The notes under the pieces were generated by a model. It saw only the letters and a list, made by a program, of their open reading frames with translations, made no database searches and was not told where the DNA came from. The position numbers were made by a program, and so were the translations under genes. Of a stretch of 64,000 nucleotides of DNA, positions 1 through 64,000 are shown in pieces. This DNA is from Rhizobium sp. NXC14 (GTDB lineage: Bacteria > Pseudomonadota > Alphaproteobacteria > Rhizobiales > Rhizobiaceae): positions 3,165,001-3,229,000 of the forward strand of contig NZ_CP021030.1 of NCBI RefSeq assembly GCF_002117485.1. Reading direction: 5' to 3'. Every line of letters starts with the position of its first letter. Within the stretch, counting starts at the first letter, position 1.

Positions 1-2081
1 AGCTCGACGTCAGCCAATCCACCATTCCGCGTTCCTTTGACGGCAAGCTCGAGCAGGTGTCGCGTGCCATCATCTACAACACCGTCGACGGTCCGAAGAA
101 CCTCGGCAGCATCAGCGTCTATTATCCCGCCCTCGGGCTGTTTTCCGGTCTGAAGCAGGAAGAGGTCGTCTTCATTTCGATCTTCATCTTCGCGGTTCTG
201 ACCGTTTTCGGCACAGCGTTGATCGGCAACCGGTTCTTCGTCATCCAGCCGCTGATGCGTCTGACGGCGGCAATCGAGGCCACCCGGCAGCTCGGCTCGC
301 GCCATCATGTCGACTGGCAGTCGAACGACGAGATGGGACGGCTTGCCCACAGCTTCAACGAGATGCAAACCAAGCTGGAAAGCGAGGAGAAGGAGCTGAA
401 GCTCGCCCATCGCCGCGCCACCGACATCTACAATCTGACGCCCGCCATGCTCTTCTCGCTCGATGAGGAAGACCGCATCACTGCCGTCAGCGACTATTGG
501 CTGCTCGCCACCGGTTATAGTCGCGCGGACGTCATTGGCCGCAATTTTGCAGATCTGGTCACGCCGAACAGCCGCAATAAATTCGTCAAGCGCCGCTACG
601 CTGAAAACGGCATGACGGTCACCGTCAAATTCGTCTGCCGCGACGGCCGCACCATGGACGTCCTCATCATGGAATCGGAAGCGGCCGCCGGCGCTCACGA
701 TCGCCTCTCGCTGTCCGTCATGACGGATGTGACCGAGCTCAAGGCTTCGGAGGACCGCAACCATCGCCAGGCAATCACCGACCATCTGACCGGGCTTCTC
801 AACCGCCAAGGCTTCGAGGCGGTGCTTGATAACAAGATCGCTGCCGCAGACGCCGCCGGCCAGGAACTCGCCTGCCTCTTCGTCGATCTCGACCGCTTCA
901 AGTGGATCAACGACAATATGGGGCACGCTGCCGGCGACACGGCGCTGATCGAACTCGTCGAGCGCCTGAAGACCCATCTTGCCCCCTCCGACGAGGCGGC
1001 CCGTCTCGGCGGCGACGAGTTCGCTATCCTGCTGCCTGCGAAGGACGCCGAAACGCGCGCAAAGGCGGTGTGCGAGCAGATCGCCTCAATCTTCGAAACG
1101 CCATTTGCCCCGGACATGCATCTGAGCGCGTCCATCGGCATCGCCATCTACCCACATCACGCCGCGACCGCGGCCGAGCTGCTGCAGAAATCCGACATGG
1201 CGATGTATGCGAAGAAACGGGACGGCAAGAACGGCGCACAGCTCTTCGACAAAGCCATGCTCGACCGCGCCCGCAGCCGCGCCGAAATCGAGGCCAATAT
1301 CGAAGCCGGCCTCGTCGACAATTGGTTTGAAGCCTTCCTGCAGCCGATCGTCAATCTCAACCGCCGCGGCATTGCCGGTTTCGAGGCGCTGATGCGCCTT
1401 AACCATCCGCAGAAAGGTCTGATGCCGCCAGCCGAAATTATCAGCGTCGCCGAGGAGACGGGCAAGATCGTCCGCGTCGGCAACGTCATCATGGAAAAGG
1501 CGATTTCCAATCTCGCGAAAATCTCTCGCATATCGGGGATGCAGGATACCTACCTGGCCATCAACTTCTCGCCGCTGCAGTTCGAGCCGGCACTGCCGGC
1601 CCGTCTAGCCGCGATCGTCGGTCGCCACGGCATCCGCCCCGAGCGCATCGTGGTCGAGATCACGGAAGCCGTGCTGATGCACGACAACCCGCAGATTCGC
1701 ATGATCGTCACCGAGCTTCGCCGCTTCGGCTGCCGCATCGCGCTCGACGATTTCGGCACCGGCTACTCGTCGCTCAGCTACCTCAACCGTTTCCCTGTCG
1801 ATATCATCAAGATCGACCAGTCCTTCACCCGCGCGATCAACGACGGCGATGACGACGTCCGCCAGAAGAGCCGCATGCTGATCGAAGGCATCACCACCTT
1901 GTCCCACAAGATGAACTGCACCGTCATCGCCGAGGGCATCGAGACGGAAGAGGAATGCCGCACGCTTCACCAGATGGGTCTGGACTATGGCCAGGGCTAT
2001 CTCTTCCATCGTCCACAGCACGCAGCCGCACTCATCGAGGAACTGATGGCCCCGCAATCAGCCGTCGCACGCGCCTCGTAA
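1..2081 (+). CDS. GGDEF/EAL cyclic-di-GMP protein with HAMP and PAS domains (5' end outside window)
   Basis: The reading frame is open from base 3, so the true start lies upstream; the GTG at 57 is only the first start-like codon inside the window. What remains shows a membrane segment (about bases 160-250), a HAMP linker, a PAS domain, a GGDEF domain with the intact motif RLGGDEF near base 1010, and an EAL domain with intact EALMR near base 1383, plus DDFGTGYSS, KIDQSF and AEGIET. Both the diguanylate cyclase and the c-di-GMP phosphodiesterase signatures therefore look catalytically competent, although proteins with both domains often use only one activity. An N-terminal periplasmic sensor domain is expected upstream of the membrane segment, but that is inference. 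A periplasmic binding protein gene follows after 24 bp and may be co-transcribed. Confidence 0.93.
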   Translation, partial: LDVSQSTIPRSFDGKLEQVSRAIIYNTVDGPKNLGSISVYYPALGLFSGLKQEEVVFISIFIFAVLTVFGTALIGNRFFVIQPLMRLTAAIEATRQLGSRHHVDWQSNDEMGRLAHSFNEMQTKLESEEKELKLAHRRATDIYNLTPAMLFSLDEEDRITAVSDYWLLATGYSRADVIGRNFADLVTPNSRNKFVKRRYAENGMTVTVKFVCRDGRTMDVLIMESEAAAGAHDRLSLSVMTDVTELKASEDRNHRQAITDHLTGLLNRQGFEAVLDNKIAAADAAGQELACLFVDLDRFKWINDNMGHAAGDTALIELVERLKTHLAPSDEAARLGGDEFAILLPAKDAETRAKAVCEQIASIFETPFAPDMHLSASIGIAIYPHHAATAAELLQKSDMAMYAKKRDGKNGAQLFDKAMLDRARSRAEIEANIEAGLVDNWFEAFLQPIVNLNRRGIAGFEALMRLNHPQKGLMPPAEIISVAEETGKIVRVGNVIMEKAISNLAKISRISGMQDTYLAINFSPLQFEPALPARLAAIVGRHGIRPERIVVEITEAVLMHDNPQIRMIVTELRRFGCRIALDDFGTGYSSLSYLNRFPVDIIKIDQSFTRAINDGDDDVRQKSRMLIEGITTLSHKMNCTVIAEGIETEEECRTLHQMGLDYGQGYLFHRPQHAAALIEELMAPQSAVARAS

Positions 2082-2105
2082 ACGAAGAACGAAGGAGACG
2101 AGACG

Positions 2106-2819
2106 ATGAAAAAGCTCCTGCTTCTCGCATGGCTGGCGCTGCCTTGCGCCGCCCACGCACAGACGGTTGCTTTCACGACCGAGGATTACGCCCCCTTCAA
2201 CTATCGCGAAGGCAAAGAGATCAAAGGCGCGACGGTCGAGCAGGTCGAAAAGGTGATGGCCGCGATCGGCGTCGACTATACGATCGAAGTCATGCCTTGG
2301 GCGCGTGCTTTCGGCCTTGCCCGCACTGCGCCGATGACATGTGTTTTCGCCACCGCCCACAATAGCGCGCGCGATCCGCTGTTCAAATGGGTCGAGCCGC
2401 TGCTCATCGATCGCAACATCCTGATCACCCGCAAGGGTTCGGGCGTCACCGCCAGCAATCTCGAAGAAGCAAAGAAATATACGATCGGCACCCAGCGCGA
2501 GGACTACACCGAGACGATCCTGAAGGAGAAGGGTTTCACCAAGCTGGACGTCGCCAGTGACTTCAACGCCACGCTGCGCAAGCTGCTCAGCGGTCGCATC
2601 GACATGATGCCGATCTCCGAACTCTATTTCGAAAAGCTGAAGGCCGATCAGCCGGTGGAGATCGTAACCGTGCTCTCCTCCCAGCCCATGGGCATCGCCT
2701 GCGAGAAGAGTTTTCCCGACGATCTGCTCGCCAAGATGCAGGCTGCCCTCGACAAACTGATTGCTGATGGCAACCAGAAGCAGATCTTCCTGAAATACGG
2801 CATGAACCTTTCGGAATGA
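2106..2819 (+). CDS. Periplasmic solute-binding protein, family 3 type, unpaired with a transporter
   Basis: The 237-residue product begins with a clear Sec signal peptide (MKKLLLLAWLALPCAAHAQ). A bacterial extracellular solute-binding family 3 fold follows, recognisable from TEDYAPFNY near the mature N-terminus and the long alpha/beta pattern. An AAGGAG-like ribosome site sits just before the ATG. No permease or ATPase gene is adjacent; the gene lies directly behind a GGDEF/EAL gene. Free-standing members of this fold next to signalling proteins may feed ligand information to a membrane sensor rather than to a transporter. That role is inference, and the ligand cannot be read from the sequence. 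Confidence 0.85.
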   Translation: MKKLLLLAWLALPCAAHAQTVAFTTEDYAPFNYREGKEIKGATVEQVEKVMAAIGVDYTIEVMPWARAFGLARTAPMTCVFATAHNSARDPLFKWVEPLLIDRNILITRKGSGVTASNLEEAKKYTIGTQREDYTETILKEKGFTKLDVASDFNATLRKLLSGRIDMMPISELYFEKLKADQPVEIVTVLSSQPMGIACEKSFPDDLLAKMQAALDKLIADGNQKQIFLKYGMNLSE

Positions 2820-2909
2820 TGCTGCCGCCGAGCTCGCCGTTTCCGCTTGACTTTACTGTCGTTTCCGGGTGGTGAACGTCGAGAAACGCCCAAGCGAGGA
2901 TGACAGGCC

Positions 2910-3641
2910 ATGCTGATCATTGCAGGTCTCGGCAATCCCGGCAGCAAATACGCCGGTAACCGCCACAATATCGGCTTCATGGCCGTCGACGCCATTCATC
3001 GGCGCCACAGCTTTTCTCCCTGGTCAAAGAAGTTCAAGGCCGAGATCGCCGAGGGAGAACTTGGCGGCGACAAGGTCCTGCTGATCAAGCCGCAGACCTA
3101 CATGAACCTCTCCGGCGAGGCCGTCGGCGAGGCGATGCGCTTTTATAAGCTCCAGCCCACCGAGCTCGTCGCGATCTATGACGAACTCGACCTGCCCCCT
3201 GGCAAGGCGCGGCTGAAAACCGGCGGTGGCCATGGCGGCCACAACGGCATCAGGTCGCTGGACGCCCATTGCGGCAAGGAATACCGGCGGCTGCGCCTCG
3301 GCATCGGCCATCCCGGCGTCAAGGAGATGGTGCAGAACCACGTGCTCGGCGATTTCGCCAAGGCCGACAGGGCGTGGCTGGAGCCGCTTCTCGAAACGCT
3401 GGCCGACAATGCCGACATGCTGGTGCGAAACGAGGATTCACAGCTGATGAACAAGATCGCCCTGGCGTTGGGTGGCAAGGCCGAGGAAGAGAAGCCGCAA
3501 AAGGAAAGCAAGGACAGCGACAAGAAGCCGGCCGGCCAGTCGCATATCCGCCAGGCCCGCAACAGCAATCAGCCGAAGCTGCCGACCAGCGGCCCGATGG
3601 CAGAGATGCTGAAAAAGATGTTCGGCAACAAGGGGGAATGA
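2910..3641 (+). CDS. pth: Peptidyl-tRNA hydrolase
   Basis: Pth releases tRNA from prematurely dropped peptidyl-tRNA in the cytoplasm. The family signatures are all present: [17 protein letters not shown] at the N-terminus with the catalytic His, [18 protein letters not shown] with the catalytic Asp, and a [10 protein letters not shown] loop. The protein has 243 residues, about 50 more than the usual core. The extra residues form a Lys/Glu-rich, low-complexity tail (about 190-243) of the kind seen in alphaproteobacterial Pth. The downstream GNAT gene overlaps its stop by 4 bases (ATGA), so the two are translationally coupled. Confidence 0.97.
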
Positions 3642-4099
3642 GGCCGGTGCCAGACCGGGATTTTACCATCCGCAGTGCCGCTCCCGACGATCTCAAGGGG
3701 TTGACCGTCCTCTACCGGCATCTGAATCCGACCGATCCCATTCTCGACGGGACCATGGCCGAGGAGCGCTTTTCCGCCATTCTCGCCCAGCCCGGCATGA
3801 CCGTATTCATCGGCTTTGCCGGCCCTCACGCCGCCGCCACCGTCACGCTGATCATCGTGCCGAACTTGACGCGCGGCGGCGCCTCTTATGCGCTGATCGA
3901 AAACGTCGTCACCCACGCCGAGCACCGCCGGCGCGGCTATGCCGCCGCCGTCGTCGGCCATGCGGTGAATGAGGCCTGGAAGGCCGGCTGCTATAAGGTG
4001 ATGTTGCTCACCGGCTCGAAGAACCCGGCGACGCTGCGGTTCTACGAAAATTGCGGCTTCCTGCAGGACAAGACCGGCTATCAGATCCGCCGGCCGTGA
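3638..4099 (+). CDS. GNAT family N-acetyltransferase
   Basis: This 153-residue protein has the GNAT fold. The acetyl-CoA-binding motif A is visible as [15 protein letters not shown], followed by [19 protein letters not shown], the usual motif B ending. The ATG at 3638 overlaps the pth stop as ATGA, which fixes the start; the same open frame extends much further upstream but only as a shadow of pth. The acceptor substrate is unknown. Confidence 0.88.
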
Positions 4100-4108
4100 G
4101 CTGAAAGG

Positions 4109-4420
4109 CTATTCCTCGGGCTCTGTGGTGAACATCAGCGGGAAACCCATCTCTTTGGCAAGGTCGATACCCTCCTTGGCCTTGGTCTCGGCAATGTCCT
4201 TGGCGCAGACCACGACCACGCAGGAGCCGAGCTTGTGCGCCGTCATCATCACTCGGTAACCCGTCTCCTCGCTCATACGGAAGACGACCTTCAGGATCAC
4301 AATGACGAATTCGCGCGGCGTGTAATCGTCGTTGACAAGAATGACCTTGTAGAGCTTCGGCTTGTCCAGCTTCGGCTTTACCTTGGTCTTCGGTTTCAGG
4401 GCAACGTCATTGTCAGTCAT
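4109..4420 (-). CDS. clpS: ClpS adaptor, ClpS2-like
   Basis: ClpS delivers N-degron substrates to ClpAP. The core KVILVNDDYTPREFVI followed by the AHKLGSCVVVVCAKDIAETK strand-helix is diagnostic. I start at 4420 (MTDNDV), giving 103 residues, rather than at 4492, which would add 24 residues outside the family. The position normally occupied by Met in the substrate pocket (TPMEFV, Met40 in E. coli) is Arg here. That matches the second, more selective ClpS of alphaproteobacteria. No clpA is adjacent, also as expected for ClpS2. The gene converges on the pth-GNAT unit with only 9 bp between. Confidence 0.92.
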   Translation of the reverse strand: MTDNDVALKPKTKVKPKLDKPKLYKVILVNDDYTPREFVIVILKVVFRMSEETGYRVMMTAHKLGSCVVVVCAKDIAETKAKEGIDLAKEMGFPLMFTTEPEE

Positions 4421-4511
4421 CGGAAAATCCACCCGTTGATGACATGAAAAGGCGGAAGAAACATCCGCCGGACTATATTGCATCGTCAGCACGGCAGTTC
4501 AATGACGGATA

Positions 4512-4910
4512 TCACTCCGACGAGAGCAGCAGGCAGGCTCGCCCGGCGCTTTCGACGATGGCGGCAGCCTTCCTGTCGAAGGTCGCGAATACTTCCCCGC
4601 CAAGCCTGCGGCCTTCGAAGACAATGACGCCATCGGCGAAATCACCGCCGGCATCGAGGAAGGACAATCCAGCCTCGACAGCTGCTCTGTCGTAGACGAC
4701 CTTCCTGTCGGTTATCAGCAGCCGGATGGTCGCAGCGATCTCGGAGGCGCTTTTACGATAAATCCGGCCGACGACCCAGACGAACTCGCAGAGCGTCAGG
4801 TTGGAGACGAACAGCCTTTCAGCCTCGCGCATCAATATCCTTGCACGTTCCGTTTGCTTCGGATCGTCATCCACGGCCGCCCGCACGAGCACGTTCGTAT
4901 CAACGATCAT
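4512..4910 (-). CDS. vapC: PIN-domain toxin, VapC family
   Basis: The 132-residue product begins MIVDTNVLV, placing the first PIN acidic residue at Asp4. Glu42 (TLCEFVW), Asp90/Asp93 (GGDFADGVI) and Asp112 (TFDRKA) complete the expected metal-binding set, so the nuclease looks intact. VapC toxins are ribonucleases held in check by a co-expressed antitoxin. The gene overlaps the upstream AbrB-type antitoxin gene by 11 bases, a normal toxin-antitoxin layout. The target RNA cannot be predicted. Confidence 0.92.
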   Translation of the reverse strand: MIVDTNVLVRAAVDDDPKQTERARILMREAERLFVSNLTLCEFVWVVGRIYRKSASEIAATIRLLITDRKVVYDRAAVEAGLSFLDAGGDFADGVIVFEGRRLGGEVFATFDRKAAAIVESAGRACLLLSSE

Positions 4911-5178
4911 CAGCGATGCCGACCTCGCCAGCCCAGCCCGCCTTTATGGCCTCATCGATCTCCCTGAGCGTCGCATGAATATTGCCCTTGTTCTCGAGAC
5001 TTCCGAAGAAATTCTCGATGGAACCGCTGGCCGGCTGCGTTTTGACCGCAACGACCTCAAGCTTGCCACCAGGCAGGAGATCAACGTCGATTTTGTCGCC
5101 GGGCTTGATCCCGAGGTGCCGAAGCACTTCTTTTCTCAAGGTGACCTGTCCTTTTGCCGTCACTGTCAGGGTTGCCAT
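4900..5178 (-). CDS. vapB: AbrB/MazE-type antitoxin, VapB
   Basis: The product has 92 residues. Residues 3-45 form a SpoVT-AbrB swapped-hairpin DNA-binding domain (VTAKGQVTLRKEVLRHLGIK then PGDKIDVDLLPGGKLEV). The C-terminal half (GSIENFFGSL onward) is the likely toxin-binding tail. It is the first gene of a two-gene operon with the PIN toxin. Autorepression at its own promoter is typical of the family; no operator was resolved here. Confidence 0.9.
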   Translation of the reverse strand: MATLTVTAKGQVTLRKEVLRHLGIKPGDKIDVDLLPGGKLEVVAVKTQPASGSIENFFGSLENKGNIHATLREIDEAIKAGWAGEVGIADDR

Positions 5179-5332
5179 GTCAGCTGTATCCTTTCCGCCA
5201 AAAGGTAAGGCTAAACCGCCTTACCTTCAAGCCGGCTGGCCTTGCTTTTTCGATTCGTGCCGCAAACCCTTGACCCGAGCCGGCCATTCCCGCATAGGCA
5301 GGGCAAAGTTACCAATAGATATGGATCAAGCC

Positions 5333-6436
5333 ATGGGCTTCAAATGCGGCATCGTCGGTCTGCCGAACGTCGGCAAATCGACCCTCTTCAATGCGCTCAC
5401 CAAGACGGCGGCTGCACAGGCGGCGAACTACCCCTTCTGCACCATCGAGCCGAACACCGGCGAAGTCGCCGTGCCCGATCCGCGCATGCGCAAGCTGGCC
5501 GACATCGCCAAATCCAAGGAACTGATCCCGACCCGCATTTCTTTCGTCGATATCGCCGGCCTGGTGCGCGGTGCCTCGAAGGGTGAAGGCCTCGGCAACC
5601 AGTTCCTCGCCAATATCCGCGAAGTCGATGCGATCGTGCATGTGCTGCGCTGCTTCGAAGACAGCGACATCACCCATGTCGAGGGCCGCATCAATCCGGT
5701 CGCCGATGCCGAGACGATCGAGACCGAGCTGATGCTCGCCGATCTCGAGAGCCTGGAGCGCCGAACCGAGCAGACGCGCAAGCGCGCCACCGGCAAGGAC
5801 AAGGAGTCGATGGCGATGCTGCCGATCATGGAAGCCTCGCTGAAGCTACTCAACGAAGGCAAGCCGGTGCGCACGCTGCTGTCGAAGCTCGATGCCGAGG
5901 AGATCGCCATCCTCAAGGGGCTCAACCTTCTCACCTCGCATCCGGTGCTCTATGTCTGCAACGTCGCCGAAGGCGATGCCTCGACCGGCAACGAATTCAC
6001 CGCCGCCGTCGCCGCCATGGCGAAGGAGCAGGGCGCCGAAACCGTCATTATCTCGGCGGCGATCGAAGCTGAGGTCGCCCAGCTTGCCGAAGAGGAAGCC
6101 AAGGAATTCCTCTCTGCCCTCGGCCTTGACGAGGCGGGCCTGGACCGGCTGATCCGCGCCGGCTACAAGCTGCTCGACCTCATCACCTATTTCACCGTCG
6201 GCCCGAAGGAAACGCGCGCTTGGACGATCGAGCGCGGCACCAAGGCGCCGCAGGCAGCCGGCGTCATCCACTCGGATTTCGAACGCGGTTTCATCCGTGC
6301 CAACACCATCGCCTACGACGATTACATCAAGTACAACGGCGAAGTTGGCGCCAAGGATGCCGGCAAGGCGCGCGACGAAGGCAAAGAATACGTCGTCCAG
6401 GACGGCGACGTCATCCACTTCCGTTTCAATACCTGA
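5333..6436 (+). CDS. ychF: Ribosome-associated GTPase/ATPase YchF (OLA1 family)
   Basis: YchF is an Obg-family P-loop NTPase that prefers ATP and associates with ribosomes. The start at 5333 gives the family-standard MGFKCGIVGLPNVGKST and a 367-residue protein. An in-frame ATG 12 bases earlier is possible. Visible motifs are the P-loop GLPNVGKST, the G3 region DIAGLV with RGASKGEGLGNQFL, a coiled-coil insert with ERRTEQTRKRATG, and the C-terminal TGS-like domain (LLDLITYFTVGPKETRAW onward). The promoter must lie over the end of the divergent vapB gene. Confidence 0.97.
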   Translation: MGFKCGIVGLPNVGKSTLFNALTKTAAAQAANYPFCTIEPNTGEVAVPDPRMRKLADIAKSKELIPTRISFVDIAGLVRGASKGEGLGNQFLANIREVDAIVHVLRCFEDSDITHVEGRINPVADAETIETELMLADLESLERRTEQTRKRATGKDKESMAMLPIMEASLKLLNEGKPVRTLLSKLDAEEIAILKGLNLLTSHPVLYVCNVAEGDASTGNEFTAAVAAMAKEQGAETVIISAAIEAEVAQLAEEEAKEFLSALGLDEAGLDRLIRAGYKLLDLITYFTVGPKETRAWTIERGTKAPQAAGVIHSDFERGFIRANTIAYDDYIKYNGEVGAKDAGKARDEGKEYVVQDGDVIHFRFNT

Positions 6437-6452
6437 TAAAATAGCTGCCGCC

Positions 6453-7526
6453 TTAACCCGGCGGCAGCCTGTTTGCGATTGCCGGCGGCAGTGCCCTGAG
6501 CACCAGCCGCCGAAGCGGCATCCAACCCGTTCCGATAATGAGCACGATCGCGCCGACAACGATCAGCGTCGTGAAGATGTAGGTATCGACGGTCGCATGC
6601 CCCTTGCGAACGACGCTGAAGATCGCAACGCCGAGAGACAGCAGCCCCGACGTGACGAAGGCGCGACGATCGATGACCAGGCCGATCAGCATCAGCGCCG
6701 CCACGGTCGCGACGACCACGGGAGTCCGGGCCGACATGTTCGCCGGATCGAAGATACGGCCGGCTTCCCCGAACGACAGTAGGGAGACGGCACTGTAGAG
6801 CAGCGCCGGCGCTGCGCCGAGATGCAGCCAGAAGGCGATATCCGAACGCGTCGTCCGTCGCAGCCGGTCGCCGAGATCGAAATATAGCGCCGTCGCGAAC
6901 AGGCCGAGCGCGCAGACGAAAGCGACCGCGGCCAGCACGCCAAGATGATCGACGAAAAACGTGGGATTGCCGCTGAGCCATTGCACCAGGCGCAAAAGCA
7001 GCGTGAGCACCAAGGCAAGCGTCGACATGATAGTGAGCGCCAGCGACAGGGGCACGCGATAACGGGCATAATAGACGCCGAGCAGGATCGGAAAGCCGGC
7101 GACGAACTGGGTCAGATCCGCCCCGATTTCGGAGGTCCATGGCGTGAAGACGCGGGACATCAGCAAAAATGTCCAGCAGAACAGCGCGATTGTCAGGCTG
7201 ACAGCCGGCAAGGCGAGCCGCTGGCGGCGCACCAGGATTTCCGAAAGCACGATGATAGCGACCGGCACGGCGTAAAGCGGCGCCAGGCCCCAGAGGCCGA
7301 CGAGCGCGACGATAACACCGACGGTGATCAGCACGTCGTGAAAGCCGCGCACGAAGCGCGGCGTCTCGGTGTCCGACCAGGCCCGCTCCTCGGCTGCGAT
7401 TGCCTTCTGCGTCTCAACAACAGACACGCCACGCTCGGTCAGAAATGGCAGAAGCCGCCCGCCCGCTTCCGACGAAATCAGCCCCTGGCGCGCCGCCTCG
7501 TCTAGTATCGACCTCAGTTCCGTCAT
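6453..7526 (-). CDS. Multi-pass membrane protein, DUF2157-like
   Basis: The 357-residue protein has a soluble N-terminus of about 60 residues (ILDEAARQGLISSEAGGRLL), then roughly ten hydrophobic segments filling the rest, with short basic loops such as LVRRQRLALP. The N-terminal helix pattern followed by many membrane spans resembles DUF2157 predicted membrane proteins, an assignment made by eye. Its function is unknown. It converges on ychF with a 16-bp gap. Confidence 0.75.
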   Translation of the reverse strand: MTELRSILDEAARQGLISSEAGGRLLPFLTERGVSVVETQKAIAAEERAWSDTETPRFVRGFHDVLITVGVIVALVGLWGLAPLYAVPVAIIVLSEILVRRQRLALPAVSLTIALFCWTFLLMSRVFTPWTSEIGADLTQFVAGFPILLGVYYARYRVPLSLALTIMSTLALVLTLLLRLVQWLSGNPTFFVDHLGVLAAVAFVCALGLFATALYFDLGDRLRRTTRSDIAFWLHLGAAPALLYSAVSLLSFGEAGRIFDPANMSARTPVVVATVAALMLIGLVIDRRAFVTSGLLSLGVAIFSVVRKGHATVDTYIFTTLIVVGAIVLIIGTGWMPLRRLVLRALPPAIANRLPPG

Positions 7527-7579
7527 ACCGGTTTATCTCCCGGGAATCATTGAGCCCGCGCAGATGCTATTATAAGCAC

Positions 7580-7692
7580 TAGAGCATGATGCCGAAAAGT
7601 GTAAGCGGTTTTCGGACGACATCATGCTCTAACTCTTTAATGTTGAACAGGATTCAGATTTTAGGCCGACCGGCCTAAAAACATCCTGTTCT
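7580..7692. repeat. Composite rhizobial intergenic palindrome
   Basis: Two nested palindromes lie side by side. The first has arms AGAGCATGAT (7581-7590) and ATCATGCTCT (7621-7630) with inner arms CCGAAAA (7592-7598) and TTTTCGG (7609-7615). The second has arms GAACAGGAT (7645-7653) and ATCCTGTTC (7683-7691) with inner arms TTTTAGGCC (7659-7667) and GGCCTAAAA (7672-7680). A decayed half-copy of the first occurs near 60224. I recognise the AGAGCATGATGCCGAAAAG core as a common dispersed sequence of Rhizobium chromosomes. Confidence 0.85.
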
Positions 7693-7718
7693 AGGCGCTT
7701 GATATGGCGGAGGAGAGA

Positions 7719-8210
7719 ATGCCGGCAGAAAAGCTGTCTTTCGAGGATTTTGAACCCGGCCGCCGTTTCGCCCTCGGCCCGAAACCGGTGCTCACCGAAG
7801 AAATCATCGAGTTCGCCAGCGAATTCGACCCGCAGCCGATGCATCTCGACGAAGCGGCCGGTCGCGCCAGCATCCTCGGCGGGCTTGCCGCCTCCGGCTG
7901 GCATACCTCCGCAATGCTCATGCGCATGATGGCAGACAGCTACGTGCTGGACGCGCTTTGCGAGGGTGCGCCGGGCATCGATCTGATGGAATGGCGAAAG
8001 CCGGTGCTTGCAGGCGATACGCTGCAGGGCCATTCGACCGTTCTCGAAGCCCGGCCGATGCGCTCGCGCCCCGGCATGGGCATCGTCAAATTCCGCCACG
8101 CGGTGGAAAACCAGCGCGGCGAACTCGTCTGCCTCTCGGAGAATTCCGTGATGATCCGCATGCGCCCCACTCAGGAGGATGCCAACGTGAGCTCGGAGCC
8201 GTCAGCATGA
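7719..8210 (+). CDS. MaoC-fold (hot-dog) dehydratase-like protein A
   Basis: The 163-residue protein has the MaoC hydratase pattern: FEPGRRFALG, then FASEFDPQPMHLDEAAG with the family Asp-Pro-x-x-x-His, then LAASGWHTSAM. I start at 7719 because GGAGGAG lies immediately upstream; the in-frame ATG at 7704 contains that site within its own codons. It is followed by a second MaoC gene whose ATG overlaps its stop (ATGA at 8207). The two subunits may form a heterodimer, as single-domain MaoC pairs often do. The acyl-CoA substrate is unknown. Confidence 0.87.
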   Translation: MPAEKLSFEDFEPGRRFALGPKPVLTEEIIEFASEFDPQPMHLDEAAGRASILGGLAASGWHTSAMLMRMMADSYVLDALCEGAPGIDLMEWRKPVLAGDTLQGHSTVLEARPMRSRPGMGIVKFRHAVENQRGELVCLSENSVMIRMRPTQEDANVSSEPSA

Positions 8211-8674
8211 GAATGTCCGAGCTTTGCGCCGTCGGTCAGAAAGCCGAGATCGGCACCTACACCTTCACCGAGGAAAACATCATCCGCTTCGCAACCCGCC
8301 ACGATCCGCAGCTTTTTCACGTCGACAAGGAAGCCGCGAAAGACACGCTCTTCGGCGGGCTTTGCGCCTCGGGCTGGCACACCACGGCCGCCTGGATGCG
8401 AACCTTCCTCGCCTTCTGGGAAAGGCAGCGCGTCGCACTCGCCGAGCAGGGCCTGACGGCGCCGAACCTCGGCCCCTCACCCGGCTTTCAGAAGCTGCAA
8501 TGGCTGCGGCCGGTCTTTGCGGGTGACGTCGTGACCTATTCCGTCGCCCTGCTCTCCAGCCGACCGCTCGCATCACGGCCGGGCTGGCATCTCAACACCA
8601 TCCTCTGCGAGGGCGTCAATCAGAACGGCGATCCCGTCATGCGCTTTGAAAGCGGTGTGCTGGAATTCGACTGA
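8207..8674 (+). CDS. MaoC-fold (hot-dog) dehydratase-like protein B
   Basis: This 155-residue protein is a homologue of the preceding gene, with FATRHDPQLFHVDKEAAKDT carrying the Asp-Pro-x-x-x-His motif and LCASGWHTTAAWMR after it. It starts in an ATGA overlap with the first gene; an alternative ATG lies 6 bases later. Both copies keep the Asp and His of the catalytic dyad, so neither half is obviously an inactive partner. It ends 18 bp before the converging apt gene. Confidence 0.87.
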   Translation: MRMSELCAVGQKAEIGTYTFTEENIIRFATRHDPQLFHVDKEAAKDTLFGGLCASGWHTTAAWMRTFLAFWERQRVALAEQGLTAPNLGPSPGFQKLQWLRPVFAGDVVTYSVALLSSRPLASRPGWHLNTILCEGVNQNGDPVMRFESGVLEFD

Positions 8675-8692
8675 CGCCGCCGCAATACGGGC

Positions 8693-9235
8693 TCAATGCC
8701 CGGAGAATTCGACCAGCGTGTGTACGACGACGCCGAGTTCTTCCAGCTTCCTGCGGCCGCCAAGGTCGGGCAGGTCGATGACGAAGCAGGCGCCGACCAC
8801 CTCCGCGCCGATCTGGCGCAGAAGCTGCGTCGCGCCCACGGCCGTGCCGCCGGTGGCGATGAGATCGTCGACCAGGATCACCTTCTCGCCGGGCTGGACC
8901 GCATCACGATGCATCTCCATTTCATCGACGCCATATTCCAGGCTGTAGGCGATGCGCACGGTGTCGTGCGGCAACTTGCCCTTCTTGCGGATCGGCACGA
9001 AGCCCGAGGAAAGCTGATGCGCCACCGCACCGCCGAGGATGAAGCCGCGCGCCTCCATGCCGGCGATCTTGTCGACCTTCGTGCCGGCGTAGGGTTGCAC
9101 CAACTCGTCGACCGCCCGGCGGAAAGCACGGGGGTTGCCGAGCAGCGTGGTGATGTCGCGGAAGATGATGCCGGGATTGGGATAGTCGGGGATGGAGCGA
9201 ATGCTGGCTGCGAGCTCCGAAATTGTATTGCCCAT
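8693..9235 (-). CDS. apt: Adenine phosphoribosyltransferase
   Basis: Apt salvages adenine to AMP using PRPP. The 180-residue product shows the type I PRTase signature [14 protein letters not shown], the [15 protein letters not shown]-terminal motif and the [10 protein letters not shown] loop. The start at 9235 (MGNTISELA) gives the normal family length; the longer open frame to 9343 crosses the petC terminator and is rejected. Confidence 0.97.
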
Positions 9236-9302
9236 GGAACGTCCGTATCTGCGAGCGCATAAAATCGGCCGCACCCTATCAATTGCCGAGGGTGGAACCA
9301 AC

Positions 9303-9330
9303 AAAAAAGGCGGCTTGCAAGCCGCCTTTT
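9303..9330 (-). terminator. Intrinsic terminator of the petABC operon
   Basis: A perfect self-complementary stem GGCGGCTTGCAAGCCGCC (9309-9326) is followed on the minus strand by six T residues (9303-9308). It sits 20 bp past the petC stop, so it ends petABC transcripts before apt. Four T residues on the other side could give weak termination on the plus strand. Confidence 0.9.
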
Positions 9331-9350
9331 CGAATTCAGGCACGGAACGC

Positions 9351-10235
9351 TTAATGTTCCTTGTTGGCGTAAACCGAGCGCTTCGTCAGGTAGATGAGCA
9401 CGGTAAAGATCGCCAGGAACACCATCACCATGAAGCCGGTGCGCTTGCGCTCCTCGAGATGCGGTTCGGCGGCCCACATCAGGAAGGCGGAAACGTCCTT
9501 GGCGTATTGGTCGACGGTCGCCGGCGCGCCGTCGTCATAGGTTACCTGGCCGTCGGAAAGCGGCTTCGGCATAGCGAGAACGGCGGCAGCATGGAAATAC
9601 GGGTTATAATGCGCGCCCTGCGCCACCTGGAAGCCGGCTGGCGGCTCTTCATAGCCGGTCAGCAGCGAGTAGATGTAGTCCGGGCCGCTTTCCTGATACT
9701 GCGTAAAGATGTCGAAGACGAATTGCGGGAAGCCGCGCTCGACTTCACGGGCCTTGGCGATCAGCGAAAAATCGGGCGGAGCCGCACCGTTGTTGGACGC
9801 AGCCGCGGCTTCAGCATTGGCGAAGGGCGATGGGAAATGATCCGAAGGGACTGCCTTGCGGGTGAACATTTCGCCGGCCGAGTCCGGCCCGTCCTGAACT
9901 TCGTAATTGGCAGCGAATGCCTTCACCTGTGCCTCGGAATAACCGAGTTCGTCGAGCGTGCGGAAAGGCACGAGGCTCATCGAATGGCAGGCAGAACAGA
10001 CTTCCGTGTAGACCTTGAGGCCGCGCTGGAGCTGAGCCTTGTCGTAGTGGCCGAAGGGGCCGGCAAAGCTCCATTCCTGCTCCTTTGGCTCCTTTAGCGG
10101 ATAGTGCGGCGTCGCGCCTTCCTCGTGATGCGCGGGAGCTGCACCATTCGCGGGCGTCGCTTCCTCGGCGAAAGCGGCGCTGCCAAGCAGAGCGGCGACG
10201 GCAAGCGGCAGAATGCTTGCAACAAGCGTTTTCAT
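9351..10235 (-). CDS. petC: Cytochrome c1 subunit of the bc1 complex
   Basis: Cytochrome c1 passes electrons from the Rieske centre to cytochrome c in the inner membrane. I start at 10235 ([17 protein letters not shown]), which gives a signal peptide ending near AAFAEE, a GGAAGGGA ribosome site upstream, and 294 residues. The covalent haem site is CSACH; the axial Met lies in the AVLAMPKPL region. One C-terminal membrane anchor ([16 protein letters not shown]) follows. The gene is separate from petB, 25 bp downstream, and not fused as in Bradyrhizobium-type fbcH. Confidence 0.97.
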
Positions 10236-10260
10236 AGTTCTATTCCCTTCCGTCGCTCGC

Positions 10261-11541
10261 TTACGCATTGGCCGCCGCGGCGGCGCCAGTGGTCTTGTTG
10301 CGCTTTTCAAGCACCGCCTCAGTGATCGAGTTCGGGATGCGGCGCGGCGTTTCCACCAGACCCAGAACTGGCATCGCGACCAGGAAGAAGGCGAAGTAGA
10401 GAAGCGTGCAGATCTGCGACACGATGACGTAGCTGCCTTCCGCCGGCTGCGAACCGAGCCAGCCTAGGATGATCGCGTTGAGCACGAACAGCCAGAAGAA
10501 CAGCTTGTACCAGGGACGGTAGACCGCCGAGCGGACCTTCGAGGTGTCAAGCCACGGCAGGAAGAAGAGCACGATGATCGCGCCGAACATCACGAGCACG
10601 CCGCCGAGTTTGGAGTCGATCGGGCCGATGTTGAAGGTGATCGAACGCAACATCGCGTAGAACGGCAGGAAGTACCATTCAGGAACGATGTGGGCGGGCG
10701 TCTTCAACGGATCGGCCGGGATGTAGTTATCGGCGTGACCGAGGAAGTTCGGCAGGTAGAAGACGAAATAGGCGTAAACGAGCAGGAAGACGGAGACGCC
10801 GAGGGCATCCTTCATCGTTGCATAGGGCGTGAAACGCACGGTGTCGGTCTTCGTCTTGACCTCGACGCCAGTCGGGTTGGTCTGGCCGGTCACATGCAGC
10901 GCCCAGATATGCAGGACGACGACGCCTGCAATCATGAAAGGCAGCAGGTAGTGCAGCGAGAAGAAGCGGTTCAGCGTCGGCTGATCGACGGCAAAGCCGC
11001 CGAGCAGGAACTGCTGCACCCATTCGCCGACCAGCGGGAAGGCCGAAAAGAAGCCGGTGATGACGGTCGCGCCCCAGAAAGACATCTGCCCCCAGGGCAG
11101 GACGTAGCCCATGAAGCCCGTCGCCATCATCAGCAGGTAGATGACCACGCCGAGGATCCAGAGGATTTCGCGCGGCGCCTTGTAGGAGCCATAGTAGAGG
11201 CCCCGGGCAATGTGCAGGTAGACGGCGACGAAGAAGAAGGAGGCGCCGTTGGCATGCAGGTAACGCAGCAGCCAGCCGTGGTTGACGTCGCGCATGATCT
11301 TTTCAACAGAGTTGAAAGCGATCGTCGTGTCGGCGGCATAGTGCATGGCGAGCACGACACCCGTCAGGATCTGCACGATCAGCATGACGGAAAGCATCGC
11401 GCCGAAGGTATAGGCATAGTTCAGGTTTCTGGGAACCGGATATGCCACGAAGCTGTCATAGACCATGCGCGGCAGCGGCAGGCGCGCATCGACCCATTTT
11501 TCGAAGCCGGTTGATGGTTCGTAGCTGGAATGGCCACTCAT
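10261..11541 (-). CDS. petB: Cytochrome b subunit of the bc1 complex
   Basis: The 426-residue protein carries the two bis-His haem sites, seen as [15 protein letters not shown] and [15 protein letters not shown], and the quinol-oxidation motif PEWY ([11 protein letters not shown]). Eight membrane helices are expected, and the hydropathy by eye agrees. It lies 14 bp behind petA and 25 bp before petC in a single operon. The length is typical for alphaproteobacteria. Confidence 0.98.
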
Positions 11542-11555
11542 AAATCAGTCTCCCC

Positions 11556-12134
11556 TCAACCGATCTTGATTTTGGTATCGGACACAAATGAAAAGGTCGG
11601 AATCGCCAGGTTCTGCGGCGCAGGGCCTTTGCGAATGCGGCCGGCCGTGTCGTAGACCGAGCCATGGCAGGGACAGAACCAACCATTGTACTCACCGGCC
11701 TGACCGAGCGGAACGCAACCGAGATGGGTGCACGTGCCGATCATGACGATCCAGTTTTCCTTGTCCTTGCCGCCCGAACGGTCAACACCGGTTGCCTGCG
11801 CTTCAGGCGGAAGGTTCGCGTTGCGCGCGATCGGATCCTTGAGATCCGCCAGCGGAACATCGGCAGCCGCCTTCACTTCCTCCGGCGTGCGGTTGCGGAT
11901 GAAGATCGGCTTGCCGCGCCACTTGACCGTCAGTGACATGCCGGGCTCGAGGCTCGCAACGTCGACTTCGATGGAGGCAAGCGCCAGCGTCGACGCATCC
12001 GGACGCATCTGGTCGATGAACGGCCATGCGACAGCAACGGCGCCGACAGCGCCCGCCATACCAGTGGTGAGATAAAGGAAATCACGGCGAGTGGGCTCTG
12101 CTGAAGCCTCGCTTGTCGTTACGTGTTCGCTCAC
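11556..12134 (-). CDS. petA: Rieske iron-sulfur subunit of the bc1 complex
   Basis: This is the first gene of petABC. The 192-residue protein has an N-terminal twin-arginine motif (TRRDFLYL) followed by an uncleaved membrane helix (MAGAVGAVAVAWPF). The 2Fe-2S ligands are in CTHLGC and CPCHGS. The operon promoter should lie in the roughly 280 bp shared with the divergent gene that starts at 12421; I did not find a convincing promoter there. Confidence 0.98.
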   Translation of the reverse strand: MSEHVTTSEASAEPTRRDFLYLTTGMAGAVGAVAVAWPFIDQMRPDASTLALASIEVDVASLEPGMSLTVKWRGKPIFIRNRTPEEVKAAADVPLADLKDPIARNANLPPEAQATGVDRSGGKDKENWIVMIGTCTHLGCVPLGQAGEYNGWFCPCHGSVYDTAGRIRKGPAPQNLAIPTFSFVSDTKIKIG

Positions 12135-12420
12135 GGCTTAACCATCCTCTGCGCAGTTATCGCGGAATTCCGCCCCGCCCCCTCTGCTGGCGAATCGATC
12201 TGGACACATTTCGGCCATAGATTCCCCGGCAATCCGGCGCGTTCTAAGCTTGATCGCAAATTATGTCCAGCCTTGACAGGGGGATGAGGGCACAATGTCG
12301 CGGGAAATTTCAGATGAATTTTTTACGGCAAACACCCGCTTGCCCGTATGTTGCATTGCAACAAAAAAGCGACCGTGTTAGGCGCAACCGCAACGATGCC
12401 AGCCAGCCGGACCCGAGCGG

Positions 12421-13353
12421 ATGAGAGACACGATCTTTTGCGTAGTGAGCGTTCTCACAACCCTCGTCCTCGCCATTATCTCGCTGCGCTATGTCAAAGA
12501 TTTCTATCTGCTTTCTCTTTTTTACAGCTTCCAGGTCCATCTGGCCGCGGCCGCAGCAGTGGCCTCCGGCATAGCCCTCCTCTTTAAGCGGCATTGGTAC
12601 GCGTTGCTGACACTCGGCGCATCGATGGTTCTCGTTGTCCACGGGATCGTCATGACGCGTGAATTCGTCGAGCCTGCGGTAAACGAGAGCCGTCCTGCTC
12701 TCTTCAAGCTGATGTCCTTCAATATAGAGAACGACAATTTCGCAAATGGCGCTGATATTGCCGACATGGCGATCGGCTCGGGCGCCGATGTCGTCAACAT
12801 CCTCGAGGCCGAACCGGTATTGTCCGAATTGCCGCGACTGCTGAAGACCTACCCCTATTACGTCGGCTGCGGCGTCGGCATGGAGCAATGCGATACGCTC
12901 GTCCTGTCGAAGCGCCCGCTGATCGAGCCTCGCATCCGCAGCCTCGGCCTGCTGTGGCGCAATCGGCTGACGATCTCGACGATCGATTTCGACGGCCAGA
13001 AGATCAACTTCCTCGCCGCGCACCTGACCAAACCTTATTATGACGAATTCCACGGCCTGGAAGTCGAAGATCTCGCCGAGATTATCCCTTCGCTGCCGGG
13101 ACCGCTCGTGCTTGCCGGTGATTTCAATACGTCGATTCTGGCGCCGGATGTGCAGTATCTCATGCGCAGCCAGGGCTTGGGCACAGCATCGCTGGAGCCT
13201 GCGACATGGCCGATCGCCGCCGGCCCCTTCGGCATTTCGATCGATCACGTCTTCAGCAAAGCGCCCCTGCGGCTGAAATCGGTCCGCCGCATCGAAAACA
13301 ATTTCGGATCAAACCATTTTGGCCTCATGGCGGAATTCGTCCTCGATCCGTGA
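12421..13353 (+). CDS. Membrane-anchored endonuclease/exonuclease/phosphatase-family hydrolase
   Basis: The 310-residue protein starts with three hydrophobic segments (residues about 5-80), then an EEP domain. The DNase I-like motifs are in order: MSFNIEN, EAEP with the metal Glu, AAHLTKP, AGDFNT with the Asp-Asn pair, SIDHVF, and NHFGLMAEF as the terminal His motif. The substrate could be a nucleic acid, lipid or phosphodiester; the sequence does not say. Its last 45 bases overlap the end of the converging ABC transporter gene. Confidence 0.87.
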   Translation: MRDTIFCVVSVLTTLVLAIISLRYVKDFYLLSLFYSFQVHLAAAAAVASGIALLFKRHWYALLTLGASMVLVVHGIVMTREFVEPAVNESRPALFKLMSFNIENDNFANGADIADMAIGSGADVVNILEAEPVLSELPRLLKTYPYYVGCGVGMEQCDTLVLSKRPLIEPRIRSLGLLWRNRLTISTIDFDGQKINFLAAHLTKPYYDEFHGLEVEDLAEIIPSLPGPLVLAGDFNTSILAPDVQYLMRSQGLGTASLEPATWPIAAGPFGISIDHVFSKAPLRLKSVRRIENNFGSNHFGLMAEFVLDP

Positions 13354-15222
13354 GCCTGCATCCTCGTCGGTCGCGAGGAAGCCGCCGGATTGACGAGCCC
13401 AAAGCTCGGCATAGAGCCCGCCGCGGCGAAGCAGCTCGTCGTGGCTGCCCTCCTCGATGATCCGGCCGAGGTCGACGACAATCAGCCGGTCGAGCGCGGC
13501 GATCGTCGACAGCCGATGGGCGATGGCGAGCACCGTCTTGCCCTCCATGATCCGATGGAGGTTGGACTGGATCGCTTCCTCCACTTCGGAATCGAGCGCC
13601 GACGTCGCTTCATCGAGAACCAGGATCGGCGCGTCCTTCAGCATGACCCGTGCAATAGCAATGCGCTGCCGCTGCCCGCCCGACAGTTTGACGCCGCGTT
13701 CGCCGACATGCGCATCGAAACCTCTACGGCCCTGCTGATCCTGCAGGCGGGCGATGAAGTCGAAGGCTTCGGCGCGCCGGGCCGCCTCAATCAGCCGCCC
13801 CTCGCCGGCATCCGGTCGTCCGAAGAGTATATTGTCGCGCACGGAACGATGCAGCAGCGACGTATCCTGGCTGACGACGCCGATCTGCATCCTGAGTGAT
13901 TCCTGGGTCACCGCCGATATATCCTGACCATCGACCAGGATACGGCCATCCTGGATGTCATAGAGACGCAGCAGCAGGTTGATCAGTGTTGATTTGCCGG
14001 CGCCCGAACGCCCGACGATCCCGACCTTCTCGCCCGGGCGGATGGTCAGGGAGAAATTCTCGACGACGGGCTGCTGACCCTTGCCGTAGCGAAAGGAGAC
14101 ATTCTCGAAGCAAATGCCGGGATGGCGGATCACCAGGCTCTTCGCATCGGGCCGATCGACGAGCCCGAGCGGTTGTGAAATCAGTTCCGCGGAGTTCTGG
14201 ATGGTGCCGAGATTGCGCATGATGCCGTTGAACTGCGTCATCAGCCTGCCGAGCAGGAAATTCAGCCGGAGCACCAGCGCCAGCGAAAATGCCACCGCGC
14301 CGGAAGTGATCAAGCCGCGCAGCCAGAGATCGACGCTCAAGCCCGCCATCGTCACGATCATCAGGCCGGAGAGCAGGGCCATGGAGGCCCGCACGCCAGT
14401 GATGAACCGCGTGAAGCGCAGCACCGTGTCCTGATAGATATCGAAACCTTGGCGCATGTAGCGATCGCTCTCTTCATCGCGTGCGAACAGCTTCAGCGTC
14501 TGCATATTGCTGTAGGAGTCGACCATCCGGCCGTTCAGCATCGACCCGGCCTCCGCCGTTTCGCGGGAGTGATGGCGGATCCGCGGGACGAAGTGGCGGG
14601 CAAGCAGGCTGAAGGCGCCAAGCCAGAACAGCACGACGGCGGCGAGTGTAAAGTCCAGCCTGGCGACGAGCACGAGCGTCGTTACCGCATAAATGCCGAC
14701 AAACCAGACGCTTTCCATCAGAGACGTGACGAGATCGCCGGTTGCCTGGCCGGCAGACCAGACCTTGGTGACGATACGCCCGGAGAAATCGCTCTGAAAG
14801 AACGACAATGATTGCCTTGAGACGTGGAGATAAGATTGCCAACGTGCTAGATTGTAGAAGCCCGGCGTGATCACCTGCTGATCGATGAGGGCAATCAGGA
14901 AGGCGACGACGAAGCGCACGAGCCCGATGAGAGCGAGCATGCCGAACAGCTCGCCGCCATGGGCCGCGATAAGACCGCTCCAGCCGGCGCCCGGCGTAAT
15001 ACTAGCGAGAATATCGACGAGGCGTCCGACGAACCAGAAGAGCGCAGCCTCGATTGCCGCCGACGTGCCGCCGAGAATGAGCATGGCGATGAACGGCATC
15101 TTCGCCTGGCCGATGTAGAACCAGATGAAACCGATCGTCGCGCGTGGCGGCTGCAAGTCGTCGCGCGGACGGAACGGATCGATCCAGGTTTCGAACAGGC
15201 GGAAGACGGGTCGCAGAAACAT
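13309..15222 (-). CDS. ABC exporter, fused permease and ATPase (half-transporter 1)
   Basis: The 637-residue protein has an exporter-type six-helix membrane domain (about 30-330) and an ATPase domain (about 370-610) with Walker A GRSGAGKS, signature LSGGQRQRIAIARV, Walker B ILVLDEATSALD and the H-loop AHRLST. All catalytic residues are present. A second, similar gene lies 0.5 kb upstream on the same strand, so the two could form a heterodimer or act separately. No accessory gene indicates the substrate. The start at MFLRPVF has only a weak ribosome site. Confidence 0.92.
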   Translation of the reverse strand: MFLRPVFRLFETWIDPFRPRDDLQPPRATIGFIWFYIGQAKMPFIAMLILGGTSAAIEAALFWFVGRLVDILASITPGAGWSGLIAAHGGELFGMLALIGLVRFVVAFLIALIDQQVITPGFYNLARWQSYLHVSRQSLSFFQSDFSGRIVTKVWSAGQATGDLVTSLMESVWFVGIYAVTTLVLVARLDFTLAAVVLFWLGAFSLLARHFVPRIRHHSRETAEAGSMLNGRMVDSYSNMQTLKLFARDEESDRYMRQGFDIYQDTVLRFTRFITGVRASMALLSGLMIVTMAGLSVDLWLRGLITSGAVAFSLALVLRLNFLLGRLMTQFNGIMRNLGTIQNSAELISQPLGLVDRPDAKSLVIRHPGICFENVSFRYGKGQQPVVENFSLTIRPGEKVGIVGRSGAGKSTLINLLLRLYDIQDGRILVDGQDISAVTQESLRMQIGVVSQDTSLLHRSVRDNILFGRPDAGEGRLIEAARRAEAFDFIARLQDQQGRRGFDAHVGERGVKLSGGQRQRIAIARVMLKDAPILVLDEATSALDSEVEEAIQSNLHRIMEGKTVLAIAHRLSTIAALDRLIVVDLGRIIEEGSHDELLRRGGLYAELWARQSGGFLATDEDAGSRIEDEFRHEAKMV

Positions 15223-15383
15223 GGAAGCGATATAGGCGGATTGAGGGGAGCGGCAAAGGGAATGGAAAGCGGACGCAACCTAATATTTTGGTAATAAACG
15301 ATAACATCGGCGGCATCGCCATTGATTGCCCCCGAACCCGTCGCAATCTGACGCTAGAATCGCGCTTCACCGGAGAGAAGGTC

Positions 15384-15614
15384 ATGGAAACGAAAATGCT
15401 CAATGCGCATATTCCGCTTCCGCTTGCAGAAAGGTTGGATGCCCTGGCTCTCGACCTGGCGCTGCCGCGCGACGAGATCGTCATCGAGGCTATCGCCGCC
15501 TGGCTCGACAGCGAGGAACGCCGCCGCATCGTGGCACTGCGCACGATCGCAGCCGCCAACACCATCGTTGTCGTCGAACAGGACCGCGTGATCGACTGGG
15601 CCGACAGTCTTTGA
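15384..15614 (+). CDS. Ribbon-helix-helix (CopG-type) protein, orphan antitoxin-like
   Basis: The 76-residue product begins METKMLNAHIPLPLAERLDA, a beta-strand followed by a helix-turn-helix typical of ribbon-helix-helix repressors and antitoxins, and ends with QDRVIDWADSL. A strong GGAGAG site lies 6 bases before the ATG. No toxin gene follows; an intrinsic terminator lies about 70 bp downstream. It sits on the opposite strand between two ABC exporter genes. It may be an antitoxin that lost its toxin, or a stand-alone regulator. Confidence 0.75.
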   Translation: METKMLNAHIPLPLAERLDALALDLALPRDEIVIEAIAAWLDSEERRRIVALRTIAAANTIVVVEQDRVIDWADSL

Positions 15615-15684
15615 AAGCACGCCCGACCGCAGCCGGTCTTCGACAATCGCCTTGCGAGGTCAAATCATCGCAATCACGAAAATG

Positions 15685-15715
15685 CCCTCCCCGCTCACGC
15701 CGGGAGGGTCGATTT

Positions 15716-15717
<2 letters not shown>
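15685..15717 (+). terminator. Intrinsic terminator downstream of the RHH gene
   Basis: A 7-bp stem (CCCTCCC 15685-15691 with GGGAGGG 15702-15708) is followed by TCGATTTTTA on the plus strand. It serves the ribbon-helix-helix gene and, read the other way, could weakly terminate the ABC transporter gene that stops at 15716. Confidence 0.7.
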
Positions 15718-17590
<1,873 letters not shown>

Positions 17591-17956
17591 CAGCATTCCG
17601 GCTCCCCGGCTTCGCGCCATCCCGGCGCTATGCAAGCACATATGGGAACCGGACGTTCAAGGGGCGAGGCTGAAACAGCCGCACGATCGATCAAAAGGGA
17701 AGTTTTAGAAGGAAGCCCGCTCTAGCGGCGCCATGTCGCCTTGGTCGGCATCACGGCGGGAAAGCGCATAATGAGCAAAATATTCATGAGGCCCTCCCTG
17801 CTGGCGTTCGAAGATGTGCATGCATAACGCGAAAACTGCGAAATTTCCAGTCCGAACTGGCGCGAATAGAACGTTTCTGGGCCAAACTGCGCCCTGTTGC
17901 GCTGAAATCACAGTTGTATTAGGCCTCCCGCGTCGAAACGAACGGGCGGCGCCTGA
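17591..17956. other. 366-bp divergent spacer between ABC exporter and trmL
   Basis: No protein-sized gene is supported here. On the minus strand a 22-codon ORF (17722-17787, MNILLIMRF...) starts 6 bases after GGGAGGG, an excellent ribosome site, and reads toward the ABC exporter. Whether it is translated is unknown. The remainder presumably holds the divergent promoters; I could not assign -35/-10 elements with confidence. Confidence 0.5.
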
Positions 17957-18418
17957 ATGACGAATCTCAGACTGGCACTCTACCAGCCGGACATTCCCGG
18001 CAATACAGGCACGATCCTGCGCCTTGCCGCCTGCCTCGGCTTCACCGTGGATCTGATCGAGCCCGCCGGCTTCGACGTCTCCCATCGTAACCTGAAACGA
18101 TCGGGCATGGATTATGTCGCCGCCGCCGCGCTGACCCGCCACGTCAACTGGGACCGCTTCGAGGCCTGGCGCGCCACGACCGACCGGCGCCTGATCCTCG
18201 CCTCCACCAAGGCTGCCGATCACTATACCGACTTCGCCTTCCGGCCGGACGATGTGCTGCTTTTCGGCCGCGAAAGCGCCGGTGTGCCGGATCACGTGCA
18301 CGAAAGAGCTGACGCCCGTATCCTCATCCCGATGGTCGAGGGTCAGCGCTCGATCAATGTCGCAATTTCGGCAGCTATGATCGTCGGCGAGGCGATGCGG
18401 CAGACCGGCTGGACTTGA
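17957..18418 (+). CDS. trmL: tRNA (cytidine(34)-2'-O)-methyltransferase
   Basis: TrmL methylates the wobble ribose of tRNA-Leu isoacceptors using SAM. The 153-residue product is a minimal SPOUT domain: LALYQPDIPGNTGTILRLAA at the N-terminus, LLFGRESAGVP, and the knot region IPMVEGQRSINVAISAAM. Length and motifs match the family closely. Confidence 0.96.
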   Translation: MTNLRLALYQPDIPGNTGTILRLAACLGFTVDLIEPAGFDVSHRNLKRSGMDYVAAAALTRHVNWDRFEAWRATTDRRLILASTKAADHYTDFAFRPDDVLLFGRESAGVPDHVHERADARILIPMVEGQRSINVAISAAMIVGEAMRQTGWT

Positions 18419-18618
18419 TCAGCCCCGGCTTGGAAAAGATTGTCTGATATATTGCTGAAGTGTCGGAAATCGAACATTGTGAATCCTTCAAACCGGAGTA
18501 TATCTATTAGCCGGGCAATCAAAAATATCGAAGGATTGGCACAATTTCAATAGCTTGAGAAGATGAGTCCTCAGGCCAAGACCCCTCCAAACCGATGAAA
18601 GCAGACTAAAACAAGAAG

Positions 18619-20265
18619 ATGGATTCTACGATCATCATGATCAACCTGTTCGGAGCCGTGGCGCTGCTGCTGTTCGGCCTCGCGCAGGTTAAGGACGGCG
18701 TATCCAGAGCCTTCGGCGCGCGGCTGAGAACCGGGCTGGCGACCGGGACGCGCGGGGGCCTTCGCTCATTCCTGTCGGGACTGGTCGCGACCATCGCGCT
18801 GCAGAGCTCCACGGCGACGGCGCTGATGACCGCCTCTTTCGTCGAACGTGATCTGATAAGACCGCGCATGGCCCAGATCGTCCTCCTCGGCGCCAATGTC
18901 GGCACAGCGATTACTGCGTGGATCGTTGCGACCGGCATCGAATGGTTCTCCCCACTCCTGATCCTCTGCGGCATCGTGCTTTACCGCGGCCGTTCCAGCA
19001 CCCGGCAGGGCGGCGGCGCAGCGCTGATCGGCATCGGCCTGATGTTGTTGTCGCTGCATCTCCTGAGCTTTGCGACGGAGCCGATGCGCGCCTCCCCCGC
19101 TCTCGCCGCTTTCATCAGCCTGCTCGATGGCGCTTTGCCCGTGGCTCTCCTTTTCTCGGCAGCGCTCGCCTTCGTCTCATCGTCAAGCCTGGCGGTGGTG
19201 GTGCTCATCCTGTCGCTTGCCTCGGCCGGTCTGATCTCTGCCGAACTGGTCATCGTGCTCGTGCTCGGCGCCAATCTCGGCGGCGCGATACCGCCCGTCG
19301 TCGCGACGATGTCCGGCCCGGCCTCCGCGCGGCGCGTCACTCTCGGCAATCTCGCCGTCCGCACGCTCGGCTGCGTCATCGCCCTGCCGCTTGCGGGCTA
19401 CGGTGCGGAGCTCATTCAGATGTTGCCCTTCGGCCCGTCCAAGCTGCCCGTCGACGCGCATCTGCTCTTCAATCTTCTGCTCGCCGCACTCGCCTGGCCC
19501 TTCTCCCGACCGCTCGCCACCCTGATGACCCGGCTGGTCCCGGACCAGGCCGAGCCGGACACCGCGCCGAAATATCTGGACGCGCATGAGCTTTCGACGC
19601 CGGTCATTGCTCTAACCAGCGCCACCCGCGAAGTGCTCGGCATCGGCGACCTCATCGAGCGCATGCTGATCCGGGTCTCCGAGGCCTTCGAAGGCAATGA
19701 CTCTTCCAAGCTTTCCGAAATCGCGACCCTCGAAGAGCGCGTCGACAAGCTGCAGCAGGCGGTGAAGGTCTATCTGTCGAAGCTCGGCCGCGAGGGGCTC
19801 AGCGACGAAAATGCCCGCCGCTCGATCGTCATCATTGACTATGCCATCAACCTCGAACACATGGGCGACATCATCGAAAAGGGCCTGCTGGAACAGGTGA
19901 GGAAGAAGATCTCCCTCGGGCTCAGATTTTCCGACGATGGTCATCAGGAACTGCGCAAGCTGTTCGACCTGACGATCGACAATCTTCGTGTTGCCCAGAC
20001 GATCTTCGTCACTCGCGATTTCAATCTTGCGCGTCAGATGATGGAGACAAAGGTGGAGGTCCGGCGCATGGAGAAACAGTCGGCCGAACACCATCTGGAA
20101 CGCCTGCGCGACGGACGCGCCGACAGTCTGCAGACAAGCTCGCTGCATCTCGATATGCTGCGCGACCTGAAGAGGATCAACGCCCACATTGTCTCGGTGG
20201 CGCATCCGATCCTGGATGAAAGCGGCCTTCTGATCGAAAGCCGCGTGCGCGCCGTCGCGGAGTGA
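18619..20265 (+). CDS. Na+/phosphate cotransporter family protein with PhoU-like tail
   Basis: The 548-residue protein has the two inverted NptA-type repeats. The first contains LQSSTATALM (residues 61-70), the second FVSSSSLAVVV (about 185-195), each the characteristic Ser/Thr-rich substrate loop. Eight or nine membrane segments occupy residues 1-310. The last 200 residues are soluble and helical with two PhoU-like segments. Such proteins import phosphate with sodium or regulate phosphate flux. No pho genes are adjacent. The upstream 200 bp contains nothing I can name. Confidence 0.9.
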   Translation: MDSTIIMINLFGAVALLLFGLAQVKDGVSRAFGARLRTGLATGTRGGLRSFLSGLVATIALQSSTATALMTASFVERDLIRPRMAQIVLLGANVGTAITAWIVATGIEWFSPLLILCGIVLYRGRSSTRQGGGAALIGIGLMLLSLHLLSFATEPMRASPALAAFISLLDGALPVALLFSAALAFVSSSSLAVVVLILSLASAGLISAELVIVLVLGANLGGAIPPVVATMSGPASARRVTLGNLAVRTLGCVIALPLAGYGAELIQMLPFGPSKLPVDAHLLFNLLLAALAWPFSRPLATLMTRLVPDQAEPDTAPKYLDAHELSTPVIALTSATREVLGIGDLIERMLIRVSEAFEGNDSSKLSEIATLEERVDKLQQAVKVYLSKLGREGLSDENARRSIVIIDYAINLEHMGDIIEKGLLEQVRKKISLGLRFSDDGHQELRKLFDLTIDNLRVAQTIFVTRDFNLARQMMETKVEVRRMEKQSAEHHLERLRDGRADSLQTSSLHLDMLRDLKRINAHIVSVAHPILDESGLLIESRVRAVAE

Positions 20266-20268
20266 CGG

Positions 20269-20529
20269 TCAGTCCGCCGAAGGCAGGCGGCGCATGGTGA
20301 ATTCGATCCGGTCACCGTCCAGCTGGCGCCAGCTTTCCACTTCCGTCCAATAGGCGGCTTTCGGATATTCGTCGAACCATTCACGCGCCTTGGCGCGGGC
20401 ATCAATCAGGCCGAGGCAATATGTCTCCCGCACGAAATGATCTTTCTTACGGGGGGGATTTTCCGCCCGGTGTCTCGCCATTCTGCGCTTCAGGCCGTCG
20501 AATGACGGAGGTCCTGGAATTTTTGCCAT
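20269..20529 (-). CDS. Small basic hypothetical protein
   Basis: The 86-residue product has a Lys/Arg-rich first half (GLKRRMARHRAENPPRKKDHF) and a second half ending WRQLDGDRIEFTMRRLP. I start at the ATG at 20529, preceded by AGAGGTAGG; the codon before it is TTG. It converges on the Na/Pi gene with 3 bp between and diverges from hemF. I do not recognise the family. The codon composition matches its neighbours, so it is probably real. Confidence 0.65.
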   Translation of the reverse strand: MAKIPGPPSFDGLKRRMARHRAENPPRKKDHFVRETYCLGLIDARAKAREWFDEYPKAAYWTEVESWRQLDGDRIEFTMRRLPSAD

Positions 20530-20706
20530 CAAACCTACCTCTTTGGAAAAGGTAGTATCGAAATAGTTGATTTGCGAGTCGAATCTTGAATGCGGCGCCA
20601 GAACCCGCCTCGGCTTGGCGGCGGGCGCCGCCGCCTGCTAGATGGGAGGGCAACGAGGAATCGAGCGAGTCGTGCCCACACAGGATGCCGACCGCGGAGG
20701 CGTGAC

Positions 20707-21618
20707 ATGGAAAGACCCGAACTGCCGATCGGCTTGCCTGACGATATAGTGGAAAAGAAGGAGACCGCGCGCAGGTGGTTTGAAGCGCTGCGCGATACGA
20801 TATGCGCCTCCTTCGAAGCTCTCGAAGACGAATTGCAAGGCCCCCTATCCGATCAGGAACCAGGCCGCTTCGTTGCCAAAGACTGGTCGCGTGAAAACGG
20901 CGCCGGCGGCGGTGGTCGCATGTCGATGATGGAAGGCCGCGTCTTTGAAAAGGTCGGTGTCCATACATCAACGGTCCATGGCGAATTCTCTCCGGAGTTC
21001 CGGGCCCAGATTCCGGGCGCCAAGGACGATCCGCGTTTCTGGGCCTCGGGCATCTCTCTGATCGCCCATCCCGTCAACCCCAACGTTCCGGCTGTCCATA
21101 TGAACACCCGCATGGTGGTCACGACAAGCCGCTGGTTCGGCGGAGGGGCCGACCTGACGCCGGTGCTGTCGCGCCGCCGCACCCAGGAGGACGAGGACAG
21201 CCAGCTCTTCCATAAGGCCCTGGAGATCGCCTGCCGCAATCACGCAGTCGCCGATTACGGCGCCTACAAGGCTTGGTGCGACGACTACTTCTTCCTCAAG
21301 CACCGCAACGAGCCCCGCGGCATCGGCGGCATCTTCTATGACTGGCTGCATTCGAGCGAGGAAGCCGGCGGCTGGGACGCCGATTTCGCCTTCACACGCG
21401 ATGTCGGCAGGGCTTTCGCCATGGTCTATCCGAAGATCGTTCGCTCCAACTTCAACAAGCTATGGACGGAAGCCGATCGTGACGAACAGTTGATCCGCCG
21501 AGGCCGTTACGTCGAATTCAACCTGCTGTATGATCGCGGCACCATCTTCGGCCTGAAGACCGGTGGCAACGTGGAATCCATTCTCTCGTCGCTGCCGCCT
21601 GTCGTGCGATGGCCGTGA
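20707..21618 (+). CDS. hemF: Oxygen-dependent coproporphyrinogen III oxidase
   Basis: HemF converts coproporphyrinogen III to protoporphyrinogen IX in haem synthesis, using O2. The 303-residue protein contains the family blocks [32 protein letters not shown] and [16 protein letters not shown], and ends with the typical [17 protein letters not shown]. The start at 20707 (MERPELPIG) gives the normal length; the open frame to 20590 adds an Arg-rich, non-conserved stretch. Confidence 0.97.
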
Positions 21619-21720
21619 GACTGTAAAATCTCATCGATTATTCGAGCTGAGGGACCTTCATAAAAATTCAGTGAGTCCTAACTTTATATGTACGTGCGTA
21701 ACAATCGGAGGAGGATTGTC

Positions 21721-21984
21721 ATGACGACAGAAAGCGGCTCGCCTGCGTCCACGGATGCCCAGGAAACATTCCGTGCCATCGACACACCCGAGTTCCTTGT
21801 CCGCATTGCCGAGAAACTGCGGGCCAAGAGTGGCTCCGATCTGCCGCTGTGCTGCTTCATCGAGCAGGTCAAGTTGCAACTGGCCGGCGGAAAGTCGCCG
21901 GAGGATCTGCAGAAGGACGCAGCCAACAGCAACACGCCCGGCCATCTCTCGGAGACCTACAAAGCCTGGGCGATGCCCGACTGA
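21721..21984 (+). CDS. Small hypothetical protein
   Basis: The 87-residue product (MTTESGSPASTDAQETF) has a very strong ribosome site (GGAGGAGG) 8 bases upstream. The middle is a mixed helix with DLPLCCFIEQVKLQLA. I know no family for it. It is followed after 113 bp by a DUF1059 gene on the same strand, with which it may form a short operon. A signal peptide and membrane segments are absent. Confidence 0.65.
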   Translation: MTTESGSPASTDAQETFRAIDTPEFLVRIAEKLRAKSGSDLPLCCFIEQVKLQLAGGKSPEDLQKDAANSNTPGHLSETYKAWAMPD

Positions 21985-22097
21985 ACCACCTTGTCCGGTC
22001 GCCACCTCCTGCCGGCCGGAACCTTCTCTTCGCACGTACATTTCATCAATCGCGTGAAAGCGCGATGGCCGTTGCGTTCCAGACAGAGGAGAAAACC

Positions 22098-22283
22098 ATG
22101 CGACTGTTCGAATGCGGCACGCTCGTTCCCGGCTGCGCCTGGCACACCCGGGCGGATAATGACGCAGAAGTGGTTCGCCGCGCCGTTGAGCACTTGAAGA
22201 CTGCTCACGGCGAAACGATCATACGCGAAAACATGGTTGATAACATCAAGGCACGCATCCGTGACGAAGCCACCGCCGCCTGA
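22098..22283 (+). CDS. DUF1059 small protein
   Basis: A 61-residue protein, MRLFECGTLVPGCAWHTRAD with the characteristic paired Cys (C-x6-C), then EVVRRAVEHLKTAHGE. This is the DUF1059 pattern of small predicted metal-binding-like proteins of unknown function. AGAGGAGAAAACC precedes the ATG. I place the start at 22098; the longer frame upstream has no ribosome site. Confidence 0.82.
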   Translation: MRLFECGTLVPGCAWHTRADNDAEVVRRAVEHLKTAHGETIIRENMVDNIKARIRDEATAA

Positions 22284-22354
22284 CGGCCGGTGAGCGAGCC
22301 CTGGCAACAATCATCGAAGCTGCGCCGCATCCATCCGATGCGGCGCGATGTCGG

Positions 22355-23608
22355 CTATTGCGCGCTTTCCTTCAGCCGGGCGAGCAGGGCCGTTCGGTCG
22401 GACGCAAAATTTTCTTCCACCCACTGGTTTTCCAGCACCGCAAGCAGTTCGCCGACGCGAGGGCCGGAGGCGACGCCCGCCGCGAGCACGTCGCCGCCAT
22501 TCAGAGGAAACTGCGGCTTCTTCCAGTTCGCGGCCTGATCCATGAGCCTGCCGAGCCGCGCTGAACGCGCCATCTCGGCTAGATCGCCCTCAGCCTTGCC
22601 ACGCGCAACAGCAAGGGCGAGCTTCAACCGGGTCACGATGCCGTCGAGGCCGTTGCGGTAAAGCAGCCTTTCGAAAGCAGCCGGCGAAATTTCATCGTTG
22701 ACCGGCGCCGCCATCGCCCAGGCCTTGAGAGTGGCCGCTTCCGCATTGGAGAGTTTCAGCCGGGCCGCAAGCGCCTCCAGCCGCGCCGCATCGGGCGGTA
22801 CGATCGCCATCAGGCGCAGCAGCGGATCAGGCGCCCAGCCGAGCGCCCTCTCGGTGGCGACAAGCGAAGGGATGGCATCGATCCCCCAACGTTCCGATTC
22901 CGGCAGAATTTCCGTCAACACCGCCACCTGCCGCATCCAGAGAAGTGCCCGGCCGGGATCGGCAGCACCGAGCAGTTTTCTGAGCTCCGACCAGACGCGT
23001 TCGGCCGACAGCGTCTTCAGTTTCGAACGCGCGGCCGCACAGGCCCTCAGACCCTCCGCGTCGGGCCGCCCGGAGCCGTAATAGGCAAAAAAACGGAAGA
23101 AGCGCAGAATACGCAGATGGTCCTCGGCAATACGCCTTGCCGCATCGCCGATGAAGCGGATGTTGCGCGTTTCGATATCGGCCAGTCCGCCGACGAGATC
23201 GACCACTTCGCCCTCGGCATCTACATAGAGCGCGTTGATTGTCAGGTCCCGGCGTTCGGCATCGGCCTTCCAGTCGGTGCTGAAGGCAACTTTGGCGTGG
23301 CGCCCGTCGGTCTCCACATCGGTACGCAGCGTCGTCACCTCGAAAGGCTTGCCATCGACGACGAGCGTCACCGTGCCGTGCTGCAGTCCTGTCGGCACCG
23401 CCTTGATGCCGGCCGCCGCCGCCCGCTCCATGACGATCCCAGGCGTCAGCGTCGTAGCGATGTCGATATCGCTGACCGGCAGGCCCATCAGGCTGTTGCG
23501 CACCGCACCGCCGACCACTCGACCTTCCCCCTTATCGGCATTGAGAAGCGCAAGGACCCGGGCGAGAGCCGGATCGCGGAACCATGCCTGGTCGGCAACG
23601 CCGGTCAT
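22355..23608 (-). CDS. cca: CCA-adding tRNA nucleotidyltransferase / poly(A) polymerase family, class II
   Basis: The 417-residue protein has the nucleotidyltransferase motif GGAVRNSLMG followed by SDIDIAT with the metal Asp pair, then RRDLTINAL and RIAEDHLRILRFFRF. These mark the class II tRNA nucleotidyltransferase / PcnB family; the alphaproteobacterial member is annotated as CCA-adding enzyme. It is the third gene of an operon, its ATG overlapping the Nudix stop (ATGA). Confidence 0.92.
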   Translation of the reverse strand: MTGVADQAWFRDPALARVLALLNADKGEGRVVGGAVRNSLMGLPVSDIDIATTLTPGIVMERAAAAGIKAVPTGLQHGTVTLVVDGKPFEVTTLRTDVETDGRHAKVAFSTDWKADAERRDLTINALYVDAEGEVVDLVGGLADIETRNIRFIGDAARRIAEDHLRILRFFRFFAYYGSGRPDAEGLRACAAARSKLKTLSAERVWSELRKLLGAADPGRALLWMRQVAVLTEILPESERWGIDAIPSLVATERALGWAPDPLLRLMAIVPPDAARLEALAARLKLSNAEAATLKAWAMAAPVNDEISPAAFERLLYRNGLDGIVTRLKLALAVARGKAEGDLAEMARSARLGRLMDQAANWKKPQFPLNGGDVLAAGVASGPRVGELLAVLENQWVEENFASDRTALLARLKESAQ

Positions 23609-24255
23609 GCATAAAGCCTTTCATAGAGTGTACGGACGATGCCGGCGGTGATGCCCCAAATCATCCGGGTTTCATAGGGCATGCGGTAGAAATGCCGGTC
23701 GATGCCGTCGATCACGCGCCTATCGCGGCGGTGATTGGCCGGGTTCATCAGGAAGGAAAGCGGAACCTCGAACACGTCGTCCACCTCGGCCGGGTTGAGC
23801 CTCAGCGCGAAACCCCGCTCGACGACGCCGAGCACGGGAGTAATGCGGAAACCGGTCGAGGCGAGATAGTTCGGCAACCTACCGACGGTTTCGACGAAAG
23901 AACCGGCCAAGCCGATCTCCTCCTCCGTCTCGCGGATCGCCGCCATCTCGGGCGAGATATCGGCCGGATCGATCGAGCCGCCGGGAAAGGCGATCTGGCC
24001 GGAATGTTTGCGCAGCGTCGCCGTGCGCTTGGTGAAGATCACACGCGCTTCCTCGCCGTCGTCGATAACAGGCACGAGCACGGCGGCGTCGCGCAGCTTG
24101 AAGGTCGCCACCTCCTCCACGATATCCGGATTGAGAACATGGTCGCCATGATCGCGCCAGGCATGGTCCACCGGCCCGCCATTCTGATTGATCGCACGGC
24201 GGCGGAATTCGGCTGCTGAAAACAGCGGATAACGTTGGGTGATCGCATCGTTCAT
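23605..24255 (-). CDS. Nudix hydrolase, CoA pyrophosphatase-like
   Basis: The 216-residue protein has a Nudix box in FPGGSIDP-...-AAIRETEEEIGL. The Nudix-plus-CoA-type features (HSGQIAFPGG just before the box) suggest coenzyme A or acyl-CoA pyrophosphatase activity. The start at 24255 (MNDAIT) overlaps the stop of the upstream DUF1285 gene by 4 bases; the ATG of cca in turn overlaps this gene's stop, so the three genes are translationally linked. Confidence 0.88.
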   Translation of the reverse strand: MNDAITQRYPLFSAAEFRRRAINQNGGPVDHAWRDHGDHVLNPDIVEEVATFKLRDAAVLVPVIDDGEEARVIFTKRTATLRKHSGQIAFPGGSIDPADISPEMAAIRETEEEIGLAGSFVETVGRLPNYLASTGFRITPVLGVVERGFALRLNPAEVDDVFEVPLSFLMNPANHRRDRRVIDGIDRHFYRMPYETRMIWGITAGIVRTLYERLYA

Positions 24256-24875
24256 CGGCAAAGCGCATCCAATTCATCGGCCGGCATGACGGGGAAGACC
24301 TCGCCGGCGGAGCAGATTGCAAACATCGTCTGCCCTTCCACTTCGACCGTCTCGCCGAGCGCGACCAGTTCATACATCACCGCGCGTGACACCAGCGCCT
24401 CCAGCCGCCCGCGCACATGCAGGTAGGGTTTCAGTTCGGCATTCTCGCCCGCAATGGAAAAGCGCAGCCGATGCTCTCCTCCCGCCTCGATCACATCACC
24501 GACATTGGTGCGGAATGTGAGCACCTGGCGGCCCTCGCGCATAGTCACGCTCATCTCCACAGCGATGAACGGCGCGTCGATTACCCTGATCCCGATCTTT
24601 TCCACAGGAGTTACGAGGTAAGTCTTTTCGTCCTCCTCTTTGCGCAGGACCGTCGAAAACAGCCGCACCAGCGCCGGCCGGCCGATCGGCGTACCCATGT
24701 AGAACCAGGTGCCGTCGGCCCTGATCTCCATGTCGATATCACCGCAGAAAGGCGGATTCCACCGCTCGACCGGTGGTAACCCGCGTTTTTTACCGCTGTT
24801 TTCAGCAGAGGCGCGCGAGATCAGCGCGGCAAGCCCCGCCGCATCCGCCTGTCCGCTGATTTCTTCGGCTGCCAT
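24252..24875 (-). CDS. DUF1285 family protein
   Basis: The 207-residue protein contains PPVERWNPPFCGDIDMEIRA, FYMGTPIGRPALVRLFSTVL and YLVTPVEKIGIRV, which together are the DUF1285 pattern. Function is not established. It is first in the operon with the Nudix hydrolase and the CCA enzyme. The promoter lies in the 164 bp shared with the divergent moxR gene. Confidence 0.87.
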   Translation of the reverse strand: MAAEEISGQADAAGLAALISRASAENSGKKRGLPPVERWNPPFCGDIDMEIRADGTWFYMGTPIGRPALVRLFSTVLRKEEDEKTYLVTPVEKIGIRVIDAPFIAVEMSVTMREGRQVLTFRTNVGDVIEAGGEHRLRFSIAGENAELKPYLHVRGRLEALVSRAVMYELVALGETVEVEGQTMFAICSAGEVFPVMPADELDALCR

Positions 24876-25039
24876 TCTTCCGTCCCGGTTTATCCTTAAC
24901 GAAGTGAAGTCACGAGATAGTCATTCGTAACGAACTTGTCAGCCCGTCGCATCTCCATAACTCTATCGAGTATGAGGCAGATGTATAAGTCCGCCGATTC
25001 GCTGCCGAATGATTTCAGCCGTTGGAGATGCACGTGGGT

Positions 25040-26044
25040 ATGATGAAGACCGAAGCCAGCCTCGATGAAAAGGCGATCGTCGCCGCCGCTGAAAGGGCGC
25101 TCTCCGATATCGCCGCCATCCGCGGGGAAGTCTCGAAAGTGATCTTCGGTCAAGAGAGCGTCGTCGAGAACACCGTCCTCGCTGTGCTGTCAGGCGGCCA
25201 TGCCCTGCTCGTCGGCGTTCCCGGCCTTGCCAAGACCAGGCTGGTGACCACGCTCGGCGAGGTGCTGGGCCTTGCCGCCAACCGCATCCAGTTCACGCCC
25301 GACCTGATGCCTTCGGATATTCTCGGCTCCGAGGTGATGGATCAGGACGACAGCGGCCGCCGTTCCTTCCGTTTCATCAAAGGCCCGGTCTTCGCCCAGC
25401 TCCTGATGGCCGACGAAATCAACCGCGCCTCGCCGCGCACCCAGTCGGCGCTTCTGCAGGCGATGCAGGAATATCACATCACCATCGCCGGCCAGCGCTA
25501 TGATCTGCCGGCTCCCTTCCACGTGCTCGCCACCCAGAATCCGCTGGAGCAGGAAGGCACCTATCCCCTGCCCGAGGCCCAGCTCGACCGCTTCCTGCTG
25601 CAGGTCGACGTCAACTATCCCGAGCTCGCCGCCGAGCGACAGATCCTGCTCGAGACCACAGGTCTCGGCGAAGCCCGGCCAGAAGCCATCATCGATGCGC
25701 AGCGGCTGATCGAAATCCAGACCCTGGTGCGTCAGATGCCGGTGAGCGAGACGGTCGTCGACGCCATCCTTTCGCTGGTGCGATCCGCCCGCCCCGGCCA
25801 GGGGAATGCCTCGACCGACAAGAACGTCGCCTGGGGTCCGGGCCCGCGCGCCGGCCAGGCGATGATGCTCTGCGCGCGTGCCCGCGCGCTCTACGAGGGC
25901 CGCCTCGCCCCGTCCCTCGATGATATCTTCGCGCTTGCCGAACCCATTCTCCAGCACCGCATGGCGCTGACTTTCGCCGCCCGCGCCGAAGGCATGTCGG
26001 TGCGCGACGTCATCGCCGGGCTGGTCAGGCAGGCAAAGGGATAA
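25040..26044 (+). CDS. MoxR-family AAA+ ATPase
   Basis: The 334-residue protein shows Walker A GVPGLAKT, Walker B LLMADEINRASPRTQSALLQ, sensor I ATQNPLEQEGTYPLPEAQLD and the MoxR C-terminal lid. MoxR ATPases act with von Willebrand-factor-A proteins as chaperones for folding or metal-centre insertion. I start at 25040 (MMKTEAS) after GGAG/GTGGG; ATG 25028 and GTG 25034 are possible. It leads a cluster of four more genes on the same strand. Confidence 0.9.
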   Translation: MMKTEASLDEKAIVAAAERALSDIAAIRGEVSKVIFGQESVVENTVLAVLSGGHALLVGVPGLAKTRLVTTLGEVLGLAANRIQFTPDLMPSDILGSEVMDQDDSGRRSFRFIKGPVFAQLLMADEINRASPRTQSALLQAMQEYHITIAGQRYDLPAPFHVLATQNPLEQEGTYPLPEAQLDRFLLQVDVNYPELAAERQILLETTGLGEARPEAIIDAQRLIEIQTLVRQMPVSETVVDAILSLVRSARPGQGNASTDKNVAWGPGPRAGQAMMLCARARALYEGRLAPSLDDIFALAEPILQHRMALTFAARAEGMSVRDVIAGLVRQAKG

Positions 26045-26057
26045 GGAAGCCGGACGC

Positions 26058-26978
26058 GTGGCATCTATCGGACAGACCGTCAACCCGACGTCAGGCAGCG
26101 ATGCCCTTTCCCGCGCCAGGCAGCGGGCCTCCCTGATGCCGGACTGCCTGGTGGAAGCCAAGCGCATCGCCAATACGGTGATTGCCGGCTGGCACGGCCG
26201 CCGCAAGCGCGGCATCGGCGAGAATTTCTGGCAGTTTCGTCCCTATGCCGAAGGTGAAAGCCTGTCGCGCATCGATTGGCGCCGCTCCGCCCGCGACGAC
26301 CATACCTATGTGCGTGAGCGCGAATGGGAGGCGGCGCACACGATCTGGCTCTGGTGCGACATGTCGCCCTCGATGATGTACAAGTCGAGCTACGGCAGCG
26401 TTTCCAAGGAAAGCCGGGCGCTGGTCGTAATGCTGGCGCTTGCCGAAATCCTCGCCCGCTCCGGCGAACGCATCGGCTGCCCCGGCATCATGGAACCCGC
26501 CTCCACCCGCAATGCCGCCGAACGCCTCGCAGCCGCGCTCATGCACGCGCCGCTGACCGGCGGACTGCCGGAAACCGGAATGATCCGCGGTTGGAGCGAC
26601 CTCGTGCTCATCGGCGATTTCCTCGACGACGCTCCTGATATCATGGAGCGGCTCGGCCCGCTTGCCCGCCGCGGCCTGCACGGCCATGTGGTCGAGATAG
26701 CAGATCCCGCTGAAGAGATCTTTCCCTATAGCGGCCGCACCGAATTCATCGACCCGGAGACCGGCGCCAAGCTCATCTCCGGCCGCGCCGAACACATCCG
26801 CGAGACCTATCGCAACGCCTACCTCGCCCGCAGGGAGAGCCTCGGTCAGTCGCTGCGGCATCTCGGCTGGACCTTTACGACCCACCGCACCGATAAACTT
26901 GCCTCGGAGGCGCTGGTTGCGGTCCACATGTACCTGTCCGGCATGCCGGCCAAGGCAACGCATGGAGGGCTGCTATGA
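26058..26978 (+). CDS. DUF58 domain protein of a MoxR cluster
   Basis: The 306-residue protein starts with GTG at 26058. It contains GIGENFWQFRPYAEGESLSR and IDWRRSARDDHTYVREREWE, the DUF58 core, then a von Willebrand-like segment with LWCDMSPSM. DUF58 proteins pair with MoxR ATPases. The following gene begins within an ATGA overlap at its stop. Confidence 0.9.
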   Translation: MASIGQTVNPTSGSDALSRARQRASLMPDCLVEAKRIANTVIAGWHGRRKRGIGENFWQFRPYAEGESLSRIDWRRSARDDHTYVREREWEAAHTIWLWCDMSPSMMYKSSYGSVSKESRALVVMLALAEILARSGERIGCPGIMEPASTRNAAERLAAALMHAPLTGGLPETGMIRGWSDLVLIGDFLDDAPDIMERLGPLARRGLHGHVVEIADPAEEIFPYSGRTEFIDPETGAKLISGRAEHIRETYRNAYLARRESLGQSLRHLGWTFTTHRTDKLASEALVAVHMYLSGMPAKATHGGLL

Positions 26979-29788
26979 ACGCCCTTCCCTTCGCTTTCGC
27001 CTATCCCGCCATTCTCGGCGCCCTGATCGCCCTGCCGGTCATCTGGTGGCTGTTGCGGCTGACACCACCACGTCCGAAAACGGAGGTCTTTCCACCGCTG
27101 AAAATCCTTGCGTCGGTGCTGAAACGCGAGGAAACGCCGGCGCAAAGCCCCTGGTGGCTGACGCTGCTGCGTATGCTGCTCGCCGCCATCATTATCCTTG
27201 CGATTGCTGATCCGGTCTTCAACCCGCGCACCAATTCTCTGGCATCGGGCGGCCCGCTCGTCCTCTTCGTCGACAACAGCTGGGCGGCATCGCCCGATTG
27301 GGAGCGGCGCGTCCAGACCGCTAACGCGCTGGTGGACGATGCCGAATCCGCCGGCACGCCGGTAGCGATCGCCTTCACCGCCGATCCGACCAATGATGCG
27401 GTGCCCGGCACGGCAGCGAGTGCCCGCGACAAGCTGCGGGCTGCCGAGCCGCGGCCGCTGGTCCCCGATCGCGAGCGCGCCTTCCAGGCGCTGCGCGCGG
27501 CGCTCAACGGCGTCAAGCCCGGCACCCTCGCCTTCCTGACCGACGGTGCCGCCGCCAAAGCCGATGATCCGACGGTGCGCAGGCTCGCCGAGCTCCAGCC
27601 CGCTGATCTGCGCCTGATCGAGGGCGATGCCACGAAGACGGTTGCCGTCACCGCGGCCAGCAATGCGGCCGATGCCATGACCGTCAAGGTCACGCGGCTC
27701 GACAGTTCGCGCCCCGCATCCGTGGCGCTGAACGCCGTCGATGCCCAGGGCCGCTCGATTGCCAACGGCAGGGTGGATTTCCGTCCCGGCCAGAGCGTCG
27801 CCACGAGTTCGATCACCGCTCCCTTCGAGATGCGCAACGATTTCGCCCGCATCAGCGTCGACGACGGCGCGACGGCAGGCGCGGTCCACCTTCTCGACGA
27901 TGCGTTCAAGCGCCGCCGGGTCGTCCTGCTGTCCGGTACCGGAGCCGATGAATTCCAGCCGCTGCTCTCGCCGCTCTACTACATCCAGCGGGCGCTGCAG
28001 CCCTATGCGGATATCATCCAGCCCACCGACTCCGATCTGGCCGTGGCCATACCGAAGCTTCTCGCCAGCAATCCTTCGATCATCATCATGGCAGATATCG
28101 GCCGCCTGCCGGAGGAGACCTACGAACCTCTGACACGCTGGATATCGAACGGTGGCATGCTCCTGCGTTTCGCCGGCCCGCGCATGGCGGCGGCACCTGC
28201 CGACGATCCGCTCATTCCCGTCATCCTGCGCCAGGGAGAACGGGCGCTGGGCGGCACCTTGTCCTGGAGCGAACCGCAGTCACTGGCCGAATTTCCGAGC
28301 ATCGGGCCTTTCGCGGGCATACCGCGTCCCGCCGATGTGGTCGTCAGACGGCAGGTGCTTGCCGAGCCGACACCCGACCTTGCCGAACGTACCTGGGCAA
28401 GCCTCGCCGACGGCACGCCGCTGGTGACGATGAAGCAGCTGGCATCCGGCCAGATCGTCCTCTTCCACGTCACCGCGGAAGCGACCTGGTCCGATCTGCC
28501 GATCTCGGGCACTTTCGTCGATATGCTGCGTCACCTCCTGCAGATATCGCGCTCAGGCGGTGTGACGTCTGAGGCGCGCAGCAGCGCGCGTGTCTCCGAG
28601 ACCCTTCCGCCCTACCGCATACTGACGGCCAAGGGTGTGCTCGTCTCCGAGACTGGCTCGGCACGACCTCTGATCCCCAGGGCCGGAGCCGAACCGACGG
28701 CGAATTTCGACAATCCGCCTGGCCTCTACGGTTCGGAAGACGGTTTCACCTCATTGAACGTGCTGCCCGAGAATGCCGAACTGAAGCCGCTCGATACCGC
28801 TGGAACCAATGCCATGCGCGAAGGCTTGATTGGCGGCGAAAGCTGGTCGGCAAAGCCGGTTCTTTTCCCGGTCGCCTTTCTGCTGCTGCTCGCCGACAGC
28901 GTGGTCGTTCTCTTCATGAACGGCGCTTTTTCGCGATTGCGCCCGGCCGCCAGCACCCTGGGCGTGATCGCAGTCGCGGTCGGCGCCGGCTTCCTGGTGC
29001 AGCCCGGCACACTTCACGCCAACGACTCCCGGCCCGGCGACGACCTCATTCTGGAGCGGCTTGACAACACGCATCTCGCCTATGTCGTCACCGGCGAGCA
29101 GGAAGTCGACAATATATCCGAGCGCGGCCTTGAGGGCTTGACCCAGTTCCTGACCTTCCGCACGACGCTGGAGCCGGCGCCGCCCGTCGGGCTCGACCTC
29201 ACCAAGGACGAGCTCACCTTCTATCCGATCATCTATTGGCCGGTTTCGGCAACGGCGCCGATGCCGTCATCGGCCGCCATCAGCCGCATCGACGCCTATA
29301 TGCGCAACGGCGGCACCGTGCTCTTCGATACGCGCGACCAGATAAGCGCCTTGGACAATGGCGGCAATGTCGGCGCCAACGGTCAGCGGCTGCAGGAAAT
29401 CCTCGCCAATCTCGATATCCCGCCGCTCGAACCGGTACCCTCAGATCACGTGCTGACCAAATCCTTCTATCTCCTGTCGAGCTTTCCCGGCCGCTATGCC
29501 GGCAGCCCGCTTTGGATCGAGGCCCGGCAAGGTGGCCGCGAAACGACCGAAAAATCGGCGGCGACGGCCGACGGGGTTTCGCCGATCCTGATCACCGGCA
29601 ACGATTTCGCCGGCGCCTGGGCAGTTGACGAAAACGGCACGCCGATGTTGCCGACCGTGCCCTCGGATGAAGGGCAGCGTGAATATGCCTACCGAGCCGG
29701 CGTCAATATCATGATGTACATGCTGACCGGCAACTACAAGACCGACCAGGTCCACGTTCCCGACCTCCTCGAACGGTTAGGGCAATGA
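26975..29788 (+). CDS. Large membrane protein, BatA-like N-terminus and DUF4159
   Basis: The 937-residue protein has an N-terminal helix pair of the aerotolerance-regulator type (LIALPVIWWLLRLTPPRP), a von Willebrand-like periplasmic region with VLFVDNSW, two further membrane segments near residues 627-648 and 660-677, and a C-terminal DUF4159 region from about 690 (DLILERLDNTHLAYVVTG). It starts inside the DUF58 stop (ATGA) and ends 1 bp before the next gene. It is long for the family because both modules are joined. Its role with MoxR is inferred from context only. Confidence 0.87.
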   Translation: MNALPFAFAYPAILGALIALPVIWWLLRLTPPRPKTEVFPPLKILASVLKREETPAQSPWWLTLLRMLLAAIIILAIADPVFNPRTNSLASGGPLVLFVDNSWAASPDWERRVQTANALVDDAESAGTPVAIAFTADPTNDAVPGTAASARDKLRAAEPRPLVPDRERAFQALRAALNGVKPGTLAFLTDGAAAKADDPTVRRLAELQPADLRLIEGDATKTVAVTAASNAADAMTVKVTRLDSSRPASVALNAVDAQGRSIANGRVDFRPGQSVATSSITAPFEMRNDFARISVDDGATAGAVHLLDDAFKRRRVVLLSGTGADEFQPLLSPLYYIQRALQPYADIIQPTDSDLAVAIPKLLASNPSIIIMADIGRLPEETYEPLTRWISNGGMLLRFAGPRMAAAPADDPLIPVILRQGERALGGTLSWSEPQSLAEFPSIGPFAGIPRPADVVVRRQVLAEPTPDLAERTWASLADGTPLVTMKQLASGQIVLFHVTAEATWSDLPISGTFVDMLRHLLQISRSGGVTSEARSSARVSETLPPYRILTAKGVLVSETGSARPLIPRAGAEPTANFDNPPGLYGSEDGFTSLNVLPENAELKPLDTAGTNAMREGLIGGESWSAKPVLFPVAFLLLLADSVVVLFMNGAFSRLRPAASTLGVIAVAVGAGFLVQPGTLHANDSRPGDDLILERLDNTHLAYVVTGEQEVDNISERGLEGLTQFLTFRTTLEPAPPVGLDLTKDELTFYPIIYWPVSATAPMPSSAAISRIDAYMRNGGTVLFDTRDQISALDNGGNVGANGQRLQEILANLDIPPLEPVPSDHVLTKSFYLLSSFPGRYAGSPLWIEARQGGRETTEKSAATADGVSPILITGNDFAGAWAVDENGTPMLPTVPSDEGQREYAYRAGVNIMMYMLTGNYKTDQVHVPDLLERLGQ

Positions 29789-29789
29789 G

Positions 29790-31862
29790 ATGACCTTCGA
29801 TTTTTCACCCTTCCTGCCCTGGCCTGTTCTGGCCGCACTGGCCGCCGTCAGCGCTCTCATCGCCGCCTTTGCGATCTGGCGCGGCATTCGCGGCGCCTGG
29901 ATCAGGACACTGGCCGCCCTCGCCCTGCTGACCGCCCTTGCCAATCCCGTACTGCTGCAGGAGGATCGGGATCAGCTGTCGACGATCGTCCCCGTCATCA
30001 TCGACCGGAGCCAGAGCCAGCAGACGCCCGAGCGCACGAAGATGACCGATGACGCGCTTGCGGCATTGAAAGCGCAGCTTGCCCGCTTCCCCCAGATAGA
30101 ACCCCGCTTCGTCGATGTCGAAGGCGACATCAATTCCGACGTTCCGTCCACCCGCCTGTTCGAGGCGCTGGCAGCCAACATCGCTGACGTCCCTTCCGCC
30201 CGCATCGGCGGCGCCATCATACTGACAGACGGCGAAGTCCATGATGTCCCGGCCGCCAATCAGGCGCTTGGCTTCGATGCGCCGATCCATGGTCTCGTCA
30301 CCGGCAAGCCCAAGGAATTCGACCGTCGCATCGAAGTCATCAAGGGACCGCGCTTCGGCATCGTCAACGAGGAGCAGCAGGTCGTCCTGCGCGTCTTTGA
30401 CGATGGTCCGAGCCCCGGCGGCACGGCCGACGTCACGGTGAAGCTGAACGGCGACGAGATCGCTACCTTGCAGGCAACGCCCGGTCAGGATACGCCCTTC
30501 TCCTTCAAGGTTCCGGGTGGCGGCAGCAATGTGCTCGAATTTTCCGTCGCCGAGCTTTCCGGCGAAGTCACCGCCGCCAACAACCGTGCCGTTCATGTCA
30601 TCGATGGCATCCGCCAGAATCTGCGCGTTCTGCTGGTGTCCGGCGAGCCGCATGCCGGCGAGCGCGCCTGGCGCAACCTCCTGAAATCCGACGCCTCGGT
30701 CGATCTCGTTCACTTCACCATCCTGCGTCCGCCGGAAAAGCAGGACGGCACGCCGATCAACGAGCTGTCGCTGATCGCCTTCCCGACGCGTGAACTCTTC
30801 ATCGACAAGATCAAGGATTTCGACCTGATCATCTTCGATCGCTATCAGGATCGCGCCAACGTGCTGCCGATGCTTTACTATGACAACATCGCCCAATACG
30901 TGGAGAACGGCGGCGCGCTGCTGATTGCCGCCGGCCCGGAACATGCGAGCCCAGAGTCGATCGCGATGACGCCGCTCGCCTCCGTGCTGCCGGCAGAGCC
31001 GACGGGCCGGATGATCGAGAAGGCCTTCTATCCTCGACTCTCCGAGGAAGGGCGTAAGCATCCGGTCACGCGCGGCTTGGACGGCTCCGGCGAGGACCCG
31101 CCGCATTGGGGCCGCTGGTTCCGCAGCGTCGATGTCGAACGGCCGCAGGGCGAAACGATCATGGTTGGCGCCGACAACCATCCGCTGCTGGTGCTGAACC
31201 GCGCCGGCCAGGGCCGCGTCGCCATGCTGCTTTCCGATCAGGGCTGGCTCTGGGCGCGCGGCTTCGAAGGCGGCGGTCCAAATGTCTCGCTGTATCGCCG
31301 CATCGCTCATTGGCTGATGAAGGAACCAGCGCTCGAGGAAGAAGCGTTGACGGCGCGCGCGTCCGGCCGAACCCTTGAGGTCACCCGCCAGACAATCGGC
31401 GACAATCCTGGTAACGCCACCGTGCGTTATCCCTCGGGCAAGACCGAAACCTTGCCGCTCACCCAGACAGAACCCGGGCTTTACAAGGCCGAGAAACGCA
31501 TGAACGAGGTTGGCCTCTTCGAAATCCGTAATGGCAAGTTATCGACGCTTGTGCACATCGGCGCTGTCGATGCGCCGGAATTCAAGGCGATGATCTCGAC
31601 GACCGATGTGCTGAAGCCTGTCGTCGACAGAAGCAAAGGTCTCGTGACCCGCGTCGCAAGCGAAAAGGGCGCAATCAGCGTTCCGCCGATCCTGCCGGTG
31701 CGCGGCCAGGTCCGCGTCTCCGATAACGAGCGAATGATGATCCGCATGACCAACGAAACGGTCCTGAAGGGAATCAACACGCTGCCGCTCTTTGCCGGTT
31801 TCGCCGGCGTCGGCATCCTGCTGCTCGCTTTCGGCGCCATGTGGTGGCGCGAAGGGCGATAG
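29790..31862 (+). CDS. Large membrane protein with von Willebrand-like region, MoxR cluster
   Basis: The 690-residue protein has two N-terminal membrane helices (residues about 8-45), a long periplasmic region with IIDRSQSQQTPERT in a VWA-like position, a glutamine-amidotransferase-like segment near 340-420 (GALLIAAGPEHAS), and a C-terminal membrane helix (LFAGFAGVGILLLAFGAMWW). It ends 4 bp before a GNAT gene. The overall plan resembles the preceding 937-residue gene, and the two probably sit in the membrane together. Confidence 0.85.
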   Translation: MTFDFSPFLPWPVLAALAAVSALIAAFAIWRGIRGAWIRTLAALALLTALANPVLLQEDRDQLSTIVPVIIDRSQSQQTPERTKMTDDALAALKAQLARFPQIEPRFVDVEGDINSDVPSTRLFEALAANIADVPSARIGGAIILTDGEVHDVPAANQALGFDAPIHGLVTGKPKEFDRRIEVIKGPRFGIVNEEQQVVLRVFDDGPSPGGTADVTVKLNGDEIATLQATPGQDTPFSFKVPGGGSNVLEFSVAELSGEVTAANNRAVHVIDGIRQNLRVLLVSGEPHAGERAWRNLLKSDASVDLVHFTILRPPEKQDGTPINELSLIAFPTRELFIDKIKDFDLIIFDRYQDRANVLPMLYYDNIAQYVENGGALLIAAGPEHASPESIAMTPLASVLPAEPTGRMIEKAFYPRLSEEGRKHPVTRGLDGSGEDPPHWGRWFRSVDVERPQGETIMVGADNHPLLVLNRAGQGRVAMLLSDQGWLWARGFEGGGPNVSLYRRIAHWLMKEPALEEEALTARASGRTLEVTRQTIGDNPGNATVRYPSGKTETLPLTQTEPGLYKAEKRMNEVGLFEIRNGKLSTLVHIGAVDAPEFKAMISTTDVLKPVVDRSKGLVTRVASEKGAISVPPILPVRGQVRVSDNERMMIRMTNETVLKGINTLPLFAGFAGVGILLLAFGAMWWREGR

Positions 31863-31866
31863 CCGC

Positions 31867-32283
31867 ATGCCGGAGTTCGAGCTCACGGCATCGCCTTCGG
31901 CTGTGGAACTCGCGGCAATCACCGATGCGCTCTCGGCCTTCAATAACAGCGATGTCGGCCCTTCGGACCGCCAGCCGCTCGCCGTCCTCATCCGCGATTC
32001 CGACGGCAAGGTGACCGGCGGCCTGTCGGGCTTTACCGCCTGGGGCTGGCTCTTCATCCAGTTGCTTTATATCCCCGATACGCTACGCGCAACGGGCATA
32101 GCCGGCAAGATTCTCGCAAAAGCGGAAGACGAGGCCAAGACGCGAGGATGCCGTGGCGCCTGGATCGATACCTTCAACCCGCAGGCTCTCCGCGCCTATC
32201 TGCGCCAGGGTTATGAAGTCTTCGGCGAGCTTGAAAATTTCCCGGAAGGTCGCACCCGCAGCTTCCTCCGGAAAAAGCTCTGA
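31867..32283 (+). CDS. GNAT-family acetyltransferase
   Basis: The 138-residue protein has an N-acetyltransferase shape: LLYIPDTLRATGIAGKILAK (acetyl-CoA loop, RATGIAGK), AEDEAKTRGCRGAWIDTFN, and the motif B ending AYLRQGYEVFGEL. It is the last gene of the MoxR cluster, 4 bp after the preceding stop. It converges directly on another GNAT gene: the two stops are adjacent. Confidence 0.85.
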   Translation: MPEFELTASPSAVELAAITDALSAFNNSDVGPSDRQPLAVLIRDSDGKVTGGLSGFTAWGWLFIQLLYIPDTLRATGIAGKILAKAEDEAKTRGCRGAWIDTFNPQALRAYLRQGYEVFGELENFPEGRTRSFLRKKL

Positions 32284-32784
32284 TCATCCGCGCCAGGCGA
32301 TCATACCTTTCAGCCGCTCGTGCACGCCCTCGGCCATCGGAACGACCAGCACCCGGCCCGGATCGACGGGGCCTGGAAAGGCAAGCGCGTTATAGGCCAC
32401 CTTCTCGAAGCCAAGCGGACCGTAATAGGGCGGATCGCCGACGAGGATGACGGCTTCCGAACCCTTGCGCCGCGCAGCTTCCACCGCGATCCGCACCAGT
32501 TCCCTGCCGATACCTATATTTTTGTGCGAGGGTCGAACGGCAAGCGGGCCAAGAAGATGCCCCTTTACCGTGCCGGCCAGCACCGGCGTCATGCGCACGG
32601 AGGCGATCGTCTCGCCGTCGTCAGCACAGATGAAGGAGAGCGACAGGTCATGTGGCCCCTGCTCGCGGATACGCGCGGCAGCCCGCGCGAAGCGGCCCGG
32701 ACCGAAGGCTTCTTCATTGATGTGTTCGATGGCGGCGTCGTGGGACGCGTCTTCGGTGAGGTAGACGAGATCGTGCTTGTACAT
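32284..32784 (-). CDS. GNAT-family acetyltransferase, YhbS-like
   Basis: The 166-residue product contains LLGPLAVRPSHKNIGIGREL (acetyl-CoA binding) and ILVGDPPYYGPLGFEKV, a pattern typical of the YhbS-type N-acetyltransferases. I start at 32784 (MYKHDLVYL) because earlier residues are poorly conserved-looking; 32826 is the alternative. It lies back-to-back with the preceding gene. Confidence 0.84.
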   Translation of the reverse strand: MYKHDLVYLTEDASHDAAIEHINEEAFGPGRFARAAARIREQGPHDLSLSFICADDGETIASVRMTPVLAGTVKGHLLGPLAVRPSHKNIGIGRELVRIAVEAARRKGSEAVILVGDPPYYGPLGFEKVAYNALAFPGPVDPGRVLVVPMAEGVHERLKGMIAWRG

Positions 32785-33061
32785 GATGACAGAAACCGGT
32801 TGGACAGATTGATGGGTCTCGAACACGCTCTTGGCGTTCGGAGCATCAGCGTCGTCGCAGGTTTCTGGAAATGAACATCAGGCAGGTGTTCCTCAAATCG
32901 TGAAAAGGCCGATAGCAGGAAAAATTTCCGACGTCCAACGCAAAATGCACACCCGAGCCTGCTGGCGTCGGGGGCGTGACGCACTGTTCGATCTTTACCG
33001 CCTGCAAAGCCCCACTATCTCAGCTAACATCAATTCCAACATGGCAACCAGGGAATGAATC

Positions 33062-34072
33062 ATGGGAATGCTTGTGGACGGCGTCTGGCATGACGTCTGG
33101 TACGACACGAAGGAAAGCAAGGGCCACTTCAAACGTCAGCCCTCGCAATTTCGCAACTGGGTGACGGCAGACGGCGAGGCTGGACCTTCCGGAAGCGGCG
33201 GCTTCAGGGCCGAGGCCGGGCGGTATCATCTTTATGTCTCTCTCGCCTGCCCCTGGGCGCATCGCACCCTGATCTTCCGCAAGCTGAAGAAACTGGAGGA
33301 CCTGGTCTCGGTTTCTGTCGTCGACCCACTAATGGCCGAAAACGGTTGGGAATTCAAAGTGGGCGACGGAGCTACCGGCGATCACCTCTACGGCGCGGCC
33401 ACCCTCTGGCAAATCTATGCCAAGGCCGATCCACATTATTCCGGCCGTGTCACGGTTCCCGTCCTCTGGGACACGCAGACCGGCACGATCGTCAACAACG
33501 AGTCGGCCGAGATCATCCGCATGTTCAACAGCGCCTTCGACGGGCTGACGGGCTCGAAGGCCGATTTCTACCCGGAGGATCTGCGTGCCGAGATCGACGC
33601 GCTGAACGCCACCGTCTACGACACGGTCAATAACGGCGTCTACAAGGCGGGCTTTGCCACAACTCAAGAAGCTTACGAGGAAAATGTCGTCAAATTGTTC
33701 GAAACACTCGACATTCTCGACGAACGCCTGGGCAGGGGTCGTTACCTTTTCGGCGACAGATTGACCGAGGCCGATTGGCGCCTCTTCACCACGCTGGTGC
33801 GTTTCGATCCGGTCTATGTTGGCCACTTCAAGTGCAACATCCGCCGCATCGCCGATTATCGCAATCTGCCCGGCTATCTCAGGGATCTCTATCAAACGGC
33901 AGCCGTTGCCGAGACGGTAAACCTGCAGCACATCAAGCAGCACTACTACCGCAGTCACAAGACGATCAACCCGACCGGCATCGTCCCCGCCGGCCCGGCG
34001 CTCGATCTCGACAGCCCGCATGACCGCGCTATAGCGCCGCGCGTCTTTTTAGACGCGCAAAGGACGCTGTAG
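33062..34072 (+). CDS. Glutathionyl-hydroquinone reductase (GST family)
   Basis: The 336-residue protein has the YqjG/PcpF/ECM4 pattern with the catalytic Cys63 in SLACPWAHRTLIFRKLKKL, then a GST C-terminal helical domain (YLFGDRLTEADWRLFTTLVR). These enzymes reduce glutathionyl-hydroquinones with glutathione. Residues 325-336 and the TAG stop are encoded inside a dispersed repeat that begins at 34034, so the native C-terminus has probably been replaced. Confidence 0.92.
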   Translation: MGMLVDGVWHDVWYDTKESKGHFKRQPSQFRNWVTADGEAGPSGSGGFRAEAGRYHLYVSLACPWAHRTLIFRKLKKLEDLVSVSVVDPLMAENGWEFKVGDGATGDHLYGAATLWQIYAKADPHYSGRVTVPVLWDTQTGTIVNNESAEIIRMFNSAFDGLTGSKADFYPEDLRAEIDALNATVYDTVNNGVYKAGFATTQEAYEENVVKLFETLDILDERLGRGRYLFGDRLTEADWRLFTTLVRFDPVYVGHFKCNIRRIADYRNLPGYLRDLYQTAAVAETVNLQHIKQHYYRSHKTINPTGIVPAGPALDLDSPHDRAIAPRVFLDAQRTL

Positions 34073-34131
34073 AACTTTAAATTGCTGCATAATTTACTCT
34101 TAAATCGATTCCGATTTAAGAAATTGTGCGG
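34034..34131. repeat. Dispersed intergenic palindrome, copy A
   Basis: Contains a perfect stem GCGCGTCT (34039-34046) with AGACGCGC (34051-34058), then the shared core AAGGACGCTGTAG, and a second perfect stem CTTAAATCG (34099-34107) with CGATTTAAG (34112-34120). Copy B lies at 58919-59010 with the same order of parts. The first 39 bases also encode the last residues and stop of the upstream reductase gene. Confidence 0.85.
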
Positions 34132-34156
34132 CGGGCTGAATGCAGCTTGAAGCTTC

Positions 34157-34657
34157 TCACCAGCGATGGTCAGGCTCCTGCTCGCCCCGAAGCTCGGCGA
34201 GGCGGCGATACGTCGCCTCGGTCGTGCCCTCGGGCAGGCTGTCGAGCGAGAAGAACCCGCTGTCGGAAATCTCCCAATCCGGCGGCCGCGGCGCCGTCTG
34301 CTCGACGGTTACGCGATAGAATACGACGTGGTCGCGCCGGGTGGTCGTGGTGTTGAAATAGACTTGGACCAGCTGCGGTTTTCCGATGATTCTGAGGTTG
34401 CCCTCCTCGCGCAGTTCCTTGACCAACGCTTCTTCGGCCGTCTCATTGCGCTCCAGCCCGCCGCCGGGCATATGCCAACCACCGACATAGCTGTGGCGCA
34501 CGAGGAAAATCCGCCCATCCTTATCGAAGCAGGCGGCCCTGACACCCATGGTCATGCCGCGGGCGAAGGAGAAATAGACATGCAGGAGGCGCAGGGCCAG
34601 CCTGATGTGAGGGGGCCGCTTCTCTTTATCCACCATCGTTCCGTTTCGGCTCTTCAT
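34157..34657 (-). CDS. Nudix hydrolase
   Basis: The 166-residue protein has a Nudix box near MPGGGLERNETAEEAL and KELREEGNL; the Arg of the RE dipeptide is Lys here, and the metal-binding Glu residues are kept. The N-terminal helix (RLALRLLHVYFSFARGMTMG) looks membrane-proximal or amphipathic. The start is uncertain: 34657 (MKSRNG) or 34636 (MVDKEK). It diverges from the metallophosphoesterase gene with about 40 bp between. The natural substrate is unknown. Confidence 0.85.
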   Translation of the reverse strand: MKSRNGTMVDKEKRPPHIRLALRLLHVYFSFARGMTMGVRAACFDKDGRIFLVRHSYVGGWHMPGGGLERNETAEEALVKELREEGNLRIIGKPQLVQVYFNTTTTRRDHVVFYRVTVEQTAPRPPDWEISDSGFFSLDSLPEGTTEATYRRLAELRGEQEPDHRW

Positions 34658-34694
34658 CGCGCCGGATGTGTTTGATTTGTCAATAAGCTGGTCT

Positions 34695-35615
34695 ATGTCT
34701 CGTAGCATGTTCAAGCTCGCGCATATTTCCGATGTCCATCTTGGACCGCTGCCCCGTCTTTCCATACAGGAGCTGTTTTCAAAACGCATAACCGGCTTTG
34801 TGAACTGGCATCGAAATCGACGCAAGCACCTTTTCGGCGGCACTCTCGATGTGCTGCTCGATGACATCCGCGCCCAACAGGCCGATCATTTGGCCGTCAC
34901 CGGCGACCTCGTCAACCTGGCGAGCCACATCGAGATCCGCGCCGCCGCCGCCTGGCTGCGTGCGCTCGGCGATCCCGCCGACACCTCGGTCGTTCCAGGC
35001 AATCACGACGCCTATGTGCCGGGTGCCTATGAGAAATCGATGCGCGCCTGGTACGATTATGTCCGCGGCGACCTCGCCTCGCCGCAATGGCAGGAAGACC
35101 GCCGCATCTTTCCCTATCTACGTGTCCGCGATAAAGTTGCGATCGTCGGCTGCTCCACGGCAGTCGCCACGCCCCCTTTCGCCGCCTCCGGCTTTTTCAG
35201 CGCTCGCCAGGCCCGCGATACGGTGAACATGCTGCGCGCGGCCGGCGAAGCCGGTCTCTTCCGCGTCGTCATGATCCATCATCCGCCGATCCGCGGCGCC
35301 ACCGCCTTTCACAAACGCATGATCGGCATCCGTCGCTTCGCGGCCGTGATTTCGACCGGCGGCGCCGAGCTCGTGTTGCACGGCCACACGCATCTGAACA
35401 CGCTCCACTGGCTGCGCGGCCAGGTGCAGCCGGTGCCGGTCGTCGGCATCGCGTCGGCCTCGCAGGGACCGGGCAGCATTAAGCCGCCGGCCGCCTACAA
35501 CCTCTTCTCCATCGACGGCTCTCCGGGCGCCTGGGAACTCACCGGCGAGCGCTTCAGCCTGAACAGGACAGGCGATGCGATGATGTCGGAAAGCGTCGAT
35601 ATTTTCGCACCTTAG
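34695..35615 (+). CDS. Metallophosphoesterase, Icc/CpdA-like
   Basis: The 306-residue protein has the calcineurin-type signature in order: AHISDVHLG, VTGDLVN, VPGNHDAY, VMIHHPP and VLHGHTHLN. All five blocks are intact, so a two-metal phosphoesterase is expected. A cyclic nucleotide phosphodiesterase role is possible but not shown. The start is 34695 (MSRSMF) or 34707 (MFKLAHIS). Confidence 0.92.
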   Translation: MSRSMFKLAHISDVHLGPLPRLSIQELFSKRITGFVNWHRNRRKHLFGGTLDVLLDDIRAQQADHLAVTGDLVNLASHIEIRAAAAWLRALGDPADTSVVPGNHDAYVPGAYEKSMRAWYDYVRGDLASPQWQEDRRIFPYLRVRDKVAIVGCSTAVATPPFAASGFFSARQARDTVNMLRAAGEAGLFRVVMIHHPPIRGATAFHKRMIGIRRFAAVISTGGAELVLHGHTHLNTLHWLRGQVQPVPVVGIASASQGPGSIKPPAAYNLFSIDGSPGAWELTGERFSLNRTGDAMMSESVDIFAP

Positions 35616-35773
35616 CGCTGACTTCCGACTCTTTTTATGCGGCACTTGAATCAATCTCGGAAAGCGCTTCGCAACCGTCGCAACATTTGTCATGGAGGCG
35701 GCCTACCCTCTTGGTATTTTTACCGGTAAGCGTACAATCCGGCCGACTGCATCGCCTCAGAACGGAGCCGCCA

Positions 35774-36334
35774 ATGACTTCCCCCTTCCATCGCCTGTGC
35801 AGAACAACACTTGCCGCCGGCTTTGTACTCGGCATGGCGAGCGCCGCCTTCGCGGTCGGCGACAGCAACGACGACACCAATCCGCCGCCGAAGACCCAGA
35901 CGACCAAAACCTGCACCGGCGGCAAGGTCTGGGATAAGCAGAAGAAGGAATGCGTCACTCCGAAGAAGAACAGCTTCAACGACGACGATCTCTATAAGTT
36001 CGCCCGCGAGTTTGCCTATGCCGGCCAGTATGAGAACGCCATCACCGTGCTCAATCTTGCCCGTAACCAGAACGACCCGCGCATTCTGAATTATCTCGGC
36101 TATGCGAACCGCAAAGCCGGTCGCATGGAGCTCGGCATGTCCTATTACCGCAAGGCATTGCAGGCGGATGAGAATTATATTCTCGCCCGCTCCTACATGG
36201 GTATGGCGCTGGTGGAACAAGGAGACATCCAGGGGGCTCGCGTCCAGCTCGTCGAAATTCGCGACCGCGGCGGCGAAGACACCTGGGCCTACCGCGCTCT
36301 GCTGCAAAGCTTGAACGGTTACAGGACATATTGA
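35774..36334 (+). CDS. Secreted TPR-repeat protein
   Basis: The 186-residue protein has a signal peptide (about 1-28, ending ASAAFAVG), a low-complexity stretch containing Cys residues in KTCTGGKVWDKQKKECV, and at least two tetratricopeptide repeats (AREFAYAGQYENAITVLNLA; ILNYLGYANRKAGRMELGMS). The start at 35774 follows GGAG. TPR proteins scaffold periplasmic complexes; the partner is unknown. Confidence 0.85.
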   Translation: MTSPFHRLCRTTLAAGFVLGMASAAFAVGDSNDDTNPPPKTQTTKTCTGGKVWDKQKKECVTPKKNSFNDDDLYKFAREFAYAGQYENAITVLNLARNQNDPRILNYLGYANRKAGRMELGMSYYRKALQADENYILARSYMGMALVEQGDIQGARVQLVEIRDRGGEDTWAYRALLQSLNGYRTY

Positions 36335-36519
36335 CGCAAGCTCTGCGGGCTAGATTAGGAAAACCCCTTGGGAAAGGGGATAAGATGACCGGATGCTTGC
36401 GAAGTGCAGTGGATTTGCTTCATAAAGAGCCTGCATCTCCGGTGCCGACAAAGCCGGTTTCGCGTCCGATGCCGAAGCTTTCGTCCGCGAAACCATTGTG
36501 AATGCTTCTTGGATAGACA

Positions 36520-37029
36520 ATGCGTCAGCCCGCAACCACCATCGACCTCCGGCGTGATCTCGTCGGCCTTCTGCCCCACCTTCGCCGCTTCGCGATCACG
36601 CTCGCGGGCGAGGCTGGCGTGGCCGATGAACTTGTCCAAGCCGTTTGTCTGCGTGCCATTGCCAAGGGGCATCAGTGGAGTGGCGAGGGCCGACTGGAAA
36701 GCTGGGTATATACGCTTGCCCGCCAGCAGTGGACGGAGGACAGCCGCAAGCGGAAGCCGAAGGCGTCGGCACGCGGCAACGTCACCGACATCAGAGAGGC
36801 TGCCCGTGAACGCTCGGCCTCGGTCGATCCCCACGCCATCCATCGCATGATCGCCGAAATGCCGGACGGTGTTTCCTCGATCTTCCTGCTCGTCGATGTC
36901 GAAGGCCACAGCTATCAGCAGGCGGCCGAGATCATGGGCATTTCGACGGCAAGCGTCGTCTCCCAGCTTGCCACCGCAAGGCTGCATTTCGCCGGGCTTG
37001 CCGGCACCCACCCCATCCACAGGTACTGA
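36520..37029 (+). CDS. ECF-type RNA polymerase sigma factor
   Basis: The 169-residue product has a region 2 core (DELVQAVCLRAIAKGHQW, WVYTLARQQWTEDSRK) and a region 4 (FLLVDVEGHSYQQAAEIMGI, then STASVVSQLATARLHF). It is a group 4 sigma factor by size and layout. The anti-sigma gene begins 1 nt after its stop. The target promoters are unknown. Confidence 0.87.
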   Translation: MRQPATTIDLRRDLVGLLPHLRRFAITLAGEAGVADELVQAVCLRAIAKGHQWSGEGRLESWVYTLARQQWTEDSRKRKPKASARGNVTDIREAARERSASVDPHAIHRMIAEMPDGVSSIFLLVDVEGHSYQQAAEIMGISTASVVSQLATARLHFAGLAGTHPIHRY

Positions 37030-37030
37030 A

Positions 37031-37870
37031 TTGCTCGATCTTAGGAAATTGCCGCTCGAAGCCCAGCTCACCGCCCTTCTCGACAGCGAGGTCTCTCCCG
37101 AACAACGGCACGAATTGGAGCAGCGCCTGGCAACCGACGAGAATGCGCGCCGTCTGCATGAAAAGCTGCGTCATGGCGCCGATTTCGGCCGCCGCCGCCT
37201 GGACGATGTCCTGAAGGAGCCAGTGCCGCTCGCCCTCGTCCGCTCGATCAAGAGCACGCAGCCGCCAAAGACGCCGATCGCCCAGCGCGCCATGCGCCCC
37301 CAGGTGAAACTGGCCCCGAGCGGCCCGCAGGCGCTGGCAGCGGCTCTTATCCTCTTCGTCGTCGGTTGCGGCATCGGCTATTTTGCCGGCGCCACCCCGG
37401 ATGCCGACGAGATCGCCACCACGACCGCCACGGCGCCCGCCAATAACAACAACTGGCTCGGCGACGTCACAGCCTATCAACGCCTGCTGATCCGCCAACC
37501 CCGTCACCTCGTCGAAGTGCCGGCATCGCAGGCCGAAGAAATCTCCAGCTGGCTGACGACCGTCATCGGCGTGCCTTTCCGTGTGCCGGATCTCAGCGCC
37601 GAATCCTGGACCTTCCAGGGTGCCCGCATAATTCTCGGCGACAATCGCCCCGTCGGTCAGCTCGTCTATTCCAACAGCGACGGCGATATAATCTCCATCT
37701 GCTTCCGGAAGGACGCGCAGCCGCCTGAGACCGACGACTTCAAGGAAACGATCAAGGACGAGATTGGCCTGGTCACCTGGCACAATGCCGGCACCTCCTA
37801 CGTTCTCGCCGGCCCCTCCGCCGAAGCCACCCTCGGCCAGCTCGCCATGAAGATTGCCACGGCGATTTGA
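37031..37870 (+). CDS. Transmembrane anti-sigma factor
   Basis: The 279-residue product begins at TTG 37031 (MLDLRKLPLEAQLTALLDSE); no ATG or GTG gives a full-length protein, so this start is inferred. The cytoplasmic N-terminal helices (LTALLDSEVSPEQRHELEQR) match the anti-sigma fold, and no zinc-binding His-x3-Cys-x2-Cys motif is present. One membrane segment (ALAAALILFVVGCGIGYFAG, about residues 100-119) precedes an extracytoplasmic domain of 160 residues. It is partnered with the sigma factor directly upstream. Confidence 0.83.
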   Translation: MLDLRKLPLEAQLTALLDSEVSPEQRHELEQRLATDENARRLHEKLRHGADFGRRRLDDVLKEPVPLALVRSIKSTQPPKTPIAQRAMRPQVKLAPSGPQALAAALILFVVGCGIGYFAGATPDADEIATTTATAPANNNNWLGDVTAYQRLLIRQPRHLVEVPASQAEEISSWLTTVIGVPFRVPDLSAESWTFQGARIILGDNRPVGQLVYSNSDGDIISICFRKDAQPPETDDFKETIKDEIGLVTWHNAGTSYVLAGPSAEATLGQLAMKIATAI

Positions 37871-37950
37871 TTGCCGCCTGTCGTATGAGGTGAACGACTG
37901 CCAGCGGAGCTGAGGCGGTAAATGGCAAAATCGACCATCAGCATCAGCCG

Positions 37951-38110
37951 CCCCTCATCCGCCTGCCGGCACCTTCTCCGCTGGGGAGAAGGGATATCCC
38001 GCAACGTCTCGCTCCCTCTCATTCGTAAGAGGGCGCCGAAGGACGTTAGGCCGCCACTCGCTCCCTCTTCTCCCCAGCGGGGAGAATGTGCCCGTAGGGC
38101 GGATGAGGGG
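37951..38110. repeat. Large imperfect intergenic palindrome, 160 bp
   Basis: The outer arms CCCCTCATCCGCC (37951-37963) and GGCGGATGAGGGG (38098-38110) are perfectly complementary over 13 bp. Inside are hairpins of CTTCTCC (37973-37979) with GGAGAAG (37985-37991) and a matching CTTCTCCCC region at 38068-38076. This CCCCTCATCCGCC core is a widespread rhizobial intergenic sequence. It lies between the anti-sigma gene and the leuA stop. Confidence 0.8.
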
Positions 38111-38215
38111 GCCACACGGCTATTCGCTGCTTTCGCTTAGCGAAGACGCAACGAAATCAACCGAATCGTCAGGCCGCGCCGTACCAAAACGATCGCGGCC
38201 TGAACCCTTCGCAGA

Positions 38216-39934
38216 TCAAGCCCTGCCAGCCTTCACTTCGAGCACCCGGTTCGCAGCCGACACGATCGCCTCCAGCGATGCCGCGACGATGTTGGTATTG
38301 ATGCCGGCGCCGAAGAGCTTGCCGCCGGGATAGGAGGTCTCGACATAGGAGATCGCCGCCGCATTCGAGCCGTGCTGTAGCGAATGCTCGGAATAATCTT
38401 CGACCGACATCTCGATGCCGAGATAATGCGACAGTGCGTTGATGAAGCCGTCGATCGGACCGTTGCCGCGCCCTTCGATGCGCTTGATCTCGCCATTGTC
38501 GGTGATTTCAGCTGCAACGATCCGCTGGCCCTTGCGCTCGGTGTCGGGATAGGTGTGGTGGTCGACGAACTTGAGGCGCGCCTCGGGCTGCGTCACGTAG
38601 CGCTCGATGAAGCGGTCGTAGATGCGCTTCGAGGGAAGCTCCTTGCCCTCCACGTCGGTGATGCGCTGGATATCCTCCCGAAATTCGACCTGCAGGTTGC
38701 GCGGCAGGTTGAGCCCGTAATCCTGCTGCAGGATATAGGCGATGCCGCCCTTGCCCGACTGCGAGTTGATGCGGATGATCGCCTCGTAGGAACGGCCGAC
38801 GTCGCGCGGATCGATCGGCAGGTACGGCACCTCCCAGACCGGATGGTTGGCGACCTGTGCCGCCTTCATGCCCTTGTTGATCGCATCCTGATGCGAGCCG
38901 GAGAACGCCGTATAGACCAGCTCGCCGACATAAGGGTGACGCTCGGCAATCGTCATCTGGTTCGAATATTCGAACACTTCCTTGATGCGCTCGATGTTCG
39001 AGCAGTCGATCCCCGGATCGACGCCCTGCGTGAACATGTTGAGCGCCATCGTGACGACGTCGACATTGCCGGTGCGCTCGCCATTCCCGAACAACGTGCC
39101 TTCGACGCGGTCGGCGCCTGCCAGCAAGGCCAGTTCAGCGGCGGCGATGCCGGTGCCGCGGTCGTTATGCGGATGCAGCGAGACGATCAGGTTCTCGCGA
39201 TTGTCGAGATTGCGGCACATCCATTCGATCTGGTCGGCATAGACGTTCGGCGTGGCCATCTCGACGGTGGACGGCAGGTTGATGATGAGCTTGTTGTCCG
39301 GCGTCGGCTTCACCACCTCGATGACGGCGTTGCAGATCTCCAGCGCCACTTCCAGCTCCGTGCCGGTGAAGCTCTCGGGCGAATATTCGAAACGGTAGCC
39401 GCCGCCGGCCTTGGCCGCCATGTCGGTGATCATCTTGGCGGCATCGACGGCGATCTGTTTGATGCCCTGCACATCCTTGGCGAAAACGACACGACGCTGC
39501 AGCTCGCTGGTCGAGTTATAGAAATGCACGATCGGCCGGTTTGCGCCTTCCAACGCTTCGAAGGTGCGGGTGATGAGCTCCGGGCGGCACTGTACCAGCA
39601 CCTGCAGCGACACGTCGGCGGGCACGTTGCCCTCTTCCACGCACCAGCGGGCGAAATCGAAATCCGTCTGCGAGGCGGAAGGGAAACCGATCTCGATTTC
39701 CTTGAAGCCCATCTCGAGCAGCAGATGGAACATGCGGGCCTTGCGGTCGTGGCCCATCGGGTCGACCAATGCCTGATTGCCGTCGCGCAGGTCCACCGAG
39801 CACCAGACCGGCGCCTTGGTGATAGTCTTCGTCGGCCAGGTGCGGTCGGGAATGTTTACCTGCGGATAGGGCCGGTATTTCACCGCGGCATCAGGCATGC
39901 CTTTTGCGGAGGATCGGCCGGTGGTGTTATCCAT
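38216..39934 (-). CDS. leuA: 2-isopropylmalate synthase
   Basis: LeuA condenses acetyl-CoA with 2-ketoisovalerate, the first committed leucine step. The 572-residue protein has WCSVDLRDGNQALVDPMGHD, the substrate and metal region, and LHPHNDRGTGIAAAELALLAG with the metal His pair, then the C-terminal regulatory half (residues about 420-570, DHHTYPDTERKGQR). The start at 39934 (MDNTTGR) follows GAGGAGAC; the codon for Met at 39958 is rejected as lacking a site. A leucine-rich leader ORF lies upstream at 40091-40216. Confidence 0.96.
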   Translation of the reverse strand: MDNTTGRSSAKGMPDAAVKYRPYPQVNIPDRTWPTKTITKAPVWCSVDLRDGNQALVDPMGHDRKARMFHLLLEMGFKEIEIGFPSASQTDFDFARWCVEEGNVPADVSLQVLVQCRPELITRTFEALEGANRPIVHFYNSTSELQRRVVFAKDVQGIKQIAVDAAKMITDMAAKAGGGYRFEYSPESFTGTELEVALEICNAVIEVVKPTPDNKLIINLPSTVEMATPNVYADQIEWMCRNLDNRENLIVSLHPHNDRGTGIAAAELALLAGADRVEGTLFGNGERTGNVDVVTMALNMFTQGVDPGIDCSNIERIKEVFEYSNQMTIAERHPYVGELVYTAFSGSHQDAINKGMKAAQVANHPVWEVPYLPIDPRDVGRSYEAIIRINSQSGKGGIAYILQQDYGLNLPRNLQVEFREDIQRITDVEGKELPSKRIYDRFIERYVTQPEARLKFVDHHTYPDTERKGQRIVAAEITDNGEIKRIEGRGNGPIDGFINALSHYLGIEMSVEDYSEHSLQHGSNAAAISYVETSYPGGKLFGAGINTNIVAASLEAIVSAANRVLEVKAGRA

Positions 39935-40049
39935 TATCTTGTCTCCTCGTCCCGGCATTTGCCCCGCCTCTTAGCCGATCGCATCGGCCTTGGCGATAAA
40001 CAAATGCGGACCTTCGTCGGTCGTTAGGTCAATTTTGAAAGTGAATCGC

Positions 40050-40092
40050 GAGGAGCGATGCCGGGCGGGCTTTCGGCCGCCGGGCGCTCCTC
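40050..40092 (-). promoter_or_regulatory. Stable hairpin in the leuA leader
   Basis: Outer arms GAGGAGCG (40050-40057) and CGCTCCTC (40085-40092) pair perfectly, with a shorter inner GCGG/CCGC stem (40065-40068 with 40077-40080). It lies right at the stop of the leucine-rich leader ORF. On the leuA strand no clear U-tract follows, so it is better described as a candidate attenuator or ribosome-site-hiding structure than as an intrinsic terminator. Confidence 0.55.
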
Positions 40093-40216
40093 AACGGACC
40101 CGGCAACCGCGCGTAAGGCCGAGGAGAAGAAGCGAGGTCACGGCGCTCGAGACGTCACGCAGGGCGATGCGGCCGCGTGCAATCGTATCAGAAATCTTGG
40201 CGCCAGAGGTCTTCAT
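40091..40216 (-). CDS. leuL: Candidate leuA leader peptide (Leu-rich)
   Basis: A 41-codon ORF ends in four consecutive Leu codons followed by Gly and another Leu (LLLLGL at codons 29-34), then stops about 157 bp before leuA. It reads MKTSGAKISDTIARGRIALR and continues to DVSSAV-TS before the Leu run. A later in-frame GTG (codon 26) would make a 16-residue version. A concentrated run of regulatory codons before a biosynthetic gene is the hallmark of translation-coupled attenuation. Translation has not been shown. Confidence 0.55.
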   Translation of the reverse strand: MKTSGAKISDTIARGRIALRDVSSAVTSLLLLGLTRGCRVR

Positions 40217-40277
40217 GGCCGCGCTTATAGCGTTGGGCGGTGAACCTGGCAAGCCCTCTCAGCCTGCCGGCTTTCCG

Positions 40278-41477
40278 TTACTTCTGCCGAGCGCGATCTT
40301 TCGACATCTTCACCAGCCGCGACAGCGCCAGCATCAGCCCGCCGGCGATCAGTCCCCAAAAGGCACCCGAGATGCCGGCGAAGGAAACGCCGGATGCAGT
40401 GACGAGGAAGGTGATCGCCGCCGCCTCGCGCGATTCCTGCGCCTGGAAGGCCGACATCGCCGAGGATGAGAAGGCCCCGACCAGCGCCAGCCCCGCCACC
40501 GCCTCGATCAGAATGGGCGGCGCCAAGGCGACGAAGGCCGTGACCGCGCCGGCGAGCAGCCCGAGGATCACGTAACCGACGCCGGCGATCAGCGATGCCC
40601 AATAGCGTCGCTTGGGATCGGCATGCGCGTCATGCCCGGCGCACATTGCCGCGGTGATCGCCGCCAAGTTGACGGCATGGCCGCCGAAAGGCGCCGACAG
40701 CAACGAAAAGAAGCCGGTGACGGCGAAGAGCGGACCCGGCTTCGGATCATAGTGATTGACTTTTAGGACGGCGATGCCGGGAATGTTCTGCGAGGCCATG
40801 GTGACGATGAAAAGCGGCAGCGCGATCGAGATGAAGGCCGCCAGGGTGAATACCGGCCGCACGAGTTCCGCCGTCGGCACCAGCGATCGTTCGAGCGAGG
40901 CGAAAGCGCCGTCGGGAATGTCGACGCCGAAGGCGAGCACCAGCACGAAGGCGGCGAGTGCGGCCGGCACCGCCCAGAGCCGCTTGAAGGCGCCGACGAC
41001 GATCCAGCAAATGACGATCGGCAGACCGAGCAGCGGATTGAAGCCGATCGCCTTTACCGGCGCAAAGCAGAGGCCGATCAGCACACCTGATAGCATCGCA
41101 TTCGCGAGCGGCGCGGGAATGGCGGCGACCGCCCGGCCGAGCGGCTTGAACAACCCGGCAATGATGATCAGCACGGCGCAGATCAGGAATGCGCCGACCG
41201 CTGCATTGAAGCCGCCCTCGATTGCGCCAGTGCTTGCGAGCAGCGCCGCCCCCGGCGTCGACCAGGCGATGCTGATCGGCAGTCGAGTCACGGCGCTGAG
41301 CACGATCGCGCAGACGCCCATGGAGATCGACAACGCCATCAGCCCCGAAGCGGCCTGCGCATCCGTCGCACCCACCGCCTGCAGCCCATGCAGCACGACG
41401 GCGAAGGAACTGGCGGAGCCGACGAAAGCGGTAAGCAGACCCATGAACAGGGGCTGGACGGAAAAATCTTTGAGCAT
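40278..41477 (-). CDS. Benzoate/H+ symporter family protein, BenE-like
   Basis: The 399-residue protein is hydrophobic throughout, with about eleven membrane segments. Recognisable BenE-family pieces are LPISIAWSTPGAALLASTG, NAMLSGVLIGLCFAPVKAI and GGHAVNLAAITAAMCAGHDA. I start at 41477 (MLKDFSV); 41507 is the alternative. No benzoate catabolic gene lies nearby, so the substrate cannot be assumed to be benzoate. It is separated from the leuA leader ORF by about 60 bp. Confidence 0.85.
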   Translation of the reverse strand: MLKDFSVQPLFMGLLTAFVGSASSFAVVLHGLQAVGATDAQAASGLMALSISMGVCAIVLSAVTRLPISIAWSTPGAALLASTGAIEGGFNAAVGAFLICAVLIIIAGLFKPLGRAVAAIPAPLANAMLSGVLIGLCFAPVKAIGFNPLLGLPIVICWIVVGAFKRLWAVPAALAAFVLVLAFGVDIPDGAFASLERSLVPTAELVRPVFTLAAFISIALPLFIVTMASQNIPGIAVLKVNHYDPKPGPLFAVTGFFSLLSAPFGGHAVNLAAITAAMCAGHDAHADPKRRYWASLIAGVGYVILGLLAGAVTAFVALAPPILIEAVAGLALVGAFSSSAMSAFQAQESREAAAITFLVTASGVSFAGISGAFWGLIAGGLMLALSRLVKMSKDRARQK

Positions 41478-41655
41478 GGCGGACTCTGAGCTGCTGGAAT
41501 GGCGCATGGAGCATGATGGTTGGCGCCCGCGCAAGTCCAGATGGAGGGCTTTCCGTCCAGCCCTACCGGTCAATGACCGCAAGCATAACCGAAATCAAGA
41601 CGCCCTCACCTGCGGTCGGCAGGCAAGGGCGTTTCGAAGGTTTCGGTCGAGAAAC

Positions 41656-42240
41656 TCAGATGTCGGCTTGCGACGTCACGATGCGCGAGACAAGGCCATA
41701 GTCCTTCGCCTCTTCGGCTGAGAGCCAGTAGTCGCGATCCGTGTCCTTGGCAATTTTCTCGAGCGGCTGGCCGGTGGCCTCCGCCATGATCTTGTTCAGG
41801 CGCTCGTTCATCTTGATGATCTCGCGTGCCTGGATCTCGATGTCGGATGCCATGCCGCGTGTGCCGCCCGACGGTTGGTGCAGCAGGAAGCGCGTGTTCG
41901 GCAGGCACAGGCGTCTCTCCCTGGGAGCCGCGACATAGATCAGCGCGCCGGCCGAAGCGACCCAGCCGGTGCCGATCATCCAGACCTTCGGCTTGATGAA
42001 CTTGACCATGTCATGGATGGAATCGCCGGATTCGACGTGACCGCCGGGCGAATTGACATAGATGCGAATGTCTTCGTCGCTGGCCGCAGCAAGTGCAACG
42101 AGTTGCGAGCAGACCTTCTGCGCCAGTTCCTGGTTGATCGGTCCATAGATGAAGATCGAACGCGACTTGAAAAGATTCGCCTCCGTTTCCTTGCCGAGCG
42201 GCAGTTCCTTCGTCTTGTCGTCCTGTTCTTCGTCGTTCAT
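41656..42240 (-). CDS. clpP: ClpP-family serine protease subunit
   Basis: The 194-residue protein has the ClpP fold with Ser96 in [10 protein letters not shown], His121 in FLLHQPSGG and Asp170 in [13 protein letters not shown], the expected triad. The usual AASMGA active-site loop is ASAGAL here, and the body lacks a propeptide. Rhizobia carry several clpP paralogues, and this looks like one of the divergent accessory ones rather than the main ClpP. GAGAGG lies before the ATG at 42240. No clpX is adjacent. Confidence 0.88.
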
Positions 42241-42471
42241 TCGAACCTCTCGGAGATGAATTCGGGTTCCTCGCACATAGTGCGACTCAATGCCTAAAAC
42301 AATGCGAGAAAAACACAAGGCACCGAAGCGGTGGAGATATCCTTAAGAAGCCGCGCACTGTTCCGCAAGCCTTACTGAAATGTAACGGTGGAAGGCTTTG
42401 AAAAGCCGGAATCGGTTCCTACCTCACCTCTCACATGGCAATCGCCAAAAGAGATCAACAGGAGACCGGAC

Positions 42472-43233
42472 ATGTCACCGGAAGAACGCCAATTGCTGAC
42501 CGCCCTCTTCGATCGCGTGCGCACCGCGCAAGCCCAGCCGCGCGACCGCGAGGCCGAAGCTCTGATCGACCAGGCGACGCGCGAGCAGCCGTCCGCCACT
42601 TATTATCTCGCCCAGGCCGTCATCGTGCAGGAAAAGGGGCTGGAAGCGGCCGCCAACCACATCAAGGAACTTGAGGAGCGCGTCCGGCAGTTTGAAGCCG
42701 GAGCCAGCGAGCACCGACAGGCCGAACAGGGCGGCGGTTTCCTGAGCTCAATCTTCGGCAATACCCAGACGCAGCAGCCCGCGCCTGTCCCCTCCAACCC
42801 CGGCCCCTGGGGGCAACCGTCCCGCGCCTATGACGAGCCGCGCGGCTACGATCGCCAGACGCCGCAGCAGCCCACCGGCCCCTGGAGTCAGCAGGCCTAC
42901 GCGCCGTCTGCCGGCGGCAGCTTTCTGCGAGGTGCACTCGGCACGGCCGCGGGCGTTGCCGGCGGCATGCTGCTTGCCAACTCCCTGAGCGGCATTTTCG
43001 GCAACCACATGTCCTCGCACGGCTGGGGCTCACCCTTCGGCGCCAACCCCTTCGGCAATGCAGCCGCCCCGACCGAGGAAACCATCATCAACAATTATTA
43101 CGGCAATGACGACGTCCGTCAGGCCGCGGATATTGCCGGCAATGACAATGACGACAACCTGCAGCAGGCCGATTACGATGACGGCGATGATTATAGTGAT
43201 GATTCGTCCGGCGACGACGTGACGGATGTTTGA
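42472..43233 (+). CDS. DUF2076 family protein
   Basis: The 253-residue protein begins MSPEERQLLTALFDRVRTAQ and ALIDQATREQPSATYYLAQA, the DUF2076 N-terminal helix, then has a Gln/Pro-rich middle, a Gly-rich hydrophobic stretch (LRGALGTAAGVAGGMLLANS) and an Asp-rich tail (residues about 235-253). The start follows CAGGAGA. It has no established function and no membrane anchor beyond the Gly-rich segment. Confidence 0.87.
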   Translation: MSPEERQLLTALFDRVRTAQAQPRDREAEALIDQATREQPSATYYLAQAVIVQEKGLEAAANHIKELEERVRQFEAGASEHRQAEQGGGFLSSIFGNTQTQQPAPVPSNPGPWGQPSRAYDEPRGYDRQTPQQPTGPWSQQAYAPSAGGSFLRGALGTAAGVAGGMLLANSLSGIFGNHMSSHGWGSPFGANPFGNAAAPTEETIINNYYGNDDVRQAADIAGNDNDDNLQQADYDDGDDYSDDSSGDDVTDV

Positions 43234-43322
43234 GGTCTAACGAGCAGAAATGAGCGGCAGTTTGTAATCAATTGCCGCACCGTATCCCCGCCCTTCGCTT
43301 TAAGCTCAGGGCGTTCGTCGCT

Positions 43323-43362
43323 GCAATCGATTCACTGGATCGATTGCTCGGGCTTTGCCCGA
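43323..43362. repeat. Twin hairpins between DUF2076 and queF
   Basis: A perfect 9-bp inverted repeat GCAATCGAT (43323-43331) and ATCGATTGC (43339-43347) with a 7-base loop is followed by CGGGC-TTT-GCCCG. The TCACTGGAT loop recurs in rhizobial intergenic repeats. It sits within 10 bases of the queF stop and could end queF or DUF2076 transcripts, but no U-tract is present on either strand. Confidence 0.5.
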
Positions 43363-43369
43363 CCGCTCC

Positions 43370-43834
43370 TCACCCACGTCCACGATAGGTGGCAACACCC
43401 TGCTCCGGCAGCCACACACCTTCCGGTGGCTTGCCCGTCTGCCAGAAGACGTCGATCGGAATGCCGCCGCGCGGATACCAGTAAGCGCCGATCCTCAGCC
43501 ACTTGGGGTCGAGCAATTCGACGATGCGCTTGGCGATGTAGATCGAGCAATCCTCGTGGAAGGCGCCGTGATTGCGGAAGGAAAACAGGAAGAGTTTCAG
43601 CGACTTCGATTCCACCAGCCATTCGCCTGGGATGTAGTCGATGACGATATGGGCGAAATCCGGCTGCCCCGTCATCGGGCAGAGAGAGGTGAACTCCGGC
43701 GCGGTGAAGCGCACGACATAGTCGGTGCCGGCATGATTGGCCGGCACTTTCTCCAGCACCGCCTCTTCCGGCGATTTCGCAGTTTCGGTTTGCTGACCCA
43801 GCATCGACAGGCTGGAAACATCGGTATTCGGCAT
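43370..43834 (-). CDS. queF: NADPH-dependent 7-cyano-7-deazaguanine reductase
   Basis: QueF reduces preQ0 to preQ1 in queuosine synthesis. The 154-residue unimodular protein has the catalytic Cys in [12 protein letters not shown] and the substrate motif ESKSLKLF, then FHEDCS and [10 protein letters not shown]. The start 43834 is preferred because AAGGAGG lies 4 bases upstream; ATG 43837 would place that site 1 base away but overlaps the upstream stop as ATGA. It is the second gene of an operon with the cation transporter. Confidence 0.96.
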
Positions 43835-44748
43835 CATGCCTCCTTGATGACTTTAACGCGGATGCCATGGGCCTTTTCGCCCTCCGGCTCCACATGAATG
43901 GCTATTTTGGCGCCCTCATGCACCGCTCTGATGGCATCCTCAAGGCGGTCGCATATATCATGCGCCTGCCGCACGGACATAGTGCCGGGCACCACCATGT
44001 GAAAATCGATGAAGGTGACGGTGCCAGCGCGCCTCGTCTTCAGGTCATGCACGCCGATCGAACCCGCCGCATGGGTCGCGATAGCCTGCTTGATCGCTTC
44101 CTCTTCCTGCGGCTCGACCGCCTGATCCATCAGACCGCTGATCGATTGCGAGATCACTTTCCAGCCTTGATAGAGAATGTTGATGGCAACCAGAATGGCA
44201 AGAACCGGGTCGAAGATCGCATAACCCGTCGCCAGCGCCAGCAGCAGGCCGACGAGCACGCCGACGGATGTCACCACATCCGACATGATATGCTGCCCAT
44301 CCGCCGCCAGCGCCGCCGAGCGATGTTTGCGTCCGGTCCGAATCAACAGCCGCGCCCAGACCGCATTGATGAGGCCGGCGGCAATATTGATCGCAAGACC
44401 GAGCACCGGCGCATCGAGCATGCGCGGTTCCGCGAGATAACTGATCGCCTCCTTGACGATCAGCAGCGCGGCGACGACGATCAGCACGCCTTCGGTCACG
44501 GCGGAGAGATATTCCGCCTTGTGATGGCCGAAAGGATGGTCGTGATCGGCCGGCTTCTGCGCGTAGCGGATGACGAAGAAGGCGATGAAGGCGGCCACGA
44601 CGTTGACCGTCGATTCGAGCCCGTCCGACAGCAACGCCACCGATCCGGTCACCCACCAGGCCACCATCTTCAGGCCCATGACGCCGAGGGACAGCGGAAT
44701 ACCCCATATCGCCAGCTTTTGAACAGTAAGATCGCCGTTGTCGCTCAT
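43834..44748 (-). CDS. Cation diffusion facilitator (zinc/iron-type exporter)
   Basis: The 304-residue protein has the CDF core: [19 protein letters not shown] with the metal-binding Asp, [16 protein letters not shown] with the HxxxD site, and [18 protein letters not shown], the second site. Six membrane helices are expected, followed by a cytoplasmic domain with [20 protein letters not shown] precedes the ATG at 44748. Metal specificity is not clear. It is coupled to queF by adjacent stop and start. Confidence 0.92.
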
Positions 44749-44973
44749 ATCGTCCTCCTGCGGTTGCGAATGAATTGCAGGGTCCAAGCCATTGAAATGC
44801 AAAACCGCCCACGCGAATGTCGCGCAGGCGGCCCAGTTGCGGCTGATATGGGCGATGATGGAGGATTTGTCAAAGAGAATGAGGGGTCGCTTCACAGCCA
44901 GTGGTCGCTTCCCGATGGGAAGCAGTGCCGGCACCCGATACGCGATCCTCTACAGCGCCGGGGGAGCGGAATC

Positions 44974-45630
44974 TTACCCGAGAGATTGCGGCCACCGCAG
45001 AAGCGCGGCCTGGCCTGCCGTCGTCAGGGCGTAGACGCCCTTTTCCCGGCGCTCGAACCATCCATAGACGTTGTCGCGCAGGATCGGACCGGCCTTTGGC
45101 GTCAGCGCCTTCATATCTCGCGGACGCACAATTCCGCGGTCGAGTGCGGCCGCGCAGAGCAGCGCCTGCTGGCGATAGGCCGTCATGACCGGCGCCCGCG
45201 AGCCGCCGCCGACGGCAGGATCGCCGCGACGGCGCTGATGCTCCTTGACGAGGCGTGAGCGCCGCTTGGGATTGGTGCGCGGCATCGGCGAGATCGAACT
45301 GACGATGACGTTGACCTCGCCGCCATCCGAGACGCCGAGCATACCGATGCCGAGGCGCCGACAGAGGTCGCGGTAGCGCTTGTCCGTCTCCCGCCCGCGC
45401 CCCTTGGCCGAAACGCGCGCCGCGATCCAGACTTCGTCGCTCACGGCAGCCCGGTCGACCGCCTGAAGCAGCAGTTCCAGATTGAAGGAGAGCTTGAGCT
45501 CGCAGATCACCACGACCGGCGGCTCGCCATCGCTCAACCCGACGAGATCGCATCCGCCGACCTCACCCTTGACCACATAACCGGCCGCTTCCAGGAAGGC
45601 TTTGACCGGCAGATAGAGCGATGTCTCCAT
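44974..45630 (-). CDS. DUF2161 domain protein, PDDEXK-like
   Basis: The 218-residue protein starts at 45630 (METSLYLP). The N-terminal half contains GYVVKGEVGGCDLVGLSDGE and VVICELKLSFNLELLLQAVDR, a D-x-ExK nuclease-type core, followed by a basic linker (NPKRRSRLVKEHQRRRGDP) and a helix-turn-helix-like C-terminus (VYGWFERREKGVYALTTAGQ). Family knowledge names this DUF2161. A nuclease role is plausible but not demonstrated. It follows a small gene after 14 bp. Confidence 0.85.
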   Translation of the reverse strand: METSLYLPVKAFLEAAGYVVKGEVGGCDLVGLSDGEPPVVVICELKLSFNLELLLQAVDRAAVSDEVWIAARVSAKGRGRETDKRYRDLCRRLGIGMLGVSDGGEVNVIVSSISPMPRTNPKRRSRLVKEHQRRRGDPAVGGGSRAPVMTAYRQQALLCAAALDRGIVRPRDMKALTPKAGPILRDNVYGWFERREKGVYALTTAGQAALLRWPQSLG

Positions 45631-45644
45631 CAGAAAATCGCGCC

Positions 45645-45884
45645 TCAGGCGGCGTTGAGATCGGCAATCTCGCCATATCGTGCGAGCAGTCGCGGCGAGG
45701 TCATGTCGCCGGTCTCCTCGTCGACCATGACCGCATAGGCCGCAACGCCGACGAAACGCTCGGCCATCGCCGAAGCGATCTTTTCCGCGCTGACGGCGTT
45801 CGAGGCCTGACGCATTTCGCCAGGCACGAGACTGCCGCGGTTCTTGCGGTAGGGAAGGACGATGAACTTCTCGGCACTGGCCAC
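45645..45884 (-). CDS. Small conserved-looking hypothetical protein
   Basis: I start at GTG 45884, giving 79 residues beginning MASAEKFIVLPYRKNRG. A TTG at 45941 would add 19 residues. The sequence is rich in small residues with EMRQASNAVSAEKIASAMAE. I do not recognise the family. It lies 14 bp before the DUF2161 gene, with which it is likely co-transcribed. Confidence 0.6.
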   Translation of the reverse strand: MASAEKFIVLPYRKNRGSLVPGEMRQASNAVSAEKIASAMAERFVGVAAYAVMVDEETGDMTSPRLLARYGEIADLNAA

Positions 45885-45987
45885 GGCGATAATTCCCGGT
45901 TGATCGTTCCGGAAATGTTCTGATTTGCCTAACGGAGTCAACCCTCGCCCCTATCCGCACATGGAAAGGGGCGGGATAGAGCTAGGC

Positions 45988-48177
45988 TCAGGCCGCCTTC
46001 GTCTTCACCTTGCGCGCCAGATGCGCCACGACATTCTCGATCATCCGCATGCCGGCATCGCCGCCGAGCGTCATGATCGATTCGGGATGGAACTGCACCG
46101 CAGCGATCGGCTCCTTGGCATGTTCGATGCCCATGATCGTGCCGTCCTCGCTTTCCGCCGTGATGATGAACTCCCGCGGCAGCGTCGAGGGATCGGCAAA
46201 GATCGAGTGGTAGCGGCCGACCGTCACTTCCCTCGAAAGGCCGGAGAAGACGATGCCGGGTTCCAGCACGCGGATGCGCGAAGGCTTGCCGTGCATCGGC
46301 AGCGCCAGATGGCGCAATTCCCCGCCATAGGCTTCGGCGAGCGCCTGCAGGCCAAGGCAGACGCCGAAGATCGGCAGGCTGCGCGCCCGTGCCTTCTTGA
46401 TCGTCGCCTTGCAATCGAAATCCTTGGGATTGCCGGGACCTGGCGACAGCACGACTAGATCCGGGTTCAACCGGTCGAAGATTTCTTCCGGCACCGGCGT
46501 GCGCACGGTTGAAACCGTTGCCCCGGTTTGGCGGAAATAATTGGCCAGCGTGTGGACGAAGCTGTCCTCATGATCGATGAGCAGGATGTTGACTCCCTTG
46601 CCGACGCTGGCAACGTCGCGCTGGATCTTGCCGGAATTGCCGGTCTTGGCGTCTCGGATGGCGGAAAGCATGGCAGAGGCCTTCAATTCGGTTTCGGCTT
46701 CTTCTTCCTCAGGAATGGAATCGTTGAGCAGCGTCGCCCCGGCGCGCACTTCGGCGATGCCGTCCTTGATGCGCACGGTGCGCAGCGTCAGGCCGGTATT
46801 CATGTCGCCATTGAAGCCGACCATGCCGATCGCTCCACCATACCATGCACGCGGGCTCTTTTCATGGCTCTCGATGAAGCGCATCGCCCAGAGCTTCGGC
46901 GCACCGGTGACGGTCACGGCCCAGGCGTGGCTGAGGAACCCGTCAAAGGCGTCCATGTCGTCGCGCAGCCGCCCCTCGATGTGGTCGACCGTATGGATGA
47001 GGCGCGAATACATCTCGATCTGCCGGCGGCCGATCACCTTGACCGAGCCAGGCTCGCAGACGCGGCTCTTGTCGTTGCGGTCGACATCCGAGCACATCGT
47101 AAGTTCGGATTCGTCCTTTTTGGAGTTCAGGAGCTTCAGGATCTGTTCGCTGTCGGCGATCGGATCGTCGCCGCGCTTGATCGTGCCCGAGATCGGGCAG
47201 GTCTCGATGCGCCGGCCGGAGACGCGCACGAACATCTCGGGCGAGGCGCCGACCAGATATTCCTGATTGCCGAGATTGATAAAGAAGGAATAGGGCGATG
47301 GATTAATTGCCTTCAGCCGCTTGGAAATGTCGGAAGGCTTGCTGTCGCAGCGCTCCATGAATTTCTGCCCGGGCACGACTTCAAACAGATCGCCCTTGCG
47401 GAAGCTCTCCTTCGCCTTGACGACGAGTTCGGCATACTCGCCCGGTCGATGGTCGCTCTTCGGCGGAATGGCATCCGTCTGCTTGAAGGGTTCCGGCGCG
47501 ATCTGCTCAGCCTTGCCCTCGGTCGTCACGCCGCCTTTCTCGAAATCGTAGCGGTCGATCCAGGCTTTCGCGGCATAGTTATCGACGACCAGGATCTCGT
47601 CCGGCAGGTAGAGCACCATGTCGCGCTGATCAGAGGGCCGCGTCAGCTTCAATTCGATCGCGTCGAACTGGAAGGCGATGTCGTAGCCGAAGGCGCCGTA
47701 GAGGCCGAGGCTCGCATCCGCCTGCGAATAGAAAAGGTCGGTCACGGCGCGCAGCACCGTGAAAACCGTCGGCATCTTCGAACGCTCTTCCTCGGTAAAC
47801 ACCCGATCCGGCGCCTTGACGGAAAGGTCGAGACGGCGGCCGGAGGAGGCGCCGATCACAAGCTCGGGCACCGTCTTCAGCCGCTCGGTCACAAAGCCGA
47901 GAAGCACCTCCCCGCGCTCATTATAGGCCTCGATCCAGACGTCGCGGCCGAAGGAGGAGATGCCGAGCGGCGGATCGACGACGGCGGTATCCCAGCGCGT
48001 ATAACGGCCCGGATATTCGTAGTTCGACGAGAAGACCGCGCCGCGGCGCTCGTCGAGCTTGTCGACATAGGAAGAGACCGCGTCGGCATAGGGGATCGCC
48101 CGCCGCTGCCGGGTGACGGTGATGCCGCCCTTGGTCTCGTAGATTTCCGCACCATCATCCCGCAGGATCGTTACCAT
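45988..48177 (-). CDS. trpE(G): Fused anthranilate synthase, TrpE(G)
   Basis: The single 729-residue protein joins the chorismate-using TrpE part (residues 1 to about 520) with the glutamine amidotransferase TrpG part (about 530-725), as in other Rhizobiales. TrpE motifs include [20 protein letters not shown] and the [11 protein letters not shown] region; the amidotransferase has [14 protein letters not shown] with the catalytic Cys and [11 protein letters not shown] with the catalytic His. The fusion puts both subunit activities on one chain. It is controlled by the upstream trpL attenuator. Confidence 0.97.
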
Positions 48178-48221
48178 AGTTCCACTCCGTTATCGGGGCC
48201 CGGACGACAGGCGGCGATAAA

Positions 48222-48253
48222 ACAAAAAAGCCGCCTCGAAGTTTCGGGCGGCT
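48222..48253 (-). terminator. trp attenuator terminator hairpin
   Basis: On the trp strand an 8-bp stem (48246-48253 with 48229-48236) is followed by six U residues (48224-48229). It lies 41 bp after the trpL stop and 45 bp before trpE(G), in the place of an attenuator terminator. A segment near the trpL stop (GAGGCGGCC) can pair with parts of the stem as a competing antiterminator; I did not compute folding energies. Confidence 0.9.
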
Positions 48254-48293
48254 CACTCGTCGTCGTCTTTGGACACGATTGGTCGAGGCCGCC

Positions 48294-48338
48294 TCAGCGA
48301 GCCCACCACCAAACAGCAATGTTCAAAGACTTGATCAT
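48294..48338 (-). CDS. trpL: trp leader peptide with three Trp codons
   Basis: A 14-codon ORF, MIKSLNIAVWWWAR, with three consecutive Trp codons near its end, lies upstream of trpE(G). The promoter spacing suggests transcription begins at the A of the AUG, giving a leaderless mRNA, as reported for Sinorhizobium meliloti trpL. There the released attenuator RNA (rnTrpL) and the 14-residue peptide also act in trans; whether that holds here is inference. Confidence 0.9.
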   Translation of the reverse strand: MIKSLNIAVWWWAR

Positions 48339-48345
48339 GCGAAAA

Positions 48346-48374
48346 TTGTTAGCCTGAGATCAGCCGCCACGCAA
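48346..48374 (-). promoter_or_regulatory. trp promoter
   Basis: On the minus strand a -35 TTGCGT (48369-48374), a 17-bp spacer and a -10 TAACAA (48346-48351) end 7 bases before the trpL AUG. This spacing puts +1 at or next to the AUG. The neighbouring terminator of the haem-receptor gene ends 18 bp further upstream. Confidence 0.75.
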
Positions 48375-48391
48375 GAGGCGATCGCACGAAT

Positions 48392-48417
48392 GAAAAGGGC
48401 GGCCCGAAAGCCGCCCC
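48392..48417 (-). terminator. Intrinsic terminator of the TonB-receptor gene
   Basis: Stem GGGCGGC (48397-48403) with GCCGCCC (48410-48416), loop CCGAAA, followed on the minus strand by TTTTCATT. It is 27 bp past the receptor stop and insulates the trp promoter. Confidence 0.85.
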
Positions 48418-48443
48418 TCCCCAGCCTTGAAGGCATGACTGGC

Positions 48444-50702
48444 TCAGAAAGTCTTGGTGAGCGAGACCTTGAATGTGCGACCCGGCTCGGAATACCACTC
48501 CCGCGGCTGCGACGCCGTCGCCGAGCTGAGATTGACGTCGCGCACGGCGAGCGCGTTGTAGTGCTCCTGGTCGAAGATATTGTAGACACCAGCTTGGACG
48601 CGCAGGCCCGGCAACTGTTCCGGCGTCCACCAGCCGGTCAAGTCGACGATTGCGTAACCGGGCGCATCAAAGGTCGTGTCGTTGGTGTTCGTGACCGGTG
48701 TATTGAGATGGTCCGTGAGCATGCCGGCCGCAAGCGTCGAGGAAAGGTCGAAGCCGAAGGTCGCATTGCTCCAGCCGCCGCCGATGATCGCCTTGAACGG
48801 CGCCACCGAGCGCAGGCGCTGGGTGGTCTCTTCGTTCCTGCCATAGGCATAGGCCAGCGAAGCATGCAGATTGATGCCGTTATTGAAGGTCTTGACGGTG
48901 CTGGCTTCAATACCCGAGATCGTCGCCGCAGCCACGTTCGTGTAATTGAACTCAGTAAAGCCTGTCGCGTCGACGCTCGTCACCGTCTCGATGAAGTTCT
49001 GATAACGGGTATGGAAAGCCGCGACCCTGCCGGTAAAATCGCCCGTGTCGAAATTGGCGCCGACTTCGATGCCGCGGCCGATTTCCGGTTCCAGATCAGG
49101 ATTGCCGAGCTGGGCGTAGCGGCCGGTGGGGTTATAGAAGCGGCTGTAGAGTTCGTCGATGGTTGGCGCGCGGAAGCCGACCGCCAGCTGCATATAGAGC
49201 TCTACATCAGGCGTCAGGTCGAATGTGGCAAGGATCTTCGGCGACATGGCGGCTTCCGTTCGGTCGCGAAGATCGCCGAAACGGGTAAGGCCAGTATTGT
49301 TGGCAAAACCGCCGCCGGTCGAGGGATCGTAGTTGAACCAGTCAAAGCGGAAGCCGGGCGTCAGCGTGAAACCGGTGTTGCCGATCTCGATCTTGTCTTC
49401 GACAACAAGCCCAAGGTTCTGACTGTCCACATTCGGCACTTCCGCCTGGTTGTTCAGCGCCGGGCACGTCGTCAATGTCGGGCACAGAGCCCAGCTGTAC
49501 TGGCTCCAGCTGGAGACGCCGACGTCAAGGCCGACGCGAAGGGAGTGGCTGAGACCGGAATATTCGAAATCCTTCGTCGCGGTGCCGCTGAAGCCCCAGG
49601 TTTCGTTTTCGACCTCGTTGTTGCGGCCATAGGCAACATTGGCGGTCGTACGGCCCCCGCTGCCGGCCTCCTTCTTCAAATCCTGCCAATAAAGCGTGGC
49701 GCGCGCACTGCTGAAGACCGCGTCGGAAGACTGCGCTTCATAATCGTAGTCGAGCGATACGCGATCGCGGTCACGCTGTTCGCGGCCGTCATAATTTTCG
49801 ATCATGAAGTTGCGAGGGCTGGTTCCTCCTTGAAGATGGTGCAGGTCGGTTTCCAGGTCGCGGCGGAAGCGTTCCGCCGTCAAGCCGATGCGATGACCGC
49901 CTTCCAGCTCCTGGCGCAGTTTGAAGAGCAGGTTGTGTTGGTCGAAATCAGCCGGGTTCGCCTCGGTGCGGAGAGCACCGTAAACGTCATTGTTGCCCAT
50001 GTTCGCCCGCTCATGGCCTTTGCGGTAACCGCCCTGGAACAGGATCGAGGTGCCGCCGATCTTCTTGGCGGCGGCGGCCGAGCCGGAGAGGCTGCGGTCT
50101 TCGCTGTCATAGGTCGATTTCAGGATCGCGCCCCAATCGCGGCCTTCGGGGATCAGATCCTCCGGCTCCAGCGTATTGAGGACGATGGCGCCGCCGAGCA
50201 TGCCCGAACCGCCCTTGCTCGAATCCGCGCCGCGCACGATATCGAGCGAGGACAGCGAATCGAAATCGAACATATCGCCGCCGCCATTGGCGTTGGCAGG
50301 AGCAAAAGCACCCTGGCGCGAGCTATTTGAGATGTAAGGGAGCGGAATGCCGTCGATCGTCGTCAAGATGCGAGCACCGGAAAGACCGCGCAGGTTGAAG
50401 CCCGCATCGGCACGCGAATAGTTCACGCCTGCATCGACGCTGCGGCCGATGTCGTCGTAATTAGTGACCTGCTTCTCTTCCAGCTGCTTCTGAGTGATCT
50501 CGGTCGCGAGCGGCGTATCGGCAACACTGCCCGGCGCCACGCGCTTGCCCTTGACGACGATCTTCTGCAACACGGTGCTGTCCTCCGACGCGGCTTCCGG
50601 CGTGCTGGCCGGAACGCTTTGTGCGAAAGACTGCGAAACAGGAAGAATAACTGCGGCTGCCGTGCAGACCGATAGAACCGAGCGCCAATACCGGATGATC
50701 AT
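48444..50702 (-). CDS. TonB-dependent haem/haemoglobin-type outer-membrane receptor
   Basis: The 752-residue protein has a signal peptide (about 1-28, ending SQSFAQSV), a TonB box region (STVLQKIVVKGKRV), a plug domain (YSRADAGFNLRGLSGARILT, IDGIPLPYIS), and a beta-barrel ending SLTKTF with the terminal Phe. The FRAP (near residue 510) and NPDL (near 537) landmarks of haem receptors are present, but no His lies between them as it does in HemR/HmuR. Haem is the likely ligand by family; related rhizobial receptors are HmuR and ShmR. Confidence 0.9.
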   Translation of the reverse strand: MIIRYWRSVLSVCTAAAVILPVSQSFAQSVPASTPEAASEDSTVLQKIVVKGKRVAPGSVADTPLATEITQKQLEEKQVTNYDDIGRSVDAGVNYSRADAGFNLRGLSGARILTTIDGIPLPYISNSSRQGAFAPANANGGGDMFDFDSLSSLDIVRGADSSKGGSGMLGGAIVLNTLEPEDLIPEGRDWGAILKSTYDSEDRSLSGSAAAAKKIGGTSILFQGGYRKGHERANMGNNDVYGALRTEANPADFDQHNLLFKLRQELEGGHRIGLTAERFRRDLETDLHHLQGGTSPRNFMIENYDGREQRDRDRVSLDYDYEAQSSDAVFSSARATLYWQDLKKEAGSGGRTTANVAYGRNNEVENETWGFSGTATKDFEYSGLSHSLRVGLDVGVSSWSQYSWALCPTLTTCPALNNQAEVPNVDSQNLGLVVEDKIEIGNTGFTLTPGFRFDWFNYDPSTGGGFANNTGLTRFGDLRDRTEAAMSPKILATFDLTPDVELYMQLAVGFRAPTIDELYSRFYNPTGRYAQLGNPDLEPEIGRGIEVGANFDTGDFTGRVAAFHTRYQNFIETVTSVDATGFTEFNYTNVAAATISGIEASTVKTFNNGINLHASLAYAYGRNEETTQRLRSVAPFKAIIGGGWSNATFGFDLSSTLAAGMLTDHLNTPVTNTNDTTFDAPGYAIVDLTGWWTPEQLPGLRVQAGVYNIFDQEHYNALAVRDVNLSSATASQPREWYSEPGRTFKVSLTKTF

Positions 50703-50829
50703 AACCTACCCTCTGATGGTGATTACCGGGCTGGCTGGTCGTGGCGCGTCGAACGCTCGAGGGGCTGGCTGGGCTTTTTTGGATGAAGACGAAGCAGAAT
50801 TCCGCCCTCTTTTCGCCGCATAAAAAACA

Positions 50830-50867
50830 TGAGAACTATTGTCAACATAAGTGGGTGCCTTATGTTG
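50830..50867 (-). promoter_or_regulatory. Candidate iron operator and overlapping inverted repeat
   Basis: On the receptor strand, TGACAATAGTTCTCA fits the TGA-N9-TCA pattern of RirA iron-responsive operators (50830-50844). It overlaps TTGACA (50841-50846), a plausible -35. Directly upstream is a perfect 9-bp inverted repeat CAACATAAG (50843-50851) with CTTATGTTG (50859-50867). Either could be the binding site of an iron or haem regulator. Not tested. Confidence 0.55.
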
Positions 50868-50963
50868 AAATCAAGTTTTGACGATCTCGTAGGACGTTGC
50901 ACAATTGCAACGAAAAACGCCCTCATGCGTTGTTACCCGCGACGATACTAGGATCTCTGCCCA

Positions 50964-51914
50964 TTGAGGAAACTTTCGACACTGGCGATCCTTTTCGCCG
51001 CTAGCGTCTTTCTTGCCGGCGCCCGCCTGCCTGCGCAGGGCCCCTTGCCAGAACCTCGGCCCGATACCGGACAGACGGCCAGCCCGTCTGCCCCGCCAGC
51101 GGAAAAGGCGGAACCGCCCGCACCGGGGGAAGTTCCCGCCCCTCAGCCGAAACCGGACGTGAAGGAGCCGGAGGCGCCGGCATCCAGCCAGACGCCCGCG
51201 CCGCAGGCCGCCCCGGCAAAACCGGAGCCGACGGAACCGATGCAAGGTCCGCCGCTGCCGCCGGGTACTGCCGGTCGCCCCCATGCGCCGGAAGAAACCA
51301 GGCCGCAGGGCGAGCAGACGCTCGAAGAGCAGCAACTGACAATCGAGCCGGAGAGCGATGCTGAACATGCAGAATGCACCGCCGCCCTTCAGGCTCTGGG
51401 CGTTGTCTTCAAGGAAGCGCCGCGCATCGACGACGGCAATGGCTGCGGCATCGACAAGCCGATCATCGTCTCCGAAGCCCTGCCCGGCATTGCGCTCAAG
51501 CCGGAAGCGACAATGCGCTGCCCGGCCGCCCTCGCGCTTGCCCGCTGGATAAAGGAGAGCGTCATCCCCGCCGCCGCCGCTGCCCTGCCGGGACAGGGCC
51601 GCATCACATCAGTTAACCAGGCAACGTCCTATATGTGCCGCCTGCGCAACGGCGCCGGAACCGGCAAGATCTCCGAACATGCTCGCGGCAACGCTATCGA
51701 CATTGCAAGCTTCCATTTCGAGAAAGGCGAGGACGTCGCCGTCCGCTCCCGCCGCGAGGACTCCACACTGACCGGCGCCTTTCAGCGAACCGTCAGCGCC
51801 GCCGGCTGTCTCTATTTCACCACTGTCCTCGACCCCGAAAGTGATGCCGCCCACGAGACCCATTTTCATCTCGACGTCATTGAAAGGAAGGGCGGCTATC
51901 GCTATTGTCACTGA
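50964..51914 (+). CDS. Extensin-family (M15-like) secreted protein
   Basis: The 316-residue protein starts with TTG 50964 (no in-frame ATG fits). It has a signal peptide (MRKLSTLAILFAASVFLAG), a long Pro/Glu-rich linker (residues about 20-125), and an extensin-like C-terminal domain with SEHARGNAIDIA and HETHFHLDV, the His/Asp/His ligands of the M15 peptidase superfamily. A cell-wall role is likely. Between this gene and fhs lie 182 bp in which I see nothing. Confidence 0.82.
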   Translation: MRKLSTLAILFAASVFLAGARLPAQGPLPEPRPDTGQTASPSAPPAEKAEPPAPGEVPAPQPKPDVKEPEAPASSQTPAPQAAPAKPEPTEPMQGPPLPPGTAGRPHAPEETRPQGEQTLEEQQLTIEPESDAEHAECTAALQALGVVFKEAPRIDDGNGCGIDKPIIVSEALPGIALKPEATMRCPAALALARWIKESVIPAAAAALPGQGRITSVNQATSYMCRLRNGAGTGKISEHARGNAIDIASFHFEKGEDVAVRSRREDSTLTGAFQRTVSAAGCLYFTTVLDPESDAAHETHFHLDVIERKGGYRYCH

Positions 51915-52096
51915 TGAAGCAGTTTCCTGATCATCGCTGTCGACTTCATATTTACCGGTGAATTCCATTGAGCCTTTGCCATCGGACCGTTGTTCCTCGG
52001 CACGATGCAAAGCCTTATCCGGTTGTTTATCGATCCAGACTTTGAAAAGCGTCGGAAACACCGTCTGGTCGAGCGTTTCGGGAAGTCTGCCTCCGA

Positions 52097-53776
52097 TCAG
52101 AACAACCCTTCAATATAACCCTGCTCATTCAAAAAAATCCGCTCCGCCGACGGCGATTTCGGCAGGCCGGGCATCGTCATGATCTCGCCGGTGATGGCGA
52201 CGACGAAGCCGGCTCCGGCTGAAAGCCGCACCTCCCGCACAGAGACGATATGGCCTTCCGGCGCGCCGCGCAGGTTCGGATCGGTAGAGAAGGAATACTG
52301 CGTCTTCGCCATGCAGACCGGCAGCTTGCCGTAGCCCTGCTCCTCCCATGTCTGCAGCTGATCGCGCACCGCCTTGTCGGCGGTCACCTCGCCGGCATGG
52401 TAGATCTTCGAGGCGACGATCTCGATCTTCTCGAACAGCGAAATGTCGTCGCCGTAGAGCGGCTGGAATTTCGCCTGGCCCGATTCGGCCAGCTCCACCA
52501 CCTTATGCGCCAGTTCCTCGATGCCGGCCGAACCTTTGGCCCAGTGCTGGCAGAGGATCGCTTCGGCGCCGAGCCGCGAGACGAATTCCTTCACCGCCGC
52601 GATCTCCGCATGGGTATCCATGACGAAATGATTGATCGCGACGACGACGGGCACGCCGAAGCGGCGCACATTGGCAACGTGCCGGCCGAGATTGGCGCAG
52701 CCCTTCTTCAGCGCCGCGACGTCCTCCGTGCCGAGATTCTCCTTCTTCACGCCGCCATTCATCTTCAGCGCCCGGATGGTCGCGACGATAACGGCCGCGT
52801 CCGGTTTCAGCCCGGCCTTGCGGCATTTGATGTCGAAGAATTTTTCAGCCCCGAGATCGGCCCCGAATCCCGCTTCCGTCACCACATAGTCGCCGAGCTT
52901 CAGCGCCGTCTTCGTCGCCGTCACCGAATTGCAGCCATGGGCGATATTGGCGAAAGGGCCGCCATGCACGAAGGCCGGATTGTTCTCCAGCGTCTGTACG
53001 AGGTTCGGCTGCATCGCATCCTTGAGCAGCACCGCCATCGCGCCATCGGCTTTCAGGTCGCGCGCACGCACCGTCGTCCTATCAAAGCGGTAGCCGATGA
53101 TGATGTCGCCGAGCCGCCGCTCCAGATCCTTGAGGTCGGTAGCAAGGCAGAGGATCGCCATCACTTCCGAGGCGACGGTGATGTCAAAGCCGCCCTGGCG
53201 CGGGAAACCGTTGGCAACGCCGCCGAGCGAAGAGACCATGCTCCTGAGCGCCCGGTCGTTCATATCCATGACACGCCGCCAGGTGATGCGGCGAATGTCG
53301 ATATTCTCTTCGTTGCCCCAGTAGATGTGGTTGTCGATCATCGCCGCCAGCAGATTGTGCGCCGAGGTGATCGCATGGAAATCGCCGGTGAAATGCAGAT
53401 TGATATCTTCCATCGGCACGACCTGCGCATAACCGCCGCCGGCCGCACCGCCCTTGACGCCGAAGCAGGGGCCGAGAGAAGCCTCGCGTATGCAGACGAT
53501 CGCCTTCTTGCCGATCCGATTCAGACCGTCGCCTAGGCCGACAGTCGTCGTCGTCTTGCCTTCGCCGGCCGGGGTCGGATTGATCGCCGTGACAAGGATC
53601 AGCTTGCCGTCCTTCTTGCCCGCCTGCGCCGCGATGAACTCGGCGCTGACCTTTGCCTTGTCGTGACCATAGGGGACGAGCTGCTCGGCCCCGATGCCGA
53701 GCTTTGCCGCTATCTCAAAGATCGGCCTCTTGGCCGCGGCACGCGCAATCTCGATATCCGACTTGATTGCTGGCAT
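52097..53776 (-). CDS. fhs: Formate-tetrahydrofolate ligase
   Basis: Fhs makes 10-formyl-tetrahydrofolate from formate and ATP. The 559-residue protein has the P-loop-like [40 protein letters not shown], and the C-terminal [11 protein letters not shown]. The start at 53776 (MPAIKSD) follows GGGGAGC; the frame extends further but those residues are not family-like. Confidence 0.97.
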
Positions 53777-53931
53777 GGATGCTCCCCATTGCGGCCTGCG
53801 CGGGCGCGAAGGCGTTTCCCTCGTCAGTGGGATATCGAAATATCGCCAAGCTGTGAATAGCGCTCGCCTTGCAGCCGCCACGCTGGATGGTTATGGGGCG
53901 CTCAACCGTCGCGGCTTTTGAAGGTGAAGAC

Positions 53932-54462
53932 ATGAAAGCATTGGAACTCCTCGTCGAGCGTATCATCCTGTCGAGCCGCTGGCTCCTCGTCGCCTTCTAC
54001 ATGGGCTTGGTGTTGGCGCTCGCCGCCTATGCCGTTTCCTTCGGCTATAAGCTCTTGAAGATCACCGCCAACGTCTTCATTCTCGACGAGGCGGGGATGA
54101 TCCTTGCCATGCTCAGCCTGATCGATGCGGCCCTCGTCGCAAGCCTGATCGTCATGGTGATGATTTCAGGCTACGAGAATTTTGTCAGCCGCTTCGATGA
54201 AGCCGACGGCGCCGACAACGAGGTCTCTTTCCTCGGCAAGCTCGATTCAGGCAGCCTCAAGATCAAGGTCGCCTCCTCGATCGTCGCCATCTCCTCTATT
54301 CATCTGCTGCAGGTCTTCCTCAATGCCGACCAATACGAAGACGCCAAGATCATGTGGCTGACGCTCATGCACCTCACCTTCGTCGCCTCCGCCGTCATGC
54401 TCGGCTTCCTGGAGAAGCTGATGAGTGTGACGTCGAAGAACGATTTGAAGGACGAGGGATAG
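53932..54462 (+). CDS. UPF0114 (YqhA) family membrane protein
   Basis: The 176-residue protein has three to four membrane helices (residues about 15-40, 50-80, 105-130, 140-160) with the family pieces ERIILSSRWLLVAFYMGL and MLSLIDAALVASLIVMVMIS, then SGYENFVSRFD. AAGGTGAAGAC precedes the ATG at 53932. Its role is unknown. It is divergent from fhs. Confidence 0.88.
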   Translation: MKALELLVERIILSSRWLLVAFYMGLVLALAAYAVSFGYKLLKITANVFILDEAGMILAMLSLIDAALVASLIVMVMISGYENFVSRFDEADGADNEVSFLGKLDSGSLKIKVASSIVAISSIHLLQVFLNADQYEDAKIMWLTLMHLTFVASAVMLGFLEKLMSVTSKNDLKDEG

Positions 54463-54529
54463 AGGGACGACGAACCGCTTGTCAGGTCGATGCGCGGGCA
54501 AGCCGTCAGTCAAGGCCTTCCTTTCCGCG

Positions 54530-56188
54530 TCAGTTCGAGGCCCCAGCAGCAGGAATGATCTCTGCCTCAGCTTTTTTGGGGCATCGAAGACTTTCCTTGG
54601 CATCGGGTCCACACAGGCGGTCGCCGGGCTCATCGCCATAAGGGATGATGCCATTGACGATCCCAAGCTCGAGCGCCTGAGCACGAGGAATTTCTTTTCG
54701 CTCAATCGAGGTCGCGATCATCATCGCCTCGAAAGACTCGGAATTGACACCCATCTCGTCGAAATAGGCGAAGAATTTTGCAGATTCAGCCGTGGTGGGT
54801 CTCACGAGGCCGATATCGGAGTATCCGACAATTCGCGGCGTTCCGCTCATCAAGACGAGAGCACAGGTCGAAAGGCAGTATGCCCCGCCGGCGGAGACCT
54901 CCCCCTCAGTTGGGCCGCTTTTGGCCATGCTCGCCTTGCAACGCGGATTTAGCGTCGGGCAGTTCGGCAACCGCGTTCTGCCAACCGAGGTCTCCAGGCC
55001 TGCAGCACGGATTATACGTCCCATCGCGAAAGCCGCATCCATGTCCCCGCCATTGGACTGAAGCACGACCGGCAGCTTTCTTTCGCCGAGCGTCTCCAAG
55101 ATCGCCTTCAGCCGAACCGGGGTATCCTGCGTGATGTCTCCTTCCGCAGAAATCCACTGCGTGCACTCCTCCTGACAATTGCCATGATGCATCAGCAGAA
55201 AGTCCATCGGCTGGGTTGTCGGCACTTTCTCGCTTGGGTCCGCGACTGCAGCCTGCGCAAGCGCCCCAGCCGCTTCGACCGCCGAATGGCCGTGGCAGAC
55301 GGCATCGGCGGCTGCACCCAGCCGGCATTGCGGCATGCCCGGCCACTCATTGTAGGCCAGCATGTCGGTGTTCAGCCCCATGCGAAGTGCATCTGCGGGC
55401 GGTATGATCGTGATACGATCAGGAGCCGTACTCATCATCAAGGCGATCAGATCGCCGCTAACGCCCATCTCCTTCAAATAGGTCGTCAGCGCAGCAGTCG
55501 CCTTCTTGCCGAGCTTGGTGGAGCTGCTCTGTCCCACCGCCTTGCGTCCAACCTCTTTGCGGGAAATTTCCGTCTTCTTGCCGTTCACGATCTTATATTC
55601 GATGCGATAGGAGATACGCACCCTGTTGTAGACGGTCGTGATCTGGTGGACGCCAATGAAGGCCCATTGCGACGAGACGCGTGAGATGCCGCCGGCGAAG
55701 GCCAGCGGACATGCGGAAAAGCAGTATGCACCATCCGAATAGGTGACGCCGACCGAGCTGCCATCCTTGGCGATAGCTGCGGCGCAACGCGCATCATCCT
55801 CCGGGCAATCCTTCAATCGCGTGCCGCCTATGGCTGTTTCCAGGCCTGCCTTGCGGATCATCCGGCCCATCGCATAGGCAGCATCCACCTCACCGCCTTC
55901 CGACTGGAAGACGACGGGCAGTTTCCGGTCCCCGATTTTCTTCAGAACTCTTCTAAGCTGGGCGGGAGTATCGGCGGTTATGCGGCCCTCCGCCGATATC
56001 CATTCAGGACAGTCTTCTATACAGAGGAGGCTGTGTACGATGATGAAACGCATCGGGGGCTGCCCTGCCGGCTTCCTCTGCCCAGCCGCCTGCGAAGGCG
56101 CGGCACCGATCGACAAGTTCAACAAAAGAAAAACAAGTAGTGCCAGAGAAAACAGATGCTTAAAATGCAGAGCAGGTGCAAAGCGCAC
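54530..56188 (-). CDS. Periplasmic protein with duplicated ClpP-like domains (COG3904 type)
   Basis: The 552-residue protein starts with GTG and has a signal peptide (residues about 1-35). Two homologous halves follow. Each carries WISAEG, LPVV(F/L)QS-GG, DAA-AMGR-IR-AGLET and a Cys-x-Ser-x-Cys motif: C156-F-S158-A-C160 in half 1, C438-L-S440-T-C442 in half 2. Half 1 has His181 in FIGVHQ; half 2 has Val462 there. The fold suggests a crotonase/ClpP-like protein, one copy possibly inactive. I cannot name a substrate. It is 67 bp from the YqhA stop. Confidence 0.8.
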   Translation of the reverse strand: MRFAPALHFKHLFSLALLVFLLLNLSIGAAPSQAAGQRKPAGQPPMRFIIVHSLLCIEDCPEWISAEGRITADTPAQLRRVLKKIGDRKLPVVFQSEGGEVDAAYAMGRMIRKAGLETAIGGTRLKDCPEDDARCAAAIAKDGSSVGVTYSDGAYCFSACPLAFAGGISRVSSQWAFIGVHQITTVYNRVRISYRIEYKIVNGKKTEISRKEVGRKAVGQSSSTKLGKKATAALTTYLKEMGVSGDLIALMMSTAPDRITIIPPADALRMGLNTDMLAYNEWPGMPQCRLGAAADAVCHGHSAVEAAGALAQAAVADPSEKVPTTQPMDFLLMHHGNCQEECTQWISAEGDITQDTPVRLKAILETLGERKLPVVLQSNGGDMDAAFAMGRIIRAAGLETSVGRTRLPNCPTLNPRCKASMAKSGPTEGEVSAGGAYCLSTCALVLMSGTPRIVGYSDIGLVRPTTAESAKFFAYFDEMGVNSESFEAMMIATSIERKEIPRAQALELGIVNGIIPYGDEPGDRLCGPDAKESLRCPKKAEAEIIPAAGASN

Positions 56189-56520
56189 GATTAAATCGCC
56201 TCAGTTATACATGATAATACGCCTATCAATTGCATCGTGCCGCAGCAAGCCAGATTTCGACACCTCTCGCTGCCCAAGCTCTTCCGGCGTGATTCTCGTC
56301 GCTCCCGGAGCAGGCGAGATTCGCAGCTAGCCCGCCGCGGAAGAAGTCAAAGATACCACAACGCTATTTGCACAAGCCCCAACTCAACCGGGGCGCGCGC
56401 AGTCGTGACTATTTCTGCGCGTTTCGTACTAATCGGCTTGAGATAAGGCAATTGGGACTAGCATCCAGCAGTGTTTGTGTATTTGATAGCGTTAACATTG
56501 GGGCTGCCGGAGGCGTACAA
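56189..56520. other. 332-bp divergent spacer before luxR
   Basis: This is lower-GC than its surroundings, with AT-rich parts near both gene starts. It must hold the promoters of the ClpP-like gene and the LuxR gene. I looked for a lux box (an 18-20-bp dyad) and found none convincing. There is no gene-sized ORF in either strand. Confidence 0.5.
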
Positions 56521-57246
56521 ATGTCTTATATGACCACCTCTGAAAGACAGTCGTTGCTTGCGGCGGAACTAGCTGTTGCAGGAACGCGCGGCCTGTTTGC
56601 ACAAGGGCTCGGCAGGGTCTCTGCGGCTTTCGGACTGTCCTATGCGACGCTGATGCACGCTCCCTCGCCAGAAGACCTCCTCCTGAAACCGCTACTGATC
56701 GAAAGCTCGCTTCCCGCGGCCTATATCAGAGACTTCGATCGCGCCAACATGATGCGCGGTTGCCCTTTCGGCGTACGGCTGAGGGAGTCGGCCGTGCCGC
56801 AGGCCTGGCACCTCGACGATACCGTCAATGGACAGGCCTTTCCAGCCGAACTGCGCGCCTTGATGCTGCGCCATGCGATACCTGCGGGTGTTGCCATGCC
56901 GACGATTGCACTCGATGGGCAGCGCCTGGTCTTCTGGTTCTGCGGCGAGCGTGCGGCGCTCGGCCAGAGCGAGGTCAACGAGCTGGCGATCATCATCCTG
57001 CATGCCCTCGACGCATACAATGCCGTCAGGCGTAATGAGGAAAACGCGCACAATGCGCTGTCGGCGCGTGAACTTGAAGTCGTGCGCTGGACGGCACAGG
57101 GCAAGACTTCGATCGAAATCGGCCAGATCCTGGCGCTCTCCGATCACACGGTAAACGCCTACATGACCAACGCGATCAAGAAACTCGATTGCGTCAATCG
57201 CACCCAGTTGGTAGCAAAAGCAATTCGATTGAAGCTGATCAGCTGA
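56521..57246 (+). CDS. LuxR-family regulator with altered autoinducer pocket (LuxR solo)
   Basis: The 241-residue protein has an autoinducer-binding-type N-terminal domain (about 15-165) and a LuxR helix-turn-helix at 175-241 (LSARELEVVRWTAQGKTSIE, IGQILALSDHTVNAYMTNAI). Aligned to TraR, Trp57 is Tyr68, Tyr61 is Phe72, and the lactone-binding Asp70 is Cys81 (CPF); Trp85 is kept as Trp96. No luxI-type synthase is in the window. GGAGG lies 7 bases before the ATG at 56521. Confidence 0.85.
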   Translation: MSYMTTSERQSLLAAELAVAGTRGLFAQGLGRVSAAFGLSYATLMHAPSPEDLLLKPLLIESSLPAAYIRDFDRANMMRGCPFGVRLRESAVPQAWHLDDTVNGQAFPAELRALMLRHAIPAGVAMPTIALDGQRLVFWFCGERAALGQSEVNELAIIILHALDAYNAVRRNEENAHNALSARELEVVRWTAQGKTSIEIGQILALSDHTVNAYMTNAIKKLDCVNRTQLVAKAIRLKLIS

Positions 57247-57276
57247 AAAATCAGAAGAGGGTCAGCACGTTGTCCC

Positions 57277-57743
57277 GTGATTGGGAGGATCGTGTCTCTT
57301 CGTTTCGAACAGCCTGTCGTCGACAAGATAGCACAGTCCCACGTCCATATCGGCATCACCGATGCGGAAATCGTCCAGATGGTTGCGGCCTATCGCCTTT
57401 TCGGCTTCTGGCGCATCGACATCGAAACCGGACATTTCTTTGCAAGCGAGGATGTGCACACGATCTTCGATCTTCCCTACGGGCCGGTCAATCTGGCCGA
57501 ACTGATGTCTCGAATTCACGCCGAAGACCGCAGCCTGATCGCCCAGACCTCCGAGGAGGCAAGCCGTCACGGCATCGGCTACCATTTCGTCTATCGCGTC
57601 GACAACTCGGCGGTTACAAGTTGGTGCGCAGCATCGGCCGCTTCCGTGACGATGCCAGCGGCGGCGGCATCGTCGGCGTCACCTATGAATTCGTCGAGAG
57701 GCTGCGCGTCGTTGGCTTCGAGGATCATACGGGGCGCCGCTGA
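57277..57743 (+). pseudogene. PAS-domain gene with a one-base frameshift
   Basis: Frame 1 (from GTG 57277 or 57292) encodes a PAS-like domain: VAAYRLFGFWRIDIETGHFF, HTIFDLPYGPVNLAELMSRI, then YHFVYRVDN up to about 57608. The matching end of the domain (GGYKLVRSIGRFRDDASGGG, then VTYEFVERLRV) continues in the frame one base earlier and stops at 57743. A G lost from the GG at 57609-57610 would explain it: TCGGCGGTTAC would have been TCGGGCGGTTAC. It could also be a sequencing error. It lies 30 bp behind the LuxR gene. Confidence 0.8.
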
Positions 57744-57754
57744 CGCGCAACGCT

Positions 57755-58885
57755 CTAACGATCGAGCACCGACCGGATCTCGACGAGGTTCGAGCGCACC
57801 CTCAGAATATAGAAGCCCATGGTCGCGAGGTGGCTCGGCATGATCCAGCCATCTTCGCGCCCGTTCGAGATGATCGAGGGCTGGATGCGCAGTGCCGCCT
57901 GGAACTGCCGCGTAGTGCCGCTCCAAATCGCGCCGAGATTGCGTTCCTGCACCACCTGCGAGAAATCCGCCTGTGCAGCCGTCAGGATGGCGTAATAGGC
58001 ATAAAGCTGGCCGTAGGCGAACCAGAACCGGTCGTCGGCACGCGTGTCGAACCAGCCGCGATTATGGTGTTCCGAGCGCTCGGCGAGCATGTCGGAAGTG
58101 GCGCCGAGATCGTTGGCGATGCGGTCGATGAACTGCATCAGATTGTCGGCGCGGCCGTCGAAAATAACGTTGCAGGCGGACAGATCAGTATTGAACTTGC
58201 GCAGGCTGCCGATCGCCGAGCGGTAGTAGGAAGGCGTTGGCGTTTTAGGCCCGAACGGATTGAGCCCGAAATACCAGCTATATTCGTCGAACTGCAGATT
58301 GCCGCGCGCGCTCTGCAGATCGTTGTTGATGCCAGACGTGCCGCGCACGCGCCCGAGTGTATCGACAAGCTCCGCCGAGGTACGCCGGACTGCCTGGTTG
58401 ATGCCACGCTGGAACGAGGCCTTGTTGTCGAGGAAGGGCGTGTGATCCCAGTCGATCCCGAAGAAGCCCATTTTGTAGAGCAGCATGGAAGAAATCCATG
58501 CGTTCTGGTTGACGTTGAAATCGGCAAGGTCAGCCGTGACATCGACAATGGCTGAGCGCTGACAGGTCTTGGTGGCCGCGCCGCTCGCGCCCTCGGCGGA
58601 CGGCAGTTCCTGCCCGGCGGCAATCTTGCGTTCCGAAAAGCGGTATTGGTCGACGAAGGCAGTGTTGAAGTTCGACCAGACCTGCGTCTGCCAGAAGAAA
58701 TAGCCGTAAAGTACGGCGAAGAGCGCCACGAATGCGATGATCGGCAGCCGGATCAACCAGCTCCGGCGCTGGTACCAGCCATGCGCGGCAAGAAAGGGCC
58801 AAAAGGCCCAGGCGGAAAACAAGCGGGCCCAACGGGCGATCGTCTGGCCGATCCGCCAGAAAAAACCGGCAATCCGGTCAAGCAT
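57755..58885 (-). CDS. DUF2333 family membrane protein
   Basis: The 376-residue protein has an N-terminal membrane segment (LIRLPIIAFVALFAVLYGYF, about residues 44-63) and a large periplasmic domain with WISSMLLYKMGFFGIDWDHT, DNKASFQRGINQAVRRTSAE and WFDTRADDRFWFAYGQLYAY, the DUF2333 pattern. Function not known. A dispersed palindrome lies directly upstream. Confidence 0.87.
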   Translation of the reverse strand: MLDRIAGFFWRIGQTIARWARLFSAWAFWPFLAAHGWYQRRSWLIRLPIIAFVALFAVLYGYFFWQTQVWSNFNTAFVDQYRFSERKIAAGQELPSAEGASGAATKTCQRSAIVDVTADLADFNVNQNAWISSMLLYKMGFFGIDWDHTPFLDNKASFQRGINQAVRRTSAELVDTLGRVRGTSGINNDLQSARGNLQFDEYSWYFGLNPFGPKTPTPSYYRSAIGSLRKFNTDLSACNVIFDGRADNLMQFIDRIANDLGATSDMLAERSEHHNRGWFDTRADDRFWFAYGQLYAYYAILTAAQADFSQVVQERNLGAIWSGTTRQFQAALRIQPSIISNGREDGWIMPSHLATMGFYILRVRSNLVEIRSVLDR

Positions 58886-58918
58886 CGTCGTCTCCTGTCA
58901 GGCGAGGCGAACACTACC

Positions 58919-59010
58919 GCGCCGCGCGTTTTAGAAGCGCTAAGGACGCTGTAGCACTTTGAGTCACTGCATAATTCCTTAAATGGTTCCAATCTAAGGA
59001 ATTATGCAGG
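58919..59010. repeat. Dispersed intergenic palindrome, copy B
   Basis: Same order of parts as copy A at 34034-34131: GCGCCGCGCG, then AAGGACGCTGTAG, and a terminal stem. In this copy the second stem is perfect over 14 bp: 58968-58981 with 58995-59008 (TGCATAATTCCTTA and its complement). It sits between the DUF2333 gene start and the upstream hypothetical gene. Confidence 0.85.
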
Positions 59011-59117
59011 AGGACATCGCCGCCCCGCTGCATCCACATATGCGCTCGCCAGCCCGAGCACAACAAGAGCCCTTGATTTTTACGAATGAAAGCAGCGCGA
59101 ACCGCGCGCGTCACGGC

Positions 59118-60191
59118 TCAGGAACGCAGGAACGGCAACCTGAAGCGGAAGGATCTGCGCGCCGTATCGATGAGCGGCGCTCCCGACGTTTCCGGTGCCA
59201 GCTCGGCGTAAGCCGGAAATTTTCCGGCGACGTCGAGGTCGGCCCGGCTCTTGCGCCGCTCCAGATCCTGGGCGACCAACATATCTTTCTCGAACAGCCT
59301 GATCGGGGTTGCAATATCGGGGAACAGTTCCGGCTTGATCCTGACCTTCATGCCCGGCCGGTCGGTATCGACCTGCGCCTGATAGATGATCAGCCGCTCC
59401 TCGACATCGATCATCAGCTTGCGCAGCAAGACGTTGCAGGCACCGATCCGGCCATTCAGCGAATCGACGAAAGCCTGGAACAGGCCGATGAAGCGCTCGC
59501 GCCGCTGGCTGTCGTCCCGCATCTCGTGCTCCTCGGCCGAAATTCGTTCGGCCTCTGCCTTCAACGCCCGCCGCTCTGCCTCCATCTGCTCCCAGTGCGC
59601 CCTGTTGCCATAGACGCCGATACGACCCTGCGTCGTCAGTGCTTTGGCGTTGAGCTCCTTCATCTTCAGGCGGGCGATATCGATGGAATCGACCAGCCGG
59701 CGCCGTTGCTCGACAATGCCCACGAGCCCGTGTTCGGCTATCTTGTGGCGTTCGATGATCGAGGTGCGCTGGCTCACGATCAGCCTGGCGAGCGCGTCCG
59801 ATTTCGCCAGGAGATCGAGCAGCCGCTCGATGACCGGTGCCTCGCGCACGCGTTCGGTATACATGCGCCACATTCTCTGGCGCGACGTCCAGCCGGCCAT
59901 TTTCTCGCGCAGCGTCAATCCGCGGAAACTATCGAGATCGGCCGAAACCTCCGCCGTCATTCGGTCCAATGTGAAGACCAGTTCGGCAAGCAACGCATCG
60001 AGCGCCGTGCCATCGGCAATATGGGCCTGGAAGCGCGCGTTCTGTTCGAGAAAACCCTCGTCGGCCGACCGCGTTTCGTCGCTGTCAAAGCCGCGGATGC
60101 AGGCTTCGCAATAGGCTCCCTCGGCCGAAATCTTTTCGGCAAGGCCGCCTGCGGCTTCGTACAGGCTATCGAATGGCGGGGCTCTGCGCAC
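59118..60191 (-). CDS. Hypothetical cytoplasmic protein with coiled-coil segments
   Basis: The 357-residue protein is mostly charged helices (LKMKELNAKALTTQGRIGVY; AERRALKAEAERISAEEHEM), with two Cys near the N-terminus (AYCEACIRG) and no signal peptide or membrane segment. The Glu/Arg-rich heptads at about residues 175-235 suggest a coiled coil. I recognise no family. The composition fits the neighbourhood. Confidence 0.7.
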   Translation of the reverse strand: MRRAPPFDSLYEAAGGLAEKISAEGAYCEACIRGFDSDETRSADEGFLEQNARFQAHIADGTALDALLAELVFTLDRMTAEVSADLDSFRGLTLREKMAGWTSRQRMWRMYTERVREAPVIERLLDLLAKSDALARLIVSQRTSIIERHKIAEHGLVGIVEQRRRLVDSIDIARLKMKELNAKALTTQGRIGVYGNRAHWEQMEAERRALKAEAERISAEEHEMRDDSQRRERFIGLFQAFVDSLNGRIGACNVLLRKLMIDVEERLIIYQAQVDTDRPGMKVRIKPELFPDIATPIRLFEKDMLVAQDLERRKSRADLDVAGKFPAYAELAPETSGAPLIDTARRSFRFRLPFLRS

Positions 60192-60223
60192 CTAATCTCT
60201 CCAGGGAATCTTCTGCCTCAAGC

Positions 60224-60258
60224 TAGAGCATAACGCCGAAAAGTGTGAGCGGTTAGGA
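60224..60258. repeat. Partial copy of the AGAGCATGATGCCGAAAAG repeat
   Basis: AGAGCATAACGCCGAAAAGT and GTGAGCGGTT match the left half of the repeat at 7580 with a few changes; the right half of the palindrome is missing. It lies in the 227 bp between the hypothetical gene and tdk. A 50-codon minus-strand ORF (60218-60370, MRRRQASGE...) ends inside it; I see no evidence that it is expressed. Confidence 0.6.
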
Positions 60259-60418
60259 TCGAGGGAGCTTCTAACTGGACGCGCTCGGAACGCCGCTCGG
60301 CTTTCAGCTCCTCAAGGAACGCCACGGGGTCGACCTCCGTAGGTTCCCCGCTAGCTTGCCTTCGACGCATTCCCGTCTAACGAATTCGAGCTCCAGGGCG
60401 CTCTCTTCCTAGACGGTC

Positions 60419-61021
60419 TCAGACCGGTTCGGCCGTCCATGCCCCGTTCACTTCGTCGTCCCAGTGCCTGCGGCAGAGCGAGACATATTTCTCATTGCCG
60501 CCGACATCGATCTGCGCGCCTTCGTGCAGCACCTTTCCCTGCGCGTCCAGCCGCACCACCATCGTCGCCTTACGCCCGCAGTGACAGATCGTCCGCACCT
60601 CGCGCATTTCGTCGGCAATCGCCAAAAGCTCCTGTGAGGCCGGAAACAGCTTGCCTTGAAAATCCGTCCTCAACCCGTAGACCATGACGGGGATGCCGAG
60701 CCGGTCGACGATGCGGGCAAGCTGCCAGACATGGAGAGGCGTCATGAAATGCGCCTCGTCGACGAAGACGCAGGAGATCGGCGCCCCTTCACCGCTCAGC
60801 GTCATGACCAGTCGGAACAGATCCTCGTCCGGTTCGAAGGGAATGGCGCTCGCCTCCAGCCCGATCCGCGAGCCGATCACGCCCCGGCCGGCGCGCTCGT
60901 CGAAGGCGGCGATCAGCTGCACCGTGCGCATGCCGCGCTCCTGGTAATTATAGGCGGCCTGCAGCAGCATCGTCGATTTGCCGGCATTCATCGTCGAATA
61001 GTTGAAATAGAGCTTTGCCAT
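60419..61021 (-). CDS. tdk: Thymidine kinase
   Basis: The 200-residue product has the type II thymidine kinase P-loop STMNAGKSTMLLQAAYNYQE, the Walker B-like FVDEAHFM and the zinc-binding Cys pattern CHCGRKA...CRRHW. It phosphorylates thymidine and deoxyuridine for salvage. The length and motifs are those of the family. The 234 bp to choX contain nothing I can name. Confidence 0.96.
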   Translation of the reverse strand: MAKLYFNYSTMNAGKSTMLLQAAYNYQERGMRTVQLIAAFDERAGRGVIGSRIGLEASAIPFEPDEDLFRLVMTLSGEGAPISCVFVDEAHFMTPLHVWQLARIVDRLGIPVMVYGLRTDFQGKLFPASQELLAIADEMREVRTICHCGRKATMVVRLDAQGKVLHEGAQIDVGGNEKYVSLCRRHWDDEVNGAWTAEPV

Positions 61022-61255
61022 CAGAGTCTCCTTGATCGGTTATTGAAAGCTCGGAGTGGCAAAGAAAAGCCCCGCAAGGGCAATAATCACAGGAATCGCC
61101 GTCTGGACTCCGTCGCAAGCCTCGAAAACTGGGCACATCAGAAAAACCGCAAACGTCGCAATCGCACCCTCCGATACGACGCAAACGCACTGAGGTCGCT
61201 TGTCAAACTGGGTTATTGGTGATTGGCTTGGGGACCTAAAGACTGGGAGTCTAAA

Positions 61256-62212
61256 ATGAAAACAACAAGCACATTCAAACTCGTCACTGCAACTGCCGTC
61301 GCCGCCCTCTCCGTTGCGACCGCCGCCTTCGCCGCCGATCCCGACAGCTGCTCCACCGTCCGCTTCTCCGACGTCGGCTGGACTGATATCACCGCCACGA
61401 CGGCGACCGCTTCCGTCGTCCTGAAAAGCATCGGCTACCAGACCGACATCAAGGTTCTCTCGGTGCCGGTCACCTATACCTCGCTGAAGAACAAGGATAT
61501 CGACATCTTCCTCGGCAACTGGATGCCGACGCAGGAAAAGGACGTTCGCCCCTACATCGATGACAAGTCGGTCGAATCCTTCGGCCCGAACCTCGTCGGC
61601 GCCAAGTACACGCTCGCCACCAACGCCAAGGGTGCAGAGCTCGGTATCAAGGATTTCAAGGATATCGCCGCCCACAAGGACGATCTCGACGGCAAGATCT
61701 ACGGCATCGAGCCCGGCAATGACGGCAACCGCCTCGTCATGGATCTGATCGAAAAGAACACCTTCGGAATGAAGGATATGGAAGTCGTCGAATCCTCCGA
61801 ACAGGGGATGCTCGCCCAGGTCGCTCGGGCCGAGAAAGCAGGCAAGCCCGTCGTCTTCCTCGGCTGGGAACCCCATCCGATGAACACCAACTTCAAACTG
61901 ACCTACCTCACAGGCGGCGACGACGTCTTCGGTCCCGACTTCGGCGGTGCCAAGGTCTACACAAATGTCCGCGCCGGTTACCTCGGCGAATGCCCGAATG
62001 TCGGCTCCATGCTGAAGAACCTGACGTTCTCCCTCGACATGGAGAACCAGATCATGGGTAAGATCCTCGATGACGGCAAGGAGCCGGAAGCTGCGGCTAC
62101 CGAATGGCTGAAGGCCAACCCGTCGGCGCTCGAGCCCTGGCTCGCCGGCGTCAAGACCCGCGACGGCAAGGGCGACGCGTTGGCGGCCGCCAAGACCAGC
62201 CTGGGCCTTTGA
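61256..62212 (+). CDS. choX: Choline ABC transporter, periplasmic binding protein
   Basis: The 318-residue protein has a signal peptide (MKTTSTFKLVTATAVAALSV, to about residue 27), then the choline-binding fold. The aromatic-box landmarks SDVGWTD, FLGNWMP and FLGWEPHP match those of Sinorhizobium ChoX. GGGAG precedes the ATG at 61256. Choline is the first step to glycine betaine as an osmoprotectant and carbon source. Confidence 0.93.
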   Translation: MKTTSTFKLVTATAVAALSVATAAFAADPDSCSTVRFSDVGWTDITATTATASVVLKSIGYQTDIKVLSVPVTYTSLKNKDIDIFLGNWMPTQEKDVRPYIDDKSVESFGPNLVGAKYTLATNAKGAELGIKDFKDIAAHKDDLDGKIYGIEPGNDGNRLVMDLIEKNTFGMKDMEVVESSEQGMLAQVARAEKAGKPVVFLGWEPHPMNTNFKLTYLTGGDDVFGPDFGGAKVYTNVRAGYLGECPNVGSMLKNLTFSLDMENQIMGKILDDGKEPEAAATEWLKANPSALEPWLAGVKTRDGKGDALAAAKTSLGL

Positions 62213-62220
62213 TCACATGA

Positions 62221-62251
62221 ACGGGGCGGCTCGCCGCCCCGTTTCATTTTT
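62221..62251 (+). terminator. Hairpin between choX and choW
   Basis: A 10-bp perfect stem ACGGGGCGGC (62221-62230) with GCCGCCCCGT (62233-62242) has its 2-base nominal loop opened to 4 in practice. It is followed by TTCATTTTTG. It sits 8 bp past the choX stop, so it can lower choWV expression relative to choX. Confidence 0.75.
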
Positions 62252-62286
62252 GTCCGATTGTTAATTTTTTCGGGATAGGCGCGCTC

Positions 62287-63132
62287 TTGAATTGGATCAC
62301 CGACTCTAAGATTCCCATCGGCCCATTGGCCAAATCCTTCGTGGACTGGCTGACCTCGAATGGCGAATGGTTCTTCAACCAGCTTGCCTTTCTGCTGTCG
62401 CACGTCATCGACGGCCTGCTCTTCGTGTTGCAAAAGCCGCATCCGCTGATCGTCATTGCGGTCATTTCCGCCCTCGCTTTTTGGCTGCGGCGGTCGATCG
62501 CGATTACGCTCTTCACCTGTGTTGGGCTGCTGCTCATCATGAATCAAGGATACTGGAAGGAGACTACGGAGACGCTCGCGCTTGTGCTCGCCTCCACCTT
62601 CGTCAGCATGGTGATCGGTATTCCACTGGGTATCGCGGCCGCCCGCCGCGCCTGGGTCTATGCAGCCATGCGCCCGGTCCTCGATTTGATGCAGACCATT
62701 CCGACATTCGTCTACCTGATCCCGGCGCTGATCCTGTTCGGCCTCGGAATGGTTCCGGGCTTGATCGCGACTGTCATCTTTGCGATCCCCGCTCCCATCC
62801 GATTGACGCGTCTCGGTATCATCTCGACGCCACCTTCCCTCGTCGAAGCCGCGGTCGCCTTCGGCGCGCGGCCGATGCAGGTGCTGCGCAAGGTCGAGCT
62901 TCCCTTCGCCGCGCCGCAGATTATGGCGGGTCTCACCCAGACCATCATGCTGTCGCTGTCGATGGTGGTCATCGCCGCACTCGTCGGCGCCGATGGTCTC
63001 GGCGTGCCCGTCGTGCGTGCGCTGAACACTGTCAATGTCGCAAAAGGCTTCGAAGCCGGTCTCTGTATCGTCATCCTGGCGATCATTCTCGACCGCATGT
63101 TCCGCACGGCGGGTGAAGGAGAGGGCGCATGA
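62287..63132 (+). CDS. choW: Choline ABC transporter, permease
   Basis: The 281-residue protein starts with TTG (MNWITDSKIPIGPLAKSFVD); there is no suitable ATG. It has about six membrane segments and the permease loop with EAAVAFGARPMQVLRKVELP, which contacts the ATPase. It is 74 bp after choX. The ATPase gene overlaps its stop as ATGA. Confidence 0.93.
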   Translation: MNWITDSKIPIGPLAKSFVDWLTSNGEWFFNQLAFLLSHVIDGLLFVLQKPHPLIVIAVISALAFWLRRSIAITLFTCVGLLLIMNQGYWKETTETLALVLASTFVSMVIGIPLGIAAARRAWVYAAMRPVLDLMQTIPTFVYLIPALILFGLGMVPGLIATVIFAIPAPIRLTRLGIISTPPSLVEAAVAFGARPMQVLRKVELPFAAPQIMAGLTQTIMLSLSMVVIAALVGADGLGVPVVRALNTVNVAKGFEAGLCIVILAIILDRMFRTAGEGEGA

Positions 63133-64000
63133 CCGCGGTAAGCTTCAAGGATGTCAGCATTATCTTCGGCGATCGGCCGGAAGCCGCCCTTGCCATGGCC
63201 GACCAGGGCAAAACGCGCGACGAGATCGGCGCCGCGACCGGCCTGGTGCTGGGCGTCGCCAATGCCTCGCTGACGATCGAGGAAGGCGAGATCCTCGTGC
63301 TGATGGGCCTTTCCGGTTCGGGCAAGTCGACTTTGCTGCGCGCCGTCAACGGGCTCGCTCCCGTGGTGCGCGGCGACGTCGCGGTCTCCACGACCACCGG
63401 CCTCGTCAACCCTTACAAATGCAATGCCAAGGCGCTGCGCGAACTGCGCACCCACACCGTCTCCATGGTGTTCCAGCAGTTCGCCCTCCTGCCCTGGCGC
63501 ACCGTCGCCGAAAATGTCGGCTTCGGTCTCGAACTCGCCGGCATGCCGGAGGCCGAACGCAAGGCCCGCGTCGGCGAGCAGCTCGAACTCGTCAACCTGA
63601 CGAAATGGGCGAACCGTAAGGTCAACGAGCTGTCAGGCGGCATGCAGCAGCGTGTCGGCCTTGCCCGAGCCTTTGCCACCGGCGCCCCTATCCTGCTCAT
63701 GGATGAGCCCTTCTCTGCGCTCGACCCGCTGATCCGCACCCGCCTCCAGGACGAACTCCTGGAGTTCCAGCGGCGGCTGAAGAAGACCATTCTCTTCGTC
63801 AGCCACGATCTCGACGAGGCCTTCCGCATAGGCAACCGCATCGCCATCATGGAGGGCGGTCGGATCATTCAGTGCGGAACGCCGCACGACATCGTCAAGA
63901 ACCCCGCGGACCAGTATGTCGCCGACTTCGTGCAAAACCTCAACCCCATCAACATGCTGACGGCCGCCGACGTTATGCAGCCCGGCCTCGGCCAGACCGC
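63129..64000 (+). CDS. choV: Choline ABC transporter, ATPase (3' end outside window)
   Basis: The gene starts in the choW ATGA overlap and is open to the window edge (290 codons visible). It has Walker A GLSGSGKST, Q-loop FQQF, signature LSGGMQQRVGLARA, Walker B ILLMDEPFSALDP and H-loop SHD. An N-terminal insert (EAALAMADQGKTRDEIGAAT) before the P-loop and the start of a likely C-terminal CBS or regulatory region are family features of glycine-betaine/choline ATPases. Confidence 0.95.
   Translation, partial: MTAVSFKDVSIIFGDRPEAALAMADQGKTRDEIGAATGLVLGVANASLTIEEGEILVLMGLSGSGKSTLLRAVNGLAPVVRGDVAVSTTTGLVNPYKCNAKALRELRTHTVSMVFQQFALLPWRTVAENVGFGLELAGMPEAERKARVGEQLELVNLTKWANRKVNELSGGMQQRVGLARAFATGAPILLMDEPFSALDPLIRTRLQDELLEFQRRLKKTILFVSHDLDEAFRIGNRIAIMEGGRIIQCGTPHDIVKNPADQYVADFVQNLNPINMLTAADVMQPGLGQT

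Follow-up and report, generated by a model that had tools for sequence, protein, structure and literature searches.

The trp leader region of Rhizobium sp. NXC14 lies on the minus strand, within positions 48222-48374 of the window (the whole stretch of 64,000 nt analysed here), ahead of trpE(G). It very likely acts as a ribosome-mediated trpE(G) attenuator with a leaderless trpL, the start site, the ribosome stalling and the response to Trp being proposed from the S. meliloti precedent. Comparison of sequences supports the attenuator reading by the position of the element, its anatomy, its Rfam match and its conservation across the family members sampled. The switch has already been studied in detail in S. 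meliloti and the one presented here is a well-conserved further member, from the R. etli group. Its features are as follows:

48346-48374, minus strand: trpL promoter (sequence; kept in close relatives)
48369-48374, minus strand: -35 box of the trpL promoter, TTGCGT (sequence)
48346-48351, minus strand: -10 box of the trpL promoter, TAACAA (sequence)
48294-48338, minus strand: trpL leader ORF, 14 codons plus stop TGA (sequence; relatives)
48303-48311, minus strand: three tandem Trp codons (10-12), putative stalling site (sequence; Trp12 kept)
48284-48293, minus strand: attenuator segment 2 (GGCGGCCUCG), immediately 3' of the stop codon (sequence and fold)
48247-48259, minus strand: attenuator segment 3 (CGAG UGA GCCGCC), common to antiterminator and terminator (sequence and fold)
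48224-48253, minus strand: intrinsic terminator, AGCCGCC / GGCGGCU plus U6 (fold of -16.7 kcal/mol; kept motifs)
48224-48322, minus strand: match to Rfam RF02552, RcsR1 (109.1 bits, gathering score 60, E 3.4e-22)
45988-48177, minus strand: trpE(G), fused anthranilate synthase of 729 aa (TIGR01815, 1310.5 bits, cut-off 739)

An earlier, sequence-only reading of this DNA had proposed a promoter ending 7 bases before an AUG, and it is indeed present: the two boxes are separated by a spacer of 17 nt and the -10 ends 7 nt before the trpL ATG at 48338. Both this promoter and the terminator were missed by a simple sigma-70/terminator scan, the rules of which accept only a -10 whose sixth base is T and a terminator loop of 8 or less. 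The predicted 14-codon ORF with three consecutive Trp codons was also found; it encodes the peptide MIKSLNIAVWWWAR (codons 48338-48297, stop TGA 48296-48294), with Trp at codons 10-12 (48311-48303). Likewise, the gene expected after the hairpin is trpE(G), as confirmed by TIGR01815, with a start at 48177, and 46 nt separate the U6 tract from its ATG. The trpE(G) of the window shares 97-98% identity with its counterparts in R. sophoriradicis, R. phaseoli and R. lentis, which assigns the source of the window, a Rhizobium, to the etli/phaseoli group.

The upstream neighbour of trpL on the same (minus) strand is a TonB-dependent heme/hemoglobin receptor-like gene (48444-50702), above cut-off for TIGR01786 and TIGR01785, which stops some 70 nt short of the trpL promoter. 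Between the two lies a strong terminator-like hairpin (~48421-48392, -23.2 kcal/mol); since it follows the receptor-like gene, trpLE(G) is probably a transcription unit of its own. A 609-codon open frame on the plus strand (46528-48357), antisense to trpE(G) and overlapping the leader, probably results from base composition and from the codon use of trpE(G).

The U-tailed hairpin, which had been announced 41 bp after the ORF, has its 5' arm starting about 40 nt past the trpL stop; its arms are 48253-48247 and 48235-48229, followed by the U6 tract at 48229-48224. When the segments were folded in isolation, we obtained -18.0 kcal/mol for 1:2, -21.5 kcal/mol for 2:3 and -16.7 kcal/mol for 3:4. 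The antiterminator alternative (2:3) shares an arm with the terminator, GGCGGC-CUCG pairing with CGAG-UGA-GCCGCC. The full fold prefers the terminator, which also still forms in the minimum-energy fold of leader nt 44-111, the RNA that is free below a stalled ribosome. Because 3:4 is thus favoured in the fold of the freed RNA, antitermination would require 2:3 pairing ahead of the synthesis of segment 4; such co-transcriptional folding is assumed by analogy with other attenuators.

In the proposed mechanism, RNA polymerase would begin with the A of the trpL start codon and a ribosome would load directly at the 5' end of the leaderless mRNA. When Trp-tRNA is scarce, the ribosome would stall at codons 10-12, segments 2 and 3 would pair and transcription would read through into trpE(G). 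With abundant Trp, the ribosome would reach the stop codon and, since segment 2 abuts this codon, would cover segment 2, so that segments 3 and 4 would pair and transcription would terminate after about 115 nt (48338 to a predicted end at 48224). The terminated product would be a small RNA of the RcsR1/rnTrpL type that doubles as a very short mRNA for the peptide of 14 residues.

Conservation of this arrangement was evaluated in two sets of loci. The named set contains the best 80 of 381 relatives, 64 titled Rhizobium and 16 'Rhizobiales bacterium'; each of the 80 has a tandem-Trp leader ORF that starts 157-163 nt before trpE(G), and WWW is found in 79 of them and WWWAR in 72. For the second set, some trpE(G) match was present in 393 of 394 genomes of the family, the weak ones possibly being paralogues, and the sample consisted of 90 loci (30 returned and 60 hand-picked), all in the better part of the matches, with at least 75% identity. 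Eight of them are of the same genus (the window itself and seven exact repeats of named loci) and 82 are of other genera. We observed a Trp-rich leader in 82/82 of the latter, 81 by rule and one, L142, by eye. L142 has WWP instead of WWW and, being without WWW/WWR, is left out of the rule-based counts; the repeat of the window (L114) is left out of the 169-row set, while the 170-row counts, those of Shine-Dalgarno matches and stem classes, still include it. These 169 rows amount to 158 distinct sequences, since the seven same-genus rows duplicate named loci and a few named loci do not differ from one another.

In all 169 rows, a short ORF whose tandem Trp starts at residue 10 or 11 is followed by hairpin arms, a U-rich tail and trpE(G), and Trp is found at residue 12 in 164 of them. 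Of the 81 other-genus leaders, 74 contain WWW, 7 WWR and 49 WWWAR; 62 encode a peptide of 14 residues, 13 one of 15 and 6 one of 16-19. Where several ATGs were possible, the start chosen was the most upstream one that puts the first Trp at residue 9-12, and this choice favours the count of 14-15 codons (75/81). Five leaders (L131, L150, L166, L170 and L174) have 18-19 codons, read past the usual place of the stop near segment 2 and end with RP (ARP, KRP, QRP or RRP), like the published 19-aa peptide of Agrobacterium, which also ends with RP (PMC7298713).

The RNA elements are kept as well. A loose segment-2 pattern lies within 4 nt of the trpL stop in 163 of the 169 rows, and hairpin-arm motifs with a U-rich tail are present in 169/169 by the looser arm-plus-tail test. 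Two classes of terminator stem were distinguished, GCCGCC/GGCGGC (136/170) and GGCCGC/GCGGCC (20/170), in which both arms change together, 14/170 rows falling outside both strict patterns. A third stem form, GCCGCTG with CGGCGG, was seen at L178 and L197, two genomes of one genus. An automatic stem search gave a terminator stem in 169 of 170 loci and, in 48 of these 169, fewer than 6 pairs for 2:3; because the stem finder picked wrong stems at some loci, we relied on the stem-motif classes and on the arm-plus-tail test.

RcsR1 is the single Rfam match in the window at gathering thresholds, and no second RF02552 match was obtained in this genome at E <= 0.001. As the match starts 16 nt into trpL, the 5' end of the leader is not covered by the model. 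It is also a narrow model, above cut-off in 9 of 397 genomes of the order (25 at E <= 0.001). None of the eight listed genomes of one genus (g2) matches it, and two of these eight, G248 and G069, nevertheless have a clear trpL leader (L181 and L191). According to a review, RcsR1 occupies the same position as the attenuator RNA rnTrpL of S. meliloti. Its salt and cold profiles are reported to be similar in several Rhizobiaceae (PMC5977203). The distance from the AUG to the U tract, about 115 nt here, compares with 116 nt between the published coordinates of SmelC587/RcsR1.

The element shares with the S. meliloti trpLE(G) attenuator, its RNA rnTrpL and its peptide peTrpL the place before trpE(G), the terminator, a 14-codon trpL, Trp at residues 10-12 and the C-terminal WWWAR (PMC7298713). 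The likeness noticed in the sequence-only reading, a peptide different in its first half and with WWWAR kept, is borne out by the published peptide: 8/14 residues are identical, and residues 2-5, 8 and 9 differ. The trpL peptides of Agrobacterium tumefaciens (19 aa) and Bradyrhizobium japonicum (15 aa), compared at the peptide level, differ in length and at both the N and the C terminus and share the consecutive Trp in the C-terminal half; a resistance role is reported for both (PMC7298713). E. coli trpL is likewise a case of ribosome-mediated attenuation with tandem Trp codons. High Trp additionally brings about repression of the E. coli trp genes, a transcriptional control that the operon of S. 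meliloti does not have (PMC7298713).

In S. meliloti, the RNA rnTrpL was reported to target the trpDC mRNA and the peptide to target the smeR mRNA (PMC7298713 and others); a review describes the trpDC effect as conserved in Agrobacterium and Bradyrhizobium. W12, important in the S. meliloti peptide, is present in that of Rhizobium sp. NXC14. The trpD of this genome was identified by model, in a cluster at L234:2052-4389. Its neighbours are presumably ppiD, trpC, moaC and moeA, and the order of the frames fits ppiD-trpD-trpC-moaC-moeA; the cluster appears arranged like ppiD-trpDC-moaC-moeA of S. meliloti.

Pairing between the leader and trpD was at background in this genome by three crude duplex methods. 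The unrestricted duplex energy was -91.8, against a background of -77.7 to -100.7 (median -87.4, n=56), and thus gave no discrimination. With accessibility taken into account, the trpD start scored +0.3 for a background median of 0.0 (n=70, including the leader's own locus at -20.3; next best -5.8), and -2.7 was the best score among 13 windows of the trpD cluster. When accessibility was left out, none of these 13 windows had a lower hybrid energy than the trpD start (-30.5). A second hybrid scan, with a 300-nt stretch positioned by an ATG that lies about 30 codons inside trpD and still covering the trpD start, gave -32.8, near the background median of -31.2 (n=73). Five other genomes gave leader-trpD energies of -29.1 to -37.0, without backgrounds of their own; one of the five is an S. 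meliloti-type pair, in which leader and trpD come from two genomes of one genus. Trans action in this Rhizobium, by the RNA or by the peptide, is neither supported nor excluded.

The trpL of E. coli has a 5' leader with a Shine-Dalgarno sequence. For the element described here, one can imagine the attenuator proposed above with a short 5' leader and a conventional or weak Shine-Dalgarno for trpL, and two observations are in line with it: the distance from the -10 to the AUG varies between 6 and 8 nt, so that some starts are possibly 1-2 nt off the A, and 3-nt Shine-Dalgarno-like matches are found before 70/170 leaders. We nevertheless consider this alternative quite improbable. Indeed, a promoter model trained on 68 distinct upstream regions of close relatives, and scanned from 150 nt before trpL to 40 nt past its start, placed its best site 6-8 nt ahead of the AUG in 70/81 other-genus loci and elsewhere in 11; the control, with one shuffle of each, gave 5/81 counted over 6-9 nt, and training and tested upstream regions share at most 35/45 bases. 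A C is present at -1 in 72/81 of these loci. Moreover, trpE(G) has its own Shine-Dalgarno, a match of at least 4 nt being found before trpE(G) in 81/81 loci (the window and the 80 named ones), versus 4/170 leaders. In S. meliloti, the RNA was reported to start at the trpL AUG (PMC7298713), and translation of the leaderless trpL was seen by Ribo-seq (PMC10117765). From promoter distance, C at -1 and the missing Shine-Dalgarno, we would put the transcription start at the AUG or within a base or two of it; the 5' end of the trpL mRNA in the window is probably the A of the ATG (48338). The start at the AUG that had been suggested earlier is thus supported by the fixed promoter-AUG distance and by the missing Shine-Dalgarno, and the comparative set suggests that a leaderless trpL is general in the family.

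Could the unit instead be kept mainly as a trans-acting stress sRNA, attenuation being secondary? Rfam files RF02552 as an sRNA, and RcsR1 was reported to regulate sinI and other targets in S. meliloti (PMC5977203). What is conserved, however, even in genomes without the Rfam match, is the Trp codons, the terminator and the place before trpE(G), and the leader-trpD pairing is at background here; this explanation is in our opinion very improbable. As for a chance run of Trp codons next to a hairpin, with no regulatory role, the pattern TGGTGGTGG by itself is not rare in this genome (69 sites in 6.69 Mb, versus 59 for the reversed pattern). The Rfam match above cut-off speaks against such a coincidence, and conservation in 169/169 rows led us to reject chance, the probability of which we hold to be negligible. 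The ribosome-mediated attenuator with a leaderless trpL is therefore the reading that we retain, with the strength given above.

Published work on the trp attenuator or rnTrpL was found for S. meliloti, Agrobacterium and Bradyrhizobium; in the portions of the literature that our search returned, no study of this trp leader locus in the R. etli group was found. RcsR1 may have been observed in Rhizobium before, since its stress profiles have been reviewed in several Rhizobiaceae (PMC5977203).

A more speculative idea, which we regard as rather doubtful, is that the attenuator is throughout the family a leaderless mRNA of roughly fixed length and that Trp12 has been kept by selection on a free peptide and an sRNA besides attenuation; the trans functions known in S. 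meliloti would then be ancestral and would exist in Rhizobium too. The comparative set (80 named loci, 81 other-genus loci, 70 of them promoter-locked) reaches past the Rfam RcsR1 model, and the leaderless claim can now be tested directly, in several species at once. A well-studied dual-function attenuator is now placed in the R. etli/leguminosarum group.
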